From an uncultured Prevotella sp. (lineage in GTDB: Bacteria; Bacteroidota; Bacteroidia; Bacteroidales; Bacteroidaceae): 64,000 nt of DNA. Where the stretch lies: assembly GCA_900318395.1 (NCBI GenBank), contig ONKL01000015.1, forward strand, positions 23,805 to 87,804, in the 5' to 3' direction. The notes below the pieces were generated by a model, which saw only the letters and a program-made list of their open reading frames with translations, was not told where the DNA came from and ran no database searches. A program made the position numbers and the translations under genes. This document shows positions 1 to 64,000 of the stretch, in pieces (position 1 is the first letter of the stretch; each line of letters opens with the position of its first letter).

Positions 1-31
1 TATTTATTTCTCTCTATGCATATAGAATATA

Positions 32-72
32 ACCGACGAGATGCGACTTACGCCGCATCTCGTCGGTTTTTT
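32..72 (+). terminator. Rho-independent terminator
   Basis: A perfect 14-bp stem (ACCGACGAGATGCG, 32-45, with its complement at 54-67) and an 8-nt loop are followed by six T on the plus strand. It would end a plus-strand gene lying left of the window. Confidence 0.8.
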
Positions 73-88
73 ATATCATCGGATGATA

Positions 89-1915
89 TTAGTCTTTGTT
101 CTCGGCATCAATGGCCTTGATCTTCTCGCGGACGAGGTTCATGTCATCCTTAAGCTTCTGCACCTTGCGGTTCATCTCGTCGATGAGGGAATTGCCCTTC
201 TTTGATGAGACATTCAGGAACCCGAGGTTGTTCTCGTAGGTCTGAATCTCCTGCTTCAGGGCCTCATACTGACGGAACAGACGGGCGCGCTCATTGTCGA
301 GGGCATTGCCTCCACGCTCAGCCACCTGCTTGAGATTCTGCTTGAAATTGTTCAGGCGACGCTTGGCCACACTGATATTCAGGTCTTTATAAAGCTTGTC
401 GAGCACAGCATGATACTCTTCATAGAGCTTATCCTTATCTTTGAAAGGCACATGGCCTACAGCCTGATACTCTTCAACGAGGCTCTGCACTTTCTCCTGG
501 ATATTGTCACCAGCCTCTTCAGCTACAGCCTTGAGTTTAGAGATGATATCGCGCTTCTTTTCAAGGTTGCCATGCTCTTCACTGCGCTGACCTGCACCAG
601 CAGCATTACGTGCCTCAAAGAACTTGTTGCAGGCACCAAGGAACTCATTCCAGAGCTGATCACCCAGTTTCTTGGGCACCACACCAATGGTCTTCCACTC
701 CTTCTGAAGGGCGACGAGCTTATCTGATGTCGACTTCCAGTCAGTAGAATCCTGCAGCGCCTTAGCCTTCTCAATCAGATCACGCTTCTTCTCTGCATTC
801 TCCTTGAAAGTGTTCTTCAGCCCCTTGAAGTATTCAGCCTTACGTCCGAAGAAGTCGTCGCAGGCAGCACGGAAGCGCTCGAAGATCTTCACGTTCATCT
901 TCTGAGGAGCAAAACCGATGGTCTTCCACTCTGCCTGAATATCGATAATCTCCTTGGTATGCTTCTCCCAGTCGCCACTGCCTTTATTCTCCTCAGCGGC
1001 AATAGCCTCAACCTTCTCACAGAGGGCAGTCTTACGGGCCAGATTGTCTTCCTCCTTGGCACGCACACCCTCGAAATGCTGCTGATGACGCTTGTTGATG
1101 ACAGTCGAAGCGGCCTTGAAACGATTCCAGATCTCCTCACGCTGCTCTTTGGCAACAGGACCGATCTCACGATACTCCTGATGCAGTTTCTGCAACTGGT
1201 GGAATGCGCTGATGACATCCTCCTCGTCAGCCAGTTTCTCTGCTGCCTCACAGAGGGCGGTCTTCAACTCTAGATTCTTCTTGAAGTCATATTCACGAGC
1301 CTCACTGTTGAGGCGAAGCATATCATAGAACTGCTCGACATAGAGCTGATAGTTACGCCACAGCTCACTGGCCTTTTCGGCAGGAACGGCTTTGATCTCA
1401 CGCCACTGCTGCTGGAGCGACTTGAACTCCTGATAGCTCTTGTTGGCTTCTTCAGGGGTGGTGATCATAGCCTTTATCTGGTCGATGATGGAGAGTTTCT
1501 TGGCGAGGTTCTCCTGTTTCTCAGCTTCCTGCTCTTTCATAATTTGGGCACGTTTCTCTTTGATGATGCCCATTTCGGCCTTGAAGTGCTCCTCGAGTTC
1601 ATCAGGCGTTACCTGATACTGCTCTGGGTCGCCCCCAGCTTCGAGATAGGCCTTGAGCTTCGCCTCGCGCTCAGCAATATGGAGCTTATAGAAGGCTGTT
1701 TTCAGATAGTCTACCTCATCCTTCTGCGGTGTCTCGTCGCCATGCGCAATATCCTGCACACGCTTCAAGACCTCGGCTTTGGTCTCATAGACCTTGCGAG
1801 GCTGTTCTTCCGCAGCTGGAGCTGTTTCTTCATTCACCACTTCAGGAGCTGCTGCTTCCTGGATAACTTCTTTCGTTTCCTCCTGCTGGAGGATGTTCTC
1901 TTGAGAGTCCATCAT
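89..1915 (-). CDS. DUF349 domain-containing protein
   Basis: A 608-aa, highly charged, mostly helical cytoplasmic protein. After an acidic Glu/Ala-rich N-terminus (residues 1-40) come about five DUF349 repeats. They are recognisable from the recurring pattern W/Y-x-x-I/V-G-x-x-P followed 10-15 residues later by W/Y-x-x-F-x-x-A-x-x-x-F (for example EWKTIGFAPQK and EWKTIGVVPKK). Coiled-coil propensity is high throughout. No catalytic motif is visible. DUF349 proteins are common in Bacteroidota and Actinobacteria and have no settled biochemical role. The gene has its own promoter (TAnnTTTG box at 1976-1983) and is not in an operon. A heptamer hairpin separates it from corA upstream. Confidence 0.9.
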   Translation of the reverse strand: MMDSQENILQQEETKEVIQEAAAPEVVNEETAPAAEEQPRKVYETKAEVLKRVQDIAHGDETPQKDEVDYLKTAFYKLHIAEREAKLKAYLEAGGDPEQYQVTPDELEEHFKAEMGIIKEKRAQIMKEQEAEKQENLAKKLSIIDQIKAMITTPEEANKSYQEFKSLQQQWREIKAVPAEKASELWRNYQLYVEQFYDMLRLNSEAREYDFKKNLELKTALCEAAEKLADEEDVISAFHQLQKLHQEYREIGPVAKEQREEIWNRFKAASTVINKRHQQHFEGVRAKEEDNLARKTALCEKVEAIAAEENKGSGDWEKHTKEIIDIQAEWKTIGFAPQKMNVKIFERFRAACDDFFGRKAEYFKGLKNTFKENAEKKRDLIEKAKALQDSTDWKSTSDKLVALQKEWKTIGVVPKKLGDQLWNEFLGACNKFFEARNAAGAGQRSEEHGNLEKKRDIISKLKAVAEEAGDNIQEKVQSLVEEYQAVGHVPFKDKDKLYEEYHAVLDKLYKDLNISVAKRRLNNFKQNLKQVAERGGNALDNERARLFRQYEALKQEIQTYENNLGFLNVSSKKGNSLIDEMNRKVQKLKDDMNLVREKIKAIDAENKD

Positions 1916-1975
1916 TTAACTATTTAGTTATTGACTTTGAGTTATAATGATGCATCGCATCATCGCATTTGGGGT

Positions 1976-1983
1976 CAAAGGTA
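1976..1983 (-). promoter_or_regulatory. Promoter -7 box of the DUF349 gene
   Basis: TACCTTTG on the minus strand fits the Bacteroidota -7 consensus TAnnTTTG and lies about 60 bp upstream of the start codon. Confidence 0.6.
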
Positions 1984-2007
1984 GCAAAAAGGAGAGAAAA
2001 AAGAGAA

Positions 2008-2110
2008 GTGAAAAGTAAAAAATTGTTATGTCTTTTGATTTTTTAACTTTTCACTCCACACTTTTCACTTTTCACCTCACACTTTTCACTCCTCACTCCA
2101 CACTCCTCAA
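2008..2110. repeat. Heptamer-array hairpin element 1
   Basis: Two GTGAAAA-like heptamers (2008-2021) and an AT-rich core are followed by nine 7-nt units in perfect register (TTTTCAC, TCCACAC, TCCTCAC variants, 2048-2110). The arms are inverted and would fold as a hairpin. The last unit contains the stop codon of corA. The 25-nt core (2023-2047) resembles the core of the element at 50957-51045. Confidence 0.75.
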
Positions 2111-3033
2111 ACGAGTCGCTTATGGTGGAAGAACAGCCAGCACATGCCCGAAACGCCCATCGAGAGTATGATAGCCAGAACGAATCCCCAAGGTTCAGCC
2201 TCCATACCATTGATGAGGTTCATACCGAACATCGAGGTAATCAGCGTCGGAATCATCATAATGATAGTGACAGAGGTCAGCGTACGCATCACGGTGTTCA
2301 TATTGTTGTTGATGATACTCGAATAGGTGTCCATAGTCGATTCCAAAATGTTGGAATAGATGAGGGTCGTCTCTCGAGCCTGGGTCATCTCGATGTTTAC
2401 ATCTTCAATCAGGTCAGCGTCCAATTCGTCGATCTGGAGTTTAAACTTCAGTTTCGACAACAGCGTCTCGTTGCCTCGGATGGAGGTCTGGAAGTAAGTG
2501 AGCGAATCTTGCAGACGGCTGAGTCCAATCAGGCTCTCGTTGTTCACCTCTTTGTCGAGATTTCGTTTGGCCTTATCGATGAGCATAGAGATCTGCTTGA
2601 GCCGCTTCAGATACCAGACAGCCGATGACAGGAAGATGCGGAAGATCATATCGACATGATCCGTAAAGCCCTCTCCGCGTTTCTGCTGGAACGAGAGGAA
2701 GTCGATCATCATGTTCGTTTCATAGAAACAAACAGTAATCGTGACATCGCGCTTATGGATAATACCGAGGGGCACGGTGGTATAAGGTGTTCGACTGCGG
2801 ATCTCCTTGACATAGGGAATACGCAGGATGATGAGCATCCAACCGTCATCGTACTCATAACGGGCACGTTCGTCGGTATCGCTGATATCCGACATGAAGT
2901 AATCAGGGATATTGAACTTCTCTTCGAGTTCGCGCTGGTCTTCTTCGGTGGGGCAAGTCACCTGTATCCAGCAATTGGGCTGCCACTCTGTGAGCTGGGT
3001 CAGTCCGCCTTGGGTGTTCCAGTAAGTCTTCAT
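2107..3033 (-). CDS. corA: CorA-family divalent cation transporter
   Basis: A 308-aa CorA-type (Mg2+/Co2+, 2-TM-GxN) transporter. The large N-terminal cytoplasmic domain (about 1-240) is followed by two closely spaced C-terminal membrane helices (about 243-270 and 280-300). The signature GMN occurs in SMFGMNLINGME between them, followed by the acidic loop expected of the pentameric channel. Family members sit in the inner membrane and pass Mg2+ or related divalent ions. Substrate cannot be fixed from sequence. The gene stands alone with a promoter about 145 bp upstream and an imperfect stem just before the start codon. Its stop codon lies inside a heptamer array. Confidence 0.88.
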   Translation of the reverse strand: MKTYWNTQGGLTQLTEWQPNCWIQVTCPTEEDQRELEEKFNIPDYFMSDISDTDERARYEYDDGWMLIILRIPYVKEIRSRTPYTTVPLGIIHKRDVTITVCFYETNMMIDFLSFQQKRGEGFTDHVDMIFRIFLSSAVWYLKRLKQISMLIDKAKRNLDKEVNNESLIGLSRLQDSLTYFQTSIRGNETLLSKLKFKLQIDELDADLIEDVNIEMTQARETTLIYSNILESTMDTYSSIINNNMNTVMRTLTSVTIIMMIPTLITSMFGMNLINGMEAEPWGFVLAIILSMGVSGMCWLFFHHKRLV

Positions 3034-3036
3034 TTT

Positions 3037-3086
3037 GCTAATCCTTTTTTCGTTTGTGAAATGGTTTTAGCGGCAAAGGGATTAGC
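3037..3086 (-). promoter_or_regulatory. Stem in the corA 5' leader
   Basis: In the corA leader RNA, GCTAATCC (3079-3086) can pair with GGATTAGC (3037-3044), which ends three bases before the start codon. The likely Shine-Dalgarno AAAAGGA lies at the base of the 3' arm, so pairing could hide it. This is inference. I could not assign it to the M-box or another known class. Confidence 0.35.
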
Positions 3087-3176
3087 AGCCTTGCTCGCCA
3101 TCCCCCGCCTTTACGAATTGTAATTTTCCGCCGGGTAATCGTCCATAATTTTGTTACTAATTTGAGTTATCGGGTG

Positions 3177-3184
3177 CAAAGATA
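3177..3184 (-). promoter_or_regulatory. Promoter -7 box of corA
   Basis: TATCTTTG on the minus strand matches TAnnTTTG and gives a leader of about 140 nt. Confidence 0.55.
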
Positions 3185-3215
3185 GGAAATAAAAATGAAA
3201 TAATAAAATAAAAAA

Positions 3216-3293
3216 GGCACGGATTACATGGATTTGCACGGTTTTTTTGTTTTTTTGTTATTACAAGCCGTGAAAATCTGTGCAATCCGTGCC
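3216..3293. terminator. Long inverted repeat after pepD
   Basis: A 26-nt left arm (3216-3241, starting GGCACGGATT) pairs with a right arm (3268-3293, ending AATCCGTGCC) with four mismatches. The loop is T-rich on the plus strand. The arms contain CACGGATT-like short tandem units. It lies 7 bp downstream of the pepD stop and probably ends that transcript. Confidence 0.5.
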
Positions 3294-3299
3294 AATCAA

Positions 3300-4757
3300 T
3301 TATTTCTCAGGAATATCCTCAAGCGCCTTCTTGAGAAGTGTCCAGAAGGGTGCTACGGTAGCGATGAGGGCACGCTCAGTCGTGGTGTGAGGCGACTTCA
3401 TTGTAGGTCCGAATGATACGACATCGAGGTGAGGATACTTGCCCAAGATGATTGAGCATTCCAGTCCCGCATGGTCTACCTGGATGATGCCATCAGCATT
3501 GAAGAGCTCCTTATACTCCTTCAGCAACAGATGCAAGATCTCTGATTCGGGATTAGGATCCCAGCCACCATACGAGCCAGCAGTCTCAACCTTCATGCCT
3601 GCCATATTGAAACAACTCTCCAGCGTTTTCACGATATAGTCCTTCATATCCTCACGGCTACTGCGGGCAAGGATCTTCAGCGATGCCTTACCTTCGCCAA
3701 TGTTGATGATGGCGAGATTTGATGATGTCTCTACCACACTGGGATAGCTGGGAATCATACGGATCACACCGTCATGACAGCCATAGATGGCATTGATGAG
3801 ATTGTCCTGAATCTCCACTGGCACCTCCATCTTGGGCGTCTCGACATCTTCGCAGATCACCTCGATGCCACTTTCGATACCTTTATACTCATCGGTGAAG
3901 TCCTCAAGCCAGTCCTGTGCAAGTTCCTTCAGGGCTGCAACGTTCTCCTTGGGTAATGTCAGCACAGCCTCAGCCTTGAAGGGGATGGCGTTGCGCATAT
4001 TTCCACCCTGCCAGGAAGCCAGACGAGCCTCGCACTCCTCGATGGCCTCACGAACCAGGCGCACCAGCAGTTTGTTGGCATTGCCACGCCCTTCGTGAAT
4101 CTCCAGACCAGAGTGTCCGCCACGCAGACCTTTCACTGTCACCTTCACAGCAGCATCGTCAGCATCAGTCTCTGCCTCTTTATAGTCGAGTGTAGCAGTC
4201 ACATCGATGCCGCCAGCACTACCAATCACGAACTTACCCCAGTGCTCAGAGTCGAGGTTCATGAGGATATCGCCATTGAGCTCACCTGCAGGCAGCGCAT
4301 TGGCACCAAACATGCCCGTCTCTTCATCAGCAGTAATCAGAGCCTCGATAGGACCGTGTTTGAGAGTCTTATCCTCCATAATGGCCATGATAGCAGCAAC
4401 GCCCAGACCATTATCGGCGCCGAGGGTAGTACCCTTAGCCTTCACCCACTCGCCATCAATCCAAGGTTGGATAGGATCTGTCACAAAGTCATGAGTACTC
4501 TCAGGCGTCTTCTGTGGCACCATATCCATGTGAGCCTGCAGGATAACGCCCTTTTTCTTCTCCATACCAGGCGAAGCCGGTTTACGCATCACGATGTTGT
4601 CAGCGGGATCCTTAAAAGCCTCCACGCCTGCCTTTTTGGCAAAGTCGAGCAGGAATTGCTGTACTTTCTCCAGATGCCCTGAAGGGCGAGGAACCTGTGT
4701 CAGTGCATAAAAGTTCTTCCAAATGCACGTTGGGTTTAAGTTCTGAATTTCGTTCAT
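3300..4757 (-). CDS. pepD: Aminoacyl-histidine dipeptidase (M20 family)
   Basis: A 485-aa cytosolic zinc metallopeptidase of the M20 family (PepD/carnosinase type), which hydrolyses dipeptides such as Xaa-His. Metal-site motifs are visible in order: LQAHMDMV (about residue 75), the bridging Asp in LGADNGLGVA, the catalytic Glu pair in TADEETGMFGA, NLDSEHWG, and a terminal histidine in TMKSPHTTTERA. The start is placed at the Met of MNEIQNLNP (4757). The upstream in-frame Met at 4832 would add 25 residues translated from a heptamer array and is unlikely. The upstream intergenic space holds repeats rather than an obvious promoter, so it may be read from the upstream genes. Confidence 0.92.
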   Translation of the reverse strand: MNEIQNLNPTCIWKNFYALTQVPRPSGHLEKVQQFLLDFAKKAGVEAFKDPADNIVMRKPASPGMEKKKGVILQAHMDMVPQKTPESTHDFVTDPIQPWIDGEWVKAKGTTLGADNGLGVAAIMAIMEDKTLKHGPIEALITADEETGMFGANALPAGELNGDILMNLDSEHWGKFVIGSAGGIDVTATLDYKEAETDADDAAVKVTVKGLRGGHSGLEIHEGRGNANKLLVRLVREAIEECEARLASWQGGNMRNAIPFKAEAVLTLPKENVAALKELAQDWLEDFTDEYKGIESGIEVICEDVETPKMEVPVEIQDNLINAIYGCHDGVIRMIPSYPSVVETSSNLAIINIGEGKASLKILARSSREDMKDYIVKTLESCFNMAGMKVETAGSYGGWDPNPESEILHLLLKEYKELFNADGIIQVDHAGLECSIILGKYPHLDVVSFGPTMKSPHTTTERALIATVAPFWTLLKKALEDIPEK

Positions 4758-4773
4758 AGATTTTTTGTTTTTT

Positions 4774-4801
4774 GTGGAATGTGGAATGTGGAATGTGGAA
4801 T
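4774..4801. repeat. Heptamer array, four perfect GTGGAAT units
   Basis: Exactly four tandem copies of GTGGAAT. Together with the inverted ATTCCAC array at 5233-5287 it brackets the four-helix-bundle gene. Confidence 0.85.
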
Positions 4802-4845
4802 GAGATTTGTTTTTCCACTTCCAATTCCGCAAACCGGATTAATCA

Positions 4846-5217
4846 TTATTGAGCTATTTTTTCATTTAAAGACTTTCTTAGGCCAGACATAACCTTCGTT
4901 AATCTGCTTGCTATTTCTTCAGCATTATCAAGTTCTTGTTCACTGATATACCCAAGTGAATGGGATAAATCAAGTTGACACAAAACTTCAATCACAGAGC
5001 CATATGATATTTCTAAGAAATGTATTCTCTCATTAATTGCCATTCTACCCATGCCCTCTGCAATATTGGAAGGAACGGAAACTGCAGCTCTTCTCAGTTG
5101 ATCGCAAATAGCAAATTGTTCAAAAGAAGGATACTTCTTAAGAAGTGAATACACATATAATGTAAATTCTTTAGCTATCTGATAAGCATCTAGTTTTTTA
5201 TAAAAGAAATCTTTCAT
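4846..5217 (-). CDS. Four-helix bundle protein (S23/IVP family)
   Basis: A 123-aa protein of the four helix bundle / 23S rRNA intervening-sequence protein family. The diagnostic stretches are LDAYQIAKEF near the N-terminus, the central QLRRAAVSVPSNIAEG, and a third helix with FLEISYGSVIEV. Relatives are encoded inside intervening sequences of 23S rRNA in some bacteria and, in Bacteroidota, as free-standing genes of unknown function. The fold is shared with the Avd accessory protein of diversity-generating retroelements. Start chosen at MKDFFYKK (5217). An in-frame upstream Met at 5280 would translate the repeat. The gene is AT-richer than its neighbours and sits inside an inverted pair of heptamer arrays between pepD and the flippase gene, which suggests a transferred unit. 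Confidence 0.85.
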   Translation of the reverse strand: MKDFFYKKLDAYQIAKEFTLYVYSLLKKYPSFEQFAICDQLRRAAVSVPSNIAEGMGRMAINERIHFLEISYGSVIEVLCQLDLSHSLGYISEQELDNAEEIASRLTKVMSGLRKSLNEKIAQ

Positions 5218-5232
5218 AACCCTATTTTTACT

Positions 5233-5287
5233 ATTCTCATTCCCCACTCCACATTTCTCATTCCACATTCCACATTCCACATTCCAC
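5233..5287. repeat. Heptamer array, ATTCCAC units
   Basis: Seven to eight 7-nt units in register: degenerate ATTCCCC, ACTCCAC and ATTTCTC, then four perfect ATTCCAC (5260-5287). It is inverted relative to the GTGGAAT array at 4774-4801. The stop codon and last ten codons of the flippase gene lie inside it. Confidence 0.85.
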
Positions 5288-6325
5288 GTCCCTCGCGCTT
5301 CTTTTTACAAAAAGAAGCCGAGCCCAGGCATAAATGCCTAGGGCAACTACGAGCATCGTCTGGACGGTATGAACGATCAGCACAAACCAGAGAGCCTGCT
5401 CATCAGCCACGCCATAGAGGATGAGCATGGTCTTGATGGCGAAGTGCCAGGGACCAGCACCATTGGGTGTCGGCACGATGACTGCGAAGTTGGCTACCAC
5501 GAATGATACCAGCGCACAGCCGATCCCCAGATGGGCCGTGAAATCGAAACAGAAGAAAGTAAGATAGTAATGCAGGAAATACATCACCCAGATGCCGATG
5601 GAGAAAAACAGGTAGAGCGGCAGGTTCTTGACACCCCTCAGCGAGAGCACGCCCTCCCAGATGCCACCCAGCGTCATTTTCACCTTATTATATATAGAGA
5701 AGTTCTTCAGCAGCAGATGGAGTAGAATCAGGACTGCCATACCACAGACAGCAGTTACGAGCCATCCCGTTAGCGAAAAGCCATCCAAGATACGGTCGAG
5801 CGAAGTACCTGTCTTCTTAAAGAATGTGCCAAAGATGCTCATCTCTATCAGAAGAATCAGCCCTGAATAGAGCATCACAATCAGCGTATCAACAGCGCGC
5901 TCTGTCACAACGGTTCCCAGTGCCTTACTGAACGATACCCCGTCGTAATGCTTCAGCACGGCGCATCGCGAGAATTCTCCGATACGCGGAATCAGCAGAC
6001 TGGCTGCATAAGAGATGAATACGGCATGTATGCAGGTAGCACTTCGTGCTCGGATCTTTTTGCCGGAAGAGGACTGTTTCACTGAATTAGGCGACAGGTC
6101 GTCGATAGGATCGAGTGTCTGTTTCCAGCGCCAGCCACGAAACATCTGGGCGAGAATGCCGAAGGGAAAAGAGAGAAGCATCCACGTCCAATCCATCTCT
6201 TCTGTCAGTACATGTTCGAGGCGCGTGAAATCCTCTCCCCTATACATCCAATAAAGGATAGCCCCACCCAATAGGATAGGAAAAATGATCTTGGCCGTAT
6301 TTGTTAGGAGCGTTTTCATTTCCAT
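5258..6325 (-). CDS. YbhN/UPF0104-like flippase-domain membrane protein
   Basis: A 355-aa integral membrane protein of the lysylphosphatidylglycerol synthase transmembrane (flippase-like, TIGR00374/UPF0104) family, with about eight hydrophobic helices. Recognisable features are the N-terminal ILYWMYRGED turn, the segment SYAASLLIPRIGEFSRCAVL, and the C-terminal VPTPNGAGPWHFA loop typical of the family. No soluble synthase domain is attached, so lipid transport or flipping is the likeliest role (inference). Alternative starts are ATG at 6325 or 6319. The promoter box lies so close that the transcript would have a 1-8 nt leader. The last ten residues (VECGMWNVE region) are translated from a heptamer array and are probably not ancestral. 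Confidence 0.85.
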   Translation of the reverse strand: MEMKTLLTNTAKIIFPILLGGAILYWMYRGEDFTRLEHVLTEEMDWTWMLLSFPFGILAQMFRGWRWKQTLDPIDDLSPNSVKQSSSGKKIRARSATCIHAVFISYAASLLIPRIGEFSRCAVLKHYDGVSFSKALGTVVTERAVDTLIVMLYSGLILLIEMSIFGTFFKKTGTSLDRILDGFSLTGWLVTAVCGMAVLILLHLLLKNFSIYNKVKMTLGGIWEGVLSLRGVKNLPLYLFFSIGIWVMYFLHYYLTFFCFDFTAHLGIGCALVSFVVANFAVIVPTPNGAGPWHFAIKTMLILYGVADEQALWFVLIVHTVQTMLVVALGIYAWARLLFVKRSARDVECGMWNVE

Positions 6326-6330
6326 GGGTG

Positions 6331-6434
6331 CAAAGGTAGTGCAAATCGAGCGAAATGCAAAATAAATCGGGATTTATTTTCATTTCCGAGATGCAGCCTA
6401 TCTTCGAGCGAAGCTCAAAGTACGAATAAGTGAG
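6331..6434 (-). repeat. Promoter-bearing repeat, copy 1
   Basis: About 105 bp nearly identical (four differences) to 10327-10430. Read on the minus strand it ends in TTTG, a 19-nt spacer and TACCTTTG (box at 6331-6338), a full Bacteroidota promoter driving the flippase gene. It contains two small hairpins, around AAATAAATC and GAGCGAAGCTC. Confidence 0.85.
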
Positions 6435-6490
6435 TGAAATTCCAAATTTATTTGGGATTTTTCGAACGTGAGTACCTTCGAGCGTCAGCT

Positions 6491-6515
6491 CAAAGGTAGT
6501 GCAAATCGAGCGAAA
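6491..6515 (-). repeat. Partial copy of the promoter-bearing repeat
   Basis: CAAAGGTAGTGCAAATCGAG followed by CGAAA repeats the core at 6331. No start codon on the minus strand is clearly served by it, so it may be a decayed copy. Confidence 0.6.
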
Positions 6516-6580
6516 AACCAAATCATCCACTTGATACATATCAATGAAATCCCATGTTTTTGCTCATTTTGTCCAAAATT

Positions 6581-6612
6581 TTTGCCTGTGTGCGCAAACA
6601 ATGCTAATTTTG
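6581..6612 (+). promoter_or_regulatory. Promoter of a small transcript
   Basis: TTTG (6581-6584), a 20-nt spacer and TAATTTTG (6605-6612) form an ideally spaced Bacteroidota promoter. Confidence 0.65.
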
Positions 6613-6652
6613 CATCGCAAAAAGGACATTAGGATAACAAAAGTAATAGACT

Positions 6653-6745
6653 ATGACTTTATTATTTATGATAACATTAGTTGTTGCAGTATGCGCTACA
6701 GAGGCATTCAGAATCAACAACGACATGAATTTGGGAGTTAAGTAA
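6653..6745 (+). CDS. Possible 30-aa hydrophobic small protein
   Basis: A short frame beginning MTLLFMITLVVAV and ending NDMNLGVK. It has one hydrophobic stretch (residues 2-14) and a polar tail, as expected for a membrane-inserted micropeptide or a leader. It starts about 35 nt after the predicted transcription start and lies between a well-formed promoter and a terminator (6781-6814), so the unit is probably transcribed. I do not recognise the peptide, and the transcript could equally be non-coding. Confidence 0.4.
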   Translation: MTLLFMITLVVAVCATEAFRINNDMNLGVK

Positions 6746-6780
6746 AATTGACTTGAAAGAACAAAGAAAGCATCATAAGA

Positions 6781-6814
6781 AAGCGGGCAAGATGAAGGTC
6801 TTGGCCGCTTTTTT
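6781..6814 (+). terminator. Rho-independent terminator
   Basis: AAGCGGGCAAGA (6781-6792) pairs with TCTTGGCCGCTT (6799-6810) with one mismatch, followed by a T-run. It closes the small transcript just before the rsmA promoter. Confidence 0.75.
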
Positions 6815-6848
6815 CGTTTTTTTGCTTTTCTGTCTGAAAAAAAAGTTG

Positions 6849-6856
6849 TACCTTTG
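6849..6856 (+). promoter_or_regulatory. Promoter -7 box of rsmA
   Basis: TACCTTTG ends six bases before the rsmA ATG, so the predicted mRNA would be leaderless or nearly so. Confidence 0.6.
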
Positions 6857-6861
6857 TCCGC

Positions 6862-7692
6862 ATGAAGCAAGTAAGACCGAAGAAAAATCTGGGTCAGCAT
6901 TTTCTGACTGATCTGAACATCGCCAAGCAGATTGCCGATACAGTTGACGCCTGTCCTGATCTTCCAGTCCTGGAAGTAGGACCAGGTATGGGTGTGATGA
7001 CCCAGTTCCTCGTAGAGAAGCCTCGCCCCTTCAAGGTGGTTGAGATCGATCGTGAGTCTGTGGCGTATCTGCAGGAGCACTTTCCTCGCCTATATAATAA
7101 TATAATAGGTGGCGATTTCCTCCGCATGGATCTCAAGGAGGTGTTCGATGGCCAGCAGTTTGTCCTGACGGGCAACTATCCCTATGATATCTCCTCGCAG
7201 ATTTTCTTCAAGATGCTTGATAATAAGGATCTGATCCCCTGCTGTACAGGCATGATCCAGCACGAGGTGGCTGTACGCATGGCCTCGCAGCCAGGCAACA
7301 AGCAGTATGGCATTCTCTCCGTACTGATTCAGGCGTGGTATCATGTCGAATATCTCTTCACCGTAGAGCCAGGTGTCTTTAATCCGCCTCCCAAGGTTCA
7401 GAGTGCCGTCATTCGTATGACGCGCAACGAGGTGACTGATCTTGGATGCGACGAACAGTTGTTCAAGCGCGTCGTGAAGACCGTGTTCAATCAGCGCCGG
7501 AAGATGCTGCGCGTCTCCCTACGGCAGATCTTTAATGGCGAACATCCTGCCTCTCCCCTTTTCTTCGAGGATGAGATGATGACACGCCGCCCAGAACAGC
7601 TCTCCATACCCGAGTTTGTGGCACTGACGAATAAGGTGGAAAAAGAGCTGTTTGCGAGCACAATTCGATTGTGTTCGCACACAACAGATTGA
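6862..7692 (+). CDS. rsmA: 16S rRNA dimethyladenosine transferase
   Basis: A 276-aa RsmA/KsgA, which dimethylates two adjacent adenosines in the 3' hairpin of 16S rRNA using S-adenosylmethionine. The N-terminal KKNLGQHFLTD signature, the SAM motif I LEVGPGMGVMTQ, and the catalytic NYPYDISSQI (NLPY-type motif IV) are all present. A C-terminal helical domain follows with the FNQRRKMLR motif. Length is normal. The gene stands alone with its own promoter placed almost at the start codon. The last codons overlap an 11-bp stem (7655-7679) lacking a good T-run. Confidence 0.95.
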   Translation: MKQVRPKKNLGQHFLTDLNIAKQIADTVDACPDLPVLEVGPGMGVMTQFLVEKPRPFKVVEIDRESVAYLQEHFPRLYNNIIGGDFLRMDLKEVFDGQQFVLTGNYPYDISSQIFFKMLDNKDLIPCCTGMIQHEVAVRMASQPGNKQYGILSVLIQAWYHVEYLFTVEPGVFNPPPKVQSAVIRMTRNEVTDLGCDEQLFKRVVKTVFNQRRKMLRVSLRQIFNGEHPASPLFFEDEMMTRRPEQLSIPEFVALTNKVEKELFASTIRLCSHTTD

Positions 7693-7739
7693 TATACATC
7701 AAAAGAAAGCCTTATTTTTATTAAAAAAAGTAGTAATCC

Positions 7740-7770
7740 TTTGTGGGTTACAAAAATCGTCGTACCTTTG
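7740..7770 (+). promoter_or_regulatory. Promoter of a candidate small RNA
   Basis: TTTG (7740-7743), a 19-nt spacer and TACCTTTG (7763-7770) match the consensus exactly. No open reading frame follows. Confidence 0.65.
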
Positions 7771-7774
7771 CATC

Positions 7775-7989
7775 GTCAAAAGACAAAAAGATCTTCAATA
7801 GAAGAAAATAATACAGAGGTATTAGTTTGGTAAAAGATTGAATTTTTAGGTTTTAGTTAGAGTTAATAGTTAGTTAGGATTTAGGTTTTAGGTTTATTAT
7901 TATTGATTGGCAATAGGTATTCTAAGGTGTTAGAACAAAAAGAATTGCTAGTAAGGATAACAGACGCAGTGGTGACACTCCGTTTTTTT
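7775..7989 (+). ncRNA. Candidate stand-alone small RNA, about 215 nt
   Basis: Bounded by a consensus promoter and a terminator (ACGCAGTG, loop GTGA, CACTCCGT, T7, at 7964-7989). No credible start codon or frame lies inside, and the next plus-strand gene is far away, so this is not an obvious leader. The middle (7844-7899) is made of eight in-register heptamers of the TTTTAGG type. I could not match it by eye to 6S RNA, tmRNA, SRP RNA or RNase P RNA. Confidence 0.5.
7844..7899. repeat. Heptamer array, TTTTAGG-type units
   Basis: Eight consecutive 7-nt units: TTTTAGG, TTTTAGT, TAGAGTT, AATAGTT, AGTTAGG, ATTTAGG, TTTTAGG, TTTATTA. The array lies inside the candidate small RNA. Confidence 0.65.
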
Positions 7990-8028
7990 ACAAGAAAAAA
8001 GGTTTTTAGTTATTCATAGATTGTTGGC

Positions 8029-8068
8029 GCCGCCCTTGAGTCGTTGATGACCCTTGAGCGGCTTTTTT
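8029..8068 (+). terminator. Terminator between the small RNA and the cyclophilin gene
   Basis: GCCGC (8029-8033) pairs with GCGGC (8058-8062) around a loop containing CCTTGAG twice, then six T. It is a second stop for plus-strand transcripts converging on the cyclophilin gene. Confidence 0.6.
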
Positions 8069-8097
8069 GTGTCTATATGCGTCGAAGACCCCAATCC

Positions 8098-8874
8098 CTA
8101 CTTGCGTTTGGCAGGGCGTTTAGCGCCTTTCTTCTGAGGTGCCTTCTTCGCTGGTTTAGGCTGAGGCAGATCCTTTGTCACAGTAGCCTTCAGGATACGG
8201 ATATCCTCCAGCGGACGATCATTCTTGTCTGTCTTCACCGCCTGAATCTTCTCTACGACATCCATACCCTCAACCACTTCGCCAAACACAGTATACTGTC
8301 CGTCGAGATGAGGCGTACCTCCAACGGTCTTATATACTTCGATCATCTCTGGTGTCAGTTTCACCTGTCCCTGCGTGACGGAGTCGAGCTTCTCCTGTAC
8401 CTTTGCCAGCAGGCGATCATCCTGATACACCTTGCCCCACACGATATAGAACTGGCAGGCTGACGAGCGACGCTCAGGATTCACCTTGTCACCCTCGCGA
8501 GCCATGGCCACAACGCCTCGACGGTGGAAGATCTGAGGCAGGCGGAACTCTGCTTCGGTGGTATAGTCGAAGTCGCCACTTCCCAGCAGCTGTCCTGGTT
8601 TGGCGTGCTTGCTGTTCGTATCACCACTCTGGATCATGAAATTCTTGATGACACGATGGATGAGCAGCGAGTCGTAGATGCCCATCTTCGTGATTTTCAG
8701 GAAGTTGTCACGCGTCTGCGGCGTCTCGTCATATAGGGCGATACGAATGTTACCAGCAGTTGTCTCAAAGAGCACTTCCGTATTCTTGGTCTGCGCCCAA
8801 GAAGTGAAAAGAGAGAAGTGAAAGGTGAAAAGTATCACCACTACTCTCAAAGCTTTATTCCAAATTCTTTCCAT
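8098..8874 (-). CDS. Exported cyclophilin-type peptidyl-prolyl isomerase
   Basis: A 258-aa cyclophilin. After an N-terminal signal peptide ending SWAQ, the isomerase domain starts at VLFETTAGNIRIALY. It carries FLKITKMGIYDSLLIHRVIKNFMIQSGD (catalytic Arg), SACQFYIV and YTVFGEVVEGMDVV. An insert around residues 120-190 and a Lys/Pro/Ala-rich basic tail are family variants common in Bacteroidales. It should fold proteins in the periplasm. The signal peptide segment FHFSLFTS is encoded by a heptamer array (8804-8831), so the repeat has become part of the leader. It starts 3 bp after the MATE stop and is presumably co-transcribed with it. Confidence 0.9.
   Translation of the reverse strand: MERIWNKALRVVVILFTFHFSLFTSWAQTKNTEVLFETTAGNIRIALYDETPQTRDNFLKITKMGIYDSLLIHRVIKNFMIQSGDTNSKHAKPGQLLGSGDFDYTTEAEFRLPQIFHRRGVVAMAREGDKVNPERRSSACQFYIVWGKVYQDDRLLAKVQEKLDSVTQGQVKLTPEMIEVYKTVGGTPHLDGQYTVFGEVVEGMDVVEKIQAVKTDKNDRPLEDIRILKATVTKDLPQPKPAKKAPQKKGAKRPAKRK
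8804..8831. repeat. Heptamer array inside the cyclophilin signal peptide
   Basis: Four in-register units GTGAAAA, GAGAGAA, GTGAAAG, GTGAAAA on the plus strand, antisense to the signal-peptide codons. Confidence 0.7.
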
Positions 8875-8877
8875 ATA

Positions 8878-10293
8878 TCATAAATTTAATACCTTCACTC
8901 CACACTCCACACTCCTCACCTTCATCTTCTCCGCCCAGCCACCTTTGAAGAGACGAGCCAGGAACATCGTACCTCTGAATAGCAGCTCGATAGCCATCGC
9001 AGTCCACACACCCTTCAAGCCATACTTGGGAGCGAGCGAGGCAGCCAAAGTCAGACGCACAGCCCACATCGAGGCAAGACTCATGATGGCAGGAATCAGC
9101 GTGTCGCCAGCTCCGATGAAGACACCATTGGCCACGATAGACGCTGCAAACATTGGCTCTGCCCAAGCCTCGATGCGAAGCACCTCCGTACCTTGCGCAA
9201 TCACCTCTTCTACAGGCGACATGATAGCCATCAGCTCTGGAGCGAAGATCCACATCAGCACACCCATCAGTGTCATCACCGTAATACCCAGACCTACAGA
9301 CATATAGGCAAACGAGCGGGTGAGCTGTTTCTGACCTGCGCCAATCCCCTGCCCTACAAGCGTGGTGGCAGCTTCGGCGATGCCATAACCAGGCATGTAG
9401 CAGAGACTCTCCACCGTGATAGCCAGCGAGTGGGCAGCGATGGCGATAGTACCAATAGGCGCCACAATCAGCGTGCTCACCACCTGGGCACCACCCATCA
9501 ACAGATGCTGCAGTCCCATAGGTGCTCCAATCTTAAAAGCTGTGCTGACGGTATCCGACTGAGGCTTGAAGGAGCCTGGGCGACCCACCAATGAGAGCAT
9601 TTTCGAGCGGTAAATCAGGAAGTAGAGCATCAGACAGGCCGTTATCAGAATGGCAACACCCGTTCCGATGGCTGCTCCAACGACTTTCAAATCGAGCACA
9701 TATATAAATAGGTAGTTGAACACGACATCCATCACGCACATGCCGATATTCAGGACAGAGGGAATCTTCATGTTTCCAGAACATTTCAGCATCGAACCAG
9801 CCAGACCTTCCATCTGGAAGAAGATGCCGCAAATGCCAAAGATGCCGAAATAGAGCGAGGCATCACGAGCAATCTCAGCAGATCCTCCCAGCCAATACGG
9901 CAGGAATGGCGCGATGCCGAGGGCTATCACCGAGGTTATCAGACTCCAGATGAGACAGCAGACAATCGACTGGCGCAACACTCTGCGGGCAGCCTCGAAG
10001 TCGTTGGCTCCGATACAATGGGCCACCTGCACGGAGAATCCCATGTTCGCAGCAGAGGCCAGTCCTCCCATCAGCCACCCAGTGGTCTCCACCAGTCCGA
10101 TGGCCGCAGAAGCCTTTGCCCCCAGATGTCCCACCATCGAAGCATCGATGAAGAACATCACGGTAGCAGAGATCTGCGCCAGAATGCTGGGTATACTCAA
10201 CTGTGTGATGAGTGCCAACTTCTCGCGAGAGGTCATCGTGCGCCCTTCCCTGATATAGGAGAGCAGCAGTTCGCTGTTCTTCACCTTTTTCAT
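8878..10293 (-). CDS. MATE family efflux transporter
   Basis: A 471-aa multidrug and toxic compound extrusion transporter with 12 predicted membrane helices in two homologous halves. The N-terminal half opens with LSIPSILAQISATVMFFIDASMVGHLG, the family's first helix with its conserved Asp, and the second half shows APMGLQHLLMGGAQVVS. Members export cationic drugs or metabolites in exchange for Na+ or H+ across the inner membrane; the substrate is not predictable. Transcription starts from the promoter-bearing repeat at 10327. The last dozen residues (VRSVECGVKVLNL) are encoded by a heptamer array and look acquired. Confidence 0.9.
   Translation of the reverse strand: MKKVKNSELLLSYIREGRTMTSREKLALITQLSIPSILAQISATVMFFIDASMVGHLGAKASAAIGLVETTGWLMGGLASAANMGFSVQVAHCIGANDFEAARRVLRQSIVCCLIWSLITSVIALGIAPFLPYWLGGSAEIARDASLYFGIFGICGIFFQMEGLAGSMLKCSGNMKIPSVLNIGMCVMDVVFNYLFIYVLDLKVVGAAIGTGVAILITACLMLYFLIYRSKMLSLVGRPGSFKPQSDTVSTAFKIGAPMGLQHLLMGGAQVVSTLIVAPIGTIAIAAHSLAITVESLCYMPGYGIAEAATTLVGQGIGAGQKQLTRSFAYMSVGLGITVMTLMGVLMWIFAPELMAIMSPVEEVIAQGTEVLRIEAWAEPMFAASIVANGVFIGAGDTLIPAIMSLASMWAVRLTLAASLAPKYGLKGVWTAMAIELLFRGTMFLARLFKGGWAEKMKVRSVECGVKVLNL
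8897..8917. repeat. Heptamer array in the MATE 3' end
   Basis: ACTCCAC, ACTCCAC, ACTCCTC in register. It is read as the C-terminal codons of the MATE gene. Confidence 0.6.
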
Positions 10294-10326
10294 CTTCTAT
10301 GTCAGTTTTTGCCGGACATCCGCCTG

Positions 10327-10430
10327 CAAAGATAGTGCAAATCGAGCGAAATGCAAAATAAATCCTGATTTATTTTCATTTCCGAGATGCAGCCTATCTT
10401 CGAGCGAAGCTCAAAGGTACGAATAAGTGA
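10327..10430 (-). repeat. Promoter-bearing repeat, copy 2
   Basis: Near-identical to 6331-6434. On the minus strand it ends in TTTG, a 19-nt spacer and TATCTTTG (box 10327-10334), about 33 bp before the MATE start. Confidence 0.85.
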
Positions 10431-10540
10431 AGCCCCCCATACACATGCGAGGCCATCGCCTTATCTCCACTTGTACTTTTTTGCCCAGCAAACTAGTAAT
10501 TTCTTGGCATGAGAAACAGCCCTTTTATACTTTATAGAAG

Positions 10541-10576
10541 ATTGCACTCCTGATTCATTTAGGGGCGCAATTTTTT
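10541..10576 (+). terminator. Lipoprotein-type terminator copy, plus strand
   Basis: ATTGCACTCCTGA faces TTAGGGGCGCAAT and is followed by six T. It resembles, in opposite orientation, the terminator after the lipoprotein gene at 11702. No plus-strand gene precedes it, so it looks like a relic. Confidence 0.45.
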
Positions 10577-10889
10577 CCTGCATTGCGCAGAAAGTGGCGA
10601 AATTGGAAAATTGGAGTAATGATACAAGGCAACAGAAAACTATTAATCAAAACAACCGACAATTCTTGTATAGAATATATATAGTCAATTTTTACCAATT
10701 TTGTATTAAAAATAGTAATTTCATGAATGGTTAATCTTTCAGAAAACTATATCGCACTTATTTCTTACTATGTGGCTCTTGTCAGATAACAAAAGACGCT
10801 TGCTGGGAATCATAAAAGTCGGCCACAATCGACTACCAGTTTTCCAATGACTGCTCGCTTAGTCGGGTACAGCATAATCTATTAAAGAC

Positions 10890-10919
10890 GGTTACATGGT
10901 TACAGCTGTAACCGTAACC
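10890..10919. repeat. Double GGTTAC palindrome
   Basis: GGTTAC, AT, GGTTAC, AGCT, GTAACC, GTAACC form a nearly perfect 30-bp palindrome. It could be an operator-like site or a hairpin; its function is unknown. Confidence 0.6.
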
Positions 10920-11080
10920 ATTTATGTATTAAGCATCGTTGGGGGGAGGATTAAGGCACACAGGGAAGAGGTTACAAGGAAACAGGGAGAAAGGCCGTAT
11001 CTATCCATCGTTTTCCTGTACCCAAACAATTGTTTGCCTAAACGCAAACGACTGTGCGCCTATACCCTATTTCAAGCGCT

Positions 11081-11212
11081 TCAAAAACATGTGTCTACTA
11101 CGCCTTGTAAATTAATCATTAATACGCTTGCCGATGGAACATGCTTACGTTCCTCTTCGTTAGAGAAGATTTTAAACGTATATCCTTTTTCCCTTTTGAA
11201 TACTGGACTCAT
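11081..11212 (-). pseudogene. Truncated DUF4160 gene
   Basis: The frame begins MSPVFKREKGYTFKIFSNEE and reaches RKHV, which matches the N-terminus of DUF4160 proteins (usually about 80-90 aa, often paired with DUF2442 and suspected to be toxin-antitoxin-like). After residue 25 the expected HVHV and acidic sequence is lost. The frame ends at residue 43 with unrelated sequence (PSASVLMINLQGVV). No DUF2442 partner follows. A good promoter box (11224-11231) remains. It is best read as a 3'-truncated remnant inside the palindromic locus. Confidence 0.55.
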
Positions 11213-11223
11213 AATTCTCGCTG

Positions 11224-11231
11224 CAAAGATA
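11224..11231 (-). promoter_or_regulatory. Promoter -7 box of the DUF4160 remnant
   Basis: TATCTTTG on the minus strand, 12 bp before the ATG at 11212. Confidence 0.5.
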
Positions 11232-11642
11232 AGGTTTTATTTCGAAAGTCCCAAACTTTAGAGGATTATTTTATTCAAGTTTCGCATTTGCTTAACTACT
11301 TATGAAAGTTGTATGAATAGTAGAACTTTCTGGAATTAATAGTAGAACTTTTTAGAATTAATAGTAAATAGTTCTGGAATTAATAGTAAAAAATCGGTCT
11401 ACGTACAGTAGTTAAGCCATTACTCTTTAGCTTGCATCAACCTCCAAACATTTGGCTTCACTACTTAACTACAAAGAAGTTGAGCAAATGCGAAACTTGA
11501 ATTATTATATAAAGAGCTGACTCGCTCTACGGTAGCTAGGCTGTCGTAGCCGACTAAGCGGGCAGTCATTGGAAAGCTGATCATCAAACGTAGCTGACCT
11601 CGTTATGACTCCCATTTTCCCACTTTCCTAGTAATGGGAAAC

Positions 11643-11679
11643 AAAAAATTGCGCCCCTGAAATAAATCAGGAGCGCAAT
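11643..11679 (-). terminator. Terminator of lipoprotein gene 1
   Basis: ATTGCGCTCCTGA pairs with TCAGGGGCGCAAT (minus-strand reading) and a T-run follows. It is close in sequence to the terminator after lipoprotein gene 2 at 19780. Confidence 0.75.
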
Positions 11680-11701
11680 GATTTTGGAGTATTATAAAAT
11701 A

Positions 11702-13411
11702 TTACTTGCTAACAATTGACCATCCCCAAGAGTTCTTATCCTTGTTGTAAGCTGAAACCCATCTGTATTTCTTACCATCAAGGTCGATAGTCAGATTCTT
11801 GCTATAGTTGGTTGTACACAAATTCTCAACAGCTGTAACATCCATAGCCTTGTCATTGTACTTGCAACCTGCGAAAGCGATTGTCACGTCAATGTCGTCA
11901 CCAGTCTGCTCATAAAGCGGAGTAGACGACACGAGCCACCAGTAACCACGACTACCTGTTGGGTCAAGTTCCATGATAGAAGCTGGAATTTCACTCTTAG
12001 ATACCCATCCGGAAACAGTTCCTGTGGTAATATCTGTCAGATACTGATAGTAGTCACGATTAACCTGATTTCCATTTGCATCGAGAATCGGAGTAAGGTT
12101 CATAACCTTCCACAGATTTACATCAGACGGAGCTGTAAATGCAACATTATTAAATGAGAATGTTGATACAGCTGCAGGAGCGGCAACATTAACATATCCA
12201 TCAAGAGTTACATCTTTGAGTGAAGAAGGACCAAACACATAAATGTAGTTTTCGGTAAGTGTAGGAACTGAAGCTGCGGTACTCTTTGTAACCTTAGCAT
12301 TTGTAAAGATGTCAGAGTAAATATACAGCTCAGAATAATTATCTGTATAAGTTACTCCATTTTGTGTATAAGAACTTGACCACCAATTCGTAGAAGATAC
12401 TGCAATCTGCTTATCAGCAGCAGCACCAACAATACTTGTTACGTTGGTCAAACCATCATAAGTAACGAATTCAACAGCAGAGCCAGCACCAAGACCGATG
12501 ATCTCAGAAACATACGGTTTCTGGTTGTTCTTACCATTATCAGAACCTGCAGAGTTGAAAAGAGTAACCTTCTTGCCTCCTGCAATATAAAGTTTCTCAA
12601 TTGCACCGCCCTTATAGCCATCGGCATCAATAGCCAAATCGGCAGTTGCAACAAAGCTCTTTACACGATACTGACCCCATGTGGGCAGTGAACCATCTAC
12701 AACATAGCCCTTATCTGTAGGCATTGTGATACCTGTAGCAATCTCAAGTGCATTAATAGCACCTTCAACCTTTATGAAGTTTGTAGGAGAAGCAGAAGCA
12801 TAATTGAAAATAGTAAGACCAGACTTGATTGTTACAGGCTTCTGCTGACCAGCTGCGTTAGCCAATGTGAAGCGACTGATTGTGGCAGAACCACCGAGGT
12901 CAACGATAGCCTTAGTATTTGTCAGATCGAATGCGAACTCGTCAGCAGGCAGATTGATAGTAACCACCTTGTCATTGTTTGCAGGTACGTTGAAATGCAG
13001 AACGTTCTTCTTTTCTGCAAATCCATTCAACAAATTAACAGTGACAGTCTTGCCATCAAGCTCAGCAGGAATTGTCATAGTAAGATCTTTAACGCTTGCA
13101 TCTTCGGCGAGTTTCATACTACCAGTCTGAACATCGATAGTAAAGCTAGACTTATCAGTTACCTTTGCTTTCAAGTCATCTTTGCTAAGCCCTTTAATCC
13201 AACTTGCAAACTGTGCATCGAAGTCAGAAGGCTTAACCACGCGAATTGTAACATCTGCTGTACCAGTAACAACACCTGGCTGAACTGGTTTTGATGTGTT
13301 GTACGGATCATTAGGATCGACCTCAGTAGTGTTCTTACATGAAGTCATACCCATGGCTACAAGCAGAGCTAAGCCTGCAAGAGCTTTCCATGAAAATAGC
13401 TTTTTGTTCAT
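11702..13411 (-). CDS. Lipoprotein 1, leader shared with lipoprotein 2
   Basis: A 569-aa exported lipoprotein of unknown function. The leader MNKKLFSWKALAGLALLVAM ends in a lipobox (GMTSC) with Cys25 as the lipidated residue. It is followed by a Pro/Thr linker (VDPNDPYNTSKP) that is nearly identical in the divergent gene at 18186. The body is Ser/Thr/Asn-rich and low in Cys, with beta-strand-like segments. The two proteins share only this leader, a general composition and a short C-terminal W-G-[WY] motif. It is likely surface or periplasm-exposed. A clear promoter (13500-13507) and a strong terminator make it a single-gene unit. I recognise no named domain. Confidence 0.8.
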   Translation of the reverse strand: MNKKLFSWKALAGLALLVAMGMTSCKNTTEVDPNDPYNTSKPVQPGVVTGTADVTIRVVKPSDFDAQFASWIKGLSKDDLKAKVTDKSSFTIDVQTGSMKLAEDASVKDLTMTIPAELDGKTVTVNLLNGFAEKKNVLHFNVPANNDKVVTINLPADEFAFDLTNTKAIVDLGGSATISRFTLANAAGQQKPVTIKSGLTIFNYASASPTNFIKVEGAINALEIATGITMPTDKGYVVDGSLPTWGQYRVKSFVATADLAIDADGYKGGAIEKLYIAGGKKVTLFNSAGSDNGKNNQKPYVSEIIGLGAGSAVEFVTYDGLTNVTSIVGAAADKQIAVSSTNWWSSSYTQNGVTYTDNYSELYIYSDIFTNAKVTKSTAASVPTLTENYIYVFGPSSLKDVTLDGYVNVAAPAAVSTFSFNNVAFTAPSDVNLWKVMNLTPILDANGNQVNRDYYQYLTDITTGTVSGWVSKSEIPASIMELDPTGSRGYWWLVSSTPLYEQTGDDIDVTIAFAGCKYNDKAMDVTAVENLCTTNYSKNLTIDLDGKKYRWVSAYNKDKNSWGWSIVSK

Positions 13412-13437
13412 AATGCTTTTAATTAAAATGATTAAAT
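13295..13437 (-). repeat. Inverted repeat, left copy (lipoprotein leader)
   Basis: About 140 bp covering the immediate upstream region and the first 39 codons of lipoprotein 1. It matches 18160-18302 in inverted orientation. From ATG to codon 26 there is one synonymous mismatch in 78 bases. Confidence 0.85.
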
Positions 13438-13499
13438 TACTTATACTTTAAATGTTTATTTTATACTTTCTTTACGCATTTTCGGTCTAAAAACCGCTG

Positions 13500-13507
13500 C
13501 AAAGATA
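13500..13507 (-). promoter_or_regulatory. Promoter -7 box of lipoprotein 1
   Basis: TATCTTTG on the minus strand about 90 bp upstream of the start. A weaker second box, TAATTTTG, lies at about 13659-13666. The rest of the AT-rich 13412-13740 gap holds nothing else I can name. Confidence 0.6.
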
Positions 13508-13740
13508 GGTATTATTCATGTAACCTCCAAACTTTTAAGCATTTTTTTTTCATTTTAGTTGAAATTTTTGCCTTTTTAGGGGCAATCATGCTGTTTTTTC
13601 GAAGAATTCCACTCAAATTTACCATTCTCGCAGTTCATTACGTTTGTAAAATCAGTGCAAAATTAGATAAAAAATCTAAAACCTCCAAATTTTTTCCTAA
13701 TTTTTTTAAGATTTACCCTCATTTTTAAGATTTCAAGCCC

Positions 13741-14613
13741 CTATATATATAATAAGGTGTAGATATAAACCGCAGCTGCCGGTATGGCCAAGAGAGAAGA
13801 GTCGAAACGATCGAGCATGCCTCCATGGCCTGGCAGGACGTTTCCGCTGTCTTTAATACCCAGGGTGCGCTTGAAGAGCGACTCTATCAGATCGCCCCAG
13901 GTTCCAAACACCACAATCACCAATCCAAGACCTGCCCACTGGAGAGATGAGAAGTGGGGAGCGAGGAATGAGAAGTCAGGAGTGAGGAGTGAGATTTGTT
14001 CTAACAGGTAGGGGATTGACGCTGCGACGAGCATCACGAGAATGCCTCCGCCGATGCTGCCCTCCCAGCTCTTGCCTGGAGAGATACGGGGGAAGAGCTT
14101 GTGCTTGCCCAACAACGAACCGCAGATATAGGCACCTGCATCGTTGATCCAGAGGAATACGAACATGCAGAGTGGGAGCACGGGATCGTAGACCACTTCG
14201 TTCTCTGGTGTCAGATGGAAGGCGAGCGCATTGAGCAGCGAGAAGGGCAGTGCGATGTAGAGCTGTGACATCATCGTGTAGGCCCAGTCGTGAATGGGAT
14301 CCTCGTGCTTCAGATAGAGTTCGGCCACCATCAGATAGATGATGGAGATGAGATAAGGGATGAAAACGCCTGAGGGCGCCAGTTCGCTGCAGAATCCAGC
14401 CATCGCGAAGAACAGGTAGACGCCTGTGATGGTGGTGATCATGCGATTGACAGTGACCCGAGGCCTGTCGTTGACAAGTCGCGTAAACTCCCAGATGGTC
14501 ATTCCCGAGACGAGGGCGAAGAGCAGGATCATCGTCTCTGCCCTCAGGAAACTGGCCACGATAACAGCCACGAAGATGATGGCTGTGATAGTTCTTACAA
14601 TGAAATTATTCAT
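13741..14613 (-). CDS. cdsA: Phosphatidate cytidylyltransferase
   Basis: A 290-aa inner-membrane enzyme making CDP-diacylglycerol from phosphatidate and CTP, the entry point to phospholipid synthesis. Multiple helices are followed by the family signature SLFKRTLGIKDSG and LPGHGGMLDRFDS near the C-terminus. Start chosen at MNNFIVRT (14613), which overlaps the ftsH stop by 8 bp. A longer frame from 14736 would lie inside ftsH. A loop before the signature (TPDFSFLAPHFSS) is encoded by seven heptamers (13949-13997) and appears to be a repeat insertion tolerated between helices. It is the third gene of the rsfS-ftsH-cdsA operon. Confidence 0.93.
   Translation of the reverse strand: MNNFIVRTITAIIFVAVIVASFLRAETMILLFALVSGMTIWEFTRLVNDRPRVTVNRMITTITGVYLFFAMAGFCSELAPSGVFIPYLISIIYLMVAELYLKHEDPIHDWAYTMMSQLYIALPFSLLNALAFHLTPENEVVYDPVLPLCMFVFLWINDAGAYICGSLLGKHKLFPRISPGKSWEGSIGGGILVMLVAASIPYLLEQISLLTPDFSFLAPHFSSLQWAGLGLVIVVFGTWGDLIESLFKRTLGIKDSGNVLPGHGGMLDRFDSSLLAIPAAAVYIYTLLYI
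13949..13997. repeat. Heptamer array inside cdsA
   Basis: Seven in-register units: GAGAAGT, GGGGAGC, GAGGAAT, GAGAAGT, CAGGAGT, GAGGAGT, GAGATTT. They are translated on the minus strand as part of a CdsA loop. Confidence 0.7.
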
Positions 14614-16690
14614 CTTTTGCCTCCTTTTCTTCTGGTTTGTCTGTGTCCGTAGAAGCTGGCAGACCTTCGCCTGCAGCCTTTGCTGCGGCCTCAGCCTCGA
14701 GTTCCTTGGCGCGCTCTTCAGCCATACGCTCAGCATCGGCCCTCATCTGGGCCTCGAGCAGTTCCTCGGCGCGAGAGGTCCAAGGACGCTTGCCAAAGAT
14801 CTTCTCGACATCCTCAGCGAAGATAACCTCACGATCCACGAGCAACTGTGCCAACTGAGCATGACCCTCCTGATGCTCTGTCAGAATCTGCTTGGCGCGC
14901 TCATACTGCTCATTGATCATGCGCAGCACCTCGTCGTCCATAATCTTAGCTGTAGTCTCCGAGTAAGGCTTCTGGAACTGATACTCCGCATTGTTATAGT
15001 AGCACACGTTGGGCAGCTTCTCGCTCATGCCAGCAAAGGCAATCATGCCGTATGCCTGCTTGGTGACACGCTCCAAGTCGTTCATCGCGCCAGTAGAGAT
15101 ATGTCCCACGAAGAGTTCCTCAGCAGCGCGACCTCCCAAGAGCGAGCACATTTCGTCGAGCATAGCCTCCTTGGTCTGAAGTACGCGCTCCTCTGGCAGA
15201 TACCAGGCTGCACCAAGCGCCTGACCACGAGGCACGATGCTTACCTTCACCAGCGGATTGGCAAACTCCGTGAACCACGAGATCGTGGCGTGACCAGCCT
15301 CGTGGATAGCGATGGAGCGCTTCTCGGCCTGTGTCATCACCTTGGTCTTCTTCTCCAGACCTCCGATGATACGGTCTACGGCATCGAGGAAGTCCTGCTT
15401 CTTCACTGTCTGCGAGTTATGGCGCGCAGCGATCAGGGCTGCCTCGTTACATACATTGGCGATATCTGCACCAGAGAATCCTGGTGTCTGACGGGCGAGG
15501 AAGTCGATGTCTACGCTGTCGTCTGTTTTCACAGGCTTCAGATGCACCTTGAACACCTCCTTGCGCTCGTTAAGGTCAGGCAGATCGACGTGGATCTGGC
15601 GATCGAAACGTCCTGCACGCAGCAGGGCAGAGTCGAGCATATCAGCACGGTTCGTGGCTGCGAGGATAATCACACCTGAGTTCGTGCCAAAGCCGTCCAT
15701 CTCAGTGAGCAGGGCATTCAGCGTGTTCTCGCGCTCGTCATTGCCTCCCATCGCAGGGTTCTTCGAGCGGGCACGGCCCACAGCGTCGATCTCGTCGATG
15801 AAGATGATACAAGGACTCTTGGTCTTCGCCTGCTGGAAGAGGTCGCGAACACGAGAGGCGCCCACACCCACGAACATCTCGACGAAGTCGGAACCTGACA
15901 TCGAGAAGAAAGGTACGCCAGCCTCACCAGCCACAGCCTTAGCCAACAGCGTCTTACCAGTTCCTGGAGGACCAACGAGCAGAGCGCCCTTGGGAATCTT
16001 ACCTCCCAGCTCCGTGTACTTCTGAGGATTCTTCAGGAAGTCGACAATCTCCTGAATTTCCTGCTTGGCACCAGCCTGGCCTGCCACATCCTTGAACGTG
16101 ATACCCAGGTCGCCACCCTTCTCATACATCTTCGCCTTCGACTTGCCGACGCTGAAGACACCACCTCCGGCACCCATGCCGCCACCACCCATACGGCGCA
16201 TGAAGAAGATCCACAGCAGCACGATGATGAAGATGGGGAAGAGGTTGTAGAAGATCATGTTGAAGAAGTCGTTGTCCTTGTGGTTCTCGTACACGAAGTC
16301 GCCAGTGAAGATTTTATCCTCCTTGGCTTTATTGACAAACTCCTCGAGCTGATCGACAGAGCCGAACTCCACCTCGACGTATGGATCCTTGCCCGTCTGC
16401 TGCGCGCTCTGATGGAACACGTCGCGGATGTGCTCAGGCTTCACATACATCTTAATGTTGCCCTGATTCTTGTTGACGACGATTTTCTGGGCATAGCCGT
16501 GATTCACCATCTCCTTGAAGTCAGAGTAGGATGCCGTCTTGGCGATGCTGCTGTTCGAAGGACCTCCGCTCGAAAAGTAGAGCAGTCCCAGTGCGAGGAT
16601 GGCCAGGATGTAGATCCAGTTCATGTTGAACTTGGGCATATTCATCTTAGGCCCATTGCCACCTTTGTTGTTTATCTGATTATTATCCAT
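14606..16690 (-). CDS. ftsH: ATP-dependent zinc metalloprotease FtsH
   Basis: A 694-aa membrane-anchored AAA+ protease that degrades misfolded membrane proteins and short-lived regulators. Two N-terminal membrane helices (about 25-40 and 147-167) flank a periplasmic domain. The AAA module has Walker A GPPGTGKT (about 237), Walker B IIFIDEID and the SRH region with [20 protein letters not shown]. The zinc site HEAGH (about 461) defines the M41 protease. A basic/acidic low-complexity tail closes it. It is transcribed after rsfS, with a heptamer array in the 64-bp gap, and overlaps cdsA. Confidence 0.96.
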
Positions 16691-16695
16691 CTAGC

Positions 16696-16752
16696 TATTT
16701 ACGATTTACGTATTTACGATTTACATTCCACATTCCTCATTCCACATTCCAC
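16696..16752. repeat. Heptamer array between rsfS and ftsH
   Basis: ATTTACG units (one base out of register at 16710) are followed by ATTCCAC, ATTCCTC, ATTCCAC, ATTCCAC. The array ends two bases before the rsfS stop codon. Confidence 0.7.
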
Positions 16753-16754
16753 AA

Positions 16755-17114
16755 TTAATCTAAGTCTGGTATCCTCGTCAGTTTGGCATCATCCCAGAGG
16801 TGCTCCAGGTCATAATACTCTCTGACATCAGGCAGGAAGATATGCACCAGCACATCGCTATAGTCCATCGCCACCCACTGCGCATTCTCGAGACCCACCA
16901 CATGAGCAGGCTTCTCGTGCAGCTTCTCACGGGCAAAGTCGCCCACAGATTCAGCGATGGCCTCTACCTGCGAAGGCGAGTTGCCCTCACAGATGATGAA
17001 GTATTGGCAGATGGTGCCGTCTATCTGTGTGAGGTCGGCAACCACGATGTTGCGCCCCTTCTTCTCTTGGATCCCCTCCGTAATGATTTCGACTAGTGTC
17101 TTGTTTTGCTCCAT
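16755..17114 (-). CDS. rsfS: Ribosome silencing factor
   Basis: A 119-aa RsfS/Iojap-family protein. Typical landmarks are the N-terminal KGRNIVVADL, the segment CQYFIICEGNSPSQVEAIAES, and WVAMDYSDVLVHIFLPDVREYYDLEHLW. The family binds ribosomal protein uL14 and blocks subunit joining when nutrients are scarce. First gene of the rsfS-ftsH-cdsA operon. The start codon directly follows an AT-rich run, and the promoter box is at 17143-17150. Confidence 0.94.
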   Translation of the reverse strand: MEQNKTLVEIITEGIQEKKGRNIVVADLTQIDGTICQYFIICEGNSPSQVEAIAESVGDFAREKLHEKPAHVVGLENAQWVAMDYSDVLVHIFLPDVREYYDLEHLWDDAKLTRIPDLD

Positions 17115-17142
17115 TATATATATAATAAGGTATATTGGTCTG

Positions 17143-17150
17143 CAAAGGTA
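17143..17150 (-). promoter_or_regulatory. Promoter -7 box of the rsfS-ftsH-cdsA operon
   Basis: TACCTTTG on the minus strand, about 30 bp from the rsfS start. Confidence 0.6.
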
Positions 17151-17220
17151 CTGATAAAAGGTCGAATTACAAAAAAAAAGAGGAAAAATTGCACATTTTT
17201 ATAAATTTTCGCCCAAAAGT

Positions 17221-17251
17221 TTTGGAGATTCAAGAAAAAGTAGTACCTTTG
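17221..17251 (+). promoter_or_regulatory. Promoter of tRNA-Gln
   Basis: TTTG (17221-17224), a 19-nt spacer and TACCTTTG (17244-17251). Confidence 0.65.
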
Positions 17252-17284
17252 CACCCGCAATTCAAAAATTGCCGAACCTGAAAT

Positions 17285-17355
17285 TGGGGTATGGTGTAAT
17301 GGTAACACTACAGATTCTGGTCCTGTCATTCTTGGTTCGAGTCCGAGTACCCCAA
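17285..17355 (+). tRNA. tRNA-Gln (CTG anticodon)
   Basis: Cloverleaf by eye: acceptor TGGGGTA with TACCCCA, D arm GTGTAATGGTAACAC, anticodon loop TTCTGGT with anticodon CTG (codon CAG), T loop GGTTCGAGTCC. The U1-A72 pair is typical of tRNA-Gln. The last pair of the anticodon stem is A-C. The 3' CCA is not encoded. Confidence 0.9.
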
Positions 17356-17359
17356 CAAG

Positions 17360-17387
17360 AGAGCTTCCACAACGGAGGCTCTTTTTT
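17360..17387 (+). terminator. Terminator of tRNA-Gln
   Basis: AGAGCTTCC pairs with GGAGGCTCT (one G-U) and is followed by six T. Confidence 0.8.
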
Positions 17388-17403
17388 GTATATGAGGCCA
17401 GAA

Positions 17404-18069
17404 TCACGCTTCTGTGCATCCGCTTAATATATTCGTTGCAGCACGAACAGTCGCAGGATTGATGCGATAACGGCGTGCTAGCGAACCTACCTGATAACGT
17501 TTGGCCTTACTCCCCTTCAGCTTCTTGCGCAGATCCTCCATCAGTTTGGGGTATTTCTTCTCGTAATCCTCGAGCGTCATCCGATAGCCCGTCTTCCGCC
17601 CCACTTTTCCACCTTCAGCCCTGAACTTGTCGTAGCCCGACTTCATTCGAAATCGGATAGCCTCACGCTCCAGCTTGGCACAAGTCCCCAACGTTGCAAT
17701 CATAATCATCAGGAACGGGTGCTCCTCACCATCATTGTTGAAGATACTCAGCTGTTCCTTCTGGAAGTAGACATTCGTCTTGTGCTCTTTGCAGAATATG
17801 ATCGACTTCAGAATCTCGTCAATGTTACGCCCCAGGCGCGACAGTTCGCTACAGAGGATGGTACATTTGTGCTTCGTGGCATATTCGAGAGCATCCATCA
17901 AGGCAGGGCGCTCACTGTTTTTCTTGGCTCCAGAGATCTTCTCGGTGAAGATACGTTCAACGGAATAGTCGTTGCCATTAGCATACGCCTGCAGATCGAT
18001 AACCTGTCGATCCGTATCCTGGATTGCCGTTGAAACTCTGGCATAAATAATGCTTGCTTTAGTAGTCAT
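17404..18069 (-). CDS. Small serine recombinase (resolvase/invertase family)
   Basis: A 221-aa site-specific recombinase. The catalytic domain starts IIYARVST with the nucleophilic Ser, followed by DRQVIDLQAY, the ISGAKKNSERPAL region and the LSRLGRN motif with conserved arginines. A long helix E and a C-terminal helix-turn-helix (QVGSLARRYRINPATVRAA) follow. Size matches DNA invertases and resolvases such as the Bacteroides Mpi type, not the large serine integrases. Start taken at MTTKASII (18069) rather than the upstream Met at 18096. It has its own promoter. It lies 117 bp from the inverted lipoprotein leader, making that repeat pair a candidate target, although no crossover site has been identified. 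Confidence 0.9.
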   Translation of the reverse strand: MTTKASIIYARVSTAIQDTDRQVIDLQAYANGNDYSVERIFTEKISGAKKNSERPALMDALEYATKHKCTILCSELSRLGRNIDEILKSIIFCKEHKTNVYFQKEQLSIFNNDGEEHPFLMIMIATLGTCAKLEREAIRFRMKSGYDKFRAEGGKVGRKTGYRMTLEDYEKKYPKLMEDLRKKLKGSKAKRYQVGSLARRYRINPATVRAATNILSGCTEA

Positions 18070-18093
18070 AATGTAAGAAATTTTAATGTTTCG

Positions 18094-18101
18094 CAAAGAT
18101 A
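18094..18101 (-). promoter_or_regulatory. Promoter -7 box of the serine recombinase
   Basis: TATCTTTG on the minus strand, 25 bp before the start codon. I find no TAnnTTTG box in the plus direction between here and the lipoprotein 2 start. Confidence 0.55.
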
Positions 18102-18159
18102 CAAAAATAAGTCAATACATCATGTCAAAAAAATCGAAAAGTTTTCTATTCCGGAGATG

Positions 18160-18302
18160 ATTTAATTTTTTTAATTAAAAGCATTATGAACAAAAAGCTA
18201 TTTTCATGGAAAGCTCTTGCAGGCTTAGCTCTGCTCGTAGCCATGGGTATGACTTCATGTAAGCAAGGTACTGAGGTCGATCCTAATGATCCGTACAACA
18301 CA
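18160..18302 (+). repeat. Inverted repeat, right copy (lipoprotein leader)
   Basis: Partner of 13295-13437. Shared upstream TTTTAATTAAAAGCATT, shared leader codons and the VDPNDPYN linker codons at DNA level. The repeats face outward and enclose 4.7 kb. Confidence 0.85.
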
Positions 18303-19760
18303 ACGAAGCCTGCACAGCCTGGCACATCCACCAAGGGTGGTGACTTGGTATTTACTATCACCAAGACAGCAGATCTCGCTTCACTGTGGGCATCTTACGA
18401 TGCAACTAAGAAGGCTGAGCTGATGAAGAAGACTGAGCTGAACATTGTCATCAACTCTGGTTCTTATAAACTTGACGGTGGTGTGCTCACCCTTCCTGCA
18501 TTCTTCAACACTCCTGCTAACAGTGTTCTGAACCTTACTTTCAACGGTAACTTCCAGGATGCAGACAAGCAGCCTCTGAATCTTGACGCTTCAACAAACC
18601 TGAAAGGCGCAAAGGTTAACATCAAGCTTCCCGCTCAGGCATTTAACATGGGAATTGATGCTACTAACGTAGCAACAAACCTTACTTCTGATGGTGCAAC
18701 TCTTGGTGTACTTGCTGCTGCAGCAAATACAGAAAAGAACAACGCTCTGTCAATCAACAGCGGTGTAACAGTAAACGCCATTGATCTTCAGTCAACTGGA
18801 GCAATCTTGACAAACGGTGGTTCTATTAACGCTCTTATTGTTGATGCCAATCCTGTTTGCATCAATAAAAAGGGTTTCCAGATTGGTAATCAGGCAGTTT
18901 ACACCAACAACCTCATTATAGATGCTGCTGGCATTACAGTATCTAACGATAATGACACTCCACTTGGTAACATTGTTATCAACAAGGGTTGTGATGTAAC
19001 ATTTGGTTATATTGGTGCTACTATTGCTAGTGTTTCAGGTGCAACAAAGGCTTCTGAATGTAAATTTAACCTCAATTGGAACCAACTTAAGAAGATTGGT
19101 TCAGTGAAAAATGTTACTGTGACCAACAATGGAGGCTCTATCTATGTTGAAAATGACAGTTTCGATGGTGTAGTATTTGCTGAGAATGTAAACATTGCAA
19201 ATGGAGTTAAGTCATTCTCAAATGCTGAGGTAACAGGTGCTACTGTATGGTTCGACTATACAGCAGACAATCAGACTTTCACTTTCTCAAATGCTAAGTT
19301 TGCTGCTGGTACAACAGTCAATATCTGGGGTGGTATCTATGTGAGCACAAGTCCTTCAAAGACTACCTATCAGTGGGATATCGACAACAAGGTTTGGGTA
19401 GAGGTTACACCTGCCGCTCCTATCACAGCTGCTAACAAGGCTGATACTGGCATCGAGGTTTCTACAAATGACGTTTGGTACAACTCTGCAACAAGTCAGC
19501 TTGCTGGTGATCTGAGCAAGATTGGAGATCATAAGGTTGTTACACTTGTAAATGGTAATGGCACAACAGTATTACCAGAGAACTGCACACTCGTCTTTGA
19601 CAACAAGTGCGCATACGGAGGTGCTGCAATCATTGACAACAACATTAACAATTTGGTTGCAAATACTGCCAATGATCCAACGTACCTGACAGTTAAATCT
19701 GGTGATGACACCTACACCTACAGAAAAACCAACTGGGGTTACACACTTATTAAGAAGTAA
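18186..19760 (+). CDS. Lipoprotein 2, leader shared with lipoprotein 1
   Basis: A 524-aa lipoprotein of unknown function. The leader and lipobox are identical in amino acids to lipoprotein 1 (Cys25). The linker PNDPYNTTKPAQPG is nearly so, and the sequence then diverges completely. The body is rich in Asn, Thr and Val with repeating hydrophobic strands (for example INKGCDVTFGYIGATIASVSG), suggestive of a beta-rich surface protein. Both end in a Tyr/Trp-rich motif before the stop. The 115 bp upstream contains no recognisable promoter box, unlike lipoprotein 1. It is followed by a similar terminator. Confidence 0.8.
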   Translation: MNKKLFSWKALAGLALLVAMGMTSCKQGTEVDPNDPYNTTKPAQPGTSTKGGDLVFTITKTADLASLWASYDATKKAELMKKTELNIVINSGSYKLDGGVLTLPAFFNTPANSVLNLTFNGNFQDADKQPLNLDASTNLKGAKVNIKLPAQAFNMGIDATNVATNLTSDGATLGVLAAAANTEKNNALSINSGVTVNAIDLQSTGAILTNGGSINALIVDANPVCINKKGFQIGNQAVYTNNLIIDAAGITVSNDNDTPLGNIVINKGCDVTFGYIGATIASVSGATKASECKFNLNWNQLKKIGSVKNVTVTNNGGSIYVENDSFDGVVFAENVNIANGVKSFSNAEVTGATVWFDYTADNQTFTFSNAKFAAGTTVNIWGGIYVSTSPSKTTYQWDIDNKVWVEVTPAAPITAANKADTGIEVSTNDVWYNSATSQLAGDLSKIGDHKVVTLVNGNGTTVLPENCTLVFDNKCAYGGAAIIDNNINNLVANTANDPTYLTVKSGDDTYTYRKTNWGYTLIKK

Positions 19761-19779
19761 TCAATAACACTTTATAATC

Positions 19780-19816
19780 ATTGCGCCTCTGGTTCATACC
19801 AGGGGCGCAATCCTTA
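19780..19816 (+). terminator. Terminator of lipoprotein 2
   Basis: ATTGCGCCTCTGG (19780-19792) pairs with CCAGGGGCGCAAT (19799-19811), followed by a T-rich stretch. Related in sequence to the lipoprotein 1 terminator. Confidence 0.75.
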
Positions 19817-19927
19817 TTTTAGTAAATAGGAAATGAGCAAACGTTTCCATAATTGAGACGAATAGTTTCCTCGCACAAAATTTGTTCTGTCCAGAAAAAT
19901 CTTCAAGAATGTTCATAATACATTACG

Positions 19928-19984
19928 TCACACCATGAGCTCATGGCGAACATTGAACGTGGAAGTGTAGGCGTATTTGAAGGT
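19928..19984 (-). pseudogene. C-terminal fragment of a lipoprotein gene
   Basis: Eighteen codons read TFKYAYTSTFNVRHELMV then stop. They align with the end of the lipoprotein at 21438 (TLKNTYTPTLNVLYELKK), and the DNA is about 75% identical over 36 bases. In-frame stops occur just upstream, so it is at most a relic. Otherwise the 19817-20067 gap is AT-rich with nothing else I can name. Confidence 0.35.
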
Positions 19985-20067
19985 TTTTTAACAAAATGAC
20001 AAAGCACATTATTATATTAATGGTAAACTAAAAAAAACAATTATTCAATAACTTTTTTTATCAAAAA

Positions 20068-20099
20068 TTTGTTTATATAATTTTTTTTGTTTATATTTG
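20068..20099 (+). promoter_or_regulatory. Promoter of the VWA lipoprotein
   Basis: TTTG (20068-20071), a 20-nt spacer and TATATTTG (20092-20099). Confidence 0.6.
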
Positions 20100-20143
20100 C
20101 AGCCAAATAATTCAATTTAATAATAACCAAATTTATAATTAAG

Positions 20144-21349
20144 ATGAAAACAACAACAATTACAAGAAAATTAATGTCTGGTGCATTTGCACTGATGAGT
20201 GTTGTGTCAATGAGTTCGTGCCAAGGTTTGGTTGATGCTGTCCTAGGTCATGAAGACAATGCCTCAAGTGGTACCACTACTCCCACGACCGTACCAGGAA
20301 TCCCCAGTGATGCCAGTGCGAAGCCGAACCCAACACTGCCAGGAAGTCCAAACACTACTATTCCAAATCCTGGTAGTGAGGTGGTAACTAAAAGTGGTCA
20401 AACCGTTGTTAATTTCAACTTGACTGGTATTTTGGATCCTACACAGGCTGGAGGTTGGCTTAAACTCTACGGAACAGGTTCTAATATTCAGAATGTTTGG
20501 ATGTCGATTGATGGAAATGCAAAAGGTATTGCGGTTATTAACACAATCGATCAAAGTACAGTGACTTCTGCAGTTGATCTGGTTTTCCTTGTGGATAATT
20601 CTGGAAGCATGAGTGAAGAAGCAAATGCAGTTGCAGACGGTATCATTGACTGGTCTAAAAAGCTCTCCAAAACACTTGACATGAGATTTGGATGCGTTGG
20701 CTATTGGGGACCAATTACAGGCGGTATAAACATGACAACTATAGACAAGTTTGTAGATTTCCTCAATTATAATAATTCTAAAGGAACTCGTAGGACTGAA
20801 CATTTTGCTGAGGACGGGACAGATTGGTCAACTTTAAAACCTGCCTATTCTCCAACGTCTTCCATGGATGAGAACGGAGTAGCTGCTCTTCGTCTCGCAG
20901 ACGAGAACTTCAAATTCCGTTCAGGAGCTAATCGTGTATATGTAAACTTCACGGATGAGCCGATTTACCCACAAGGCGAGGCTAAATGGAGCACAGATTA
21001 TGTGAAGGAACCTGCAAATTGGCCTACCACAAAGGGTACAATTCATACTGTATTTAGTGATGAATATTATAAGAACTGGTCAGATGATCGTTGGACTCCA
21101 TTATATGAAGAAAAACCTTGGCTGCTTTCTGAATATACAGGAGGTACTACCAAGTTTGCCCCGTCTGATTTTTCTGGCGTAACTCTTGACGACCTACCTA
21201 TCACTGGTGCTCTGATGAATTCATACGTAATCAGTGTTACCAACGTAACAAGTCTTTTTGATGGTAAAGAACATATTGTTAAGATAACAATTCTGAATGC
21301 TGACGGAAGTATCCGTGCAGAGAAAGAGTTTGCCATGATCTTTAAATAA
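20144..21349 (+). CDS. VWA-domain lipoprotein
   Basis: A 401-aa lipoprotein. The signal peptide ends in SMSSC (Cys26). A Pro/Thr/Gly-rich linker (about 40-80) and a small beta domain follow, then a von Willebrand factor A domain from about residue 145. The MIDAS motif DNSGSMSEE is intact, so divalent-metal-dependent ligand binding is possible. A C-terminal beta-sandwich-like tail (ISVTNVTSLFDGKEHIVKI) closes the protein. Partner and function are unknown. It is a single-gene unit with its own promoter and a strong terminator. Confidence 0.85.
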   Translation: MKTTTITRKLMSGAFALMSVVSMSSCQGLVDAVLGHEDNASSGTTTPTTVPGIPSDASAKPNPTLPGSPNTTIPNPGSEVVTKSGQTVVNFNLTGILDPTQAGGWLKLYGTGSNIQNVWMSIDGNAKGIAVINTIDQSTVTSAVDLVFLVDNSGSMSEEANAVADGIIDWSKKLSKTLDMRFGCVGYWGPITGGINMTTIDKFVDFLNYNNSKGTRRTEHFAEDGTDWSTLKPAYSPTSSMDENGVAALRLADENFKFRSGANRVYVNFTDEPIYPQGEAKWSTDYVKEPANWPTTKGTIHTVFSDEYYKNWSDDRWTPLYEEKPWLLSEYTGGTTKFAPSDFSGVTLDDLPITGALMNSYVISVTNVTSLFDGKEHIVKITILNADGSIRAEKEFAMIFK

Positions 21350-21373
21350 TAAGTGATATATCTTAACGGATTA

Positions 21374-21406
21374 AGAGGGTGCGTCAAAATTGACACACCC
21401 TCTTTC
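21374..21406 (+). terminator. Terminator of the VWA lipoprotein
   Basis: AGAGGGTGCGTCAA-type stem pairs with TTGACACACCCTCT (one mismatch) and is followed by a T-rich run. It may also serve the convergent gene. Confidence 0.75.
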
Positions 21407-21437
21407 TCTTTTCCATTTCTCTATTCCTGATAGAAGA

Positions 21438-21911
21438 TTATTTCTTGAGTTCGTAGAGGACATTGAGCGTGGGGGTGTAGGTGTTCTTGAGGGTGATGGT
21501 AACGAAACCGCTTTCGAGTTCGAACTTGGCGACTTTGTGATCATCCTTCAGCATGGGGCAATTGGGCCAGGCACCTGTTTCCTTCTCAAAGTCATCGCGC
21601 AACTTCTGCCACATCTGGCGCGTGCTGTCATTGGTGGACAACACCCAGTTCTCCTGCACAGCCTGAATCACGCCATCAGCCTGTCCCAGCAGCACATGAT
21701 ACTTCTCCGCAGGATTCTTCAGCACCACTACCCTACCCGTCGAATCAGGAGCGGCAGCGGAATCGACGGCAAAACCACGCTGCGCCATCGAGTCGATAAA
21801 GACGTTCAAAGGCAGCGATGTAGATAATCCACGATAGAGGAAATCCGGCTTTTCACTGTTGCAGGCACTCAGCGCCAAAAACGCCATAACGGCAATAAAT
21901 AACTTTTTCAT
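21438..21911 (-). CDS. Small lipoprotein of unknown function
   Basis: A 157-aa protein with a short signal peptide and lipobox (LALSAC, Cys17), so probably anchored in the periplasm or outer membrane. The mature part mixes helices and strands with no named domain I can recognise. A fragment resembling its C-terminus lies at 19928-19984. It is divergent from the TonB receptor gene, and the two promoters are about 50 bp apart. Confidence 0.75.
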   Translation of the reverse strand: MKKLFIAVMAFLALSACNSEKPDFLYRGLSTSLPLNVFIDSMAQRGFAVDSAAAPDSTGRVVVLKNPAEKYHVLLGQADGVIQAVQENWVLSTNDSTRQMWQKLRDDFEKETGAWPNCPMLKDDHKVAKFELESGFVTITLKNTYTPTLNVLYELKK

Positions 21912-21936
21912 ACTGACACAAATTAATAATTTGTTG

Positions 21937-21944
21937 CAAAATTA
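21937..21944 (-). promoter_or_regulatory. Promoter -7 box of the 21438 lipoprotein
   Basis: TAATTTTG on the minus strand, 26 bp before the start. Confidence 0.5.
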
Positions 21945-21987
21945 CTAAAAAATATCCATTAACTCCAAGCATTTCTTAATATTTTTG

Positions 21988-21995
21988 TAACTTTG
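21988..21995 (+). promoter_or_regulatory. Promoter -7 box of the TonB receptor gene
   Basis: TAACTTTG ends seven bases before the ATG at 22003, predicting a 3-4 nt leader. Confidence 0.55.
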
Positions 21996-22002
21996 CGGCC
22001 AA

Positions 22003-24057
22003 ATGTCGATATTCAACATATTACTTACAGCACTGACCATAGTGCCAACGAACGAGGTAGACACCATCCAGACAGAGCGTCTGGACGAGGTTGTCGTCGT
22101 CTCGAATTCAGCCCGTCAACGCATCCAAGGGGTGCAGACTGGTGCAGAACAACTGAAACTGAAGGAGCTGACAGCCTCGCCACAACTCTTTGGCGAGCGT
22201 GACATCATGCGATCACTGCAGCTCCTCGCAGGTGTAAAGGCGGAGAGCGACGCTTCGAGCGGATTCCAGGTAAGAGGTGGTACCTCTGCACAGAACCAGA
22301 TACTACTCGACGGCACACCCGTCTATAACGCTGGCCATCTGGGCGGACTCTTCTCTGCCTTCAATGATGATGCCCTCGCAGCAGCCACCTTATATAAAGG
22401 ATTATTGCCTGCACAATACGGCAGTGCCTCATCGGCAGTGCTCGACATCATTGGCAAGACTGGCAATAAGAGCGAGTATCACGGAGGGGCCTCTATCGGA
22501 ATCCTTGCGGCAAAGGCCACTTTCGAAGGTCCTATCGTGAAAGACAAGGCTGCCTTCCTCATCACAGCGCGCCGCTCGTATATGGACTGGATCCTGAAAA
22601 TGTCGAAGGACTTCAGTGGCAACACCCTCTATTTCTACGATGTGAACGCGAAAGTAGACTGGACCATCAACAGCAAGAACCAACTCTTCCTGACCTTCTT
22701 CTCAGGCAAGGACGAAACAGGACTTGAAAAGATGGTAGACCTGAAGTGGAACAACCTCTCAGCCAGTCTGAAGTGGCTGCACTACTTCAACGACAACAGC
22801 TACTCACAGTCGAACATCTACTATAGCGGCTACGGCACAGACAACGGTACTGACTTGCTGGGTATGAACCTGTGGTTTGCAGGGCATATCCGTCAGACAG
22901 GTTTTAAACAGGACCTGCACTTGGGATTGGGCAACTATAAGATTGACGCAGGACTGCAGACAGCCCTGATGAACGTGAAATCGGCAGAGTGGAAAAAGGT
23001 GACGCTAGAGGAAAAGGAACAGCGCAAGGCCTGGGACAATGCCATCTGGGCAAATCTCGTATTCCCTCTGAACAAGAACATACACGTCTCCGCTGGTCTG
23101 AGACTGACGGCCTTCATGCCCCTCGGAGGCTCGCTCTACTACGACATCGACCCCAATGGTGATATCGAGTGGTATCACAACTATCCCAAGAACAGAATCG
23201 TGAAGACGTATCTGAACCTGGAGCCTCGCCTGAGTCTGAACTGGCAGACCTCAGACCTCACCTCTATTAAAATAGGATACACGCGTACCTCTCAGAATGT
23301 GCATGCCCTGCGCAATCAGAGCACCTCAACTCCCTTCGACCGTTACACCATGAGCAGTAACATCATTGAGCCCGAGGTGGCAGACCAGGTGAGCGGCGGA
23401 TTCTTCCTGATGACTCCCACACAGATGTACGACTTCTCGATTGAAGGCTACTACCGCCATATCAACAATGCCCTCGACTATCGCGACGGCAAGACTTTCA
23501 GCAGTGAGATCGAGATTGAACGCCTGATCCTGCCTGGTGAGGGAAAAGGCTACGGCGTGGAGTTGTCTGCAAGGAAGAACGGCGGCAAGCTGACAGGATG
23601 GATGAACTACACCCTCTCATGGTCGAAGACGAGAATCGACGGGGTGAATGGTGGCAATTGGTATAACGCCAACAACGACCGTCGCCATGATATCAACATC
23701 GTCGCCATGTATAAACTGACTAAGCGCTGGACCCTGAGTGCCGCCTGGGTGTTTAATACAGGACAAGCCTTCACAGCCCCCAGCGGCAAATATCAGATAG
23801 AAGGCAACTGGATATTCTACTACACAGAGCGTAACGGCTATCGTGCACCAGACTATCACCACCTGGATATCGGAGCCGTATGGAAGAAGCAGAACAAGCG
23901 CACGACGATTGAGTGGGCATTCAGCATCTACAACCTGTATAACCACTACAACCCCTACCTCATCAACTTCGAGGACCGCTCGAAATCAGGTACTTCCGCT
24001 GTGCAGTATTCGCTCTTCGGCATCGTACCGTCAGTAGCATTTAACATCAAATTCTGA
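22003..24057 (+). CDS. TonB-dependent outer-membrane receptor
   Basis: A 684-aa TonB-dependent receptor. A weak signal sequence (residues 1-15) is followed by a TonB-box-like LDEVVVV and a plug domain with FQVRGGTSAQNQILLDGTPVYN and LPAQYGSASSAVLDI. A 22-strand barrel region follows to the C-terminus, which ends in Phe as expected for BAM recognition. It lacks the N-terminal carboxypeptidase-like domain that many Bacteroidota receptors carry. It is followed 6 bp later by a DUF4249 lipoprotein, a recurrent pairing. Substrate is unknown. The promoter sits almost at the start codon. Confidence 0.9.
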   Translation: MSIFNILLTALTIVPTNEVDTIQTERLDEVVVVSNSARQRIQGVQTGAEQLKLKELTASPQLFGERDIMRSLQLLAGVKAESDASSGFQVRGGTSAQNQILLDGTPVYNAGHLGGLFSAFNDDALAAATLYKGLLPAQYGSASSAVLDIIGKTGNKSEYHGGASIGILAAKATFEGPIVKDKAAFLITARRSYMDWILKMSKDFSGNTLYFYDVNAKVDWTINSKNQLFLTFFSGKDETGLEKMVDLKWNNLSASLKWLHYFNDNSYSQSNIYYSGYGTDNGTDLLGMNLWFAGHIRQTGFKQDLHLGLGNYKIDAGLQTALMNVKSAEWKKVTLEEKEQRKAWDNAIWANLVFPLNKNIHVSAGLRLTAFMPLGGSLYYDIDPNGDIEWYHNYPKNRIVKTYLNLEPRLSLNWQTSDLTSIKIGYTRTSQNVHALRNQSTSTPFDRYTMSSNIIEPEVADQVSGGFFLMTPTQMYDFSIEGYYRHINNALDYRDGKTFSSEIEIERLILPGEGKGYGVELSARKNGGKLTGWMNYTLSWSKTRIDGVNGGNWYNANNDRRHDINIVAMYKLTKRWTLSAAWVFNTGQAFTAPSGKYQIEGNWIFYYTERNGYRAPDYHHLDIGAVWKKQNKRTTIEWAFSIYNLYNHYNPYLINFEDRSKSGTSAVQYSLFGIVPSVAFNIKF

Positions 24058-24063
24058 AAAGGC

Positions 24064-24858
24064 ATGAAAGCAAAGCTATACACCCTGCTGCTCATCGGTA
24101 TGACTCTCTGCAGCTGCGAGAAGAATATCGATATCGATTTCCACAGTGTCGTGCCCCTCTACTATGTGGAAGGCTGGATTACGCCCTATGAGACGATCGT
24201 CCGTGTCAGTCAGACCAAGAACATGTCGGACACCACATCTGTCTGTGGCATCGACAATGCCATCGTTACCATCACAGACGATGAGGGAAATACATTCAAT
24301 GTACCATATTCAGAAAGAGACTACTACATGTCTGACGAACATGGAGAAGTGGGCAAGACCTATCGTCTGGACGTCACCGTAGACGGCCATCACTTCTCAT
24401 CTACCTCGAAGATGTACAGGATGGCCAGCATCAACACGTTCCGTCTGATCTGGAAGAACATGCTCTCAGAGCGTTACATCTTTGGAGATATCAGGATTCA
24501 GGATTTCCCCAATGAGATCAACTACTATTATATCCACATCTACCGCAATGGTATCCCCTACCGCTCTGCTGTGCTGAAGGATGACACAAACCCTGGAGGA
24601 GAACTGCAGCAGCTCTTCGCCTTCAACAAGGAGGGAAGTACCGATCAAGACAGACTGAGAGAAGGAGATGAACTGGAGGCCGAGGTAAGAACCATCGATG
24701 AACGGTCGTATGAATATCTCTACTCACTCCTGCTGATGGACAATACAGGAACCAATCCAATAGAAAACTTTACTGGAGGATGTCTGGGGTATTTCAGTGC
24801 TTTCAGTGGTGTTGGACGAGGTATCGAATTCCGTACAGAATATGTAGAAGAGGAGTGA
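24064..24858 (+). CDS. DUF4249 lipoprotein
   Basis: A 264-aa lipoprotein (lipobox MTLCSC, Cys19) with the DUF4249 pattern: VVPLYYVEGWITPYETIVRVSQTKNM, then an Ig-like first half (NAIVTITDDEGN) and a conserved C-terminal GGCLGYFSAFSG. DUF4249 proteins are usually encoded directly after TonB-dependent receptors, as here. They are thought to act with them at the outer membrane, perhaps as a surface lipoprotein lid (inference). The stop codon is inside the convergent terminator. Confidence 0.85.
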   Translation: MKAKLYTLLLIGMTLCSCEKNIDIDFHSVVPLYYVEGWITPYETIVRVSQTKNMSDTTSVCGIDNAIVTITDDEGNTFNVPYSERDYYMSDEHGEVGKTYRLDVTVDGHHFSSTSKMYRMASINTFRLIWKNMLSERYIFGDIRIQDFPNEINYYYIHIYRNGIPYRSAVLKDDTNPGGELQQLFAFNKEGSTDQDRLREGDELEAEVRTIDERSYEYLYSLLLMDNTGTNPIENFTGGCLGYFSAFSGVGRGIEFRTEYVEEE

Positions 24859-24880
24859 TGAACAGAATCACTCCTCTTTT
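24850..24880. terminator. Shared bidirectional terminator overlapping coding ends
   Basis: GAGGAGTGAT pairs with ATCACTCCTC around a 7-nt loop, with T4 on the plus strand. It covers the stop codon of the DUF4249 gene and the last codons of the convergent lipoprotein. Confidence 0.7.
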
Positions 24881-25356
24881 CTTAATGTCATCTGAACACG
24901 GAGACCACTGGCTAACTCTTCTGCTTCGTAACTGATAACGAGTGTAGTCTCTGAGAACGAACGGACCAAAGCAAGAATAGCGCCACGCTGTCCGTCCTCA
25001 TTGGTGAAATCCATCTTCAGGTTGCTATTGTCGCACTTATACTCGCCTGTGAAGATGGTCTCGCCAAGTTTTCCAAGAACAACGAACGAACCTGTACGGA
25101 TCATGCCGTTATAGGTGCCATCGTCATAGAAGATAAACTTATCGTAAGAGAATCTTTCAGGTGTCCAGCCTGGATCATCAGGATTCTCAGGTTCTGGAGC
25201 ACCCTCGATGACGACATCGCCAGGTCCCCAGCCTCTTTGCCAGGTTCCGACAATGTATTCTCCAAGGCGCTGGCCATCGTCGTCGCCGACGCCACAGGAT
25301 GACAGTAAAAGAAGAAGAAGGCCAGCAAGGCCAGCCTTCCCCAGTAACTTAACCAT
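24868..25356 (-). CDS. Small lipoprotein, lipocalin-like size
   Basis: A 162-aa lipoprotein when started at MVKLLGKAG (25356); an upstream ATG at 25371 would overlap the asd stop. The lipobox is LLLSSC (Cys21). The mature domain has GTWQRGW, YDDGTYNG and GEYKCDNSNLKMDF, the strand pattern of small beta-barrel lipoproteins common in Bacteroidales (DUF/lipocalin-like). Function is unknown. It lies 4 bp downstream of asd and is probably co-transcribed with it. Confidence 0.75.
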   Translation of the reverse strand: MVKLLGKAGLAGLLLLLLSSCGVGDDDGQRLGEYIVGTWQRGWGPGDVVIEGAPEPENPDDPGWTPERFSYDKFIFYDDGTYNGMIRTGSFVVLGKLGETIFTGEYKCDNSNLKMDFTNEDGQRGAILALVRSFSETTLVISYEAEELASGLRVQMTLRKEE

Positions 25357-25360
25357 ATTA

Positions 25361-26374
25361 CTACTTAACATTTCCTACTTTTACCAAGTACTCTGCAATC
25401 TGCACAGCATTCAGGGCTGCACCCTTACGGATCTGGTCGCCAGAGAGCCAGAATGTCAGACCATTCTCATCGCTCAGATCCTTACGGATACGACCTACAT
25501 AGACATCATCCTTACCAGCCGTCTCGAGGGGCATGGGATAAGTCAGAGTAGCAGGATCGTCCTTCAGTGTACAACCAGGAGCTGCGGCAATCGCCTTCTG
25601 AGCCTCCTCTACGCTGATAGGTTTCTCCGTCTCAATCCACACAGACTCAGAGTGAGAGCGCAATGAGCTGACACGTACACACATAGCCGAACACTTGGCA
25701 TCGGTATGCATGATCTTACGAGTCTCATTGAACATCTTCATCTCCTCCTTCGTGTAGCCATTAGGCTGGAACACGTCGATCTGGGGAATCACATTGTAAG
25801 CCAACTGGTGGGCAAACTTCTTGATGGTCTTGACCTCTCCCTCTTCAACCATCTCCTTATACTGCTGCTGGAGCTCGGCCATTGCGGCTGCACCTGCGCC
25901 AGAAGCGCTCTGATAAGAGGCCACATGGATACGCTTGATATGAGAGATATTCTCCAGCGGCTGGAGAACTACGACCATCATAATCGTGGTACAGTTAGGG
26001 TTGGCAATAATACCACGAGGACGGTTCAGGGCATCCTCAGCATTGCACTCAGGCACTACGAGGGGCACATCGTCGTCCATACGGAAAGCACTAGAGTTAT
26101 CGATCATCACGGCACCATACTTCGTGATGGTCTCGGCAAACTCCTTAGAGGTACCTGCACCAGCACTGGTGAAGGCGATATCTACATCCTTGAAGTCATC
26201 GTTATGCTGAAGCAACTTCACTTCTATCTCCTTTCCCTTGAAAGTGTATTTACGGCCAGCGCTACGCTCTGAGCCAAACAATACCAGTTCGTCCATGGGG
26301 AAATCTCTCTCGGCGAGAATGCGCAGGAACTCCTGTCCTACGGCGCCACTCGCTCCAACAATTGCTACTTTCAT
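25361..26374 (-). CDS. asd: Aspartate-semialdehyde dehydrogenase
   Basis: A 337-aa NADP-dependent enzyme reducing aspartyl phosphate to aspartate semialdehyde in the lysine/diaminopimelate, threonine and methionine pathway. The Rossmann motif [11 protein letters not shown] at the N-terminus, the catalytic Cys in [10 protein letters not shown] (about residue 130), the [10 protein letters not shown] segment and the active-site His in [13 protein letters not shown] are all present. Length is normal. The promoter (26410-26417) is divergent from the antiporter gene. Confidence 0.95.
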
Positions 26375-26409
26375 CTTGCCTAATCGTTTAAATGGTTACA
26401 ATTTGGCTG

Positions 26410-26417
26410 CAAAGGTA
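26410..26417 (-). promoter_or_regulatory. Promoter -7 box of asd
   Basis: TACCTTTG on the minus strand, 36 bp upstream of the asd start. Confidence 0.6.
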
Positions 26418-26460
26418 CGATTTAGTGAGCAAAAAACCAAATTTATACGAAAAAAATGCC

Positions 26461-26468
26461 TACCTTTG
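26461..26468 (+). promoter_or_regulatory. Promoter -7 box of the antiporter operon
   Basis: TACCTTTG overlaps an upstream in-frame ATG (26456), so translation should begin at the ATG at 26477. That leaves a leader of only about 4-5 nt. Confidence 0.55.
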
Positions 26469-26476
26469 TAGCCGAA

Positions 26477-28627
26477 ATGACATTATTAACATCATATTTT
26501 CCGATTACAGACCCCACATTTGTCTTTTTTGTGGTGCTGATGATTATCCTGTTTGCCCCTATCGTGATGAGTAAGCTGCGTATTCCGCATATCATCGGGA
26601 TGGTGCTGGCAGGTATCATAATCGGGCAATATGGCTTTCATATCCTGGAGCGCGACAACTCGTTTGAACTATTCGGACGTGTAGGTCTTTACTATATCAT
26701 GTTCCTGGCAGGACTGGAGATGGACATGGAGGGCGTGAAGAAAAACTCCAGAAGATTTGTCATCTTCGGACTGCTTACCTGTCTGGTGCCCCTGTTCCTG
26801 ACCTACATCATGGCCATCACCACTCTCCACTATTCGCCAGCAGCCTCATTCTTACTGGGATGCATCATGGCCTCAAACACCCTGATAGCCTACCCCATCA
26901 TTGGGCGCTACGGTCTGCAGCGCCATCAGAGCGTGACTCTCAGCGTGGGTTCTTCGATGATATCTCTGTTCCTCGCCCTGGTGATGCTCGCAGCTATATC
27001 GGGCTCGTTCAGCAAAAACAGCAACTGGCTGTTCTGGATTCTGTTCGTCATCAAGTTCGCAGCTTTCTGTGTGGGCAGTGTCATTCTGATTCCTAAGATG
27101 ACGCGCTACTTCCTGCGTCGTTACAGCGATGCCGTGATGCAGTATATCTTCGTGCTGGGTATCATGTTCTTGAGTGCAGCCCTGTCGTCAGTTATCGGTA
27201 TCGAGGGTGTCTTCGGCGCTTTCTTCTCCGGTTTGATACTGAACAGGTACATCCCCCACGTATCGCCCCTGATGAATCGCATCGAGTTTATCGGCAATGC
27301 ACTGTTCATCCCCTATTTCCTGATTGGTGTGGGTATGCTGATCAATGTCAGGATTCTGTTCTCAAGTGCCCATATACTGTGGATCGTGATTCTCATCGTC
27401 TTCATCGGAACCTTCGGAAAAGCCTTGGCAGCTTATATCTCCAGCCTGTTGTTCAGACTGCCGAAGGCTGATGGGCACATGATGTTTGGCTTGACCTCAG
27501 CCCATGCTGCAGGTGCTATCGCGATGGTGATGGTGGGAATGAGACTCGAGGTGGCACCAGGCGAATACCTCGTGAGCGACGATATGCTCAACGGTGTGAT
27601 TATGATGATCCTCTTCACTTGTGTGATCAGTACGCTGATGACGGAACATGCCTCGCAACAGATCATCATCCAGGAGAAGAGTCACCTGACGGCAGAGACA
27701 CCCAAGGATGACGACGAGAAGATCCTGCTCTGCGTGAAGTATCCTGAGATCGCCCCACACCTGCTCTATCTCGCCATGCTGATGCGTAACCAGCGCCTGG
27801 GCAGAGATCTCGTAGCGCTGAATGTGGTGTATGACGACGAGAACAGCAATGCCGCCAGAGAACAGGGCATCAGGCTTCTGGAGAAACTCCAACAGACGGC
27901 AAGTGCTTCAGAGGTAAAAGTACAGACACAGGTGCGTCTCGCCACGAATATCGCTAATGGCATCAAACATGCTTTCCGCGAATTTGCCTGCTCTGAGATC
28001 GTGATGGGTATGCACGTCCATACTGACATCAACCCCAGATTCTGGGGAGAGTTTATCCAGAGTCTTTACAATGGCCTGAACCGCCAGATTATGTTGACGC
28101 GTTTTGTACAGCCGATGTCGACACTGCGCCGTATTCAGGTGGCAGTACCCTCAAGGGCAGAGTTTGAACCAGGTTTCCACCGCTGGCTGGAGCGCTTGAG
28201 TCGTCTCGCTGGAGAGTTGGATTGTCGTATACAATTCCATGGTCGCAGTGAGTCGCTGGTACTGATAGCCCAGTATGTAAACAATCGTCATTCCAACGTC
28301 AGAGCTGAATATACGCCTATGGAGCATTGGAATGAGTTGCCGAAACTGGCTGCAGGCATCGCTGAGGATCATCTGTTTGTCGTTGTCACAGCCCGTAAGG
28401 GTACCATCTCTTATAAGAATGCCTTGGAGCGACTGCCAGACGAACTGCAGAAGCACTTCTCAGGCAAGAACCTGATGATTATCTTCCCTGATCAGTTTGG
28501 TAACACGAAGGATGAGCGCATGAGCTTCACTGAGGCCCAGCACCATGAGGAGAAGAGTATCTATGACACGATCCTTCGTTGGATTCACGAAAGGAAAAAT
28601 GAGAATTTGAAAAAAATGAAGTTATGA
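26477..28627 (+). CDS. Kef/CPA2-type cation:proton antiporter
   Basis: A 716-aa membrane protein. The N-terminal about 400 residues form a CPA2 antiporter core: [34 protein letters not shown] with the conserved acidic residue, and the later [15 protein letters not shown] cytoplasmic part of about 300 residues resembles two universal-stress-protein-like domains rather than a TrkA-N domain. Likely K+ or Na+ for H+ exchange in pH or osmotic control. The start at MTLLTSYF (26477) is preferred because the promoter box covers the upstream ATG at 26456. The stop overlaps the lolD start (ATGA). Confidence 0.88.
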
Positions 28628-29316
28628 TTGACGTTAAGAATATCATCAAGAGCTTCGGCTCACTGCAAGTACTGAAAGGCATCGACCTCCATATCGATAA
28701 AGGCGAGGTGGTGAGTATCGTGGGGCCCAGTGGCGCTGGCAAGACCACACTGCTGCAGATTATCGGCACGCTGGATCGCCCAGACAGCGGACAAGTCATT
28801 GTAGACGGCATTAACACGAGCAAGCTCTCCACCAAGAAACTGGCAGACTTCCGCAATCAGCACTTGGGGTTCGTGTTCCAGTTCCATCAGCTGCTGCCTG
28901 AGTTTACAGCCATAGAGAACATCATGATCCCCGCGTATATCGCTGGTGTATCGCAAAAACAAGCCAAATCACGAGCCAAGGAGCTATTGGACTTCATGGG
29001 ACTCGCAGACCGAGCTACTCATAAACCCAATGAACTATCGGGAGGCGAGAAACAACGCGTAGCTGTGGCACGTGCACTGGTGAACAACCCTGCCGTCATC
29101 CTCGCTGACGAGCCTTCTGGTTCTCTCGACACGAAAAACAAGGAAGAGCTTCACCAACTGTTTTTCGATCTGCGTGACAAGTTCGGACAGACCTTCGTCA
29201 TTGTGACGCATGATGAAAACCTAGCAGCCATCACAGATCGTACCATCCATTTAAAAGACGGAATTATATGCTCAAACTCGGAGATTACAACACCCTCAGA
29301 ATCGTTAAGTCTGTAG
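28624..29316 (+). CDS. lolD: LolD-like ABC transporter ATP-binding protein
   Basis: A 230-aa ABC ATPase of the LolD/MacB class: Walker [10 protein letters not shown]-loop [10 protein letters not shown], signature [15 protein letters not shown], Walker [10 protein letters not shown], and the H-loop THD. LolD partners with LolC/E to release lipoproteins from the inner membrane; no permease is adjacent, so the assignment rests on sequence type. It overlaps the antiporter by 4 bp and the next gene by 49 bp, showing tight translational coupling. The C-terminal tail ([13 protein letters not shown]) lies entirely in the overlap. Confidence 0.85.
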
Positions 29317-30110
29317 ATTTCGGACTTTATCTCGACGGCGGTGAGGAAGGTGAGATCCTGCTTCCCCAGCGCTATGTGACTAAAGACATGCACATCGGGG
29401 ATGACATCGAAGTGTTCATCTATCTGGATCAGGAAGAGCGCCCTGTGGCAACCACCGAACATCCATACGCCAAGGTGGGTGAATTTGCGTGTTTGGAGGT
29501 GGCATGGGTAAACCAATATGGCGCCTTCCTGAAATGGGGACTGATGAAAGACCTCTTCTGTCCGTTCCGCGAACAGAAACAGCGAATGACACAAGGCCAG
29601 CACCATATTATATATATAAAGGTGGACGAGGACAGTTACCGATTGATGGCAACAGCAAAGGTGGAGAAACAGCTCCTTATCCCAACTGCTGAAGACCTGC
29701 CATCACTCACCCATGGTACTGCTGTAGATGTGCTTGTATGGCAAAAGACCGATTTGGGTTTCAAGGTCATCATCAACAACAAGTTCCAGGGACAGATCTA
29801 CGATAATCAGATTTTCCAGCCGCTACATAGTGGAGACCGTCTGACGGCCTATATAGATCATGTACGTCAGGATGGAAAGATTGACCTGACACTCCAGCAG
29901 ACAGGACGCCAGCACACCCTCGACTTCGCAGAAGTGCTGCTGCGCTATCTTTATGAGAACGACGGGCATTGTAATCTTGGCGACAAATCGCCTGCAGAAC
30001 TCATCTACGACCGTTTCCAAGTCTCGAAGAAAGCCTACAAAAAAGCCATCGGTGATCTCTATCGCCGACGGCTGATTACTATTTCTGACGAAGGAATAAA
30101 CCTCGTTTAA
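29268..30110 (+). CDS. S1-like RNA-binding protein (CvfB family)
   Basis: A 280-aa CvfB/YitL-type protein. Tandem S1-like OB folds are followed by a winged-helix end. Landmarks are [47 protein letters not shown], then [24 protein letters not shown] and a C-terminal helical domain ([27 protein letters not shown]). CvfB in staphylococci is an RNA-binding virulence regulator; here the role is unknown. Translation starts inside lolD. Its stop overlaps the convergent gene by 4 bp. Confidence 0.88.
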
Positions 30111-30973
30111 AAGATTCGTCCCACTAAGCGGAAACTCAAGACAGGGAACACCTTGATCCTGCTGACTATACTGAGGACATCGTCGAGCTCTTCGCCGACC
30201 TTATCTGGTTTCAGCTCTTCACCGTTGACCATGACTTTCGGACTTCCCCAGAACTGTACGCCCAAGTCAAACTGGCAACCTATGCGTTTACGAGGCACAG
30301 CACGTCCGAAGCCCAATCCCAGATAAGGACGGAAGCCTGACACTCTGATACGGGCATCAATATTTCCATTCTCATCAGGCGCAATGAAATAATCGCCTAA
30401 GACGAGTCCTATGGGCTGCAAGTTATTCCTTTCAACAACCTCCTGAGCATCAGGATTCTCCATGGCATTATTCCATGCAGTAACAGGCATGAGACTGCCT
30501 TCATGACGATTATGGATGTCAACGACTGTTCCAGTACCCAGATGGAAGCCTGTTGTCAGATGGAAATTGCTGCTGTGAGGGAAGGGATAATAGTCTATCA
30601 AGAGATGTCCAGCTGTCAGTTTCGGCTTAATATGCATTGACATGGCCTCGGGCATCTCCATGGGTACCTGCTCGTCCTCTGAAAGCACCTCATTCAGTTC
30701 TTGGGCGTACTTTGCAATATCTCCGGGTTCCCAATTCTGGATTCTGGAACCTAAATGAAGATTGGAGCGCAACTTGAGAATCGGCCACAAGTTAACACCA
30801 GCCCTCAGTCCGAAATAAGGGGTTAAAACAGTAGAGACGTTAATGCCAAGAGCTGTTGTCCCGACACTAACGCCTATACCCAAATGATTGAAAATCAATT
30901 GGTCTTCTTCCTGTGCAGAGGCAGGAGTCAGGCTCATACCTAAGAAGGCGAATATGACCAATAGTTTTTTCAT
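30107..30973 (-). CDS. Predicted outer-membrane beta-barrel protein
   Basis: A 288-aa exported protein with a clear signal peptide (cleavage after ASAQ). It is followed by alternating beta strands (LGIGVSVGTTALGINVSTVL, FGLRAGVNLW, YLGLGFGRAV), and it ends [10 protein letters not shown] with a C-terminal aromatic residue, the usual mark of outer-membrane barrels. No named family is recognised. It lies 9 bp downstream of asnS as the last gene of the purB-RluB-asnS run. Confidence 0.75.
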   Translation of the reverse strand: MKKLLVIFAFLGMSLTPASAQEEDQLIFNHLGIGVSVGTTALGINVSTVLTPYFGLRAGVNLWPILKLRSNLHLGSRIQNWEPGDIAKYAQELNEVLSEDEQVPMEMPEAMSMHIKPKLTAGHLLIDYYPFPHSSNFHLTTGFHLGTGTVVDIHNRHEGSLMPVTAWNNAMENPDAQEVVERNNLQPIGLVLGDYFIAPDENGNIDARIRVSGFRPYLGLGFGRAVPRKRIGCQFDLGVQFWGSPKVMVNGEELKPDKVGEELDDVLSIVSRIKVFPVLSFRLVGRIF

Positions 30974-30982
30974 CTCTTCGCT

Positions 30983-32422
30983 TTAGAACTCTGCTGATTT
31001 GGGGGTACGTGGGAATGGAATCACGTCACGGATGTTCTGCATACCTGTTACGAACAGGATAAGACGCTCGAAACCAAGACCGAAACCAGCATGAGGACAA
31101 GAGCCCCATTTGCGTGTATCGATATACCACCAGAGGTGGGTCTGATCCATCTCACGGCGATTGATCTCGCCCATCAACTTATCATAGCTCTCCTCACGGA
31201 CACTACCACCGATAATCTCGCCAATCTGTGGGAAGAGTACATCAGTGCCCTGCATCGTAGGACCAGGAGCAACAGCACCCTTATAACCTACAGAACCGCC
31301 ATCAGCAGTATCCTCATTCTGCTTCATATAGAACGACTTGAAAGCACGCGGATAGTCAGTCATGATGACTGGCTTCTTAAAGTGTTCCTCGACGAGATAA
31401 CGCTCATGCTCAGAAGCGAGGTCATCACCCCAGTTGCAGGGGAACTCAAACTTCTTGCCATTCTTGATAGCCTCCTGAAGGATATTGATGCCCTCAGTGT
31501 AAGGCAGGCGAACGAAGGTGTCCTTCAAAACGCCTTCCAGACGAGCGATCAAAGTCTTGTCGATCATCTGATTCAGGAAAGCGAGGTCATCCTTGCAGTT
31601 GTCAAGTGCCCAACGAACACAGTACTTAATGAAGTCCTCTTCGAGATCCATCAGCTCTTCCTGATCCAGGAAAGCGACCTCGGGCTCAACCATCCAGAAC
31701 TCTGCCAGGTGACGAGGCGTATTTGAGTTCTCTGCGCGGAATGTAGGACCAAAGGTATAGATAGCACCCAGTGCAGTGGCGCCAAGCTCGCCCTCAAGCT
31801 GTCCTGATACCGTCAGCGATGTCTGCTCTCCAAAGAAATCATCATCGTAGATAATCTTTCCCTGTTCGTCCTTCTTCAGGTCGTAGAGGTTCTTGGTAGT
31901 TACCTGGAACATGTTTCCTGCTCCCTCGCAGTCGCTGGCTGTTATCAGCGGTGTGTGGAAGTAGAAGAATCCGTGCTCATGGAAGTAGGTATGTATAGCC
32001 ATGGCCATGTTGTGACGGATACGCATCACAGCTCCAAAGGTATTGGTACGCAGACGCATGTGGGCATTCTTACGCATCACCTCGAAACTCTGGCCCTTCT
32101 TCTGCATAGGATAGGTATTATCGCAGAGACCATAGATCTCAATAGCGGTAGCCTGGATCTCACTGCTCTGGCCAGCCCCCTGGCTCTCTACCAAGGTCCC
32201 TTCTGCACTGATGCAAGCACCTGTGGTGATCTGCTTCAGCATCTCCTCATCAAACTTACTCGGATCGACTACCACCTGTACGTTCTTAATCGTCGAACCA
32301 TCATTCAGAGCGATAAAGTCTACGGCTTTTGAGCTGCGATGCGTGCGCACCCAGCCTTTTACGCAAACGGCTTTACCGTATTCTGTGCTTTGCAGCACAT
32401 CGATAATCTTTGTACGTTTCAT
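30983..32422 (-). CDS. asnS: Asparaginyl-tRNA synthetase
   Basis: A 479-aa class IIb synthetase charging tRNA-Asn. The N-terminal OB fold ([25 protein letters not shown]) is followed by the catalytic domain with motif 1 ([15 protein letters not shown]), motif 2 ([21 protein letters not shown]) and motif 3 ([12 protein letters not shown]). The residues after FRAE distinguish AsnRS from AspRS. Normal length. Probably co-transcribed from purB. Confidence 0.96.
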
Positions 32423-32439
32423 TTTTATCTTATATTTCT

Positions 32440-32469
32440 AGGAATACCTAGGACAACCTAGGATGTTTA
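32440..32469. repeat. Three tandem CCTAGG decamers
   Basis: TCTAGGAATA, CCTAGGACAA and CCTAGGATGT, a 10-bp period in the 44-bp gap between the RluB-like gene and asnS. Function unknown. Confidence 0.5.
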
Positions 32470-33813
32470 CTCGTAAGCACCCATGCGCAGACGATCTACT
32501 TCCTCCTCAGTGAGGTAGCGCCAGTCGCCACGCTTCAGGTTCTTCTTGGTGAGTCCAGCAAACTGCACGCGATCGAGTTTCTGCACACGATAGCCCAGAG
32601 CCTCGAAGATACGGCGAACGATACGGTTCTTGCCGCTGTGGATCTCAATGCCCACCTGCTTCTTGTCCGTAGGATGAGCATACTGCACATCGTCGGCTTT
32701 GATTTCACCATCTTCGAGCTGTATGCCCTCCGTAATCTGCTGCAGGTCGTGAGCAGTTACATTCTTATCGAGGTATACATGATAGATCTTCTTCTTCAGA
32801 TACTTCGGATGTGTGAGCTTAGAAGCCAGATCACCATCGTTAGTAAGAAGGAGCACGCCAGTGGTGTTGCGGTCCAAACGACCTACAGGGTAGATACGCT
32901 CAGGACAAGCGTTCTTCACAAGATCCATCACCGTCTTACGCTGCTGGGGATCATCGCTGGTAGTCACATAATCCTTGGGCTTGTTCAACAGCACATATAC
33001 CTTCTTTTCGATGACAACAGGCTGATCGTGGAACTTCACCTCGTCTGTACGAAGCACCTTGGTACCCAGTTCGGTAACGACCTCACCATTCACTGTCACA
33101 ACACCTGCCTGGATGAACTCATCAGCCTCGCGACGGCTGCAGATACCAGCATTGGCAAGGAACTTATTCAGGCGAAGCGGCTCATTGGGATCGATGTTTA
33201 CCTCCTTATACTCAATACGCTTCTTCATGGAGTACTTGGCATTGGGATCATAGTCGGCAGTACGCTGACGTGGAGCCTTCTTATAAGGAGCAGCTCCATA
33301 AGGTTTGCCATAGCCACCCTGCTGGGGACGCTGACCATAGCCACCCTGCTGAGGACGCTGACCATAGCCGCCACCCTGAGGACGCTGACCATAACCACCT
33401 CCCTGAGGACGCTGACCATAGCCGCCACCCTGAGGACGCTGACCATAACCGCCACCCTGAGGACGCTGACCATAGCCGCCACCCTGAGGACGCTGGCCAT
33501 AACCGCCACCCTGAGGACGCTGACCATAGCCACCCTGCTGAGGACGCTGGCCATAGTTTCCACCTGTATTATAATTATTACGTGGACGATAACCGCCATG
33601 CTGCTGAGGCGTGCTGCTGCTCTGTAAACCTGCACCAAAACCCTCAGGACGGAAACCTCCCTCGTCATTGTTGCTGCGATAGTTCGGACGCTCATAGGCT
33701 GGACGCTGTCCGGTGTGAATACGTGGACGTGGTGAACGTCCTGGACGGAACTCTTTCTGGAAACCGTCTTGTGAAGTCTCTTCCTGCTTCTTCTCGTTGT
33801 TCTCGAAATCCAT
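32467..33813 (-). CDS. RluB-like pseudouridine synthase with Gly-rich repeat arm
   Basis: A 448-aa enzyme. The C-terminal about 240 residues are a normal rRNA large-subunit pseudouridine synthase of the RluB/RsuA family. An S4 domain (LRLNKFLANAGICSRREADEFI) is followed by the catalytic GRLDRNTTGVLLLTNDG with the essential Asp, and HSGKNRIVRRIFEALGY. The N-terminal about 200 residues are unusual: disordered, Arg/Gly/Gln-rich, with nine near-identical repeats of GGYGQRPQG. Such arms likely bind RNA or drive condensation (inference). Second gene of the purB-asnS run. Confidence 0.92.
   Translation of the reverse strand: MDFENNEKKQEETSQDGFQKEFRPGRSPRPRIHTGQRPAYERPNYRSNNDEGGFRPEGFGAGLQSSSTPQQHGGYRPRNNYNTGGNYGQRPQQGGYGQRPQGGGYGQRPQGGGYGQRPQGGGYGQRPQGGGYGQRPQGGGYGQRPQGGGYGQRPQQGGYGQRPQQGGYGKPYGAAPYKKAPRQRTADYDPNAKYSMKKRIEYKEVNIDPNEPLRLNKFLANAGICSRREADEFIQAGVVTVNGEVVTELGTKVLRTDEVKFHDQPVVIEKKVYVLLNKPKDYVTTSDDPQQRKTVMDLVKNACPERIYPVGRLDRNTTGVLLLTNDGDLASKLTHPKYLKKKIYHVYLDKNVTAHDLQQITEGIQLEDGEIKADDVQYAHPTDKKQVGIEIHSGKNRIVRRIFEALGYRVQKLDRVQFAGLTKKNLKRGDWRYLTEEEVDRLRMGAYE
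33318..33560 (-). repeat. Nine 27-bp coding repeats (GGYGQRPQG)
   Basis: Nine units with period 27 bp (two shortened or variant at the ends) inside the RluB-like gene. The period is a multiple of three, so unit gain or loss keeps the frame. Confidence 0.9.
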
Positions 33814-33865
33814 TGTCTTGTCTGTTTTTAATTGTAATTACTTATTTATTTGATGGTATGGTTGG

Positions 33866-35212
33866 TCAAATACCAGTATATGTAGCTGGCGTAATGGCAC
33901 GGAGCTCCTCCTTCACCTCTTCACTGACCTCAAGGGTCTCAATGAAGTTACGGATCTTCTCACCCGTCAGCTTCTCATTTGTTCGTGTTAATGCCTTCAG
34001 TGTCTCGTAAGGATTAGGATAAGCCTCACGGCGAAGGATGGTCTGGATGGCCTCAGCCACTACAGCCCAAGTGTTCTCAAGATCCTCCTGCAGCTTCTCC
34101 TCGTTAAGGATAAGCTTGCGAAGTCCTTTCAGCGTACTCTGGAACGCAATCAAAGCATGCCCCATAGGCACACCGACATTACGGAGTACGGTAGAGTCTG
34201 TCAGGTCGCGCTGCAGACGGCTGACAGGCAGTTTTGCTGCCAGGAACTGCAGAATGGCATTAGCCATACCGAGGTTACCCTCCGAATTCTCGTAGTCGAT
34301 AGGGTTCACCTTATGTGGCATGGCACTCGATCCTACCTCGCCTGCCTTAATCTTCTGTTTGAAGTAATCCATAGAGATATACATCCAGAAGTCACGATCG
34401 AGATCGATGATAATCGTATTGATGCGGCGCATGGCGTCAAAGATGGCACCCAGCCAGTCATAGTTGGATATCTGCGTCGTATACTGTTCGCGCTCCAATC
34501 CCAGTTTCTCACTGACGAAGCTATTTCCAAACTCACGCCAGTCATACTGGGGGTAAGCCACATGATGGGCATTAAAGTTACCCGTTGCCCCTCCGAACTT
34601 CGCTGTCACTGGCGTCTCTTTCAGTGAACGCAACTGTTCCTCCAGACGATATACATACACCATAATCTCTTTACCCAAGCGAGTGGGAGAAGCAGGCTGT
34701 CCATGCGTCTTTGCCAGCATCGGAATATTCTTCCACTGCTCAGCATAATCGTTCAGTTGCTCTATCAACTCTTCGAGGAGCGGATAATACACCTGCTCAA
34801 GAGCCTCTTTAATGGAAAGGGGCACACTGGTATTGTTGATGTCCTGTGAGGTCAGACCGAAATGGATAAACTCCTTGTAACCTTCGAAGCCTCCCATTTC
34901 ATCGAGTTTCTCCTTGATAAAATACTCCACGGCCTTGACATCGTGGTTAGTAACCTTCTCGATGTCTTTTACCCGCTGGGCATCAGCGGGAGTAAACGCG
35001 CGGTAAATGTCACGGAGCTGGTCGAACAGTGAATGGTTGATCTGTTGTAGTTGAGGCAATGGCAGTTCGCACAATGTGATGAAATATTCTATTTCCACAC
35101 GTACTCTATACCTGATCAATGCATATTCAGAGAAATACTCTGCTAGCGGTTCTGTCTTACTCCTGTAACGGCCATCAATAGGCGAGATGGCTGTCAGCAT
35201 ACTTAAATCCAT
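33866..35212 (-). CDS. purB: Adenylosuccinate lyase
   Basis: A 448-aa fumarase/aspartase-superfamily enzyme acting twice in purine synthesis (SAICAR to AICAR, adenylosuccinate to AMP). It has the N-terminal SPIDGRYRSKTEPL, TNHDVKAVEYF, the catalytic region FIHFGLTSQDINNT, MLAKTHGQPASPT, and the signature GSSAMPHKVNPIDYENSEGN with the catalytic Ser. Length is typical of the E. coli-like type. It lies upstream of the RluB-like gene and asnS with 50-bp gaps. I see no strong promoter box in front of it. Confidence 0.96.
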   Translation of the reverse strand: MDLSMLTAISPIDGRYRSKTEPLAEYFSEYALIRYRVRVEIEYFITLCELPLPQLQQINHSLFDQLRDIYRAFTPADAQRVKDIEKVTNHDVKAVEYFIKEKLDEMGGFEGYKEFIHFGLTSQDINNTSVPLSIKEALEQVYYPLLEELIEQLNDYAEQWKNIPMLAKTHGQPASPTRLGKEIMVYVYRLEEQLRSLKETPVTAKFGGATGNFNAHHVAYPQYDWREFGNSFVSEKLGLEREQYTTQISNYDWLGAIFDAMRRINTIIIDLDRDFWMYISMDYFKQKIKAGEVGSSAMPHKVNPIDYENSEGNLGMANAILQFLAAKLPVSRLQRDLTDSTVLRNVGVPMGHALIAFQSTLKGLRKLILNEEKLQEDLENTWAVVAEAIQTILRREAYPNPYETLKALTRTNEKLTGEKIRNFIETLEVSEEVKEELRAITPATYTGI

Positions 35213-35256
35213 GTCTTAAAATAAATAGTCCTAATATCGATAATTATCTTCTTTCC

Positions 35257-35305
35257 TAAAAACTCTTCTAACTCAAATCCGCAACCTCAACGGCTGCGGA
35301 AGAGT
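35257..35305 (-). terminator. Terminator after tRNA-Val copy 1
   Basis: In minus-strand sense ACTCTTC and CGCAGCC pair with GGTTGCG and GAAGAGT, with an internal bulge, followed by four to five T. Confidence 0.5.
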
Positions 35306-35318
35306 CTCTTTTGTGTTG

Positions 35319-35393
35319 TGGGCGCTGAGGGATTCGAACCCCCGACCCTCTGCTTGTAAGGCAGATGCTCTAAACCAGCTGAGCTAAGCGCCC
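35319..35393 (-). tRNA. tRNA-Val (TAC anticodon), copy 1
   Basis: The acceptor GGGCGCT pairs with AGCGCCC. The anticodon loop CTTACAA carries TAC (codon GTA), and the T loop GGTTCGAATCC is standard. 75 nt, discriminator A. Identical to the copy at 37348-37422. Confidence 0.93.
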
Positions 35394-35408
35394 TTTCATT
35401 TGCGTCTG

Positions 35409-35416
35409 CAAAGGTA
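35409..35416 (-). promoter_or_regulatory. Promoter -7 box of tRNA-Val copy 1
   Basis: TACCTTTG on the minus strand, 16 bp before the mature tRNA 5' end. Confidence 0.6.
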
Positions 35417-35420
35417 AGAC

Positions 35421-35466
35421 AAAAAAATGAAACTGCAAAATTTCAACGAAGAAATTTTGCAGTTTC
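35421..35466 (-). terminator. Terminator of the paaK-ACT operon
   Basis: A perfect 16-bp stem, GAAACTGCAAAATTTC (35429-35444) with its complement at 35451-35466 and a 6-nt loop. Seven T follow on the minus strand. Confidence 0.8.
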
Positions 35467-35473
35467 TATCAAA

Positions 35474-35899
35474 TTAAAGCTGATAAAGCTCGTTTGCCGA
35501 CATCAATTCAACCTTTTTCTCTGCTAAGATCTTCTCACAAGCATCGAGATCCGACGGACGGATGATGACATGAGCCACATCTCCGTTAGCAAAAGAGTAC
35601 ATATACTCGATGAAAACGCCGTTGTCAGATAGATGTCTCAGCACCACTGCCAGTGAACCACTCGTATTGGGGCACACGAAACCGATTACATCAGTAATCT
35701 TCACGGCAAAGTGAGCCTCTTTCAACACCTGATATGCCTTATCAGGATCAGAAACGATACAACGCAGGATGCCGAAGTCACTGTTGTCGGCAATACTCAT
35801 TGCGGAAAGGTTGATACCTGCTGCTCCAAGGGCATCAGTAACCTCTGTCAGTCTTCCAGACTTGTTCTCAAGGAAAATGGATAGCTGTTTTGTTTTCAT
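35474..35899 (-). CDS. Tandem ACT-domain protein
   Basis: A 141-aa protein made of two ACT domains (about 1-68 and 70-141): KQLSIFLENKSGRLTEVTDALG, then GFVCPNTSGSLAVVLRHLSDNGV. ACT domains bind amino acids or other small ligands. This stand-alone type is often encoded beside phenylacetate-CoA ligase genes in anaerobes, as here (24 bp after paaK), and may sense or regulate aromatic or branched-chain metabolism. No DNA-binding or catalytic domain is present. Confidence 0.88.
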   Translation of the reverse strand: MKTKQLSIFLENKSGRLTEVTDALGAAGINLSAMSIADNSDFGILRCIVSDPDKAYQVLKEAHFAVKITDVIGFVCPNTSGSLAVVLRHLSDNGVFIEYMYSFANGDVAHVIIRPSDLDACEKILAEKKVELMSANELYQL

Positions 35900-35923
35900 A
35901 TGCTTATAGTTTTTATCACCTTA

Positions 35924-37222
35924 TTATATATTACGTTTGTCAATCACACGTTTGGCCTTGCCTTCGGAACGCTCAATGCCCTTAGGCTCCACAAGCTTCA
36001 CCTTGAAGCCCAGACCGATGACACTGCGAAGTTCTGCTTCGAGCTTTCTCTGCAGGCCTACCATCGTCGACATGTCGTCTGTGAAGTACTCTTCCTTCAC
36101 CTCAACCTTCAATTCGCTGGTATCAGTGTTGTTCACACGGTCTACAGTCAACAGGAAGTGGGGCTCATACTCAGGCAGCTTCAGGATCACATCCTCAATC
36201 TGTGACGGGAAGACATTCACACCACGGATAATCAACATATCATCACAACGGCCCAGAATACGATCCATACGTACCAACGTACGTCCGCAGGCACACTTAT
36301 CGTAATGCAGAGCTGTCAGGTCATGCGTACGATAGCGTAACAGCGGCATACCCTCTTTCGTCAAATGGGTGAAAGTCAGTTCTCCGAATGAGCCCTCAGG
36401 CAACGGCTCGCCTGTATTCGGATCCAGAATCTCCGGATAGAAATAGTCCTCATTAAGGTGTGTTCCGTTCTGGCACTCGCACTCATAACCTACACCAGGA
36501 CCTGCAATCTCACTCAGACCATAGATATCATAAGCCTTGATGCCAAGCGACTCTTCCAGTTTCACACGCATCTTCTCCGTCCAAGGCTCTGCACCGAAGA
36601 CACCGACCTTCAACTTGAACTCACTACGTGGCCACTCGCACTCCTTCATCGCTTCGCCCAAGAACATGGCATACGACGGGGTACAGCAGAGAATCGTAGT
36701 ACCAAAGTCGTGCATCAGCGTCATCTGTTTCTGTGTATTTCCTGAAGAAATGGGGATAACCGAAGCACCGATATTCGTAGCACCGTCATGAGCACCAAGA
36801 CCTCCAGTAAACAGTCCGTAGCCATAAGCCACTTGGAAGATATCCTCTTTGGTAGCGCCATAAGCCGTGAATGCGCGGGAAATAGCCTCCGACCACATGG
36901 CCAGGTCCTTACGGGTATAAAGCACCACCACTGGTTTGCCCGTCGTACCACTGGATGCGTGGATACGTACAATCTGACTCATGGGCACTGCTGCCAGTCC
37001 GAAAGGATAGTTATCACGGAGATCCAGCTTATTGGTAAATGGTAACTTCACGATATCATCAATACTCTTGATATCGCCAGGTTCCAATCCCATCTCCTGG
37101 AACTTCGCCCTATAGAAGGGGGTGTTATAATACACATAATGCGCCATCTTGACGAGACGCTGGCTCTGGATCTCACGAAGTTGCTCGCGGTCCATGCACT
37201 CGATACTTTGATTCCAAATCAT
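35924..37222 (-). CDS. paaK: Phenylacetate-CoA ligase family enzyme
   Basis: A 432-aa adenylate-forming enzyme. The AMP-binding P-loop IHASSGTTGKPVVV (about residue 92), YGLSEIAGPGVGYEC, RYRTHDLT and the C-terminal GRCDDMLIIRGVNVFPSQIED hinge region are intact. In anaerobes this family activates phenylacetate and related aryl acids to CoA thioesters, either for use in aromatic amino-acid synthesis or after amino-acid breakdown. Four Cys before the hinge (CDKCACGR and CECQ areas) may bind metal. First gene of a two-gene operon with the ACT protein, with its own promoter and terminator. Confidence 0.92.
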   Translation of the reverse strand: MIWNQSIECMDREQLREIQSQRLVKMAHYVYYNTPFYRAKFQEMGLEPGDIKSIDDIVKLPFTNKLDLRDNYPFGLAAVPMSQIVRIHASSGTTGKPVVVLYTRKDLAMWSEAISRAFTAYGATKEDIFQVAYGYGLFTGGLGAHDGATNIGASVIPISSGNTQKQMTLMHDFGTTILCCTPSYAMFLGEAMKECEWPRSEFKLKVGVFGAEPWTEKMRVKLEESLGIKAYDIYGLSEIAGPGVGYECECQNGTHLNEDYFYPEILDPNTGEPLPEGSFGELTFTHLTKEGMPLLRYRTHDLTALHYDKCACGRTLVRMDRILGRCDDMLIIRGVNVFPSQIEDVILKLPEYEPHFLLTVDRVNNTDTSELKVEVKEEYFTDDMSTMVGLQRKLEAELRSVIGLGFKVKLVEPKGIERSEGKAKRVIDKRNI

Positions 37223-37268
37223 TGTCTTTATATTTAGTTGTTTTGTTGATAATCAACATTTCAGCGTA

Positions 37269-37276
37269 CAAAGGTA
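37269..37276 (-). promoter_or_regulatory. Promoter -7 box of paaK
   Basis: TACCTTTG on the minus strand, about 47 bp before the start. Confidence 0.6.
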
Positions 37277-37308
37277 AGCAAAAAAAATGATTATACAACA
37301 GAAAAGGC

Positions 37309-37339
37309 AAAAAAAATAGGATGTGAATCTTCACATCCT
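37309..37339 (-). terminator. Terminator after tRNA-Val copy 2
   Basis: AGGATGTGA pairs with TCACATCCT around a 4-nt loop, followed by a T-run on the minus strand. Confidence 0.8.
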
Positions 37340-37347
37340 TATTGTTG

Positions 37348-37422
37348 TGGGCGCTGAGGGATTCGAACCCCCGACCCTCTGCTTGTAAGGCAGATGCTCT
37401 AAACCAGCTGAGCTAAGCGCCC
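37348..37422 (-). tRNA. tRNA-Val (TAC anticodon), copy 2
   Basis: Identical over all 75 nt to the copy at 35319-35393. Flanking sequence differs apart from a shared GTTGTG at the 3' side. Confidence 0.93.
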
Positions 37423-37442
37423 TTAGTTTTTCTAAGCGGGTG

Positions 37443-37450
37443 CAAAGGTA
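37443..37450 (-). promoter_or_regulatory. Promoter -7 box of tRNA-Val copy 2
   Basis: TACCTTTG on the minus strand, 21 bp before the tRNA 5' end. Confidence 0.6.
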
Positions 37451-37517
37451 AGGCTTTCTGACGACATAAGAAAATATTCTGGCAAAAATCTTTCAATTAA
37501 TAACACTTTTTAACCTT

Positions 37518-39362
37518 TCAGCCCAATAACTGTTCTATATCCCCTTGTGGTAGGATACAGAGAATGGCTTTCCCATCGGGGGTATAATTGACATTTGAAC
37601 AAGAGAACAGTTCGTTGATAATGCATTCCATCTCCTCATTATTCAGAATCTGACCATAAGGGATAGCAGCACTGCGAGCCAGACTCAATGCCACCTGAGA
37701 GTTCAGCGACTCGATGGGATTCTGGGCATCGGTGACCATCTGACGAATCAGTTGCACAGGGTCAAGACCTTCGATACCCGCAGGAACGCCATTGATGGCA
37801 AAAGTGTGCCCACCAAGGTCACTCAGATCGAATCCGATGTCAGCCATATCTGTCATCACTTGTTCTAAGATCACTGCATCAGAGGGTGAAAAGGTGACAG
37901 TCTCAGGGAACAGCAGTTTCTGGGTATTGGCCGTATGATTATTCAGATCCTTGATATATCGTTCATAACGGATACGGATATCTGCACGATGCTGATCGAT
38001 GATCATCAGACCTGATTTTACTGCAGTCATCAGATATTTGCCTTTATACTGATAGTGGGCAGGCGATTTCTCAGAGAGAATCTCCGTAGGCGACTGTGGC
38101 TGTGGCGACACTTGCTCTTCATCGAAGAACGATTGCTGTGTGGCTTCGCGCTGGGGTGTCAGTCCTTCGTAAAGCGATTCCCATGCCGGATCCGTGGTAT
38201 TGGAAACTCGCGAGTTCTTTGAGAATGCGGAACTTCCTGAGGTACCGGCATTCTTAAAGGGATTATAATCCGGGTTATACTGTACACGGGGAGCCGCAAT
38301 ATCGTCATGACTAGGATCGAATACAGGGATCTCAGGACGTCCCTGAGTATCGAACTCGATGGTAGGAACTTCACAGAATTTCCCAATGGCATCACGCACT
38401 GAGGCAGAGAGGATCTGCCAGATAGCCTGTTCGTTCTCAAACTTGATTTCAGTCTTCGTGGGGTGGATATTCACATCAATCTCCGAAGGCTCCACTTCGA
38501 AATAGAGGAAATAAGGTATCTGCATGCCCTCAGGAATCAGCCTGTCATAGGCTGAAATCACTGCCTTATGGAAATAGGGATGCTTCATAAAGCGCCCATT
38601 CACGAAGAAATAGTCTTGCCCACTCTTCTTTCTGGCACCTTCGGGCTTACTGACGAAGCCCTTGATCGTACACATGGCAGTCTGCACCTCTACAGGCAAC
38701 AGATCCTGATGATACTGTTTGCCAAAGACATCGGCAATACGCTGACGCAGCGTTCCTGGGCGCAAGTTCATCAGTTCTGTACCATTATGATGCAAGGTAA
38801 AGTGAATATCAGGATAGACGAGAACAATCCGTTCGTAGGCTGTCAGGATATTACTCAGCTCCGTGACGTTCGTCTTCAGGAATTTCCTTCGTGCAGGTAC
38901 GTTGAAGAACAGATTCTCCACTTTGAAGTTACTGCCCACAGGACAAGATACAGGCTCCTGAGAGAGCACCTTCGATCCTGCAATCATCAGTTGCGTACCT
39001 ATCTCATCTTCCTCACGGCGGGTCTGCAACTCCACCTGCGACACGGCTGCAATAGAGGCCAACGCCTCGCCGCGAAAGCCCATCGTGTGGAGGGCAAAGA
39101 GATCAGCGGCCTCTTTGATTTTCGAGGTGGCATGACGCTCGAAAGAGAGACGAGCATCTGTCTCCGACATGCCTTTACCGTCATCAATCACCTGAATAGA
39201 GGTCCTACCCGCATCTACCACCAGCACATGGATGGTCTTGGCTCCTGCATCTACAGAATTTTCCACCAGCTCCTTGATAACAGAGGCCGGACGTTGTATC
39301 ACCTCTCCAGCAGCTATCTGGTTGGCGACACTATCAGGAAGAAGACGGATCAGATCACTCAT
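37518..39362 (-). CDS. mutL: DNA mismatch repair protein MutL
   Basis: A 614-aa GHKL ATPase linking MutS to downstream repair. ATPase motifs are clear: [36 protein letters not shown] transducer domain, a long disordered linker (about 330-430) and a C-terminal dimerisation domain follow. The C-terminal endonuclease motif expected as DQHAxxExxxxE reads [12 protein letters not shown] here, so nuclease residues look altered. Start at ATG 39362 (the codon before is TTG). It overlaps the end of the OstA-like gene by 8 bp and is the last gene of the clpP-to-mutL run. Confidence 0.95.
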
Positions 39363-40947
39363 CAACTAAGACTTTTTTCTTTGGACGCCAGTTAAAGATA
39401 TCATAACGGTCCAATGGTCTCACATAATCATACCACACGAAACCTGGCAGACGCTTACGGTCTTGGGGTATCTGATTCAGAGGATACATCGTACCAGAGG
39501 TCTTCGGCGTCCACACCTTCTGCAGCTTACGGTCTTTCAGGAACATGCGGAGTTCGCTTGTCTCCTGATAGTTATAGATAATGGGCACGGTATCCCCCTC
39601 TTCGAAGTAATAGCCTATCAGCACATTGTCTTTTGCCTGGGTCTCATGGATATTTCCATCCACGAAATAGGCAAACATCTGTTTCGACACCACTTGGTTA
39701 TAGCAGGCAGTATCACTCCGCAACTGTTGGATAGAGAAACAGTTGTCGATGATATGGGCATGATCTATCAGTGAGTCTTTCATAAACACTTCGATACGAT
39801 CACCCACCAGCTGCTGGTTATTGTTCCAGACGATGGGATCATGATACATCGTCATACAGGAGTCGAGCGAGTTATATACCAGAGAGTCGCAGACGGCCTG
39901 AACATCTTTACGATACGCGCGTACCTTATTATACGCGTGGATCTTCCGATACATGGAGTCTGTATCGATATTGAAGGTGATAATCTTGAAGGTATCGGCA
40001 TGCATGAAGAGCGAGTCTCCCTGTGAGAAATCAATAGCCACCGCACTGTCTGTCGTCATGGCATACCCCGTATACTCATAATACTCTCCGTAGTTTCCCG
40101 TGAGCTTGTTCTTGTTCTGGGAGTCTACATACACCACATGGCGGAAAGCCTGACTGAATCCCTGCTTACTATCGTAATAGACACTGTCGCCTACCATCGT
40201 CTTACCGCCATTAGAGAGTACCGAACGATTCATCAGTCTGGCACGGTCATTCTTCGTATCATAGAAACCCTGCTCTGAGTAGATCTTGCTCTTTCCTGAT
40301 GTGATATGCGACGGACCTACGATATGGGCCATCGACAGACGGGTGTCGTAATAGAGGGTATCGGTGGTAAGGAAGAACTTCGGACTCTTCATCTTCACGT
40401 CATAGTTGAATACCGACATCTTCGTCTTCGTATTGTATTCTCCCCAGTCTGAAGTCAGTTCCGTATTGCCATCAACCATCTTACCGCCTTCAAAGAAATA
40501 GGCATTGTCGTAGAGACGGTCAAAGTCGAGACTGTCTGTATAGAGGGTGGTCTTCTTATGTTTAAGCACGACATTGTAACGGGCCCTGGCAATCTGCTCA
40601 TTACCGTCATAGTAGGCATAGTCGCTCGTAAGCGACATCGTATCGCCCTGGTACATCCTTACATGTCCGAAAGCCTCAAACGAATTGCTGGCCTCATAGA
40701 AGTAAGCGCTGTCGCAATAGAGTCGCGCTCCCTGATGAGTGAAGTGCACCTTACCATTGAGGATCGTGGCGTCAGGATTCTCATACTGGTCAAAATGCAG
40801 TACGTCGGCATGTACAAGATATACGCGGGTATCCTCTACTCTGGCTTTCTTGCGCACAGGTCGTTTCTTCTGCTTCTGTGCAAAAGCAGAGGCCACACCT
40901 ATCAGGAGGACCGTCACCATCAGATAAGAAAACGACTTACGCAACAT
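39355..40947 (-). CDS. OstA/LptA-like exported protein
   Basis: A 530-aa protein with a signal peptide (cleaved after AFAQ) and a basic stretch, then repeated OstA/LptA-type beta segments ([46 protein letters not shown]-like DLVYNS repeats). In Bacteroidota such proteins are the candidates for the periplasmic LPS bridge or LptD-like functions, consistent with the SurA-like gene directly upstream. About twice the length of LptA, so it may form an extended beta-jellyroll. The assignment to LPS transport is inference. Confidence 0.85.
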
Positions 40948-40950
40948 CTG

Positions 40951-42333
40951 TTATTTGTTCCAACCCTCGAATTCAAACTGACAGTTTGCAAATTCGCTGT
41001 TCAGTCGAGTATATACATTCTTGATCTTATCAACCACCCACTGATGAACACGCTCTTCACGACGCTTGTTCAGCACGACATCCTTTAATGTCTGGAAGTC
41101 TTCCGTCACCGTGGCCTTATGACCATCGATGCGGTTCTTCAGTTTCGCAATCACACAGACGGTCTTTCCGCGCTGGTTGATCATCGTGAATGGCTGTGAG
41201 ATCTGTCCCACCTTCATAGTATCCACCACCTTTGCTACCTCAGCAGGAAGGTCCTGCATACGGAACTTCGAAGAGGTATGACCAGTCTGCATCATATTCG
41301 TCGACATCAGTCCCTTACTGTTCCTGGTGTCTTTATCGTCTGAGAGTATGGGGGCAGCCTCCTCGAAGGTGTACTTCCCTGCACGGAGATCATTGGCGAT
41401 GGAGTCCAGACGCCCCATGGTCTTCTCGATAGCCTCATCAGAGACAACTGGCTTACGAAGGATATGGCGCACATTCACCTTGTCACCACGTTTCTCAATC
41501 AACTGGATGATATGGAATCCGAACTCCGACTCCACGATCTTCGATACTTTCTTCGGATCGGTGAGGTTAAAAGCCACTGTGGCGAAAGCGGGGTCGAGTG
41601 TACCACGTCCTGCCAAACCTAACTCTCCACCACGGCGCGCTGTTCCAGGATCTTCTGAGTAAAGGCGTGCCAACGTCGCGAACGAAGCCTCACCTTTATT
41701 GACACGATCGGTATACTCACGCAACTCGTCTTTGATACGGTTGAGCTCCTCTGTTTCGATACGTGGGGTCTGCTGGATAATCTGCACCTCTACCTCTGTA
41801 GGAACGAAGGGGATGCTGTCTGACGGCATATCCTTGAAATAGCGGCGCACCTCAGCAGGTGTCACGGAGATATCCTGAACAAGCTTATTCTTCATCTTCT
41901 GCACCATCTGACGGTCTTTCATCTCCTCGCGCAGATCATTCCTGATCTGTGAGATGGTCTGATGCTTATACTCCTCCAGACGCTCTCGGGAACCATCCAC
42001 CATCTCGAGCCAGTAGTTGATCTGCTGCTCCACTTCCTGGGCCACATCGGCATCAGTCACTTCGATACTGTCTATCAGAGCCTGGTGCTTGAAGAGTTTC
42101 TGAACGGCTATCTGCTCGGGAATCGTGCAGTCGGGATCACCACTCCACTTCATACCTTCCATAGACGATTGTATGCGCAACTGCTCTACATCGGATCTGA
42201 GAATAGCCTCATCTCCTACCACCCACACCACCTCATCAATCACGGTTCCGATGGAGTCTTTGGGTGTTGCAGCCATCCCCATCAGGGGGATTATCATCAG
42301 CACTGCAGGAATAATCTTCTTTAAAAATCTCAT
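40951..42333 (-). CDS. SurA-like parvulin peptidyl-prolyl isomerase
   Basis: A 460-aa periplasmic chaperone with a signal peptide (about 1-22). The SurA N-terminal helical module (VIDEVVWVVGDEAILRSDVE) is followed by a parvulin domain (IQLIEKRGDKVNVRHILRKP and the preceding RRGGELGLAGRGTLDPAFA). SurA-type proteins escort outer-membrane barrel proteins. It overlaps the preceding isomerase gene by 4 bp and lies 3 bp before the OstA-like gene. Confidence 0.9.
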   Translation of the reverse strand: MRFLKKIIPAVLMIIPLMGMAATPKDSIGTVIDEVVWVVGDEAILRSDVEQLRIQSSMEGMKWSGDPDCTIPEQIAVQKLFKHQALIDSIEVTDADVAQEVEQQINYWLEMVDGSRERLEEYKHQTISQIRNDLREEMKDRQMVQKMKNKLVQDISVTPAEVRRYFKDMPSDSIPFVPTEVEVQIIQQTPRIETEELNRIKDELREYTDRVNKGEASFATLARLYSEDPGTARRGGELGLAGRGTLDPAFATVAFNLTDPKKVSKIVESEFGFHIIQLIEKRGDKVNVRHILRKPVVSDEAIEKTMGRLDSIANDLRAGKYTFEEAAPILSDDKDTRNSKGLMSTNMMQTGHTSSKFRMQDLPAEVAKVVDTMKVGQISQPFTMINQRGKTVCVIAKLKNRIDGHKATVTEDFQTLKDVVLNKRREERVHQWVVDKIKNVYTRLNSEFANCQFEFEGWNK

Positions 42334-43766
42334 GGATGTTGGTTTATTGTTTTCAATACGGATTCATCGATGGTCACGAGATAACGCTGACGAAGGGCAG
42401 CCACCCACTCTTTCTCCAGCTGATTCTGGTAGTCTTCCACCACCTGATTACGCACATCGGTATAATCATCGGGGTATTTCTTCAGCTTCTTGCCGTAGAC
42501 GGCATCGATGGGATAGTCTTTGTTGGCTTCATCGGCCTTGCTGGCATTGCTTACCTTGAAGACCATACGGTCTACCGTCGCATTGTCACCTGCCTTGAAA
42601 ATGCCTTTCTCCACACGGATGCGGATAATAGAATCAGGGTTGAAGGTGGTGCGAAGCGCCTCTGTCCACTGATCGAAGGGCAGATTCTTCACGCAGTTCT
42701 TCACAGCCTTCACGTCTTTCTTGTCCTTCACGTGATAGGCGATACCCTTATATCTGGGCTGATCCCAGGCATAGTCTTTCTTATGGGCTTCGAAGTAACG
42801 GCTCAAGGCACCCTCATCGGCAGTGGCCTTATCCCACACCTCACGGCTGCTGATCTCATAGAGCAACAAGCCGTCGTGATATTCCTTGAACAGATACTTC
42901 ATATCACTGTCGACAGCAACCAAGGAGTCTGAGCGCAAACGCATGATATCATCAGCCGTCAACTGTCCGTCTGAGGTATTGACCATGTGCTTGATACGCG
43001 ACGAGGCGATAGCCTCACGGATACCCTGACGCTCCAGTGCTTTCACGAAATCAGCCTTCAGCGAATCGAAGGGTTCCAGCTGCTTACGGTCTTTCATCAG
43101 CACGACGTGGTAACCTACGGGCGAGAGGAACGGACGACTCATCTGTCCCTTCTCGAGGGAGTAGGCCACATCTTCAAACTCCTTGAAGGTCTGATTAGGA
43201 GCAATCCACGGCAGCAGACCGCCGTCCTCTCCTGAGGCTACGTCATCAGACAGTTTCTTGGCCAGTTCCTCAAAATTGGCACCAGCCGTCAGTGCCTGAT
43301 ACACAGAGTCGATCCTGGTCTTTACCCGTTGCTGCTCGTCAGGTGTTGCCTGAGTCGACAACTTCAGCAGGATATGGGCAGGTCGCACGAGTCCTCGCGG
43401 TCCGATATTGTCCTTGAGGCGCTGATACAGACGCTTGGCATCAGCCTCAACATCAGCATCCGTGACAAGTGTAGGGCGCACCTGCTGGTCACGATACATC
43501 GCATACTCCTGCTTGAATGAGCTCAGGGTGTCGAGCTTCGCATCGAGCGCTGCTGCCACCTTCAACTTGTAGTTCACGAACAGGTCGACATATTCCTCCA
43601 CACTTTTCTTGTCGACGACACCAGCGCCGTTGTTCTTGTTAAAGGAATACTCAAACTCAGAGCGAGGTACTGGCACCCCGTTGATGGTCATCACCACTGG
43701 ATCATTCTGCGCCCAGAGGGTTGCTACAGCCAGCAGCATACCTGCAAGCAGCTGAATCCTTTTCAT
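42330..43766 (-). CDS. Periplasmic parvulin-type peptidyl-prolyl isomerase
   Basis: A 478-aa protein with a signal peptide ending TLWAQ. A SurA-like N-terminal region (VVMTINGVPVPRSEFEYSFNKNN) is followed by a parvulin domain (RPAHILLKLSTQATPDEQQ ... SGEDGGLLPWIAPNQTFKEFEDVAYSLEKGQMS ... VGYHVVLMKDR) and a long C-terminal helical region. Start at MKRIQLLAG (43766), 1 bp after the guaB stop. An upstream Met at 43820 would lie inside guaB. It probably cooperates with the next gene in outer-membrane protein folding. Confidence 0.9.
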   Translation of the reverse strand: MKRIQLLAGMLLAVATLWAQNDPVVMTINGVPVPRSEFEYSFNKNNGAGVVDKKSVEEYVDLFVNYKLKVAAALDAKLDTLSSFKQEYAMYRDQQVRPTLVTDADVEADAKRLYQRLKDNIGPRGLVRPAHILLKLSTQATPDEQQRVKTRIDSVYQALTAGANFEELAKKLSDDVASGEDGGLLPWIAPNQTFKEFEDVAYSLEKGQMSRPFLSPVGYHVVLMKDRKQLEPFDSLKADFVKALERQGIREAIASSRIKHMVNTSDGQLTADDIMRLRSDSLVAVDSDMKYLFKEYHDGLLLYEISSREVWDKATADEGALSRYFEAHKKDYAWDQPRYKGIAYHVKDKKDVKAVKNCVKNLPFDQWTEALRTTFNPDSIIRIRVEKGIFKAGDNATVDRMVFKVSNASKADEANKDYPIDAVYGKKLKKYPDDYTDVRNQVVEDYQNQLEKEWVAALRQRYLVTIDESVLKTINQHP

Positions 43767-43767
43767 T

Positions 43768-45270
<1,503 letters not shown>

Positions 45271-45285
45271 TTATATATTCTATTC

Positions 45286-47469
45286 TTAGTTTGCCATCTC
45301 TGAGATAAACTTGATGCGCACCAGGCGGATCTCGTCCTCTGAATACTCATCACCAAGCTCTTCCTCTGCCACACTCAACTTGTCGGTATCCGACTCCGTG
45401 AAGTAGTCGTAGATATCATCGACATGGTCTTCGTCCATCACCTCCTCCAGGAAGTAGTCGATGTTCAGCTTCGTACCACTGTATACGATAGCTTCCACCT
45501 CGTCGAGCAGTTCCTCGAACTCCAGACCCTGGGCAGTGGCAATATCGTCGAGGGCTATCTGACGGTCTATGCTCTGGATGATCTTCACCTTGAGCATCGA
45601 CTTCTTGGCCACCGTACGTACACGCATATCTACCTGACGCTCGATACCGTTCTCATCGCAGTATTTCTTGATCAGGTCCACAAACTCCTTGGCGTATGGC
45701 TGTTTCACCTTGCCTTCGCCCACGCCTTGGATGTTCTTCAGTTCCTCGAGGGTCACGGGATAGTCTGTGGCCATCTGTTCGAGCGACACATCCTGGAAGA
45801 TGACGTATGGCGGGCGCTGCAGACGCTTCGATACCTTCTTACGCAGGTCACGCAGCATTGCACTCAGCGCAGGGTCGAGGGCACTGATGCCTCCCTCGTG
45901 ATCGGCAGCAGAATCGTAATCGTCGTTGAACTCCGCATCCTTCACGATCATAAACGAAGAAGGATTCTTCAGGAACTTCTTGCCTGCCGAGGTCACCTTC
46001 AGCAGACCATAGTTCTCCACCTCTTTCTTCAGATAGCCTGCAATGAGGGCCTGACGGATCACGGGGTTCCATATCTTGTCATCATCATCGGCACCTGCTC
46101 CGAAGAGTTCCTGAGTCTCATGGTGATGGGCCAGTATCTCATCGGTCTCCTTTCCTAAGATGAAATCGATGACATAGTCTGAACGGAAATTCTCCTTGAT
46201 GGCAAGGATGGCGTTGAGCGTAGTCACCAACTGATCCTTGGCCTCGATCTTCGTCTTCGGATGCAGACAGTTGTCGCAGTTGCCGCAGTTATCCTTGTCA
46301 TAGACCTCACCGAAGTAGTGCAACAGCATCTTACGACGGCAGACGGAAGTCTCTGCATAGGCAGCGGTCTCCACGAGCAGCTGACGGCCGATGTCTTGCT
46401 CTGCCACAGGTTTGCCCTCCATGAACTTATCGAGTTTCTGCAGGTCCTTATTCGAGTAGAAGGCCAGACAGATGCCTTCGCCACCGTCGCGCCCAGCACG
46501 ACCTGTCTCCTGATAGTAGCCTTCCAGCGACTTGGGGATATCGTAATGGATCACGAAGCGCACATCAGGCTTGTCGATACCCATACCGAAGGCGATGGTA
46601 GCCACGATCACGTCGATGTTCTCCATCAGGAAGTCATCTTGTGTCTGGGTACGGGTGGTCGAATCGAGTCCGGCATGATAAGCCGCTGCCTTGATGTCAT
46701 TTGCTCTGAGGATAGCCGCCAGCTCTTCCACCTTCTTGCGCGAGAGACAGTAGATGATGCCGCTTTTGCCTGGGTGCTGCTTAATGAACTTGATGATATC
46801 CTTATCCACATCCTTCGTCTTCGGACGTACCTCGTAATAGAGGTTCGGACGATTAAACGAGCTCTTGAACTCCGTGGCATCCACGATACCGAGATTCTTC
46901 TTGATATCCGTACGCACCTTATCTGTAGCCGTGGCCGTGAGTGCGATAATCGGAGCCTCTCCGATCTCATTCACAATCGGACGGATACGACGGTACTCAG
47001 GGCGGAAGTCGTGACCCCACTCTGAGATACAGTGGGCCTCATCGATGGCATAGAAGGAGATCTTCACCGACTTCAGGAACTCCACATTGTCCTCCTTTGT
47101 CAGCGACTCCGGTGCTACATAGAGCAGTTTCGTACGTCCTGCAGTAACGTCCAACTTCACCTGATCGATCGCGGCCTTGTTCAGCGATGAGTTCAGATAG
47201 TGGGCTGTACCTTCGTTTTCACTGAGGTTGGTGATGACGTCCACCTGGTTCTTCATCAGCGCGATAAGCGGTGAGATGACGATGGCCGTACCTTCCATCA
47301 GCAGGGAGGGCAGCTGGTAGCACAACGACTTTCCGCCGCCAGTAGGCATGAGCACGAAGGTGTCTTTACCATCCATCAGATTCTGGATGATTTTCTCCTG
47401 ATCGCCTTTGAATTTGTCGAATCCAAAGTATTTCTTCAGGGCTTCGGTGAGATTCACTTTTTTTGTCAT
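45286..47469 (-). CDS. recQ: ATP-dependent DNA helicase RecQ
   Basis: A 727-aa superfamily 2 helicase. Walker A is in MPTGGGKSLCYQLP, the DEAH box reads IDEAHCISEWGHDFR, and motif VI is QETGRAGRDG. A zinc-binding RQC region follows (CRRKMLLHYFGE, CGNCDNC), then a winged helix and an HRDC domain (about 530-600). A further acidic C-terminal domain of about 120 residues is typical of Bacteroidota RecQ. It unwinds DNA in recombination and fork repair. Confidence 0.95.
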   Translation of the reverse strand: MTKKVNLTEALKKYFGFDKFKGDQEKIIQNLMDGKDTFVLMPTGGGKSLCYQLPSLLMEGTAIVISPLIALMKNQVDVITNLSENEGTAHYLNSSLNKAAIDQVKLDVTAGRTKLLYVAPESLTKEDNVEFLKSVKISFYAIDEAHCISEWGHDFRPEYRRIRPIVNEIGEAPIIALTATATDKVRTDIKKNLGIVDATEFKSSFNRPNLYYEVRPKTKDVDKDIIKFIKQHPGKSGIIYCLSRKKVEELAAILRANDIKAAAYHAGLDSTTRTQTQDDFLMENIDVIVATIAFGMGIDKPDVRFVIHYDIPKSLEGYYQETGRAGRDGGEGICLAFYSNKDLQKLDKFMEGKPVAEQDIGRQLLVETAAYAETSVCRRKMLLHYFGEVYDKDNCGNCDNCLHPKTKIEAKDQLVTTLNAILAIKENFRSDYVIDFILGKETDEILAHHHETQELFGAGADDDDKIWNPVIRQALIAGYLKKEVENYGLLKVTSAGKKFLKNPSSFMIVKDAEFNDDYDSAADHEGGISALDPALSAMLRDLRKKVSKRLQRPPYVIFQDVSLEQMATDYPVTLEELKNIQGVGEGKVKQPYAKEFVDLIKKYCDENGIERQVDMRVRTVAKKSMLKVKIIQSIDRQIALDDIATAQGLEFEELLDEVEAIVYSGTKLNIDYFLEEVMDEDHVDDIYDYFTESDTDKLSVAEEELGDEYSEDEIRLVRIKFISEMAN

Positions 47470-47483
47470 AAAAGATCTAGTTC

Positions 47484-48716
47484 TTAGGCTTCTAACTTCT
47501 GTAAATGGGTTTTATCGAGTTGTTCGCAGACATACTTGTCTGTGACTTCGAATTTCTTTGTTTTCTTGGAGGGCATGTCAAACATAGCGTCCATCATCAC
47601 ACTCTCCACAATCGAGCGCAGTCCACGGGCACCGAGCTTATACTCCACGGCCTTGTCGACAAGCGTATCCAGTGCCTCCTTCGTGAACGTCAGCTCCACA
47701 CCGTCCATCTCAAAGAGTTTCTTATACTGACGGATGATGGAGTTCTTCGGCTCCGTGAGGATGCGCTTCAGCGCCTCACGGTCGAGCGGATTCAGATAGG
47801 TGAGCACTGGCAGACGGCCGATGATCTCAGGGATGAGTCCGAACGATTTCAAATCCTGTGGCACCACATAGCGCATCAGGTCGTTCTTGTCGATCTTACG
47901 CACGTTCTGCACGGAGTTATAGCCCACCACATGGGTGTTCAGTCTCTGGGCAATCTTACGTTCGATACCGTCGAAGGCACCACCGCAGATAAAGAGAATA
48001 TTCCTGGTGTCTACGTGGATATAATCCTGATCTGGATGCTTGCGTCCACCCTTGGGAGGTACGTTCACCATCGTTCCTTCGAGCAACTTCAGCAGTCCCT
48101 GCTGCACACCCTCGCCACTCACGTCGCGCGTGATGCTGGGATTGTCACCCTTGCGGGCTATCTTGTCGATCTCGTCGATGAAGACGATACCGCGCTGGGC
48201 TGCCTCCACATTATAGTCTGCCACCTGCAACAGGCGTGAGAGGATGCTCTCCACGTCTTCGCCCACATAGCCGGCTTCGGTGAACACCGTCGCATCGACG
48301 ATGGTGAAGGGCACGTCGAGCAACTTCGCGATGGTGCGCGCCAGCAGGGTCTTACCCGTACCTGTAGAGCCCACCATGATGATATTGCTCTTCTCGATCT
48401 CTACGCCGTCCTTGTCCTCAGGCTGTTGCAGGCGCTTGTAGTGGTTGTAGACAGCCACCGAGAGATAGCGCTTGGCCTCGTCCTGTCCGATGACGTACTG
48501 GTCGAGATATTCCTTGATTTCCTTGGGCTTGGGGACTTTCTTGGTAGTGAATTTGCCGCCTCCCTGGGACCGATTGATATCCGACATGTGCTCCTGCACG
48601 ATGCGGTAGGCCTGCTGTGCACAGTCCTCACAGATATAGCCGTCGATGCCCGTAATCAGCAGCTTGACCTCTTTTTCGCTTCTTCCGCAGAAATTACAAA
48701 CTTTCTTAGCAGCCAT
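47484..48716 (-). CDS. clpX: ClpX ATPase subunit of ClpXP protease
   Basis: A 410-aa AAA+ unfoldase. The N-terminal C4 zinc finger ([11 protein letters not shown] and CEDC) is followed by Walker A GSTGTGKT (about residue 117), Walker [13 protein letters not shown], the pore GYVGEDVE, and the IGF-type ClpP loop region. Its ATG overlaps the clpP stop by one base (reading TAATG), so translation is coupled. Confidence 0.97.
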
Positions 48717-49390
48717 TACTTCTTACGGATAAGCACCTCGTCGATCATACCATAGGCTTTCGCCTCCTCTGCCGTCATCCAGTAGTTACGGTCTGAATCG
48801 GCATAGACCTTATCATAGGGGGTATGTGAGTGATCAGAGATGATGGTATACAACTCTTTCTTGAACTTCAGGATCTCCTTGGCCTCGATCTCAATATCAG
48901 AAGCCTGACCCTGCACACCACCAAGCGGCTGGTGGATCATCACACGGCTGTGGGGCAGTGCCGAGCGCTTGCCCTCTGTGCCTGCTACGAGCAGCACGGC
49001 TCCCATCGAGGCTGCCATACCTGTACAGATAGTAGCCACGTCGGAGGAGATGAACTGCATGGTGTCATAGATGCCGAGACCTGCTGTCACACTACCGCCA
49101 GGCGAGTTGATATAGATGGAGATATCCTTGCCCGAGTCCACAGAGTCGAGATAAAGCAACTGTGCCTGCAGTGTGTTGGCGGTATAGTCGTCAATCTGCG
49201 TGCCGAGGAAGATGATACGGTCCATCATCAGTCGTGAGAACACGTCCATCTGCGTCACGTTCAGCTGTCGTTCCTCGAGGATATAAGGATTCAAATACTG
49301 TGCCTGAGCCTTCATCACGTCGTCGAACGTCAAGCCATCCATGCCTAAATGCTGAGTAGCATATTTCCTAAAATCGTTTCTATTGTTCAT
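48716..49390 (-). CDS. clpP: ClpP protease subunit
   Basis: A 224-aa serine peptidase of the Clp proteolytic chamber. Catalytic Ser is in [11 protein letters not shown], His in [11 protein letters not shown], and the Asp follows further on. The N-terminal extension of about 25 residues before the core is usual for Bacteroidales. First gene of an eight-gene run down to mutL with no intervening promoter that I can see. A heptamer array lies immediately upstream of the start. Confidence 0.97.
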
Positions 49391-49391
49391 A

Positions 49392-49426
49392 TCACTTTTT
49401 ACTTTTCACTTTTCACTTCTCACTAC
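49392..49426. repeat. Heptamer array before clpP
   Basis: TCACTTT, TTACTTT, TCACTTT, TCACTTC, TCACTAC in register, in the clpP 5' leader (on the mRNA strand, GTGAAAA-type). Confidence 0.75.
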
Positions 49427-49501
49427 AAAAAGAGAGGTTATCGACCTCCTGCTTCTCGTGTTTGGGACACAAAGATAATCAAAAAAGTCGATAACCTCTC
49501 T
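49426..49501 (-). terminator. tig terminator enclosing the clpP promoter
   Basis: A perfect 15-bp stem, AGAGAGGTTATCGAC (49431-49445) with its complement at 49487-49501, is followed by T5 in the minus direction. The 41-nt loop holds a clpP promoter box (TATCTTTG, 49470-49477). Only transcripts arriving from tig contain both arms. Confidence 0.65.
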
Positions 49502-49531
49502 AAAATAGGGGTTATTTTTTCCTAAAAAAAC

Positions 49532-50893
49532 TTATTTTTCTGACATAAGCTTATTAAACTCCTCTAAAGTGACCTCTTTTTGATTCAATTTGACCACATT
49601 TTTGAGGGTTTCTGTCAGTTTCAGATCAATAGCGCGGCTAACGAAGTTGTCGATATTCTCACGCTTCTTCAACTGCTCGGCAGCATAGTTCTCGAGCACG
49701 TCATCAGGCACGTTGCTCATACCGTACTGTGCAAACTGTGCACGGATAGCCTCCTTGGCAACCGTCTTCAGGTCGTCGTCTTCCACCTTAATATTATTAG
49801 CGGCTACCAACTGCTCCTTGATCAGGTGCCATGCCAGCTCCTTGATGCTTCCCTCGAAGTTATTCTCCACGTAGTCAGCACCCTTATCCTTGTTGTTCTG
49901 CAGCATCACGCGCTTCAGCAGTGCCTCGGGGAACTCGAGCTTGCCCACCTTCTCCTCCATGTACTTGCGCACGTCGAGCAGGAACTTATAGTCGCTGTTC
50001 TGCTGCAGCTGTGGAGCGATGGTCTCGGCAATCTTCTCACGGAAGGCCTTCTCATCAGTTACAGTACCCTCACCGAACACACGGTCAAAGAGCTTCTGGT
50101 CTACTGGTGCGGGCTGGAAGTGGCGGATCTCGGTGATCTGATAGCTGAAGTCGGCAGTCAGATCCTTCACGTCTTCCTTCTGAACCTTCAGCAGGGCAGC
50201 CACCTCTGCGTCGTTATCGGGGTAAGCCTTCTTGGGGTTGAAGGTAATGATATCACCAGGCTTGGCACCGTCGAAGAGCTTCTTCTGGTCCTCGTCCTTG
50301 ATATAGGCGGGCATCACCATACCACTCTCAGTCACGATACCACCATCCTTGGTGTTACCACTCTCGTCGAGCTCGCGCAGGTCACCAGTGATGGTGTCGT
50401 TACCGCTGAACACGTCAGCCTTCACGAACTCACCAGCCTGTGAGGCGTACATCTGTACCTGATCGTCGATGAGCTTATCCTCCACCTTGATGGTGTAGTA
50501 GTCGATCTTGTCGTTGCTGCTGAGCTCAGCCTTGAACTCGGGAGCCACGGCGATGTCGAACACGAAGGTCAGCTCGTCGTCCTTCTCGAAATCCTGGGGC
50601 ACCTGCTTCTCCTGATTGGGGAGGGGCTCACCCAGCATCTGGATCTTGTTGTCCTGGATGTATTCGTACAGTTTCTCGCCGAGGATTTTGTTGACTTCCT
50701 CAACCTTCACTGCCGTGCCATACTGCTTCTTAATCATGCCCATAGGAACCATGCCTGGACGGAATCCGGGCACCTGTGCCTTCTTACGATAATTCTTCAG
50801 GGTCTTCTCTACCGCTTCCTGGTAGTCTGCCGGCTCAATGGTCATCGTCAGCAGACCATTGATCTTGTCGGCGCAATCAAATGAAATTTTCAT
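49532..50893 (-). CDS. tig: Trigger factor
   Basis: A 453-aa ribosome-associated chaperone. The N-terminal ribosome-binding domain carries PGFRPGMVPMGMIKKQYG, in which the usual FRK-type loop is recognisable. A central FKBP-like region is degenerate in Bacteroidota (residues about 150-250), and a helical C-terminal arm follows (LAWHLIKEQLVAANNIKV). It sits upstream of clpP-clpX, the usual neighbourhood. The promoter box is at 50939-50946. Confidence 0.95.
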   Translation of the reverse strand: MKISFDCADKINGLLTMTIEPADYQEAVEKTLKNYRKKAQVPGFRPGMVPMGMIKKQYGTAVKVEEVNKILGEKLYEYIQDNKIQMLGEPLPNQEKQVPQDFEKDDELTFVFDIAVAPEFKAELSSNDKIDYYTIKVEDKLIDDQVQMYASQAGEFVKADVFSGNDTITGDLRELDESGNTKDGGIVTESGMVMPAYIKDEDQKKLFDGAKPGDIITFNPKKAYPDNDAEVAALLKVQKEDVKDLTADFSYQITEIRHFQPAPVDQKLFDRVFGEGTVTDEKAFREKIAETIAPQLQQNSDYKFLLDVRKYMEEKVGKLEFPEALLKRVMLQNNKDKGADYVENNFEGSIKELAWHLIKEQLVAANNIKVEDDDLKTVAKEAIRAQFAQYGMSNVPDDVLENYAAEQLKKRENIDNFVSRAIDLKLTETLKNVVKLNQKEVTLEEFNKLMSEK

Positions 50894-50938
50894 CTTTTAT
50901 ATACTTATTTATAATATGTGATTCGAATTTTTGGGGTG

Positions 50939-50946
50939 CAAAGGTA
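50939..50946 (-). promoter_or_regulatory. Promoter -7 box of tig
   Basis: TACCTTTG on the minus strand, about 46 bp before the tig start. Confidence 0.6.
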
Positions 50947-50956
50947 CTAAAAAGAA

Positions 50957-51045
50957 GTGAAAAGTGAAAGGTGAAAGGTGAAAAGTTGCTATGCCTTGGC
51001 ATTTTTTAACTTTTCACCTCTCACCTTTCACTTTTCACCTTTCAC
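50957..51045. repeat. Heptamer-array hairpin element 2
   Basis: Four units GTGAAAA/GTGAAAG (50957-50984), a core with ATGCC-TT-GGCAT (50985-51010), then five inverted units TTTTCAC/CTTTCAC (51011-51045). The last unit holds the lptB stop codon. The core is alignable to that at 2023-2047 with five differences in 25. Confidence 0.8.
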
Positions 51046-51821
51046 TTCTTTGCTTCCCTCTCCTCTGCCAGTTTCTGGAAATCCTTCTTGCGGAGCTCAA
51101 ACGACTCAGTGAGGTATTTCTCACGCACAATCTTATTGGCTGCCAGTTCCTCTGGGGTACCCTGGAAGAGGATACGACCCTCAAACAGCAGGTAGGCGCG
51201 ATCAGTGATGGCCAGCGTCTCGTCTACGTTATGGTCGGTAATCAGGATTCCGATATTCAGATACTTCAACTTGTAGACAATCTGCTGGATATCCTCCACG
51301 GCGATGGGGTCTACACCTGCGAAAGGCTCGTCGAGCATGATGAACTTCGGCTCGATGGCGAGACAGCGGGCTATCTCGGTTCTACGACGCTCACCACCCG
51401 AGAGACGGTCGCCAGTGTTCTTGCGCACCTTCTCCAGACGGAACTCGGCTATCAGCTCCTCAAGCTTATTCAACTGGTAGTCGCGAGGCTTGCCAGTCAT
51501 CTCCAGCACCGAGAGGATATTGTCCTCTACAGTCATCTTTCGGAACACCGAGGCCTCCTGTGCCAGATAGCCGATACCCGCACGGGCTCGCTTGTAAACA
51601 GGGTATTTCGTCACTTCCTCCTCGCCCAGGTAGATATGGCCACCATTAGGCACCACAAGACCTGTCGTCATATAGAACGAGGTGGTCTTTCCAGCACCGT
51701 TAGGTCCCAGCAGTCCCACAATCTCACCCTGCTTCACGTCGAAGCTCACATCATTAACCACCGTGCGCTTTCCGTAGCGCTTCACGAGGCCTTCCGTGCG
51801 TAATACTATCTTTTCTTCCAT
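51042..51821 (-). CDS. lptB: LPS export ABC transporter ATP-binding protein
   Basis: A 259-aa ABC ATPase of the LptB type: N-terminal [20 protein letters not shown], Walker [25 protein letters not shown] signature, Walker [19 protein letters not shown], and H-loop ITDHNVDET, all with the LptB spacing. It powers extraction of lipopolysaccharide from the inner membrane with LptFG, which are not in this window. The C-terminal extension beyond residue 240 is basic. The stop codon lies in the heptamer hairpin. The promoter is close to the start, giving a leader of about 6 nt. Confidence 0.92.
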
Positions 51822-51831
51822 AAATCGACTG

Positions 51832-51839
51832 CAAAGGTA
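51832..51839 (-). promoter_or_regulatory. Promoter -7 box of lptB
   Basis: TACCTTTG on the minus strand, 11 bp before the lptB ATG. Confidence 0.55.
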
Positions 51840-51846
51840 AGAAAAA

Positions 51847-51927
51847 GTTAAGAGTTAAGAGTTAAGAATTAAGAAAAAATGTATTATTAAAGCAAATTTT
51901 CTTATCTCTTAACTCTTAATTCCTAAT
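51847..51927. repeat. Heptamer-array hairpin element 3 (GTTAAGA type)
   Basis: GTTAAGA three times and ATTAAGA (51847-51874), a 25-nt AT-rich core, then TCTTATC, TCTTAAC, TCTTAAT, TCCTAAT (51900-51927). Inverted arms in the divergent lptB-mlaE promoter region. Confidence 0.8.
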
Positions 51928-51935
51928 TAAATTAC

Positions 51936-51943
51936 TACCTTTG
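51936..51943 (+). promoter_or_regulatory. Promoter -7 box of mlaE
   Basis: TACCTTTG, 23 bp upstream of the mlaE start. Confidence 0.6.
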
Positions 51944-51965
51944 CAGCGAAATTCAAGACTAGAGC

Positions 51966-52712
51966 ATGCAAATAATGAATTGGCTGACCACCTTCGGTCG
52001 TTACCTGATGCTGATGGGGCGCACCTTTTCACGCCCTGAGCGCATGAGGATGTTCCTCAAGCAGTACGTCAAGGAAATGGCGCAGCTCGGTGTCAACTCC
52101 ATTGGCATCGTCCTGCTCATCTCGTTCTTCATAGGCGCCGTTATCTGCATCCAGATGAAGCTGAATATCCAGAGCCCCTGGATGCCCCGCTGGGTATCGG
52201 GCTACACCACGCGTGAGATCATGCTCCTCGAGTTCTCAAGCTCTATCATGTGTCTCATCCTGGCAGGAAAGGTGGGGTCGAACATCGCCTCGGAGATTGG
52301 CACGATGCGCGTCACCCAGCAGATTGATGCTCTCGAGATCATGGGCGTCAACTCTGCCTGCTACCTCATCCTCCCGAAGATCATGGGCATGATCAGCATC
52401 ATGCCGTTCCTCGTGATCTTCTCCTCGGCAATGGGTATCGTGGGCGCCTACGCCACATCGTATATCGGCCATATCATGCCCCCCGACGACCTGACGCTGG
52501 GACTGCAACATGCGTTCAATGCCTGGTTCGTGTGGATGAGTATCATCAAGAGTCTCTTCTTCGCCTTCATCATCTCCAGCGTACCAGCCTTCTTCGGCTA
52601 TACCGTCGAGGGTGGTAGTGTCAACGTGGGCAAGGCCTCTACCGATGCCGTCGTATGCTCCAGTGCCCTCATCCTCTTTAGTGATGTCTTCCTAACACAA
52701 TTACTGTCTTAG
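51966..52712 (+). CDS. mlaE: MlaE-family ABC transporter permease
   Basis: A 248-aa inner-membrane permease of the MlaE/TtgB (DUF140) family with five to six hydrophobic helices. Diagnostic segments are MLLEFSSSIMCLILAGKVGSNIASEIGTMRVTQQIDALEIMGVN and the C-terminal VEGGSVNVGKASTDAVV. These permeases move phospholipids between the membranes with an MCE protein and an ATPase. The ATPase follows; an MCE (MlaD) gene is not in the next positions. Start could also be the Met three codons later. Confidence 0.92.
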   Translation: MQIMNWLTTFGRYLMLMGRTFSRPERMRMFLKQYVKEMAQLGVNSIGIVLLISFFIGAVICIQMKLNIQSPWMPRWVSGYTTREIMLLEFSSSIMCLILAGKVGSNIASEIGTMRVTQQIDALEIMGVNSACYLILPKIMGMISIMPFLVIFSSAMGIVGAYATSYIGHIMPPDDLTLGLQHAFNAWFVWMSIIKSLFFAFIISSVPAFFGYTVEGGSVNVGKASTDAVVCSSALILFSDVFLTQLLS

Positions 52713-52713
52713 A

Positions 52714-52741
52714 AGTGAAAAGTGAAAAGTGAAAAGTGAAA
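52714..52741. repeat. Heptamer array between mlaE and mlaF
   Basis: Four perfect AGTGAAA units filling the 30-bp gap up to the mlaF start. The mlaF ribosome-binding site must lie in or beside the array. Confidence 0.85.
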
Positions 52742-52742
52742 A

Positions 52743-53516
52743 ATGATAGAGGTCAAGCATTTATATAAGAGTTTCGAGGACAAGGATGTCCTCAAAGATA
52801 TCAACACCGTCTTCGAGGACGGCAAGACGAATCTGATCATCGGACAGAGTGGCTCAGGCAAGACCGTACTAATGAAAAATCTTGTCGGACTGCTCGATCC
52901 TACAAAGGGACAGGTGCTTTACGACGGGCGCGACTTCGTGCAATTGTCGAAACACGAGAAGGTGATGATGCGCCGCGAGATGGGTATGATCTTCCAGAGT
53001 GCTGCTCTCTTCGACTCGCTCACCGTTTTCGAGAACGTGATGTTCCCCCTCGACATGTTCTCATCGATGACCCTCCGCGAGCGCATCCACAGGGCCAAAG
53101 AGTGTCTGGAACGCGTGAATCTAAAGGATGCCGACGAGAAATTCCCTGGCGAAATCTCTGGTGGTATGCAGAAGCGCGTGGCCATCGCACGTGCCATCGC
53201 CCTCAACCCCAAATACCTCTTCTGCGACGAACCTAACTCTGGTCTCGACCCTAAGACGTCGCTTGTCATCGACGATCTGCTCCACTCCATCACCCAGGAA
53301 TACAACATGACCACCATCATCAACACCCACGATATGAACTCGGTGATGGGCATCGGAGAGAATATCATATTTATTTACGAAGGCGAGAAGGCATGGCAGG
53401 GCGACAGCAGCATGATCATGGGCTCAGACAACCAGAAGCTCACCGACTTCATTTTCGCCAGCGATCTGCTGAAAAATATGCGCCAGATAGTCATCGAGAA
53501 CGGCCTACATTTATAA
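52743..53516 (+). CDS. mlaF: MlaF-like ABC transporter ATP-binding protein
   Basis: A 257-aa ABC ATPase: Walker A GQSGSGKT, signature ISGGMQKRVAIARAIA (the Mla-type SGGM variant), Walker B YLFCDEPNSGLDP, and H-loop NTHDMNSV. The SGGMxKR signature and the linkage to MlaE identify it as the lipid transporter ATPase. Its C-terminus (NGLHL) is followed by an AT-rich AAGGTG motif and no terminator with a good T-run. Confidence 0.93.
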   Translation: MIEVKHLYKSFEDKDVLKDINTVFEDGKTNLIIGQSGSGKTVLMKNLVGLLDPTKGQVLYDGRDFVQLSKHEKVMMRREMGMIFQSAALFDSLTVFENVMFPLDMFSSMTLRERIHRAKECLERVNLKDADEKFPGEISGGMQKRVAIARAIALNPKYLFCDEPNSGLDPKTSLVIDDLLHSITQEYNMTTIINTHDMNSVMGIGENIIFIYEGEKAWQGDSSMIMGSDNQKLTDFIFASDLLKNMRQIVIENGLHL

Positions 53517-53561
53517 ATAAGGTGGAATTTTAGCAAGTTTTTCTAAAAAAACGACATAAAA

Positions 53562-53593
53562 CTTGCCCAATTCGGATTCTTTTCGTATTTTTG
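53562..53593 (+). promoter_or_regulatory. Promoter of the partner-switching module
   Basis: CTTG (53562-53565), a 20-nt spacer and TATTTTTG (53586-53593). The -33 box sits in the right arm of a GCAAGTTTT inverted pair (53533-53566). Confidence 0.55.
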
Positions 53594-53609
53594 CACCAAT
53601 TTAGAACAA

Positions 53610-55754
53610 ATGTGTAGAAATATGAACCTCAACCGCTGGCTGACGATACTGCTCATGAGCATCTTCTCCACGGTCGCGCTCTTTGCCGACCAGACGGAGG
53701 ATTTGCGTAAAAAACTGGCCCAAACCAAAGGCCCTGAACGCATCACCATCCTGCAGAATCTCTACGATCTTAGTCTCGAGTTCGACGACCTCGACTATCA
53801 GTTGCGCTGCATCAACCAACTCATCGACGAATGCCAGAAGCAAGACGCCACGCATGAGGAAGCCGATGCCAGGGTGCTGAAGATCATACTCTTCTACAAC
53901 AACGACCTCAACGACTCCATCTACGAGCAGGTACCCCCCACCCTCGAGTTCCTGGCGTCCACACAGAACTGGAAGAACTACTACGAGACGTGGACCGTAC
54001 TCGTGGAGACCTTTAACTTCGCAGGACAGACCAACACGGGTATGAAGGAGGTAAACGCCATGTACGAGGACGCCAAGATGCGCAACGACCGCTACGGCAT
54101 GGGTATGGCCTACTACGCCATGGGTAATGTCTACGCCAACATGTACAACCACGAGGAGGCTGCCGACTCTTACCAGAAGAGTATCGACCTGCTCATGAAG
54201 ATAGATCCGCACCCCCTGCAGCTTTCCGACATCTTCGCCTATTACGTCGACGTGCTCGAACAGCAGCACAAATACGAGAAGATCAACGAAGTGACTGACA
54301 CCTGGGGGAAATTCCTCAGCGACTACTACACCGAAGAAACCAGCGAGGCAGAGAACCGCCGTGGCTACTACTATCTGGGCTGTGCCCAGGGAGCACTCGG
54401 ACTCAACGACCTCGAAAGAGCCTCACAGATGCTCGACGAGGTGAAGAAACGCTGCACCAGCGAGGAAGGCTGGCTCAATCAGAGATGGCTCTACTACCGT
54501 GGCGAGCTCTGTAAGAAACAGGGCTTCTTCGAGGAGGCACTCGCCCTCAACGACCGCCGCATGCGACTCTTGGAAGATACCAGCGACAAGTCGGAGCTCA
54601 TCCGCGTCAGGAAACAGCGCGCAGAGATCTTTGAGGGACTGGGGCGCTTCAAGGAAGCTGCTCACATGTACAATGAGATGTACATCATCAACGACTCGAT
54701 CAATGCCCACGACACGAAGCGACAGCTGACGGAGATGAACACCCTCTTCCACGTCGACGAACTGAAGATGCAGCAGGCAGAGGAGAAAGCACGCCTCCAG
54801 ATGGAGCAGGCACGCCAACAGCTGATCAGCTTCATCATCATCGCCTCGATCATCGTCATCGCCCTCGTCATCTTCATCTACATCCGCATGCGCTCTGCCA
54901 AGCGACTGAAGATCGCCCACGAAAAGCTGGAGGATGCCCATGAGAAACTGGAGGAGACACACAGTAAACTGGAGACAACCCACCAGGAACTGCTGACGGC
55001 CTACGACCAGCTTGAGGAGACCACCATCGCCAAGGAGCGTATTGAGAGCGACCTCCGTATCGCCCGCGACATCCAGTCGTCGATGGTGCCACACACCTTC
55101 CCCGATCGCGAAGACCTCGACCTCTACGCCTCGATGACCCCCGCCAAGGAGGTAGGTGGCGACCTCTATGGCTACCACCTCATCGACGACCAGCTCTACT
55201 TCTGTCTCGGCGACGTATCAGGCAAGGGCGTACCTGCCTCACTCTTCATGGCACAGGCCACACGACTCTTCCGCACACTCGCTGCACAGAAGATGATGCC
55301 CGCAGAGATTGCCACACGCATCAACGACGCACTCTCAGGCGAGGACAACGAGCTGATGATGTTCGTCACGATGTTCCTCGGACTCGTCGACCTCAAGACG
55401 GGCCACCTCAACTTCTGTAACGCAGGACATAACCCGCCCGTATTCGGCTCCGAGTTCATCGATATGCTGCCCAACGCCCCCATCGGCATGTGGCCAGGAC
55501 TGGAGTACGAAGGCGAGGAGATAGCAGATATTTCCAACAAACCATTCTTCGTCTACACCGACGGTCTCAACGAGGCGGAGAACCGCCAGCAGGAGCAGTT
55601 CACTGATGAGCGTCTGCTCGAGATTATGGCCAACACCCCCTTCGAGAGCTCCGAGAAGACCGTAGAGATGCTCAAGGCCGAGGTAGAGAAGCATCGCGAC
55701 GGCGCAGAGCCTAACGACGACCTCACCATGCTCTGCCTGATGGTGAAGAAGTGA
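53610..55754 (+). CDS. TPR-SpoIIE family serine phosphatase
   Basis: A 714-aa membrane protein. The N-terminal signal or anchor (about 5-25; an alternative start is Met5) is followed by a periplasmic array of tetratricopeptide repeats (about 30-390, for example YYAMGNVYANMYNHEEAADSYQKSI). One transmembrane helix (about 408-430) leads to a coiled coil built of LEDAHEKLEETHSKLETTH-like heptads and a cytoplasmic PP2C/SpoIIE domain (about 500-714). Metal-binding motifs are intact: VGGDLYG, GDVSGKG, NAGHNPP, TDGLNEAENR, NDDLTML. It should dephosphorylate a phospho-STAS protein in response to an outside signal. The stop codon lies inside a heptamer array. Confidence 0.92.
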   Translation: MCRNMNLNRWLTILLMSIFSTVALFADQTEDLRKKLAQTKGPERITILQNLYDLSLEFDDLDYQLRCINQLIDECQKQDATHEEADARVLKIILFYNNDLNDSIYEQVPPTLEFLASTQNWKNYYETWTVLVETFNFAGQTNTGMKEVNAMYEDAKMRNDRYGMGMAYYAMGNVYANMYNHEEAADSYQKSIDLLMKIDPHPLQLSDIFAYYVDVLEQQHKYEKINEVTDTWGKFLSDYYTEETSEAENRRGYYYLGCAQGALGLNDLERASQMLDEVKKRCTSEEGWLNQRWLYYRGELCKKQGFFEEALALNDRRMRLLEDTSDKSELIRVRKQRAEIFEGLGRFKEAAHMYNEMYIINDSINAHDTKRQLTEMNTLFHVDELKMQQAEEKARLQMEQARQQLISFIIIASIIVIALVIFIYIRMRSAKRLKIAHEKLEDAHEKLEETHSKLETTHQELLTAYDQLEETTIAKERIESDLRIARDIQSSMVPHTFPDREDLDLYASMTPAKEVGGDLYGYHLIDDQLYFCLGDVSGKGVPASLFMAQATRLFRTLAAQKMMPAEIATRINDALSGEDNELMMFVTMFLGLVDLKTGHLNFCNAGHNPPVFGSEFIDMLPNAPIGMWPGLEYEGEEIADISNKPFFVYTDGLNEAENRQQEQFTDERLLEIMANTPFESSEKTVEMLKAEVEKHRDGAEPNDDLTMLCLMVKK

Positions 55755-55785
55755 AAGGTGAAAGGTGAAAAGTGAAAGGTGAAAA
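55751..55785. repeat. Heptamer array at the phosphatase stop codon
   Basis: GTGAAAG, GTGAAAG, GTGAAAA, GTGAAAG, GTGAAAA in perfect register. The phosphatase TGA is in the first unit. Confidence 0.85.
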
Positions 55786-55815
55786 AAGAAAAGATCCAAT
55801 AACACAAAACAGCGT

Positions 55816-56223
55816 ATGAAAAAGGAGATTAAAATCAAAAACGAGGTAGGAGAGCTGGAACGCGTCAACCAGTTCGTCGAAGAAATCGGCGAAGAGCTGG
55901 GCCTCGACATGGAACTCCAGATGAATCTGAACCTGGTGATGGAGGAGATGGTCTCGAATGTCATCTTCTACGCCTATCCCGAAGGGAAGAAAGAGGAAAT
56001 CGAGCTCGTGGCCGAGAGCGATGGAAAAGAGCTGACCTTCGTACTGAGCGACAAGGGCAAGGAATTCGACCCCACGATGAAAGAGGATGCCAACCCCGAC
56101 ATCAACCCCATGGAGCGCGACATCGGCGGCATGGGCATCTACATCGTCAAGAACATCATGAACCAGGTGACCTACCAGCGACTAGAGGGCAAGAACCTGC
56201 TGACGATGAAGAAAGAAATATGA
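55816..56223 (+). CDS. RsbW/SpoIIAB-like HATPase (anti-sigma-type kinase)
   Basis: A 135-aa stand-alone GHKL ATPase. N-box NLVMEEMVSNVIFYAY, G1 SDKGKEFDP and G2 GGMGIYIVKNIMNQ are all present. Proteins of this size and type phosphorylate STAS antagonists or hold back sigma factors in partner-switching circuits. The STAS gene follows after 50 bp and the phosphatase precedes. No sigma factor gene is adjacent, so its output is unknown. Confidence 0.9.
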   Translation: MKKEIKIKNEVGELERVNQFVEEIGEELGLDMELQMNLNLVMEEMVSNVIFYAYPEGKKEEIELVAESDGKELTFVLSDKGKEFDPTMKEDANPDINPMERDIGGMGIYIVKNIMNQVTYQRLEGKNLLTMKKEI

Positions 56224-56273
56224 AAGATTAAACATTAAATTTTTAGATATTAAACTTATAAAATTATACGATT

Positions 56274-56585
56274 ATGACACAGATTATTAAAGAAGGTGGC
56301 AAGACCATCATTAAGACAGGAGCACGTATCGACACTATGAACGCAAATCAGTTTGAGGCTGACATCCAGCCTGCACTCAAAGACGGTGGTGTAGACCTCG
56401 AAATGGACTGCACAGACCTCGTCTACATGGCCAGCTCCGGCCTCCGCATCATCCAGAAGACCATGCGCACAGTCATGCAGCTCAAGGGACAGTTCAAGAT
56501 CGTCAACGTCAGCCCCGAAATCTACAAGGTGCTGGCCATGACTGGCTTTACGAAATTCATGAAGGTAGAACAGAAAAAAGACTAA
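56274..56585 (+). CDS. STAS-domain anti-sigma factor antagonist-like protein
   Basis: A 103-aa single STAS domain resembling SpoIIAA/RsbV. The phospho-acceptor loop reads DLVYMASSGLRII, where the second Ser aligns with the regulated serine. The rest (ARIDTMNANQFEADI, KIVNVSPEIYKVLAMTGFTKFM) follows the family pattern closely. In partner-switching, the unphosphorylated form binds the HATPase. Here the neighbours provide both the kinase-like and phosphatase partners. Confidence 0.93.
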   Translation: MTQIIKEGGKTIIKTGARIDTMNANQFEADIQPALKDGGVDLEMDCTDLVYMASSGLRIIQKTMRTVMQLKGQFKIVNVSPEIYKVLAMTGFTKFMKVEQKKD

Positions 56586-56591
56586 TCGACT

Positions 56592-57512
56592 ATGATTATC
56601 CTGGTTATCATCCTGATCCTCGTCATCGCAGGTCTCGGCATCGCCCTCTACATGCAGTTGAAGGCCGCCAAGAACCACCAAGAGGAGGAAGATCAGCTGC
56701 TGAAAGACTACCAGACGCGCGTCAACGAGCTCGAGAAGCTCCTCAAGGACTACCGCGACCTGGAGCAGAATTTCGACAGCGTAGGACAGGGCTATGAGCA
56801 GGCCCTCCTCGCCTTCGACAAGATGGAAGAGGAGCGCCAGACCATGACCAACGTGAAGGAAAAGCTCGAGACACAGGTCAACGACCTCATGGGCGCCAAG
56901 TCACGCCTCGAGCAGGCCATGATGCAGAAGAAAGACCTCATCCAGCAGTCGGCAGAGGCTATCAAGGCCAAGCTCGACTACGCCATGCCCGGAGCACAGC
57001 AGATTGCACAGCAGGCCAACAACATCCTCAACGTCAACGACGTAGAGATGGAGACAGCCATCGAGGCCGACGACAACTGCCAGGTCACTGAGATCATCCA
57101 GCAGGCCATTCTCGAGACTGGTATCGACAAGGTAGACTACTTCCAGTTCAAGAACCAGATCTCTGAGGAGGCACAGTACATGATGCTCTTCACCAACAAG
57201 GCCATGGCCACCCGCGTACTCGTCAACCTGCTCGACAACGCGATGAAGTTCACCACCAGTGGAACCGTCAACCTCATCACCAAGAGCGACGGCAACACCG
57301 TGGAGTTCACCGTCGAAGACATGGGTACAGGCATCCCTGCCGAAGATGCAGAGAAGATCTTCGAGCCGTTTACGAAGCTCAACAGCTACTTCGACGGCGC
57401 AGGCTGCGGCCTCACCGTAGCGCGCTCGATAGCCCGCCGCCTCAACGGTGACGTGAAGCTCGACACCCTCTGCGCTCTCGGCTCACGCTTCATCTTCACC
57501 CTCCCCGTCTGA
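56592..57512 (+). CDS. Membrane histidine-kinase-like HATPase without a visible phospho-His
   Basis: A 306-aa protein. One N-terminal transmembrane helix (about 1-20) is followed by a long coiled coil (about 22-130) and a C-terminal HATPase_c domain. That domain has N-box LVNLLDNAMKFT, G1 VEDMGTGIP, F-box FEPFTKL and G2 GAGCGLTVARSIARR. The normal HisKA/DHp H-box is not recognisable. The only histidine in the chain is at residue about 29, next to the membrane. It may be a Ser/Thr kinase, a pseudokinase or an unusual dimerisation type. It starts 6 bp after the STAS stop and is followed by two terminators. Confidence 0.8.
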   Translation: MIILVIILILVIAGLGIALYMQLKAAKNHQEEEDQLLKDYQTRVNELEKLLKDYRDLEQNFDSVGQGYEQALLAFDKMEEERQTMTNVKEKLETQVNDLMGAKSRLEQAMMQKKDLIQQSAEAIKAKLDYAMPGAQQIAQQANNILNVNDVEMETAIEADDNCQVTEIIQQAILETGIDKVDYFQFKNQISEEAQYMMLFTNKAMATRVLVNLLDNAMKFTTSGTVNLITKSDGNTVEFTVEDMGTGIPAEDAEKIFEPFTKLNSYFDGAGCGLTVARSIARRLNGDVKLDTLCALGSRFIFTLPV

Positions 57513-57520
57513 CCTCACAC

Positions 57521-57599
57521 GAGGCTCTTCCCAGAAATCAAGAGCCTCTTATTCTCCTATAAGAGCCACTTGCCACCCCGCAAATGGCTCTTCTTTTTT
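57521..57599 (+). terminator. Tandem terminators of the partner-switching operon
   Basis: First hairpin: GAGGCTCTT (57521-57529) with AAGAGCCTC (57540-57548). Second hairpin: AAGAGCCACTTG-type stem (57561-57590), followed by T6 to 57599. Confidence 0.8.
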
Positions 57600-57617
57600 C
57601 GTCCTCCCATTTCCTGC

Positions 57618-57680
57618 GATTATGCGATTTGCATTATGCAAATTGAATAATGCAAGTTAAATAATTCAAAATGAATAATG
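57618..57680. repeat. Heptamer array, AATAATG/CATTATG type
   Basis: Nine 7-nt units in register: GATTATG, CGATTTG, CATTATG, CAAATTG, AATAATG, CAAGTTA, AATAATT, CAAAATG, AATAATG. Both orientations of the same unit occur, so it could fold on itself. It runs into the ATPase remnant. Confidence 0.65.
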
Positions 57681-58094
57681 ATTAAGGAGATTGACAATGA
57701 GGCCATCAGCCATGTCTATCACACATTCGACGGCAACACCTATTATAATCAGAAGACCATACGCGAGGCCTTTGCCTCCACGGCAGCTGGCACGACCTGT
57801 GCCAAAGCCACAACAGAATAGATTATCCACCTGATGACACGCGAAGCTGACAGACACTATAGCGAAATCATGGCCCGGCTATCATTGCCTCAGAAAGAGT
57901 TGCTCTATGCCATTGCCAAGGAGCATCGGGCCAAGCAAATCACTTCGGGAGCATTTATCCGTCGCCACAGCCTGAAATCAGCCAGTAGCGTGTAAAGTTC
58001 CATTAAGAAACTGTCGGAATACGGCCTGATTTCCTTCGACGCAGGCAACTACTACATCGCAGACCAACTGATGCGCCTCTGGCTCATCTCATAA
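57678..58094 (+). pseudogene. 3' remnant of an AAA ATPase gene
   Basis: 139 codons read MIKEIDNEAISHVYHTFDGN, then a TAG, then LPQKELLYAIAKEHRAKQIT and SGAFIRRHSLKSASSV, a TAA, and SSIKKLSEYGL to MRLWLIS. This is the C-terminal winged-helix part of the archaeal-type ATPase family (PF01637-like) common in Prevotella. The Walker motifs are missing. Both internal stops are explained by single C-to-T changes (CAG to TAG, CAA to TAA). Confidence 0.7.
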
Positions 58095-58395
58095 TGGCGA
58101 CACGGCGACATGGCGACAGGAAGCAAAAACGAATTTGCGACATTGCGACAATGCGACAATTGAATAATTGTTCAAAAGGACAATGCGACACGAGCATACA
58201 ATTATTTAACCACTCATTCTATATTAAATTATATATATTATATATTATATTATAATATAATATATAATATATATAATTATTAATAAGAGTATTTGTCGCT
58301 AAATGGTAGTCTTTTTGTTCCTTCGTGTCGTATTGTCGCCATGTCGCCAAATCAAGGAAACACAAATTGTCGCATTGTCGCAATGTCGCAACATG
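58093..58395. repeat. Octamer arrays flanking an AT palindrome
   Basis: On the left GGCGACA and TGCGACA 8-nt units (three each, 58098-58170). On the right the opposite strand versions TGTCGCC and TTGTCGCA (58325-58395). They flank the palindrome at 58227-58278. Nothing coding is evident here. Confidence 0.75.
58227..58278. repeat. Perfect 52-bp A/T-only palindrome
   Basis: Every base from 58227 to 58278 is complementary to its mirror position. The tract is pure A and T, beginning AATTATATATATTATA. It would extrude readily as a cruciform. Confidence 0.9.
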
Positions 58396-58443
58396 AAAAA
58401 TCCATGTCTTGTTTTGTTGTTTTGTTGAATTGTTGCCCAAACA

Positions 58444-58475
58444 TTTGCCTTTTTCAAAAATTTTTCGTATCTTTG
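58444..58475 (+). promoter_or_regulatory. Promoter of the large exported protein
   Basis: TTTG (58444-58447), a 20-nt spacer and TATCTTTG (58468-58475). Confidence 0.65.
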
Positions 58476-58534
58476 CGCCCAAATAGGCTCATTGGAGCCT
58501 TTTGGAGCAGAATAACAAAAAAGCCACAACCATT

Positions 58535-61500
58535 ATGAGAAGAACTACACTTAACAAACAAGATACGCCAAAGGCCCTGCGCCTCGCACTCTTCGTCATC
58601 ACCATGCTCCTCCTGCCCAGCGCAGCGTGGGGAGAGGTGACTTATACCTCTACATTTCAAATAGGTCAATCAGGAAGCAGTAACGAATGCATGGCTAAAG
58701 AAACTACAGACAATTTTTCCTATAATTGGAAATCAAACCTTGGGATTTCACAGGGAGACCATCTCACTATTGATGCAAACACAAGCTATTCTTTGGTATC
58801 CGCTTATCGTATCCTCGGAAGTGTGAATAGTATTGTTGTTAGAGGTTCAGGGTTAGTAGATGGTGTGAATATATCCTATTCTCAAACCCCTGATGGAGGA
58901 AGTCCTACACAAATTGGCTCCCTAAGCTTTAACGGCGAAAATAATACTTACACCTTATCGTCTGTTAATGCGTCTTTGAACAGCAGCTATTTGTGTCTCT
59001 CATTCAAAGGAGGTACATCAGGTGGCAATATCTATAGTATAGAAGTAACATTTAAACCTGTACTTAGAGTTGGAAATTATGTATTCGATGCTCCTGGAAC
59101 AATTGATGATGGAAAAATAGTATTTCAAATAGATAATGACAATAATAGAATTCTGATGCTAAACAATGCTTCCATTGAAGGAAATATTGAATGGGGTAGT
59201 GGTTATGATCTTAAATTGAAAATCTCTGGTATAAATAGAATAACGAATATAGCTTCTGACGCGAGTTCAAATTATGCTATAAAATCATCGGGGAATGCTC
59301 TTAACATCATGCAATATTCAGATGCATCCACCACTACTGACGCTTTGATACTTGCAAGCTACACATCCGATACACATGAAAATGCGACGTATTTAATCAC
59401 GGGATTTATCAACACTGGCGTTTATCCACTAATTAGTTTTGAAAACTCCGATGATAATAATATCAAATACCAGTGTTATACGACAAGTGATAATGTTTTT
59501 GGATTGACAGTCGGAGACAGGAAAGTTCATAATATTCCTAATCTTGTAGGCCATAAAGAAGATGTTTTGGGGGATGGAAAAGTATCTTTTGACGGAACAA
59601 ATACGCTGACACTTAATAATGCAGCATTGTCTAAAAATATTCTTTGGAGTAATCAAGACGCTAATTTCACAGTAAACCTTATAGGAAGTAATAGTATCTC
59701 TATCCCGCAAGGTTCTCCATGCATCTCGTCTGGGTATCCGAGGACATTATCATTCACTCGTGGCGACACAAATAATCCATGTTCACTGACATTATTGTCT
59801 GAAGCGACTATTGATGTTTTCAACGGTTTCTCAAATGCCTCTTCTCCAACGGTAACGGGTTTGTATTGGATTCCAAATAAGGTGGAAAATACGGGGAAAA
59901 TATCCTCCGCCACTATCACAAGTTCATTATTAGGCGGAGGTGATGGTTCGGAGAATTCACCTTTTATAATTAGCACTTACGAGCACTTAAAGGATTTTGC
60001 CACCTACGTCAATAATGGCACGCTGAACACAGAACATGTAAAGTTAGCAGATGATCTTGAGAATGGTATTCTCAACTGCAGTGGTATGACCGACTTCGAG
60101 CCGATAGGAAATGTCTCAAAACAATTTAAAGGAACATTCGACGGAAATGGCAAAACCATCAGCAATCTATCTATAATCAATGTTAACAGTAAAGATGTGG
60201 GTCTTTTCGGTTATAACGATGGAACAATTAAAAATCTCACGCTTAGCAGCTGCACCATCAGTGGCGGTTCTAGCTCATCTCCATCTTATATTGGCGCGCT
60301 AGCTGGAGAGAATGCCGGTTCTATCTCAGGATGTACAGTCAAAGAATGTACCGTTTCCTGCAATGAAGACTCCAGTAACCCGTTCGTAGGAGGCGTTGTC
60401 GGAATTTTGCATGGTTCTATCACCAATTGCGTAGTTGAAAATACAAGTGTCAATGCTGTGACAAGTGACGTTTCGGCATCAGTCCCTACTGCCTATGCAG
60501 GAGGTATTGCTGGTTCCCGTAGCAACAACACAATTTCAGGTTGCACAGTTAAAGGCACGACTACCGTTACCGCCGACTACTCGAATTGTTCAACTGATGT
60601 CTTTGCTGGAGCCATTGTTGGTATTCTTCAAGGACAAGGAACATTTACCGACAACACCTACGAATCGACCGTTACGACAAAGGCCAAAAAACAAGGAGAT
60701 TCAGACTATACCACCAAGAGCGGACAGACCCAGCGTGGTATTGGAAATGGCGATGACGTCATTGGCCAAGTGGAACTTGCCGGCACGAAGAAGGTAACGG
60801 TCGAAATTATAAGTTTCGCTGGAAGCAACTGGAGTTGTAATGCGGTTGAAGGTACATATTATACTTATACTTCCACGAGTACGAATTATATATATTATGT
60901 TCTGCCTGGTTGTGATTTCACATACTCCATGAAGCCTGAAAACGGCCGCAAGCCTGCATTTGCTTTGTCTGACAATACCATTAAAGTGACGGCTGTGGAA
61001 AAGACGGTAAACGGAGCTTACGACCATACGGAATTCACCTTCACAATGCCAAATGCCGATTTGGAGGTAACGAGGTCTTTCCCCATCGACCTAGCCGCCA
61101 TCAGCGCTGACAACTTCTCTATCGACGATGCCAACTATACAGGCGAAGCCATTGTGCCTACAACGGTCAAAGTAATAGGAGCTCCTGGCTCCGTTGGTTC
61201 CACCCCCCGCCAACTCACAAAAGATACAGACTTCACCATCAAAGGCTATAAACTGAATGGGGAGTCTGTCGATTCCCCCGTCGATATCGGCACCTATAAC
61301 GTGACCATCGAAGGAACAGGCAATTATATCGGCACCCAAGATGTGAGCTACGAGATTGTAAAGGCATACGCCTTAAAGATTAATGGCACTCAGTTGAACG
61401 CTAAAAATATAGATGATTTCTACGGTAATGGAACAGTAAAGTTCACACCTGCTACAGAGACTGAGCCAACCAATACCCTGACGCTGAATGGCGCAAGTAT

Positions 61501-63484
61501 CACGGGTTCCATTGTGAGCGGACTCGGCGACCTGACTATCGATATCCAAGGAACAAACACTATTACTAGAAGCGACACAGCATCTGTCATTCGCTCCACG
61601 AATGGAGGACAGCTGATGATCACCAAAACAGGAACGACGGCCTCGCTCCAACTAAATAATAATTACAGCGACAGTTATCCCCTTTTCCATCATCCCGTTA
61701 TCAAAGACTTTGACTCCTTTAAGTTATCAGAAGGTGTATATTTAAGTGATACGAGATCTGACACTAATGGTGAGGGGGATCCTGCTGTCTATGGGGCTTA
61801 TGATAATCCAACTGGTGGAAATAGCACCATGGGATTAGTTGATCCGACATACATGTTTAGTTATCAAGGCAGAGGTATTAGCCAAGTCAAACTATCAACA
61901 GACGTAAGCTATCCCCTTTGGATTGCCGATTATAAATCACACGTAGGAAATGGCTACAATATCGTTTATACCCAAGTAACCCCCACGAATAAGGATAATG
62001 TGCTTTCTGGAGATAACGCAGGTAAAGTATCATTCACACCTGCGTCTTCAGATAACAACAACGTCAATACGCTAAGTCTAAATAGCGCCGTGATTACGGA
62101 AGCTATATTAACAAGCTTACCTAATCTGACCATTGCGTTCTCTGGGGAGAACACGCTGGATGCAAGTGGTGGAACAGCTGGATATATTTATGGTTCTGAT
62201 CCCAATGCAGTCTTAACGTTTAAGGCTCTTACTACTGACGGAAGCATCTCATTGAGTACTGCCAATGAGCGTTCCGTAGTTGAAGGTTTTGCTGACGTAG
62301 CGTTTATCGACGCTGTTGCGCAATATGACGGTGCCTTTTCTTACAACAAAACTGAAAGGAAATATAAGAATCAGTACGGAGCTTTGTCTTTACTGACCAT
62401 CGCGCCCCCCATAGCCCCTAAGATGACGATAGATTACAATGACAAAGTGAAATTGACAAAATCTTACAATGAAGGTGACATATATTACACCATTGCTTAT
62501 GCTGACGGAAAGACAGAAGATGTACCCAAGACCAAATACTCTGGAGTATTTGCGATGGAGGCTCCTGGCACTGTAGAAGCATGGGTAGAGGTGGACAACG
62601 CTGAGACCAACAAAACGAAAGGCAAACACTTCGGTTATAAAGATGCCCCCTACACTATGGCTGTAGGCGGTACGAAGGCTATTACTACGATAATTCCTGC
62701 CATCGAGGAGGGAGATGGTATCAGCATTGTCGAAAGTTCTTACATAGAGGATTCTGAGATTGCAACTCTTTCAGAAGGCGTCATCACTGCAATAGGTATT
62801 GGAAATACCGTTTTATCAACCCCGTTAGATTATGTTTCTGGAACAACATCTACAACTGTTATATTGAACTATAGCGATAGAGTGACTGCCGCCATCAACG
62901 TTGGCGAGAACCTGAGCAACTACTTCGAAGGCAGCAATGAATTCGGCACGTTCTATAATGAGGATAGCGAGATCTACGCTGTGCCTCAAGGCATGAAGGC
63001 CTACGTGGTGACAGGCGTCAGTGGTAGTAAGCTGGTGACAGTGGAGACCACCGTTCTGCCGCCGAATACCGTCGTGCTGCTCGATAAAGCTGAAGGCATC
63101 TCCTTTACCAAGGTTCCTTCCGAAGGCGCTGCTCCTGGTGGCAACCTGTTGAAGCACGCCACTGCTGATATCTCCGTTACCACAGAAAGTAATCTGTATG
63201 TGCTTTATAACGACATGTACGTAAAGGCCACAGCTGGCAGTCCGATCCCCTCTGGCAAGAACTATCTCGACCTCAGCCCCACTACCAACGCTGGCACGCG
63301 TGGCTTCTACAACATCATAGGCGAGGATGTTGGTTCAACTGGCATCAGTGAAGTGAAAAGTGAAGGAGTGAACAGTGAAAAGTGGAATGGTGAGTGGTTC
63401 GACCTCCAAGGCCGTCGCCTCCCTGCGAAGCCTACAAAGTCCGGCCTCTACCTCCACAACGGCAAAAAGGTCGTGATTAAGTGA
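58535..63484 (+). CDS. Large exported repeat protein with GLUG motifs
   Basis: A 1649-aa secreted or surface protein; start at ATG 58535 (the frame upstream opens only with TTG at 58502). A signal peptide ends SAAWGE. Four copies of a roughly 110-130-residue module follow the pattern KVSF-x-NTLTLNNA-x-I-x-G-x-I-x(15)-GxN-x-I (at about 59065, 59490, 61365 and 61915). Between copies 2 and 3 lie five GLUG-type repeats (GLFGYNDGTIKNLTL to GAIVGILQG). An MBG/Ig-like domain (about 61080-61360) and a BIG2-like domain (about 62655-62820) follow. The C-terminus WFDLQGRRLPAKPTKSGLYL then K-rich end is the usual Prevotella tail. Adhesion or polymer binding is plausible but not shown. A heptamer array lies just before the tail. 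Confidence 0.85.
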   Translation: MRRTTLNKQDTPKALRLALFVITMLLLPSAAWGEVTYTSTFQIGQSGSSNECMAKETTDNFSYNWKSNLGISQGDHLTIDANTSYSLVSAYRILGSVNSIVVRGSGLVDGVNISYSQTPDGGSPTQIGSLSFNGENNTYTLSSVNASLNSSYLCLSFKGGTSGGNIYSIEVTFKPVLRVGNYVFDAPGTIDDGKIVFQIDNDNNRILMLNNASIEGNIEWGSGYDLKLKISGINRITNIASDASSNYAIKSSGNALNIMQYSDASTTTDALILASYTSDTHENATYLITGFINTGVYPLISFENSDDNNIKYQCYTTSDNVFGLTVGDRKVHNIPNLVGHKEDVLGDGKVSFDGTNTLTLNNAALSKNILWSNQDANFTVNLIGSNSISIPQGSPCISSGYPRTLSFTRGDTNNPCSLTLLSEATIDVFNGFSNASSPTVTGLYWIPNKVENTGKISSATITSSLLGGGDGSENSPFIISTYEHLKDFATYVNNGTLNTEHVKLADDLENGILNCSGMTDFEPIGNVSKQFKGTFDGNGKTISNLSIINVNSKDVGLFGYNDGTIKNLTLSSCTISGGSSSSPSYIGALAGENAGSISGCTVKECTVSCNEDSSNPFVGGVVGILHGSITNCVVENTSVNAVTSDVSASVPTAYAGGIAGSRSNNTISGCTVKGTTTVTADYSNCSTDVFAGAIVGILQGQGTFTDNTYESTVTTKAKKQGDSDYTTKSGQTQRGIGNGDDVIGQVELAGTKKVTVEIISFAGSNWSCNAVEGTYYTYTSTSTNYIYYVLPGCDFTYSMKPENGRKPAFALSDNTIKVTAVEKTVNGAYDHTEFTFTMPNADLEVTRSFPIDLAAISADNFSIDDANYTGEAIVPTTVKVIGAPGSVGSTPRQLTKDTDFTIKGYKLNGESVDSPVDIGTYNVTIEGTGNYIGTQDVSYEIVKAYALKINGTQLNAKNIDDFYGNGTVKFTPATETEPTNTLTLNGASITGSIVSGLGDLTIDIQGTNTITRSDTASVIRSTNGGQLMITKTGTTASLQLNNNYSDSYPLFHHPVIKDFDSFKLSEGVYLSDTRSDTNGEGDPAVYGAYDNPTGGNSTMGLVDPTYMFSYQGRGISQVKLSTDVSYPLWIADYKSHVGNGYNIVYTQVTPTNKDNVLSGDNAGKVSFTPASSDNNNVNTLSLNSAVITEAILTSLPNLTIAFSGENTLDASGGTAGYIYGSDPNAVLTFKALTTDGSISLSTANERSVVEGFADVAFIDAVAQYDGAFSYNKTERKYKNQYGALSLLTIAPPIAPKMTIDYNDKVKLTKSYNEGDIYYTIAYADGKTEDVPKTKYSGVFAMEAPGTVEAWVEVDNAETNKTKGKHFGYKDAPYTMAVGGTKAITTIIPAIEEGDGISIVESSYIEDSEIATLSEGVITAIGIGNTVLSTPLDYVSGTTSTTVILNYSDRVTAAINVGENLSNYFEGSNEFGTFYNEDSEIYAVPQGMKAYVVTGVSGSKLVTVETTVLPPNTVVLLDKAEGISFTKVPSEGAAPGGNLLKHATADISVTTESNLYVLYNDMYVKATAGSPIPSGKNYLDLSPTTNAGTRGFYNIIGEDVGSTGISEVKSEGVNSEKWNGEWFDLQGRRLPAKPTKSGLYLHNGKKVVIK
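63348..63396. repeat. Degenerate heptamer array inside the large protein gene
   Basis: GTGA-type units spaced 5-8 nt (mostly 7), coding for the linker SEVKSEGVNSEKWNGE. Confidence 0.55.
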
Positions 63485-63599
63485 GAATAAAGCTGAGCTC
63501 GCTCATGCTTTATCGAACGTGAACGAGCTCGAGCAAAGCTCAAGGTCATAGTCAAGTAGCACTCGCCCAAAATATTATTATTATTTTGTCCAAAACACA

Positions 63600-63630
63600 C
63601 TTGCTATTTCAAAAATAATTCGTAACTTTG
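63600..63630 (+). promoter_or_regulatory. Promoter of the 89-aa protein
   Basis: CTTG (63600-63603), a 19-nt spacer and TAACTTTG (63623-63630). The preceding 63490-63545 segment has GAGCTCG and TCGAACGTGA words like those beside the promoter-bearing repeat. Confidence 0.55.
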
Positions 63631-63655
63631 CGGCGGAAATAGATTTTTAACAATT

Positions 63656-63925
63656 ATGGCAGAAACAACTCAAATATCAGCAACCCAGATGATCGTGACA
63701 CTGGAGGACAATGCGATGGTGTCTGAAATCAAGAAAGCATTGAAGTTAATACGTGGTATTGCTTCTGTGCGCGTGACCCGCGCTGACAATAGCATCACGC
63801 CTGCCCTGCGCCGTTCGATGAAGAAGGCTCGAGAAGAATTTGCTAAAGGCGAAACCATTTCATGCCATACTCCAGAAGAGATGCAGAAATACTTCGATAG
63901 CTTAGGGAGTGTCGCCAAATATTAA
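63656..63925 (+). CDS. Small protein, possibly antitoxin-like
   Basis: An 89-aa soluble protein. A first strand-helix unit (MIVTLEDNAMVSEIKKALKLIRGIASVRV) is followed by a basic helix (ALRRSMKKAREEFAKGE) and HTPEEMQKYFDSLG. The size and helical C-terminus resemble antitoxins of RelB-type systems in Bacteroidales, but no toxin gene follows inside the window, and a new promoter starts 44 bp later. I do not recognise it with confidence. Confidence 0.65.
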   Translation: MAETTQISATQMIVTLEDNAMVSEIKKALKLIRGIASVRVTRADNSITPALRRSMKKAREEFAKGETISCHTPEEMQKYFDSLGSVAKY

Positions 63926-63945
63926 GAAACTTTATAACTAATTGA

Positions 63946-63976
63946 TTTGTAATGTGATAGAAATTTCATACCTTTG
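63946..63976 (+). promoter_or_regulatory. Promoter of a gene beyond the window
   Basis: TTTG (63946-63949), a 19-nt spacer and TACCTTTG (63969-63976). The transcript runs off the right edge. Confidence 0.6.
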
Positions 63977-64000
63977 TACAGGATAAGAAAAATCCCCCCG

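Follow-up and report, generated by a model that had tools for sequence, protein, structure and literature searches.

A possible inversion switch between two lipoprotein gene cassettes in a rumen Prevotella

Introduction

In Campylobacter fetus, silent and expressed surface-layer homologues encoded by the sap genes have conserved 5' ends, and a unique promoter lies between oppositely oriented genes on an invertible segment of several kb that also carries other genes. In the vpma system of Mycoplasma agalactiae, lipoprotein genes are reportedly activated by the addition of a promoter through site-specific inversion. The recombinase of that system is Xer1, according to the passages cited here (PMC5634654). 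The account of BT1927 in Bacteroides thetaiotaomicron, in the portion cited, describes a phase-variable S-layer lipoprotein in which repeats flank an invertible promoter (PMC12548429). Finally, in the intergenic shufflon of B. fragilis called "region EE", inverted repeats lie over the start codons of ragA/susC outer-membrane paralogues, and the inversion of large segments places alternative genes under one promoter, as described in the relevant parts of two reports (PMC5729914, PMC3090145).

The locus considered here lies in a stretch of 64,000 nucleotides from an uncultured Prevotella (the window), and contains two lipoprotein genes (LIP1 and LIP2) and a recombinase gene (REC). Among known systems, the start-codon shufflon of Bacteroides comes closest. 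As far as region EE is described in those parts, the two have in common repeats that cover the start codons of homologous, putatively surface-exposed proteins and, judging by consensus, one position that bears a promoter while others do not. Region EE consists of ragA/susC-type pairs with a promoter that is itself invertible, whereas the genes here encode lipoproteins, the promoter belongs to the cdsA side, a serine recombinase and housekeeping genes lie inside the repeat, and the inversion is proposed from sequence. With sap, as it is usually defined, the locus shares a unique promoter in a segment bounded by opposed homologues with a conserved 5' end, but the recombinase differs and the proteins are likened by gene arrangement alone. 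BT1927 is a surface lipoprotein of a related bacterium and is likewise comparable by arrangement, not by sequence; in the account cited, its promoter inverts before its own gene, whereas here arms that enclose 4722 nt and five genes replace a short invertible promoter upstream of a single gene, and the 4.7-kb segment would swap promoters between two genes. The likeness to vpma is one of mechanism, not of sequence, and the recombinase named there is a different one.

Architecture of the locus

An earlier note on this DNA had described an inverted repeat shared by the leaders of two divergent lipoprotein genes, and the repeat was recovered (163 nt, 91% complementary, arms 4722 nt apart; Table 1). 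The arms overlie both start codons and each covers positions -26 to +137 of its gene, that is, into the linker. Within the first 78 coding bases there is a single mismatch, as that note had counted, at codon 17: CTT in LIP1, followed by AAGAACACT, and CTC in LIP2, followed by AAGCAAGGT. Five genes lie between the arms (cdsA, ftsH, rsfS, tRNA-Gln and REC), the first four of which are passengers absent from the earlier description. These two were the only copies of the leader found in the window's assembly, which is 89.7% complete.

Table 1. Features of the lipoprotein locus (positions of the window)
Feature	Position	Strand	Remarks
565-bp stretch adjoining LIP-type hairpins	10541..11105	.	blastn: inverted, window vs G341; hairpin motif at 10560
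LIP1 terminator-like hairpin, 3' cassette boundary	11643..11683	.	similar hairpins after 8/8 LIP genes compared
LIP1, lipoprotein at promoter-bearing (cdsA-side) site	11702..13411	-	ORF 569 aa; same family as LIP2
Left repeat arm (LIP1 leader)	13275..13437	-	163 nt, 91% complementary to 18160-18322
Dyad over LIP1 ATG, candidate crossover site	13411..13434	.	24-bp imperfect dyad TAATNNTTTTAATTAAAANNATTA; 20/24 symmetric
LIP1 promoter, within segment	13500..13531	-	TTTG-N20-TATCTTTG; strict Bacteroidota-type consensus
cdsA, passenger in segment	13741..14616	-	Pfam CTP_transf_1
ftsH, passenger in segment	14606..16690	-	Pfam Peptidase_M41, AAA, FtsH_ext
rsfS, passenger in segment	16755..17114	-	Pfam RsfS
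tRNA-Gln(CTG), passenger in segment	17285..17356	+	ARAGORN; Rfam RF00005
REC, small serine recombinase, candidate invertase	17404..18069	-	Pfam Resolvase 1.3e-28; start taken at ATG 18069, longest frame begins at TTG 18096
Right repeat arm (LIP2 leader)	18160..18322	+	163 nt, 91% complementary to 13275-13437
Dyad over LIP2 ATG	18163..18186	.	24-bp imperfect dyad; 20/24 symmetric
LIP2, lipoprotein without recognisable promoter	18186..19760	+	ORF 524 aa
LIP2 terminator-like hairpin, 3' cassette boundary	19780..19811	.	similar hairpins after 8/8 LIP genes compared

The proposed switch

In this reading, each LIP gene is a cassette that opens with the same dyad and signal-peptide sequence as the others and closes with a similar terminator-like element, and a single promoter-bearing site, beside cdsA, would serve them. 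Recombination between the outward-facing leaders would invert the intervening 4.7 kb, so that the promoter would come to stand before LIP2 and promoterless REC-side DNA before LIP1, both proteins remaining intact. The crossover would probably take place at the 24-bp dyad over the start codon. The candidate enzyme would be the serine recombinase encoded next to LIP2; alternatively, the leaders could recombine by homology.

That surface lipoproteins are switched by inversion of a promoter segment at the leader is a serious possibility, although one just short of probable, and the assignment of REC as the enzyme is tentative and on the doubtful side. The complete proposal is doubtful as a whole: a reversible switch in a rumen Prevotella, in which REC would invert a segment of housekeeping genes at a 24-bp start-codon site and one promoter would alternate between two lipoprotein cassettes, perhaps three in relatives. 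The earlier note's suggestion of an inversion switch gains from the promoter asymmetry, the exclusive exact dyad, a base common to both leaders at codon 22, the turnover of the bodies, an intact REC and an old inversion of the block; it loses from a relative that has REC and one leader only, and from the single orientation of both repeat-bearing genomes. Overall, comparison with relatives makes the switch more credible. If it operates, phase variation would act through a segment with core cell-envelope and translation genes, so that surface variation would be coupled to the way in which these genes face; a compact recombination site would be formed by the start-codon dyad together with the frozen signal-peptide DNA, and the LIP proteins would be candidate variable surface antigens facing phage or host.

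Promoter asymmetry

The earlier note had recognised a promoter for LIP1 only, and a scan upstream of both genes indeed found a single strict promoter, that of LIP1, inside the segment. A transcription start is accordingly predicted some 80-85 bases before the cdsA-side ATG only. None within one mismatch was found in the 250 bp upstream of LIP2; both strands of the 64-kb window hold 15 exact matches. The DNA before the ATG is CATTTTAATTAAAAG on the cdsA side and TTTTTTTAATTAAAAG on the REC side. By consensus scan, the promoter element is present in 4/4 cdsA-side copies, which are not independent because their upstream regions are orthologous, and in 0/3 scorable copies elsewhere. Conservation is also seen in the intergenic DNA that precedes the cdsA-side promoter (95-98% to the relatives G339 and G341). 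When the promoter plus leader (241 bases) was used as a query, 50/398 genus genomes matched at E<=1e-6. Both parts were spanned only in G000, G025 and G396, the last of which has the same contig number as G341 and overlapping coordinates; the remaining matches (36-76 bases) cover the promoter part only.

The start-codon dyad

The last position of the dyad is the first base of the ATG. Its exact sequence occurs twice in the window's assembly, three times in G339 and once each in G025 and G341, and all seven sites are LIP starts; none was found in G020, G031 or G013, nor in G340, where the LIP contig is cut inside the dyad. Across these eight genomes the exact pattern is therefore confined to LIP starts, with a one-mismatch site elsewhere in the window's assembly. 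A chance likeness to AT-rich start regions was considered and is unlikely for the copies with 20/24 symmetry, a value reached by 0/254 other gene starts; the third G339 copy has 18/24, which 6/254 other starts also reach. The match of G341 to the region upstream of REC in the window ends within the left half of the dyad (window 18171).

The leader

Codons 1-25 of the leader show a synonymous divergence of 0.00 in two between-species pairs, and the next 25 codons of the same pairs 0.57 and 0.66. Among the window, G339 and G341, the corresponding values for cdsA, ftsH, rsfS and MATE are 0.18-0.52. RNA structure was rejected as the cause of this freezing, the two stretches folded being unremarkable (z -0.06 and -0.15). 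Codon 22 is ATG in both window leaders and TTG in the five leaders of G339, G340 and G341, and the base common to the two window copies suggests exchange between leaders. By eye, the G339 leaders are mosaic in the linker. Matches of about 30 bases to the leader precede unrelated-looking genes in G031 and G044, and low-GC start regions are told of in this phylum in the part of the source cited (PMC3155529), so that the likeness of leaders and dyads may be partly generic.

Another way of looking at the locus is to consider the two genes as static: duplicated lipoprotein genes whose start is kept constant by selection on both expression and secretion, with occasional gene conversion, while REC would have been left behind from an island next to tRNA-Gln and the core block would have inverted once, long ago. 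This is rather unlikely. It has to accommodate a leader that is synonymously frozen across species up to codon 25, without unusual RNA folding, as well as an exact dyad found at LIP starts alone, a promoter at the cdsA-side site only and very different bodies at one site in close relatives; what speaks for it comes from the recombinase and the gene order, discussed below.

The lipoprotein cassettes

The claim that LIP1 and LIP2 are unrelated beyond the linker proved wrong, as their bodies are diverged paralogues. Trimmed of their first 52 residues, they align with a score of 149 (shuffle mean 53.5, sd 9.0; 0/300 shuffles reach it), and a profile built from the other seven LIP bodies matches LIP1 at E 2e-16. 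LIP1 matched no Pfam family; the predicted structure of LIP2 is mostly beta (mean pLDDT 82.8). A surface location would follow from the lipoprotein signal in both.

The LIP genes look like cassettes, with a start dyad, a frozen signal-peptide sequence, a variable body and a common terminator-like hairpin. In the window, the core motif of this hairpin is confined to the 3' sides of LIP1 and LIP2 and to position 10560. The second option of the earlier note, in which the leader is a cassette boundary, is strengthened because all eight LIP genes compared have the hairpin. The LIP2 search matched 1/299 genomes, its own, and the LIP1 search 3/299 (its own, G025 and G333, the last through another region of a 1677-aa frame). 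At the cdsA-side site, the bodies of the window and G341 are 32% alike over 179 aa; at the same locus cdsA is 92% and MATE 97% identical.

Cassettes of this kind could also be replaced with no switch at all, homologous recombination through the leader and the 3' hairpin swapping bodies into the promoter-bearing site by gene conversion or between-strain transfer, and this would give antigenic variation over evolutionary time, not reversible inversion. Both ends are indeed common to the LIP genes, the G341 body is 83% identical to that of G340 at a site where the window has a different one, stretches free of synonymous change lie amid diverged ones in the bodies of G340 and G341, and the linker mosaic in G339 points the same way. 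Such replacement has no need of opposed copies, of a dyad or of a recombinase inside the repeat, and most LIP pairs have only about 40-60 bp in common at their 3' ends; as the whole explanation it is improbable. Inversion by itself gives no explanation for the replaced bodies.

The recombinase

The small serine recombinase that the earlier note had placed inside the segment carries a Resolvase domain; its start is separated by 117 bases from the ATG of LIP2 and by 91 from the repeat arm. It contains YARVS and RLGR motifs, which we take to be those of the active site and which are intact. REC is under purifying selection (dN/dS 0.05-0.06), and a protein search of the assembly at E<=0.001 returned only REC itself. 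In both repeat-bearing genomes, the window and G339, the gene lies within the repeat. The catalytic domain is that of Mpi/Hin-type small serine invertases, with Mpi as the best NCBIfam match, but the score of 79.2 bits falls far below the family cut-off of 272. The best PHROGs match is named "DNA invertase"; among solved structures, Sin and gamma-delta resolvases are closest by sequence, with DNA invertases below.

Between the window and G339, REC has a synonymous divergence of 0.71 and its neighbours 0.35-0.50, so that the gene and the locus may have different histories. At the mapped loci of REC relatives, integrase-like frames (by eye) lie within about 6 kb in 7/10 cases and a tRNA gene in 4/10, and no long inverted repeat was found at the seven loci scanned. 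G341 has a REC about 95% identical, which adjoins O21438, with an insertion between tRNA-Gln and REC and with one leader copy only. These surroundings, as well as the retention of REC without a second leader, agree with a leftover island gene beside static paralogues.

Gene order in relatives

The block from cdsA to tRNA-Gln runs the opposite way in G020, G031 and G013, three species without LIPs. In a tree of flanking genes (seven, of which G013 contributes four), G020 groups with G031 and G013 (100) and G025 falls on the window side, so a single old inversion suffices. Repeated flipping, as suggested by an FtsH tree in which G020 joins the window clade, was not relied on because the flanking genes place G020 with G031 and G013; in G020, recombination may have affected ftsH and rsfS. 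The block has the same orientation in the window, G025, G339 and G341, read directly in the first two and inferred across contig ends in the others. Both this uniformity and the sufficiency of one event also favour duplicated genes that do not switch. As regards present-day inversion, which the proposed switch would entail, the window and G339 show one orientation, in G339 through a contig overlap only.

Contig breaks at leaders were rejected as proof of inversion for G340, whose assembly presumably uses a short k and would break at any repeat; the overlap in G339 is suggestive only. There, exactly 141 bases are common to the contigs that join at the REC-side leader, more than the 119 at most that this leader shares with the other leaders assembled in that genome. 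The overlap suggests that the assembly graph branches here, and it may reflect a mixture of strains. A stretch of 141 bases downstream of two LIPs is also common to the G339 contigs C126 and C75 and looks like another repeat.

Structure of the locus

LIP1 and LIP2 are diverged lipoprotein paralogues whose leaders (the shared start region of upstream bases, signal-peptide codons and linker) form an inverted repeat around 4.7 kb, and between its arms lie cdsA, ftsH, rsfS, tRNA-Gln(CTG) and REC, a small serine recombinase gene on the LIP2 side. Two copies of the leader were found in the whole assembly (G000; fragmented, 132 contigs, 89.7% complete), and both are these arms. The locus has the arrangement that a promoter-exchange switch would require, and its likeness to the start-codon shufflon described in B. 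fragilis is close (PMC5729914, PMC3090145); among the titles and abstract openings listed by a literature search there was no account of such a locus in Prevotella. The earlier note had proposed inversion switching between the leaders, which is a serious possibility, just short of probable. Static paralogues are a less likely reading, and replacement of cassettes without a switch is less likely still.

Features of the locus and of its surroundings in the window
Feature	Position	Strand	Description
LIP1	11702-13411	minus	lipoprotein gene, outward-facing
LIP2	18186-19760	plus	lipoprotein gene, outward-facing
Inverted repeat arms	13275-13437 and 18160-18322		163 nt, 91%; from 26 bases upstream of each ATG into the linker
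Lipoprotein-like gene	20144-21349		3' of LIP2; own strict promoter; weak, sub-cut-off von Willebrand A (vWA) match
Hairpin pair	6358 and 10354		near-identical, CAAAATAAATC..GATTTATTTTC
LIP-type hairpin	10560		one more copy of the motif that also lies 3' of LIP1 and of LIP2
AT palindrome	58241-58264		perfect, 24 bases, TATATTATATTATAATATAATATA

Distribution of the lipoprotein genes and their promoter

With the 52-residue leader as query, a scan of genome contigs found five loci in three genomes: G339 (RGIG3308, from goat reticulum), G340 (Tb.RUG.396) and G341 (SRR11784292 bin). Two of the four leader matches in G339 are both ends of one junction, which leaves three LIPs: beyond REC and beside the neighbouring gene O21438, beyond cdsA, and after a DUF349 gene. 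G341 and G025, the latter a further genome of the same genus, each yielded one LIP, beyond cdsA, and G340 one, on a contig that breaks off at the leader. Beside this last LIP lie two vWA-like lipoprotein-like genes (L098:2223-4936), and the neighbour is DUF349 in place of O21438. Among 398 genomes of the genus, promoter and leader were found together only in G000, G025 and G396 (apparently the same genome as G341), and the LIP system is rare in this wider sampling.

The strict promoter, TTTG-N20-TATCTTTG, stands at -120 in all four copies on the cdsA side (window LIP1, G339, G341 and G025), four upstream regions that are orthologous and not independent events. Even with one mismatch it is found in none of the remaining three copies that could be scored (window LIP2, and the REC and DUF349 sides of G339); G340 was left out of the count, as its contig ends before the promoter position. 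Over the two strands of the 64-kb window the pattern has 15 exact matches, and 83 with up to one mismatch.

The dyad and the frozen leader

Where no contig end interrupts the LIP copies, their likeness begins at TTTTAATTAAAAGCATTATG, and a GC-rich hairpin of one kind lies 3' of all eight LIP genes compared. Each cassette starts with a 24-bp dyad, TAATNNTTTTAATTAAAANNATTA, whose last base is the first of the ATG. The symmetry covers 20 of its 24 positions in each of the window's two copies, a value reached by 0 of 254 other gene starts, and 18 of 24 in the third G339 copy, which 6 of the 254 equal. The pattern, which allows Y at one place so that this third copy is included, was written from these same sites, and the search is therefore a test of exclusivity, not of discovery. 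Its exact matches (two in G000, three in G339, one each in G025 and G341) are LIP starts in seven of seven cases; there are none in G020, G031, G013 or G340, the last having its contig cut at that point, and one mismatch adds one place in G000.

Across codons 1-25 (about 18 synonymous sites) of seven leaders from four genomes, 15 of 21 pairs have zero synonymous change and the remaining six, all with LIP1, have one. Synonymous differences amount to 0.18-0.52 of sites in cdsA, ftsH, rsfS and MATE (in what was extracted of these genes from the window, G339 and G341), and to 0.34-0.71 in REC. The freeze stops at the lipobox cysteine: over codons 26-50, two orthologous pairs reach 0.57 and 0.66; the G340-G341 pair has more zero-change blocks inside the body, that is, the remainder of the protein. 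Compared with the window, the 125 bases upstream of the cdsA-side ATG are the same at 125/125 positions in G341 and 124/125 in G339, but the 205 columns further upstream are likewise alike at 200 and 195, respectively. The leader has ordinary RNA folding, with nothing unusual in it. Codon 22 is ATG in both window leaders versus TTG in all five leaders from G339, G340 and G341, which suggests that the window's two leaders exchanged sequence within this lineage.

The recombinase

Motifs of the Resolvase family occur in REC, and the gene is under purifying selection, with a dN/dS of 0.05-0.06. Its own gene is the sole match of the protein in the G000 assembly at E<=0.001, and in G339 REC also lies inside the repeat. 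Ten loci of REC relatives were mapped, out of 34 non-own places listed, and within about 6 kb seven of the ten have integrase-like frames (by eye) and four a tRNA gene.

G341 has REC, with no leader adjoining it. Its similarity to the DNA upstream of REC in the window ends within the dyad's left half, a pattern that a break at the dyad would leave, as would a simple deletion or insertion. Between tRNA-Gln and REC, G341 appears to carry an inserted element with an integrase-like frame, judged by eye (C6; L133 ~11021-12820, left part of L101), and window homology restarts within the tRNA gene, in its 3' end, resembling an island at a tRNA attachment site.

In G339, the contig end with the REC-side leader and the contig that carries the LIP beside O21438 share an overlap of exactly 141 bases; the longest exact stretch between that leader and another copy assembled in this genome is 119. 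A k of 141 is a common maximum in de Bruijn assembly. If k was 141, the overlap would mark a branch, and some reads would therefore join the leader to other sequence; the branch may be an inversion, or a second strain.

Rearrangements among relatives

Taking O21438 and TonB as the reference for orientation, tRNA-Gln lies towards O21438 and cdsA towards LIP in the window and in G025. The orientation is the same in G339 and G341, by linkage across contig ends and not within one contig (the 141-base overlap in the former, a tRNA remnant beside REC in the latter). In G020, G031 and G013, cdsA adjoins O21438, with no LIP beside the two genes. In a tree built from seven flanking genes, or four in the case of G013, these three genomes stand apart from the rest with support 100, a split on which a single inversion of the cdsA–tRNA block would suffice to explain the difference in orientation. 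The FtsH tree places G020 differently. The ftsH genes of G020 (L077) and the window are 94% identical, although in most flanking genes G020 lies further from the window than G025 does, which suggests that core genes within the block (G020 ftsH, rsfS) have recombined.

The window and G341 also differ by a second inversion, of 565 bp adjoining LIP-type hairpins. Their LIP bodies at the cdsA site are unlike (32% over 179 aa), cdsA and MATE around them standing at 92% and 97%, and the body in G341 matches that of G340 at 83% identity. In G339 a DnaK-like gene (by eye) adjoins MATE at the position of the window's LIP1 (C75, L110:2748-4664), and the MATE flank has therefore also been rearranged. Near the DUF349 gene of G341 there is a 1321-aa frame with the look of a Cas12a-type nuclease, by eye (C19, L111:8291-12256).

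The hairpin pair of the window is probably a dispersed small repeat, since the stretch around its second member (~10324-10430) matches many places across G339, G340 and G341. The contig also has, upstream of the window, a group of frames that by eye look like a Wadjet-type (Jet) defence operon, among them a 1195-aa ATPase-like protein (L108:5085-10065).
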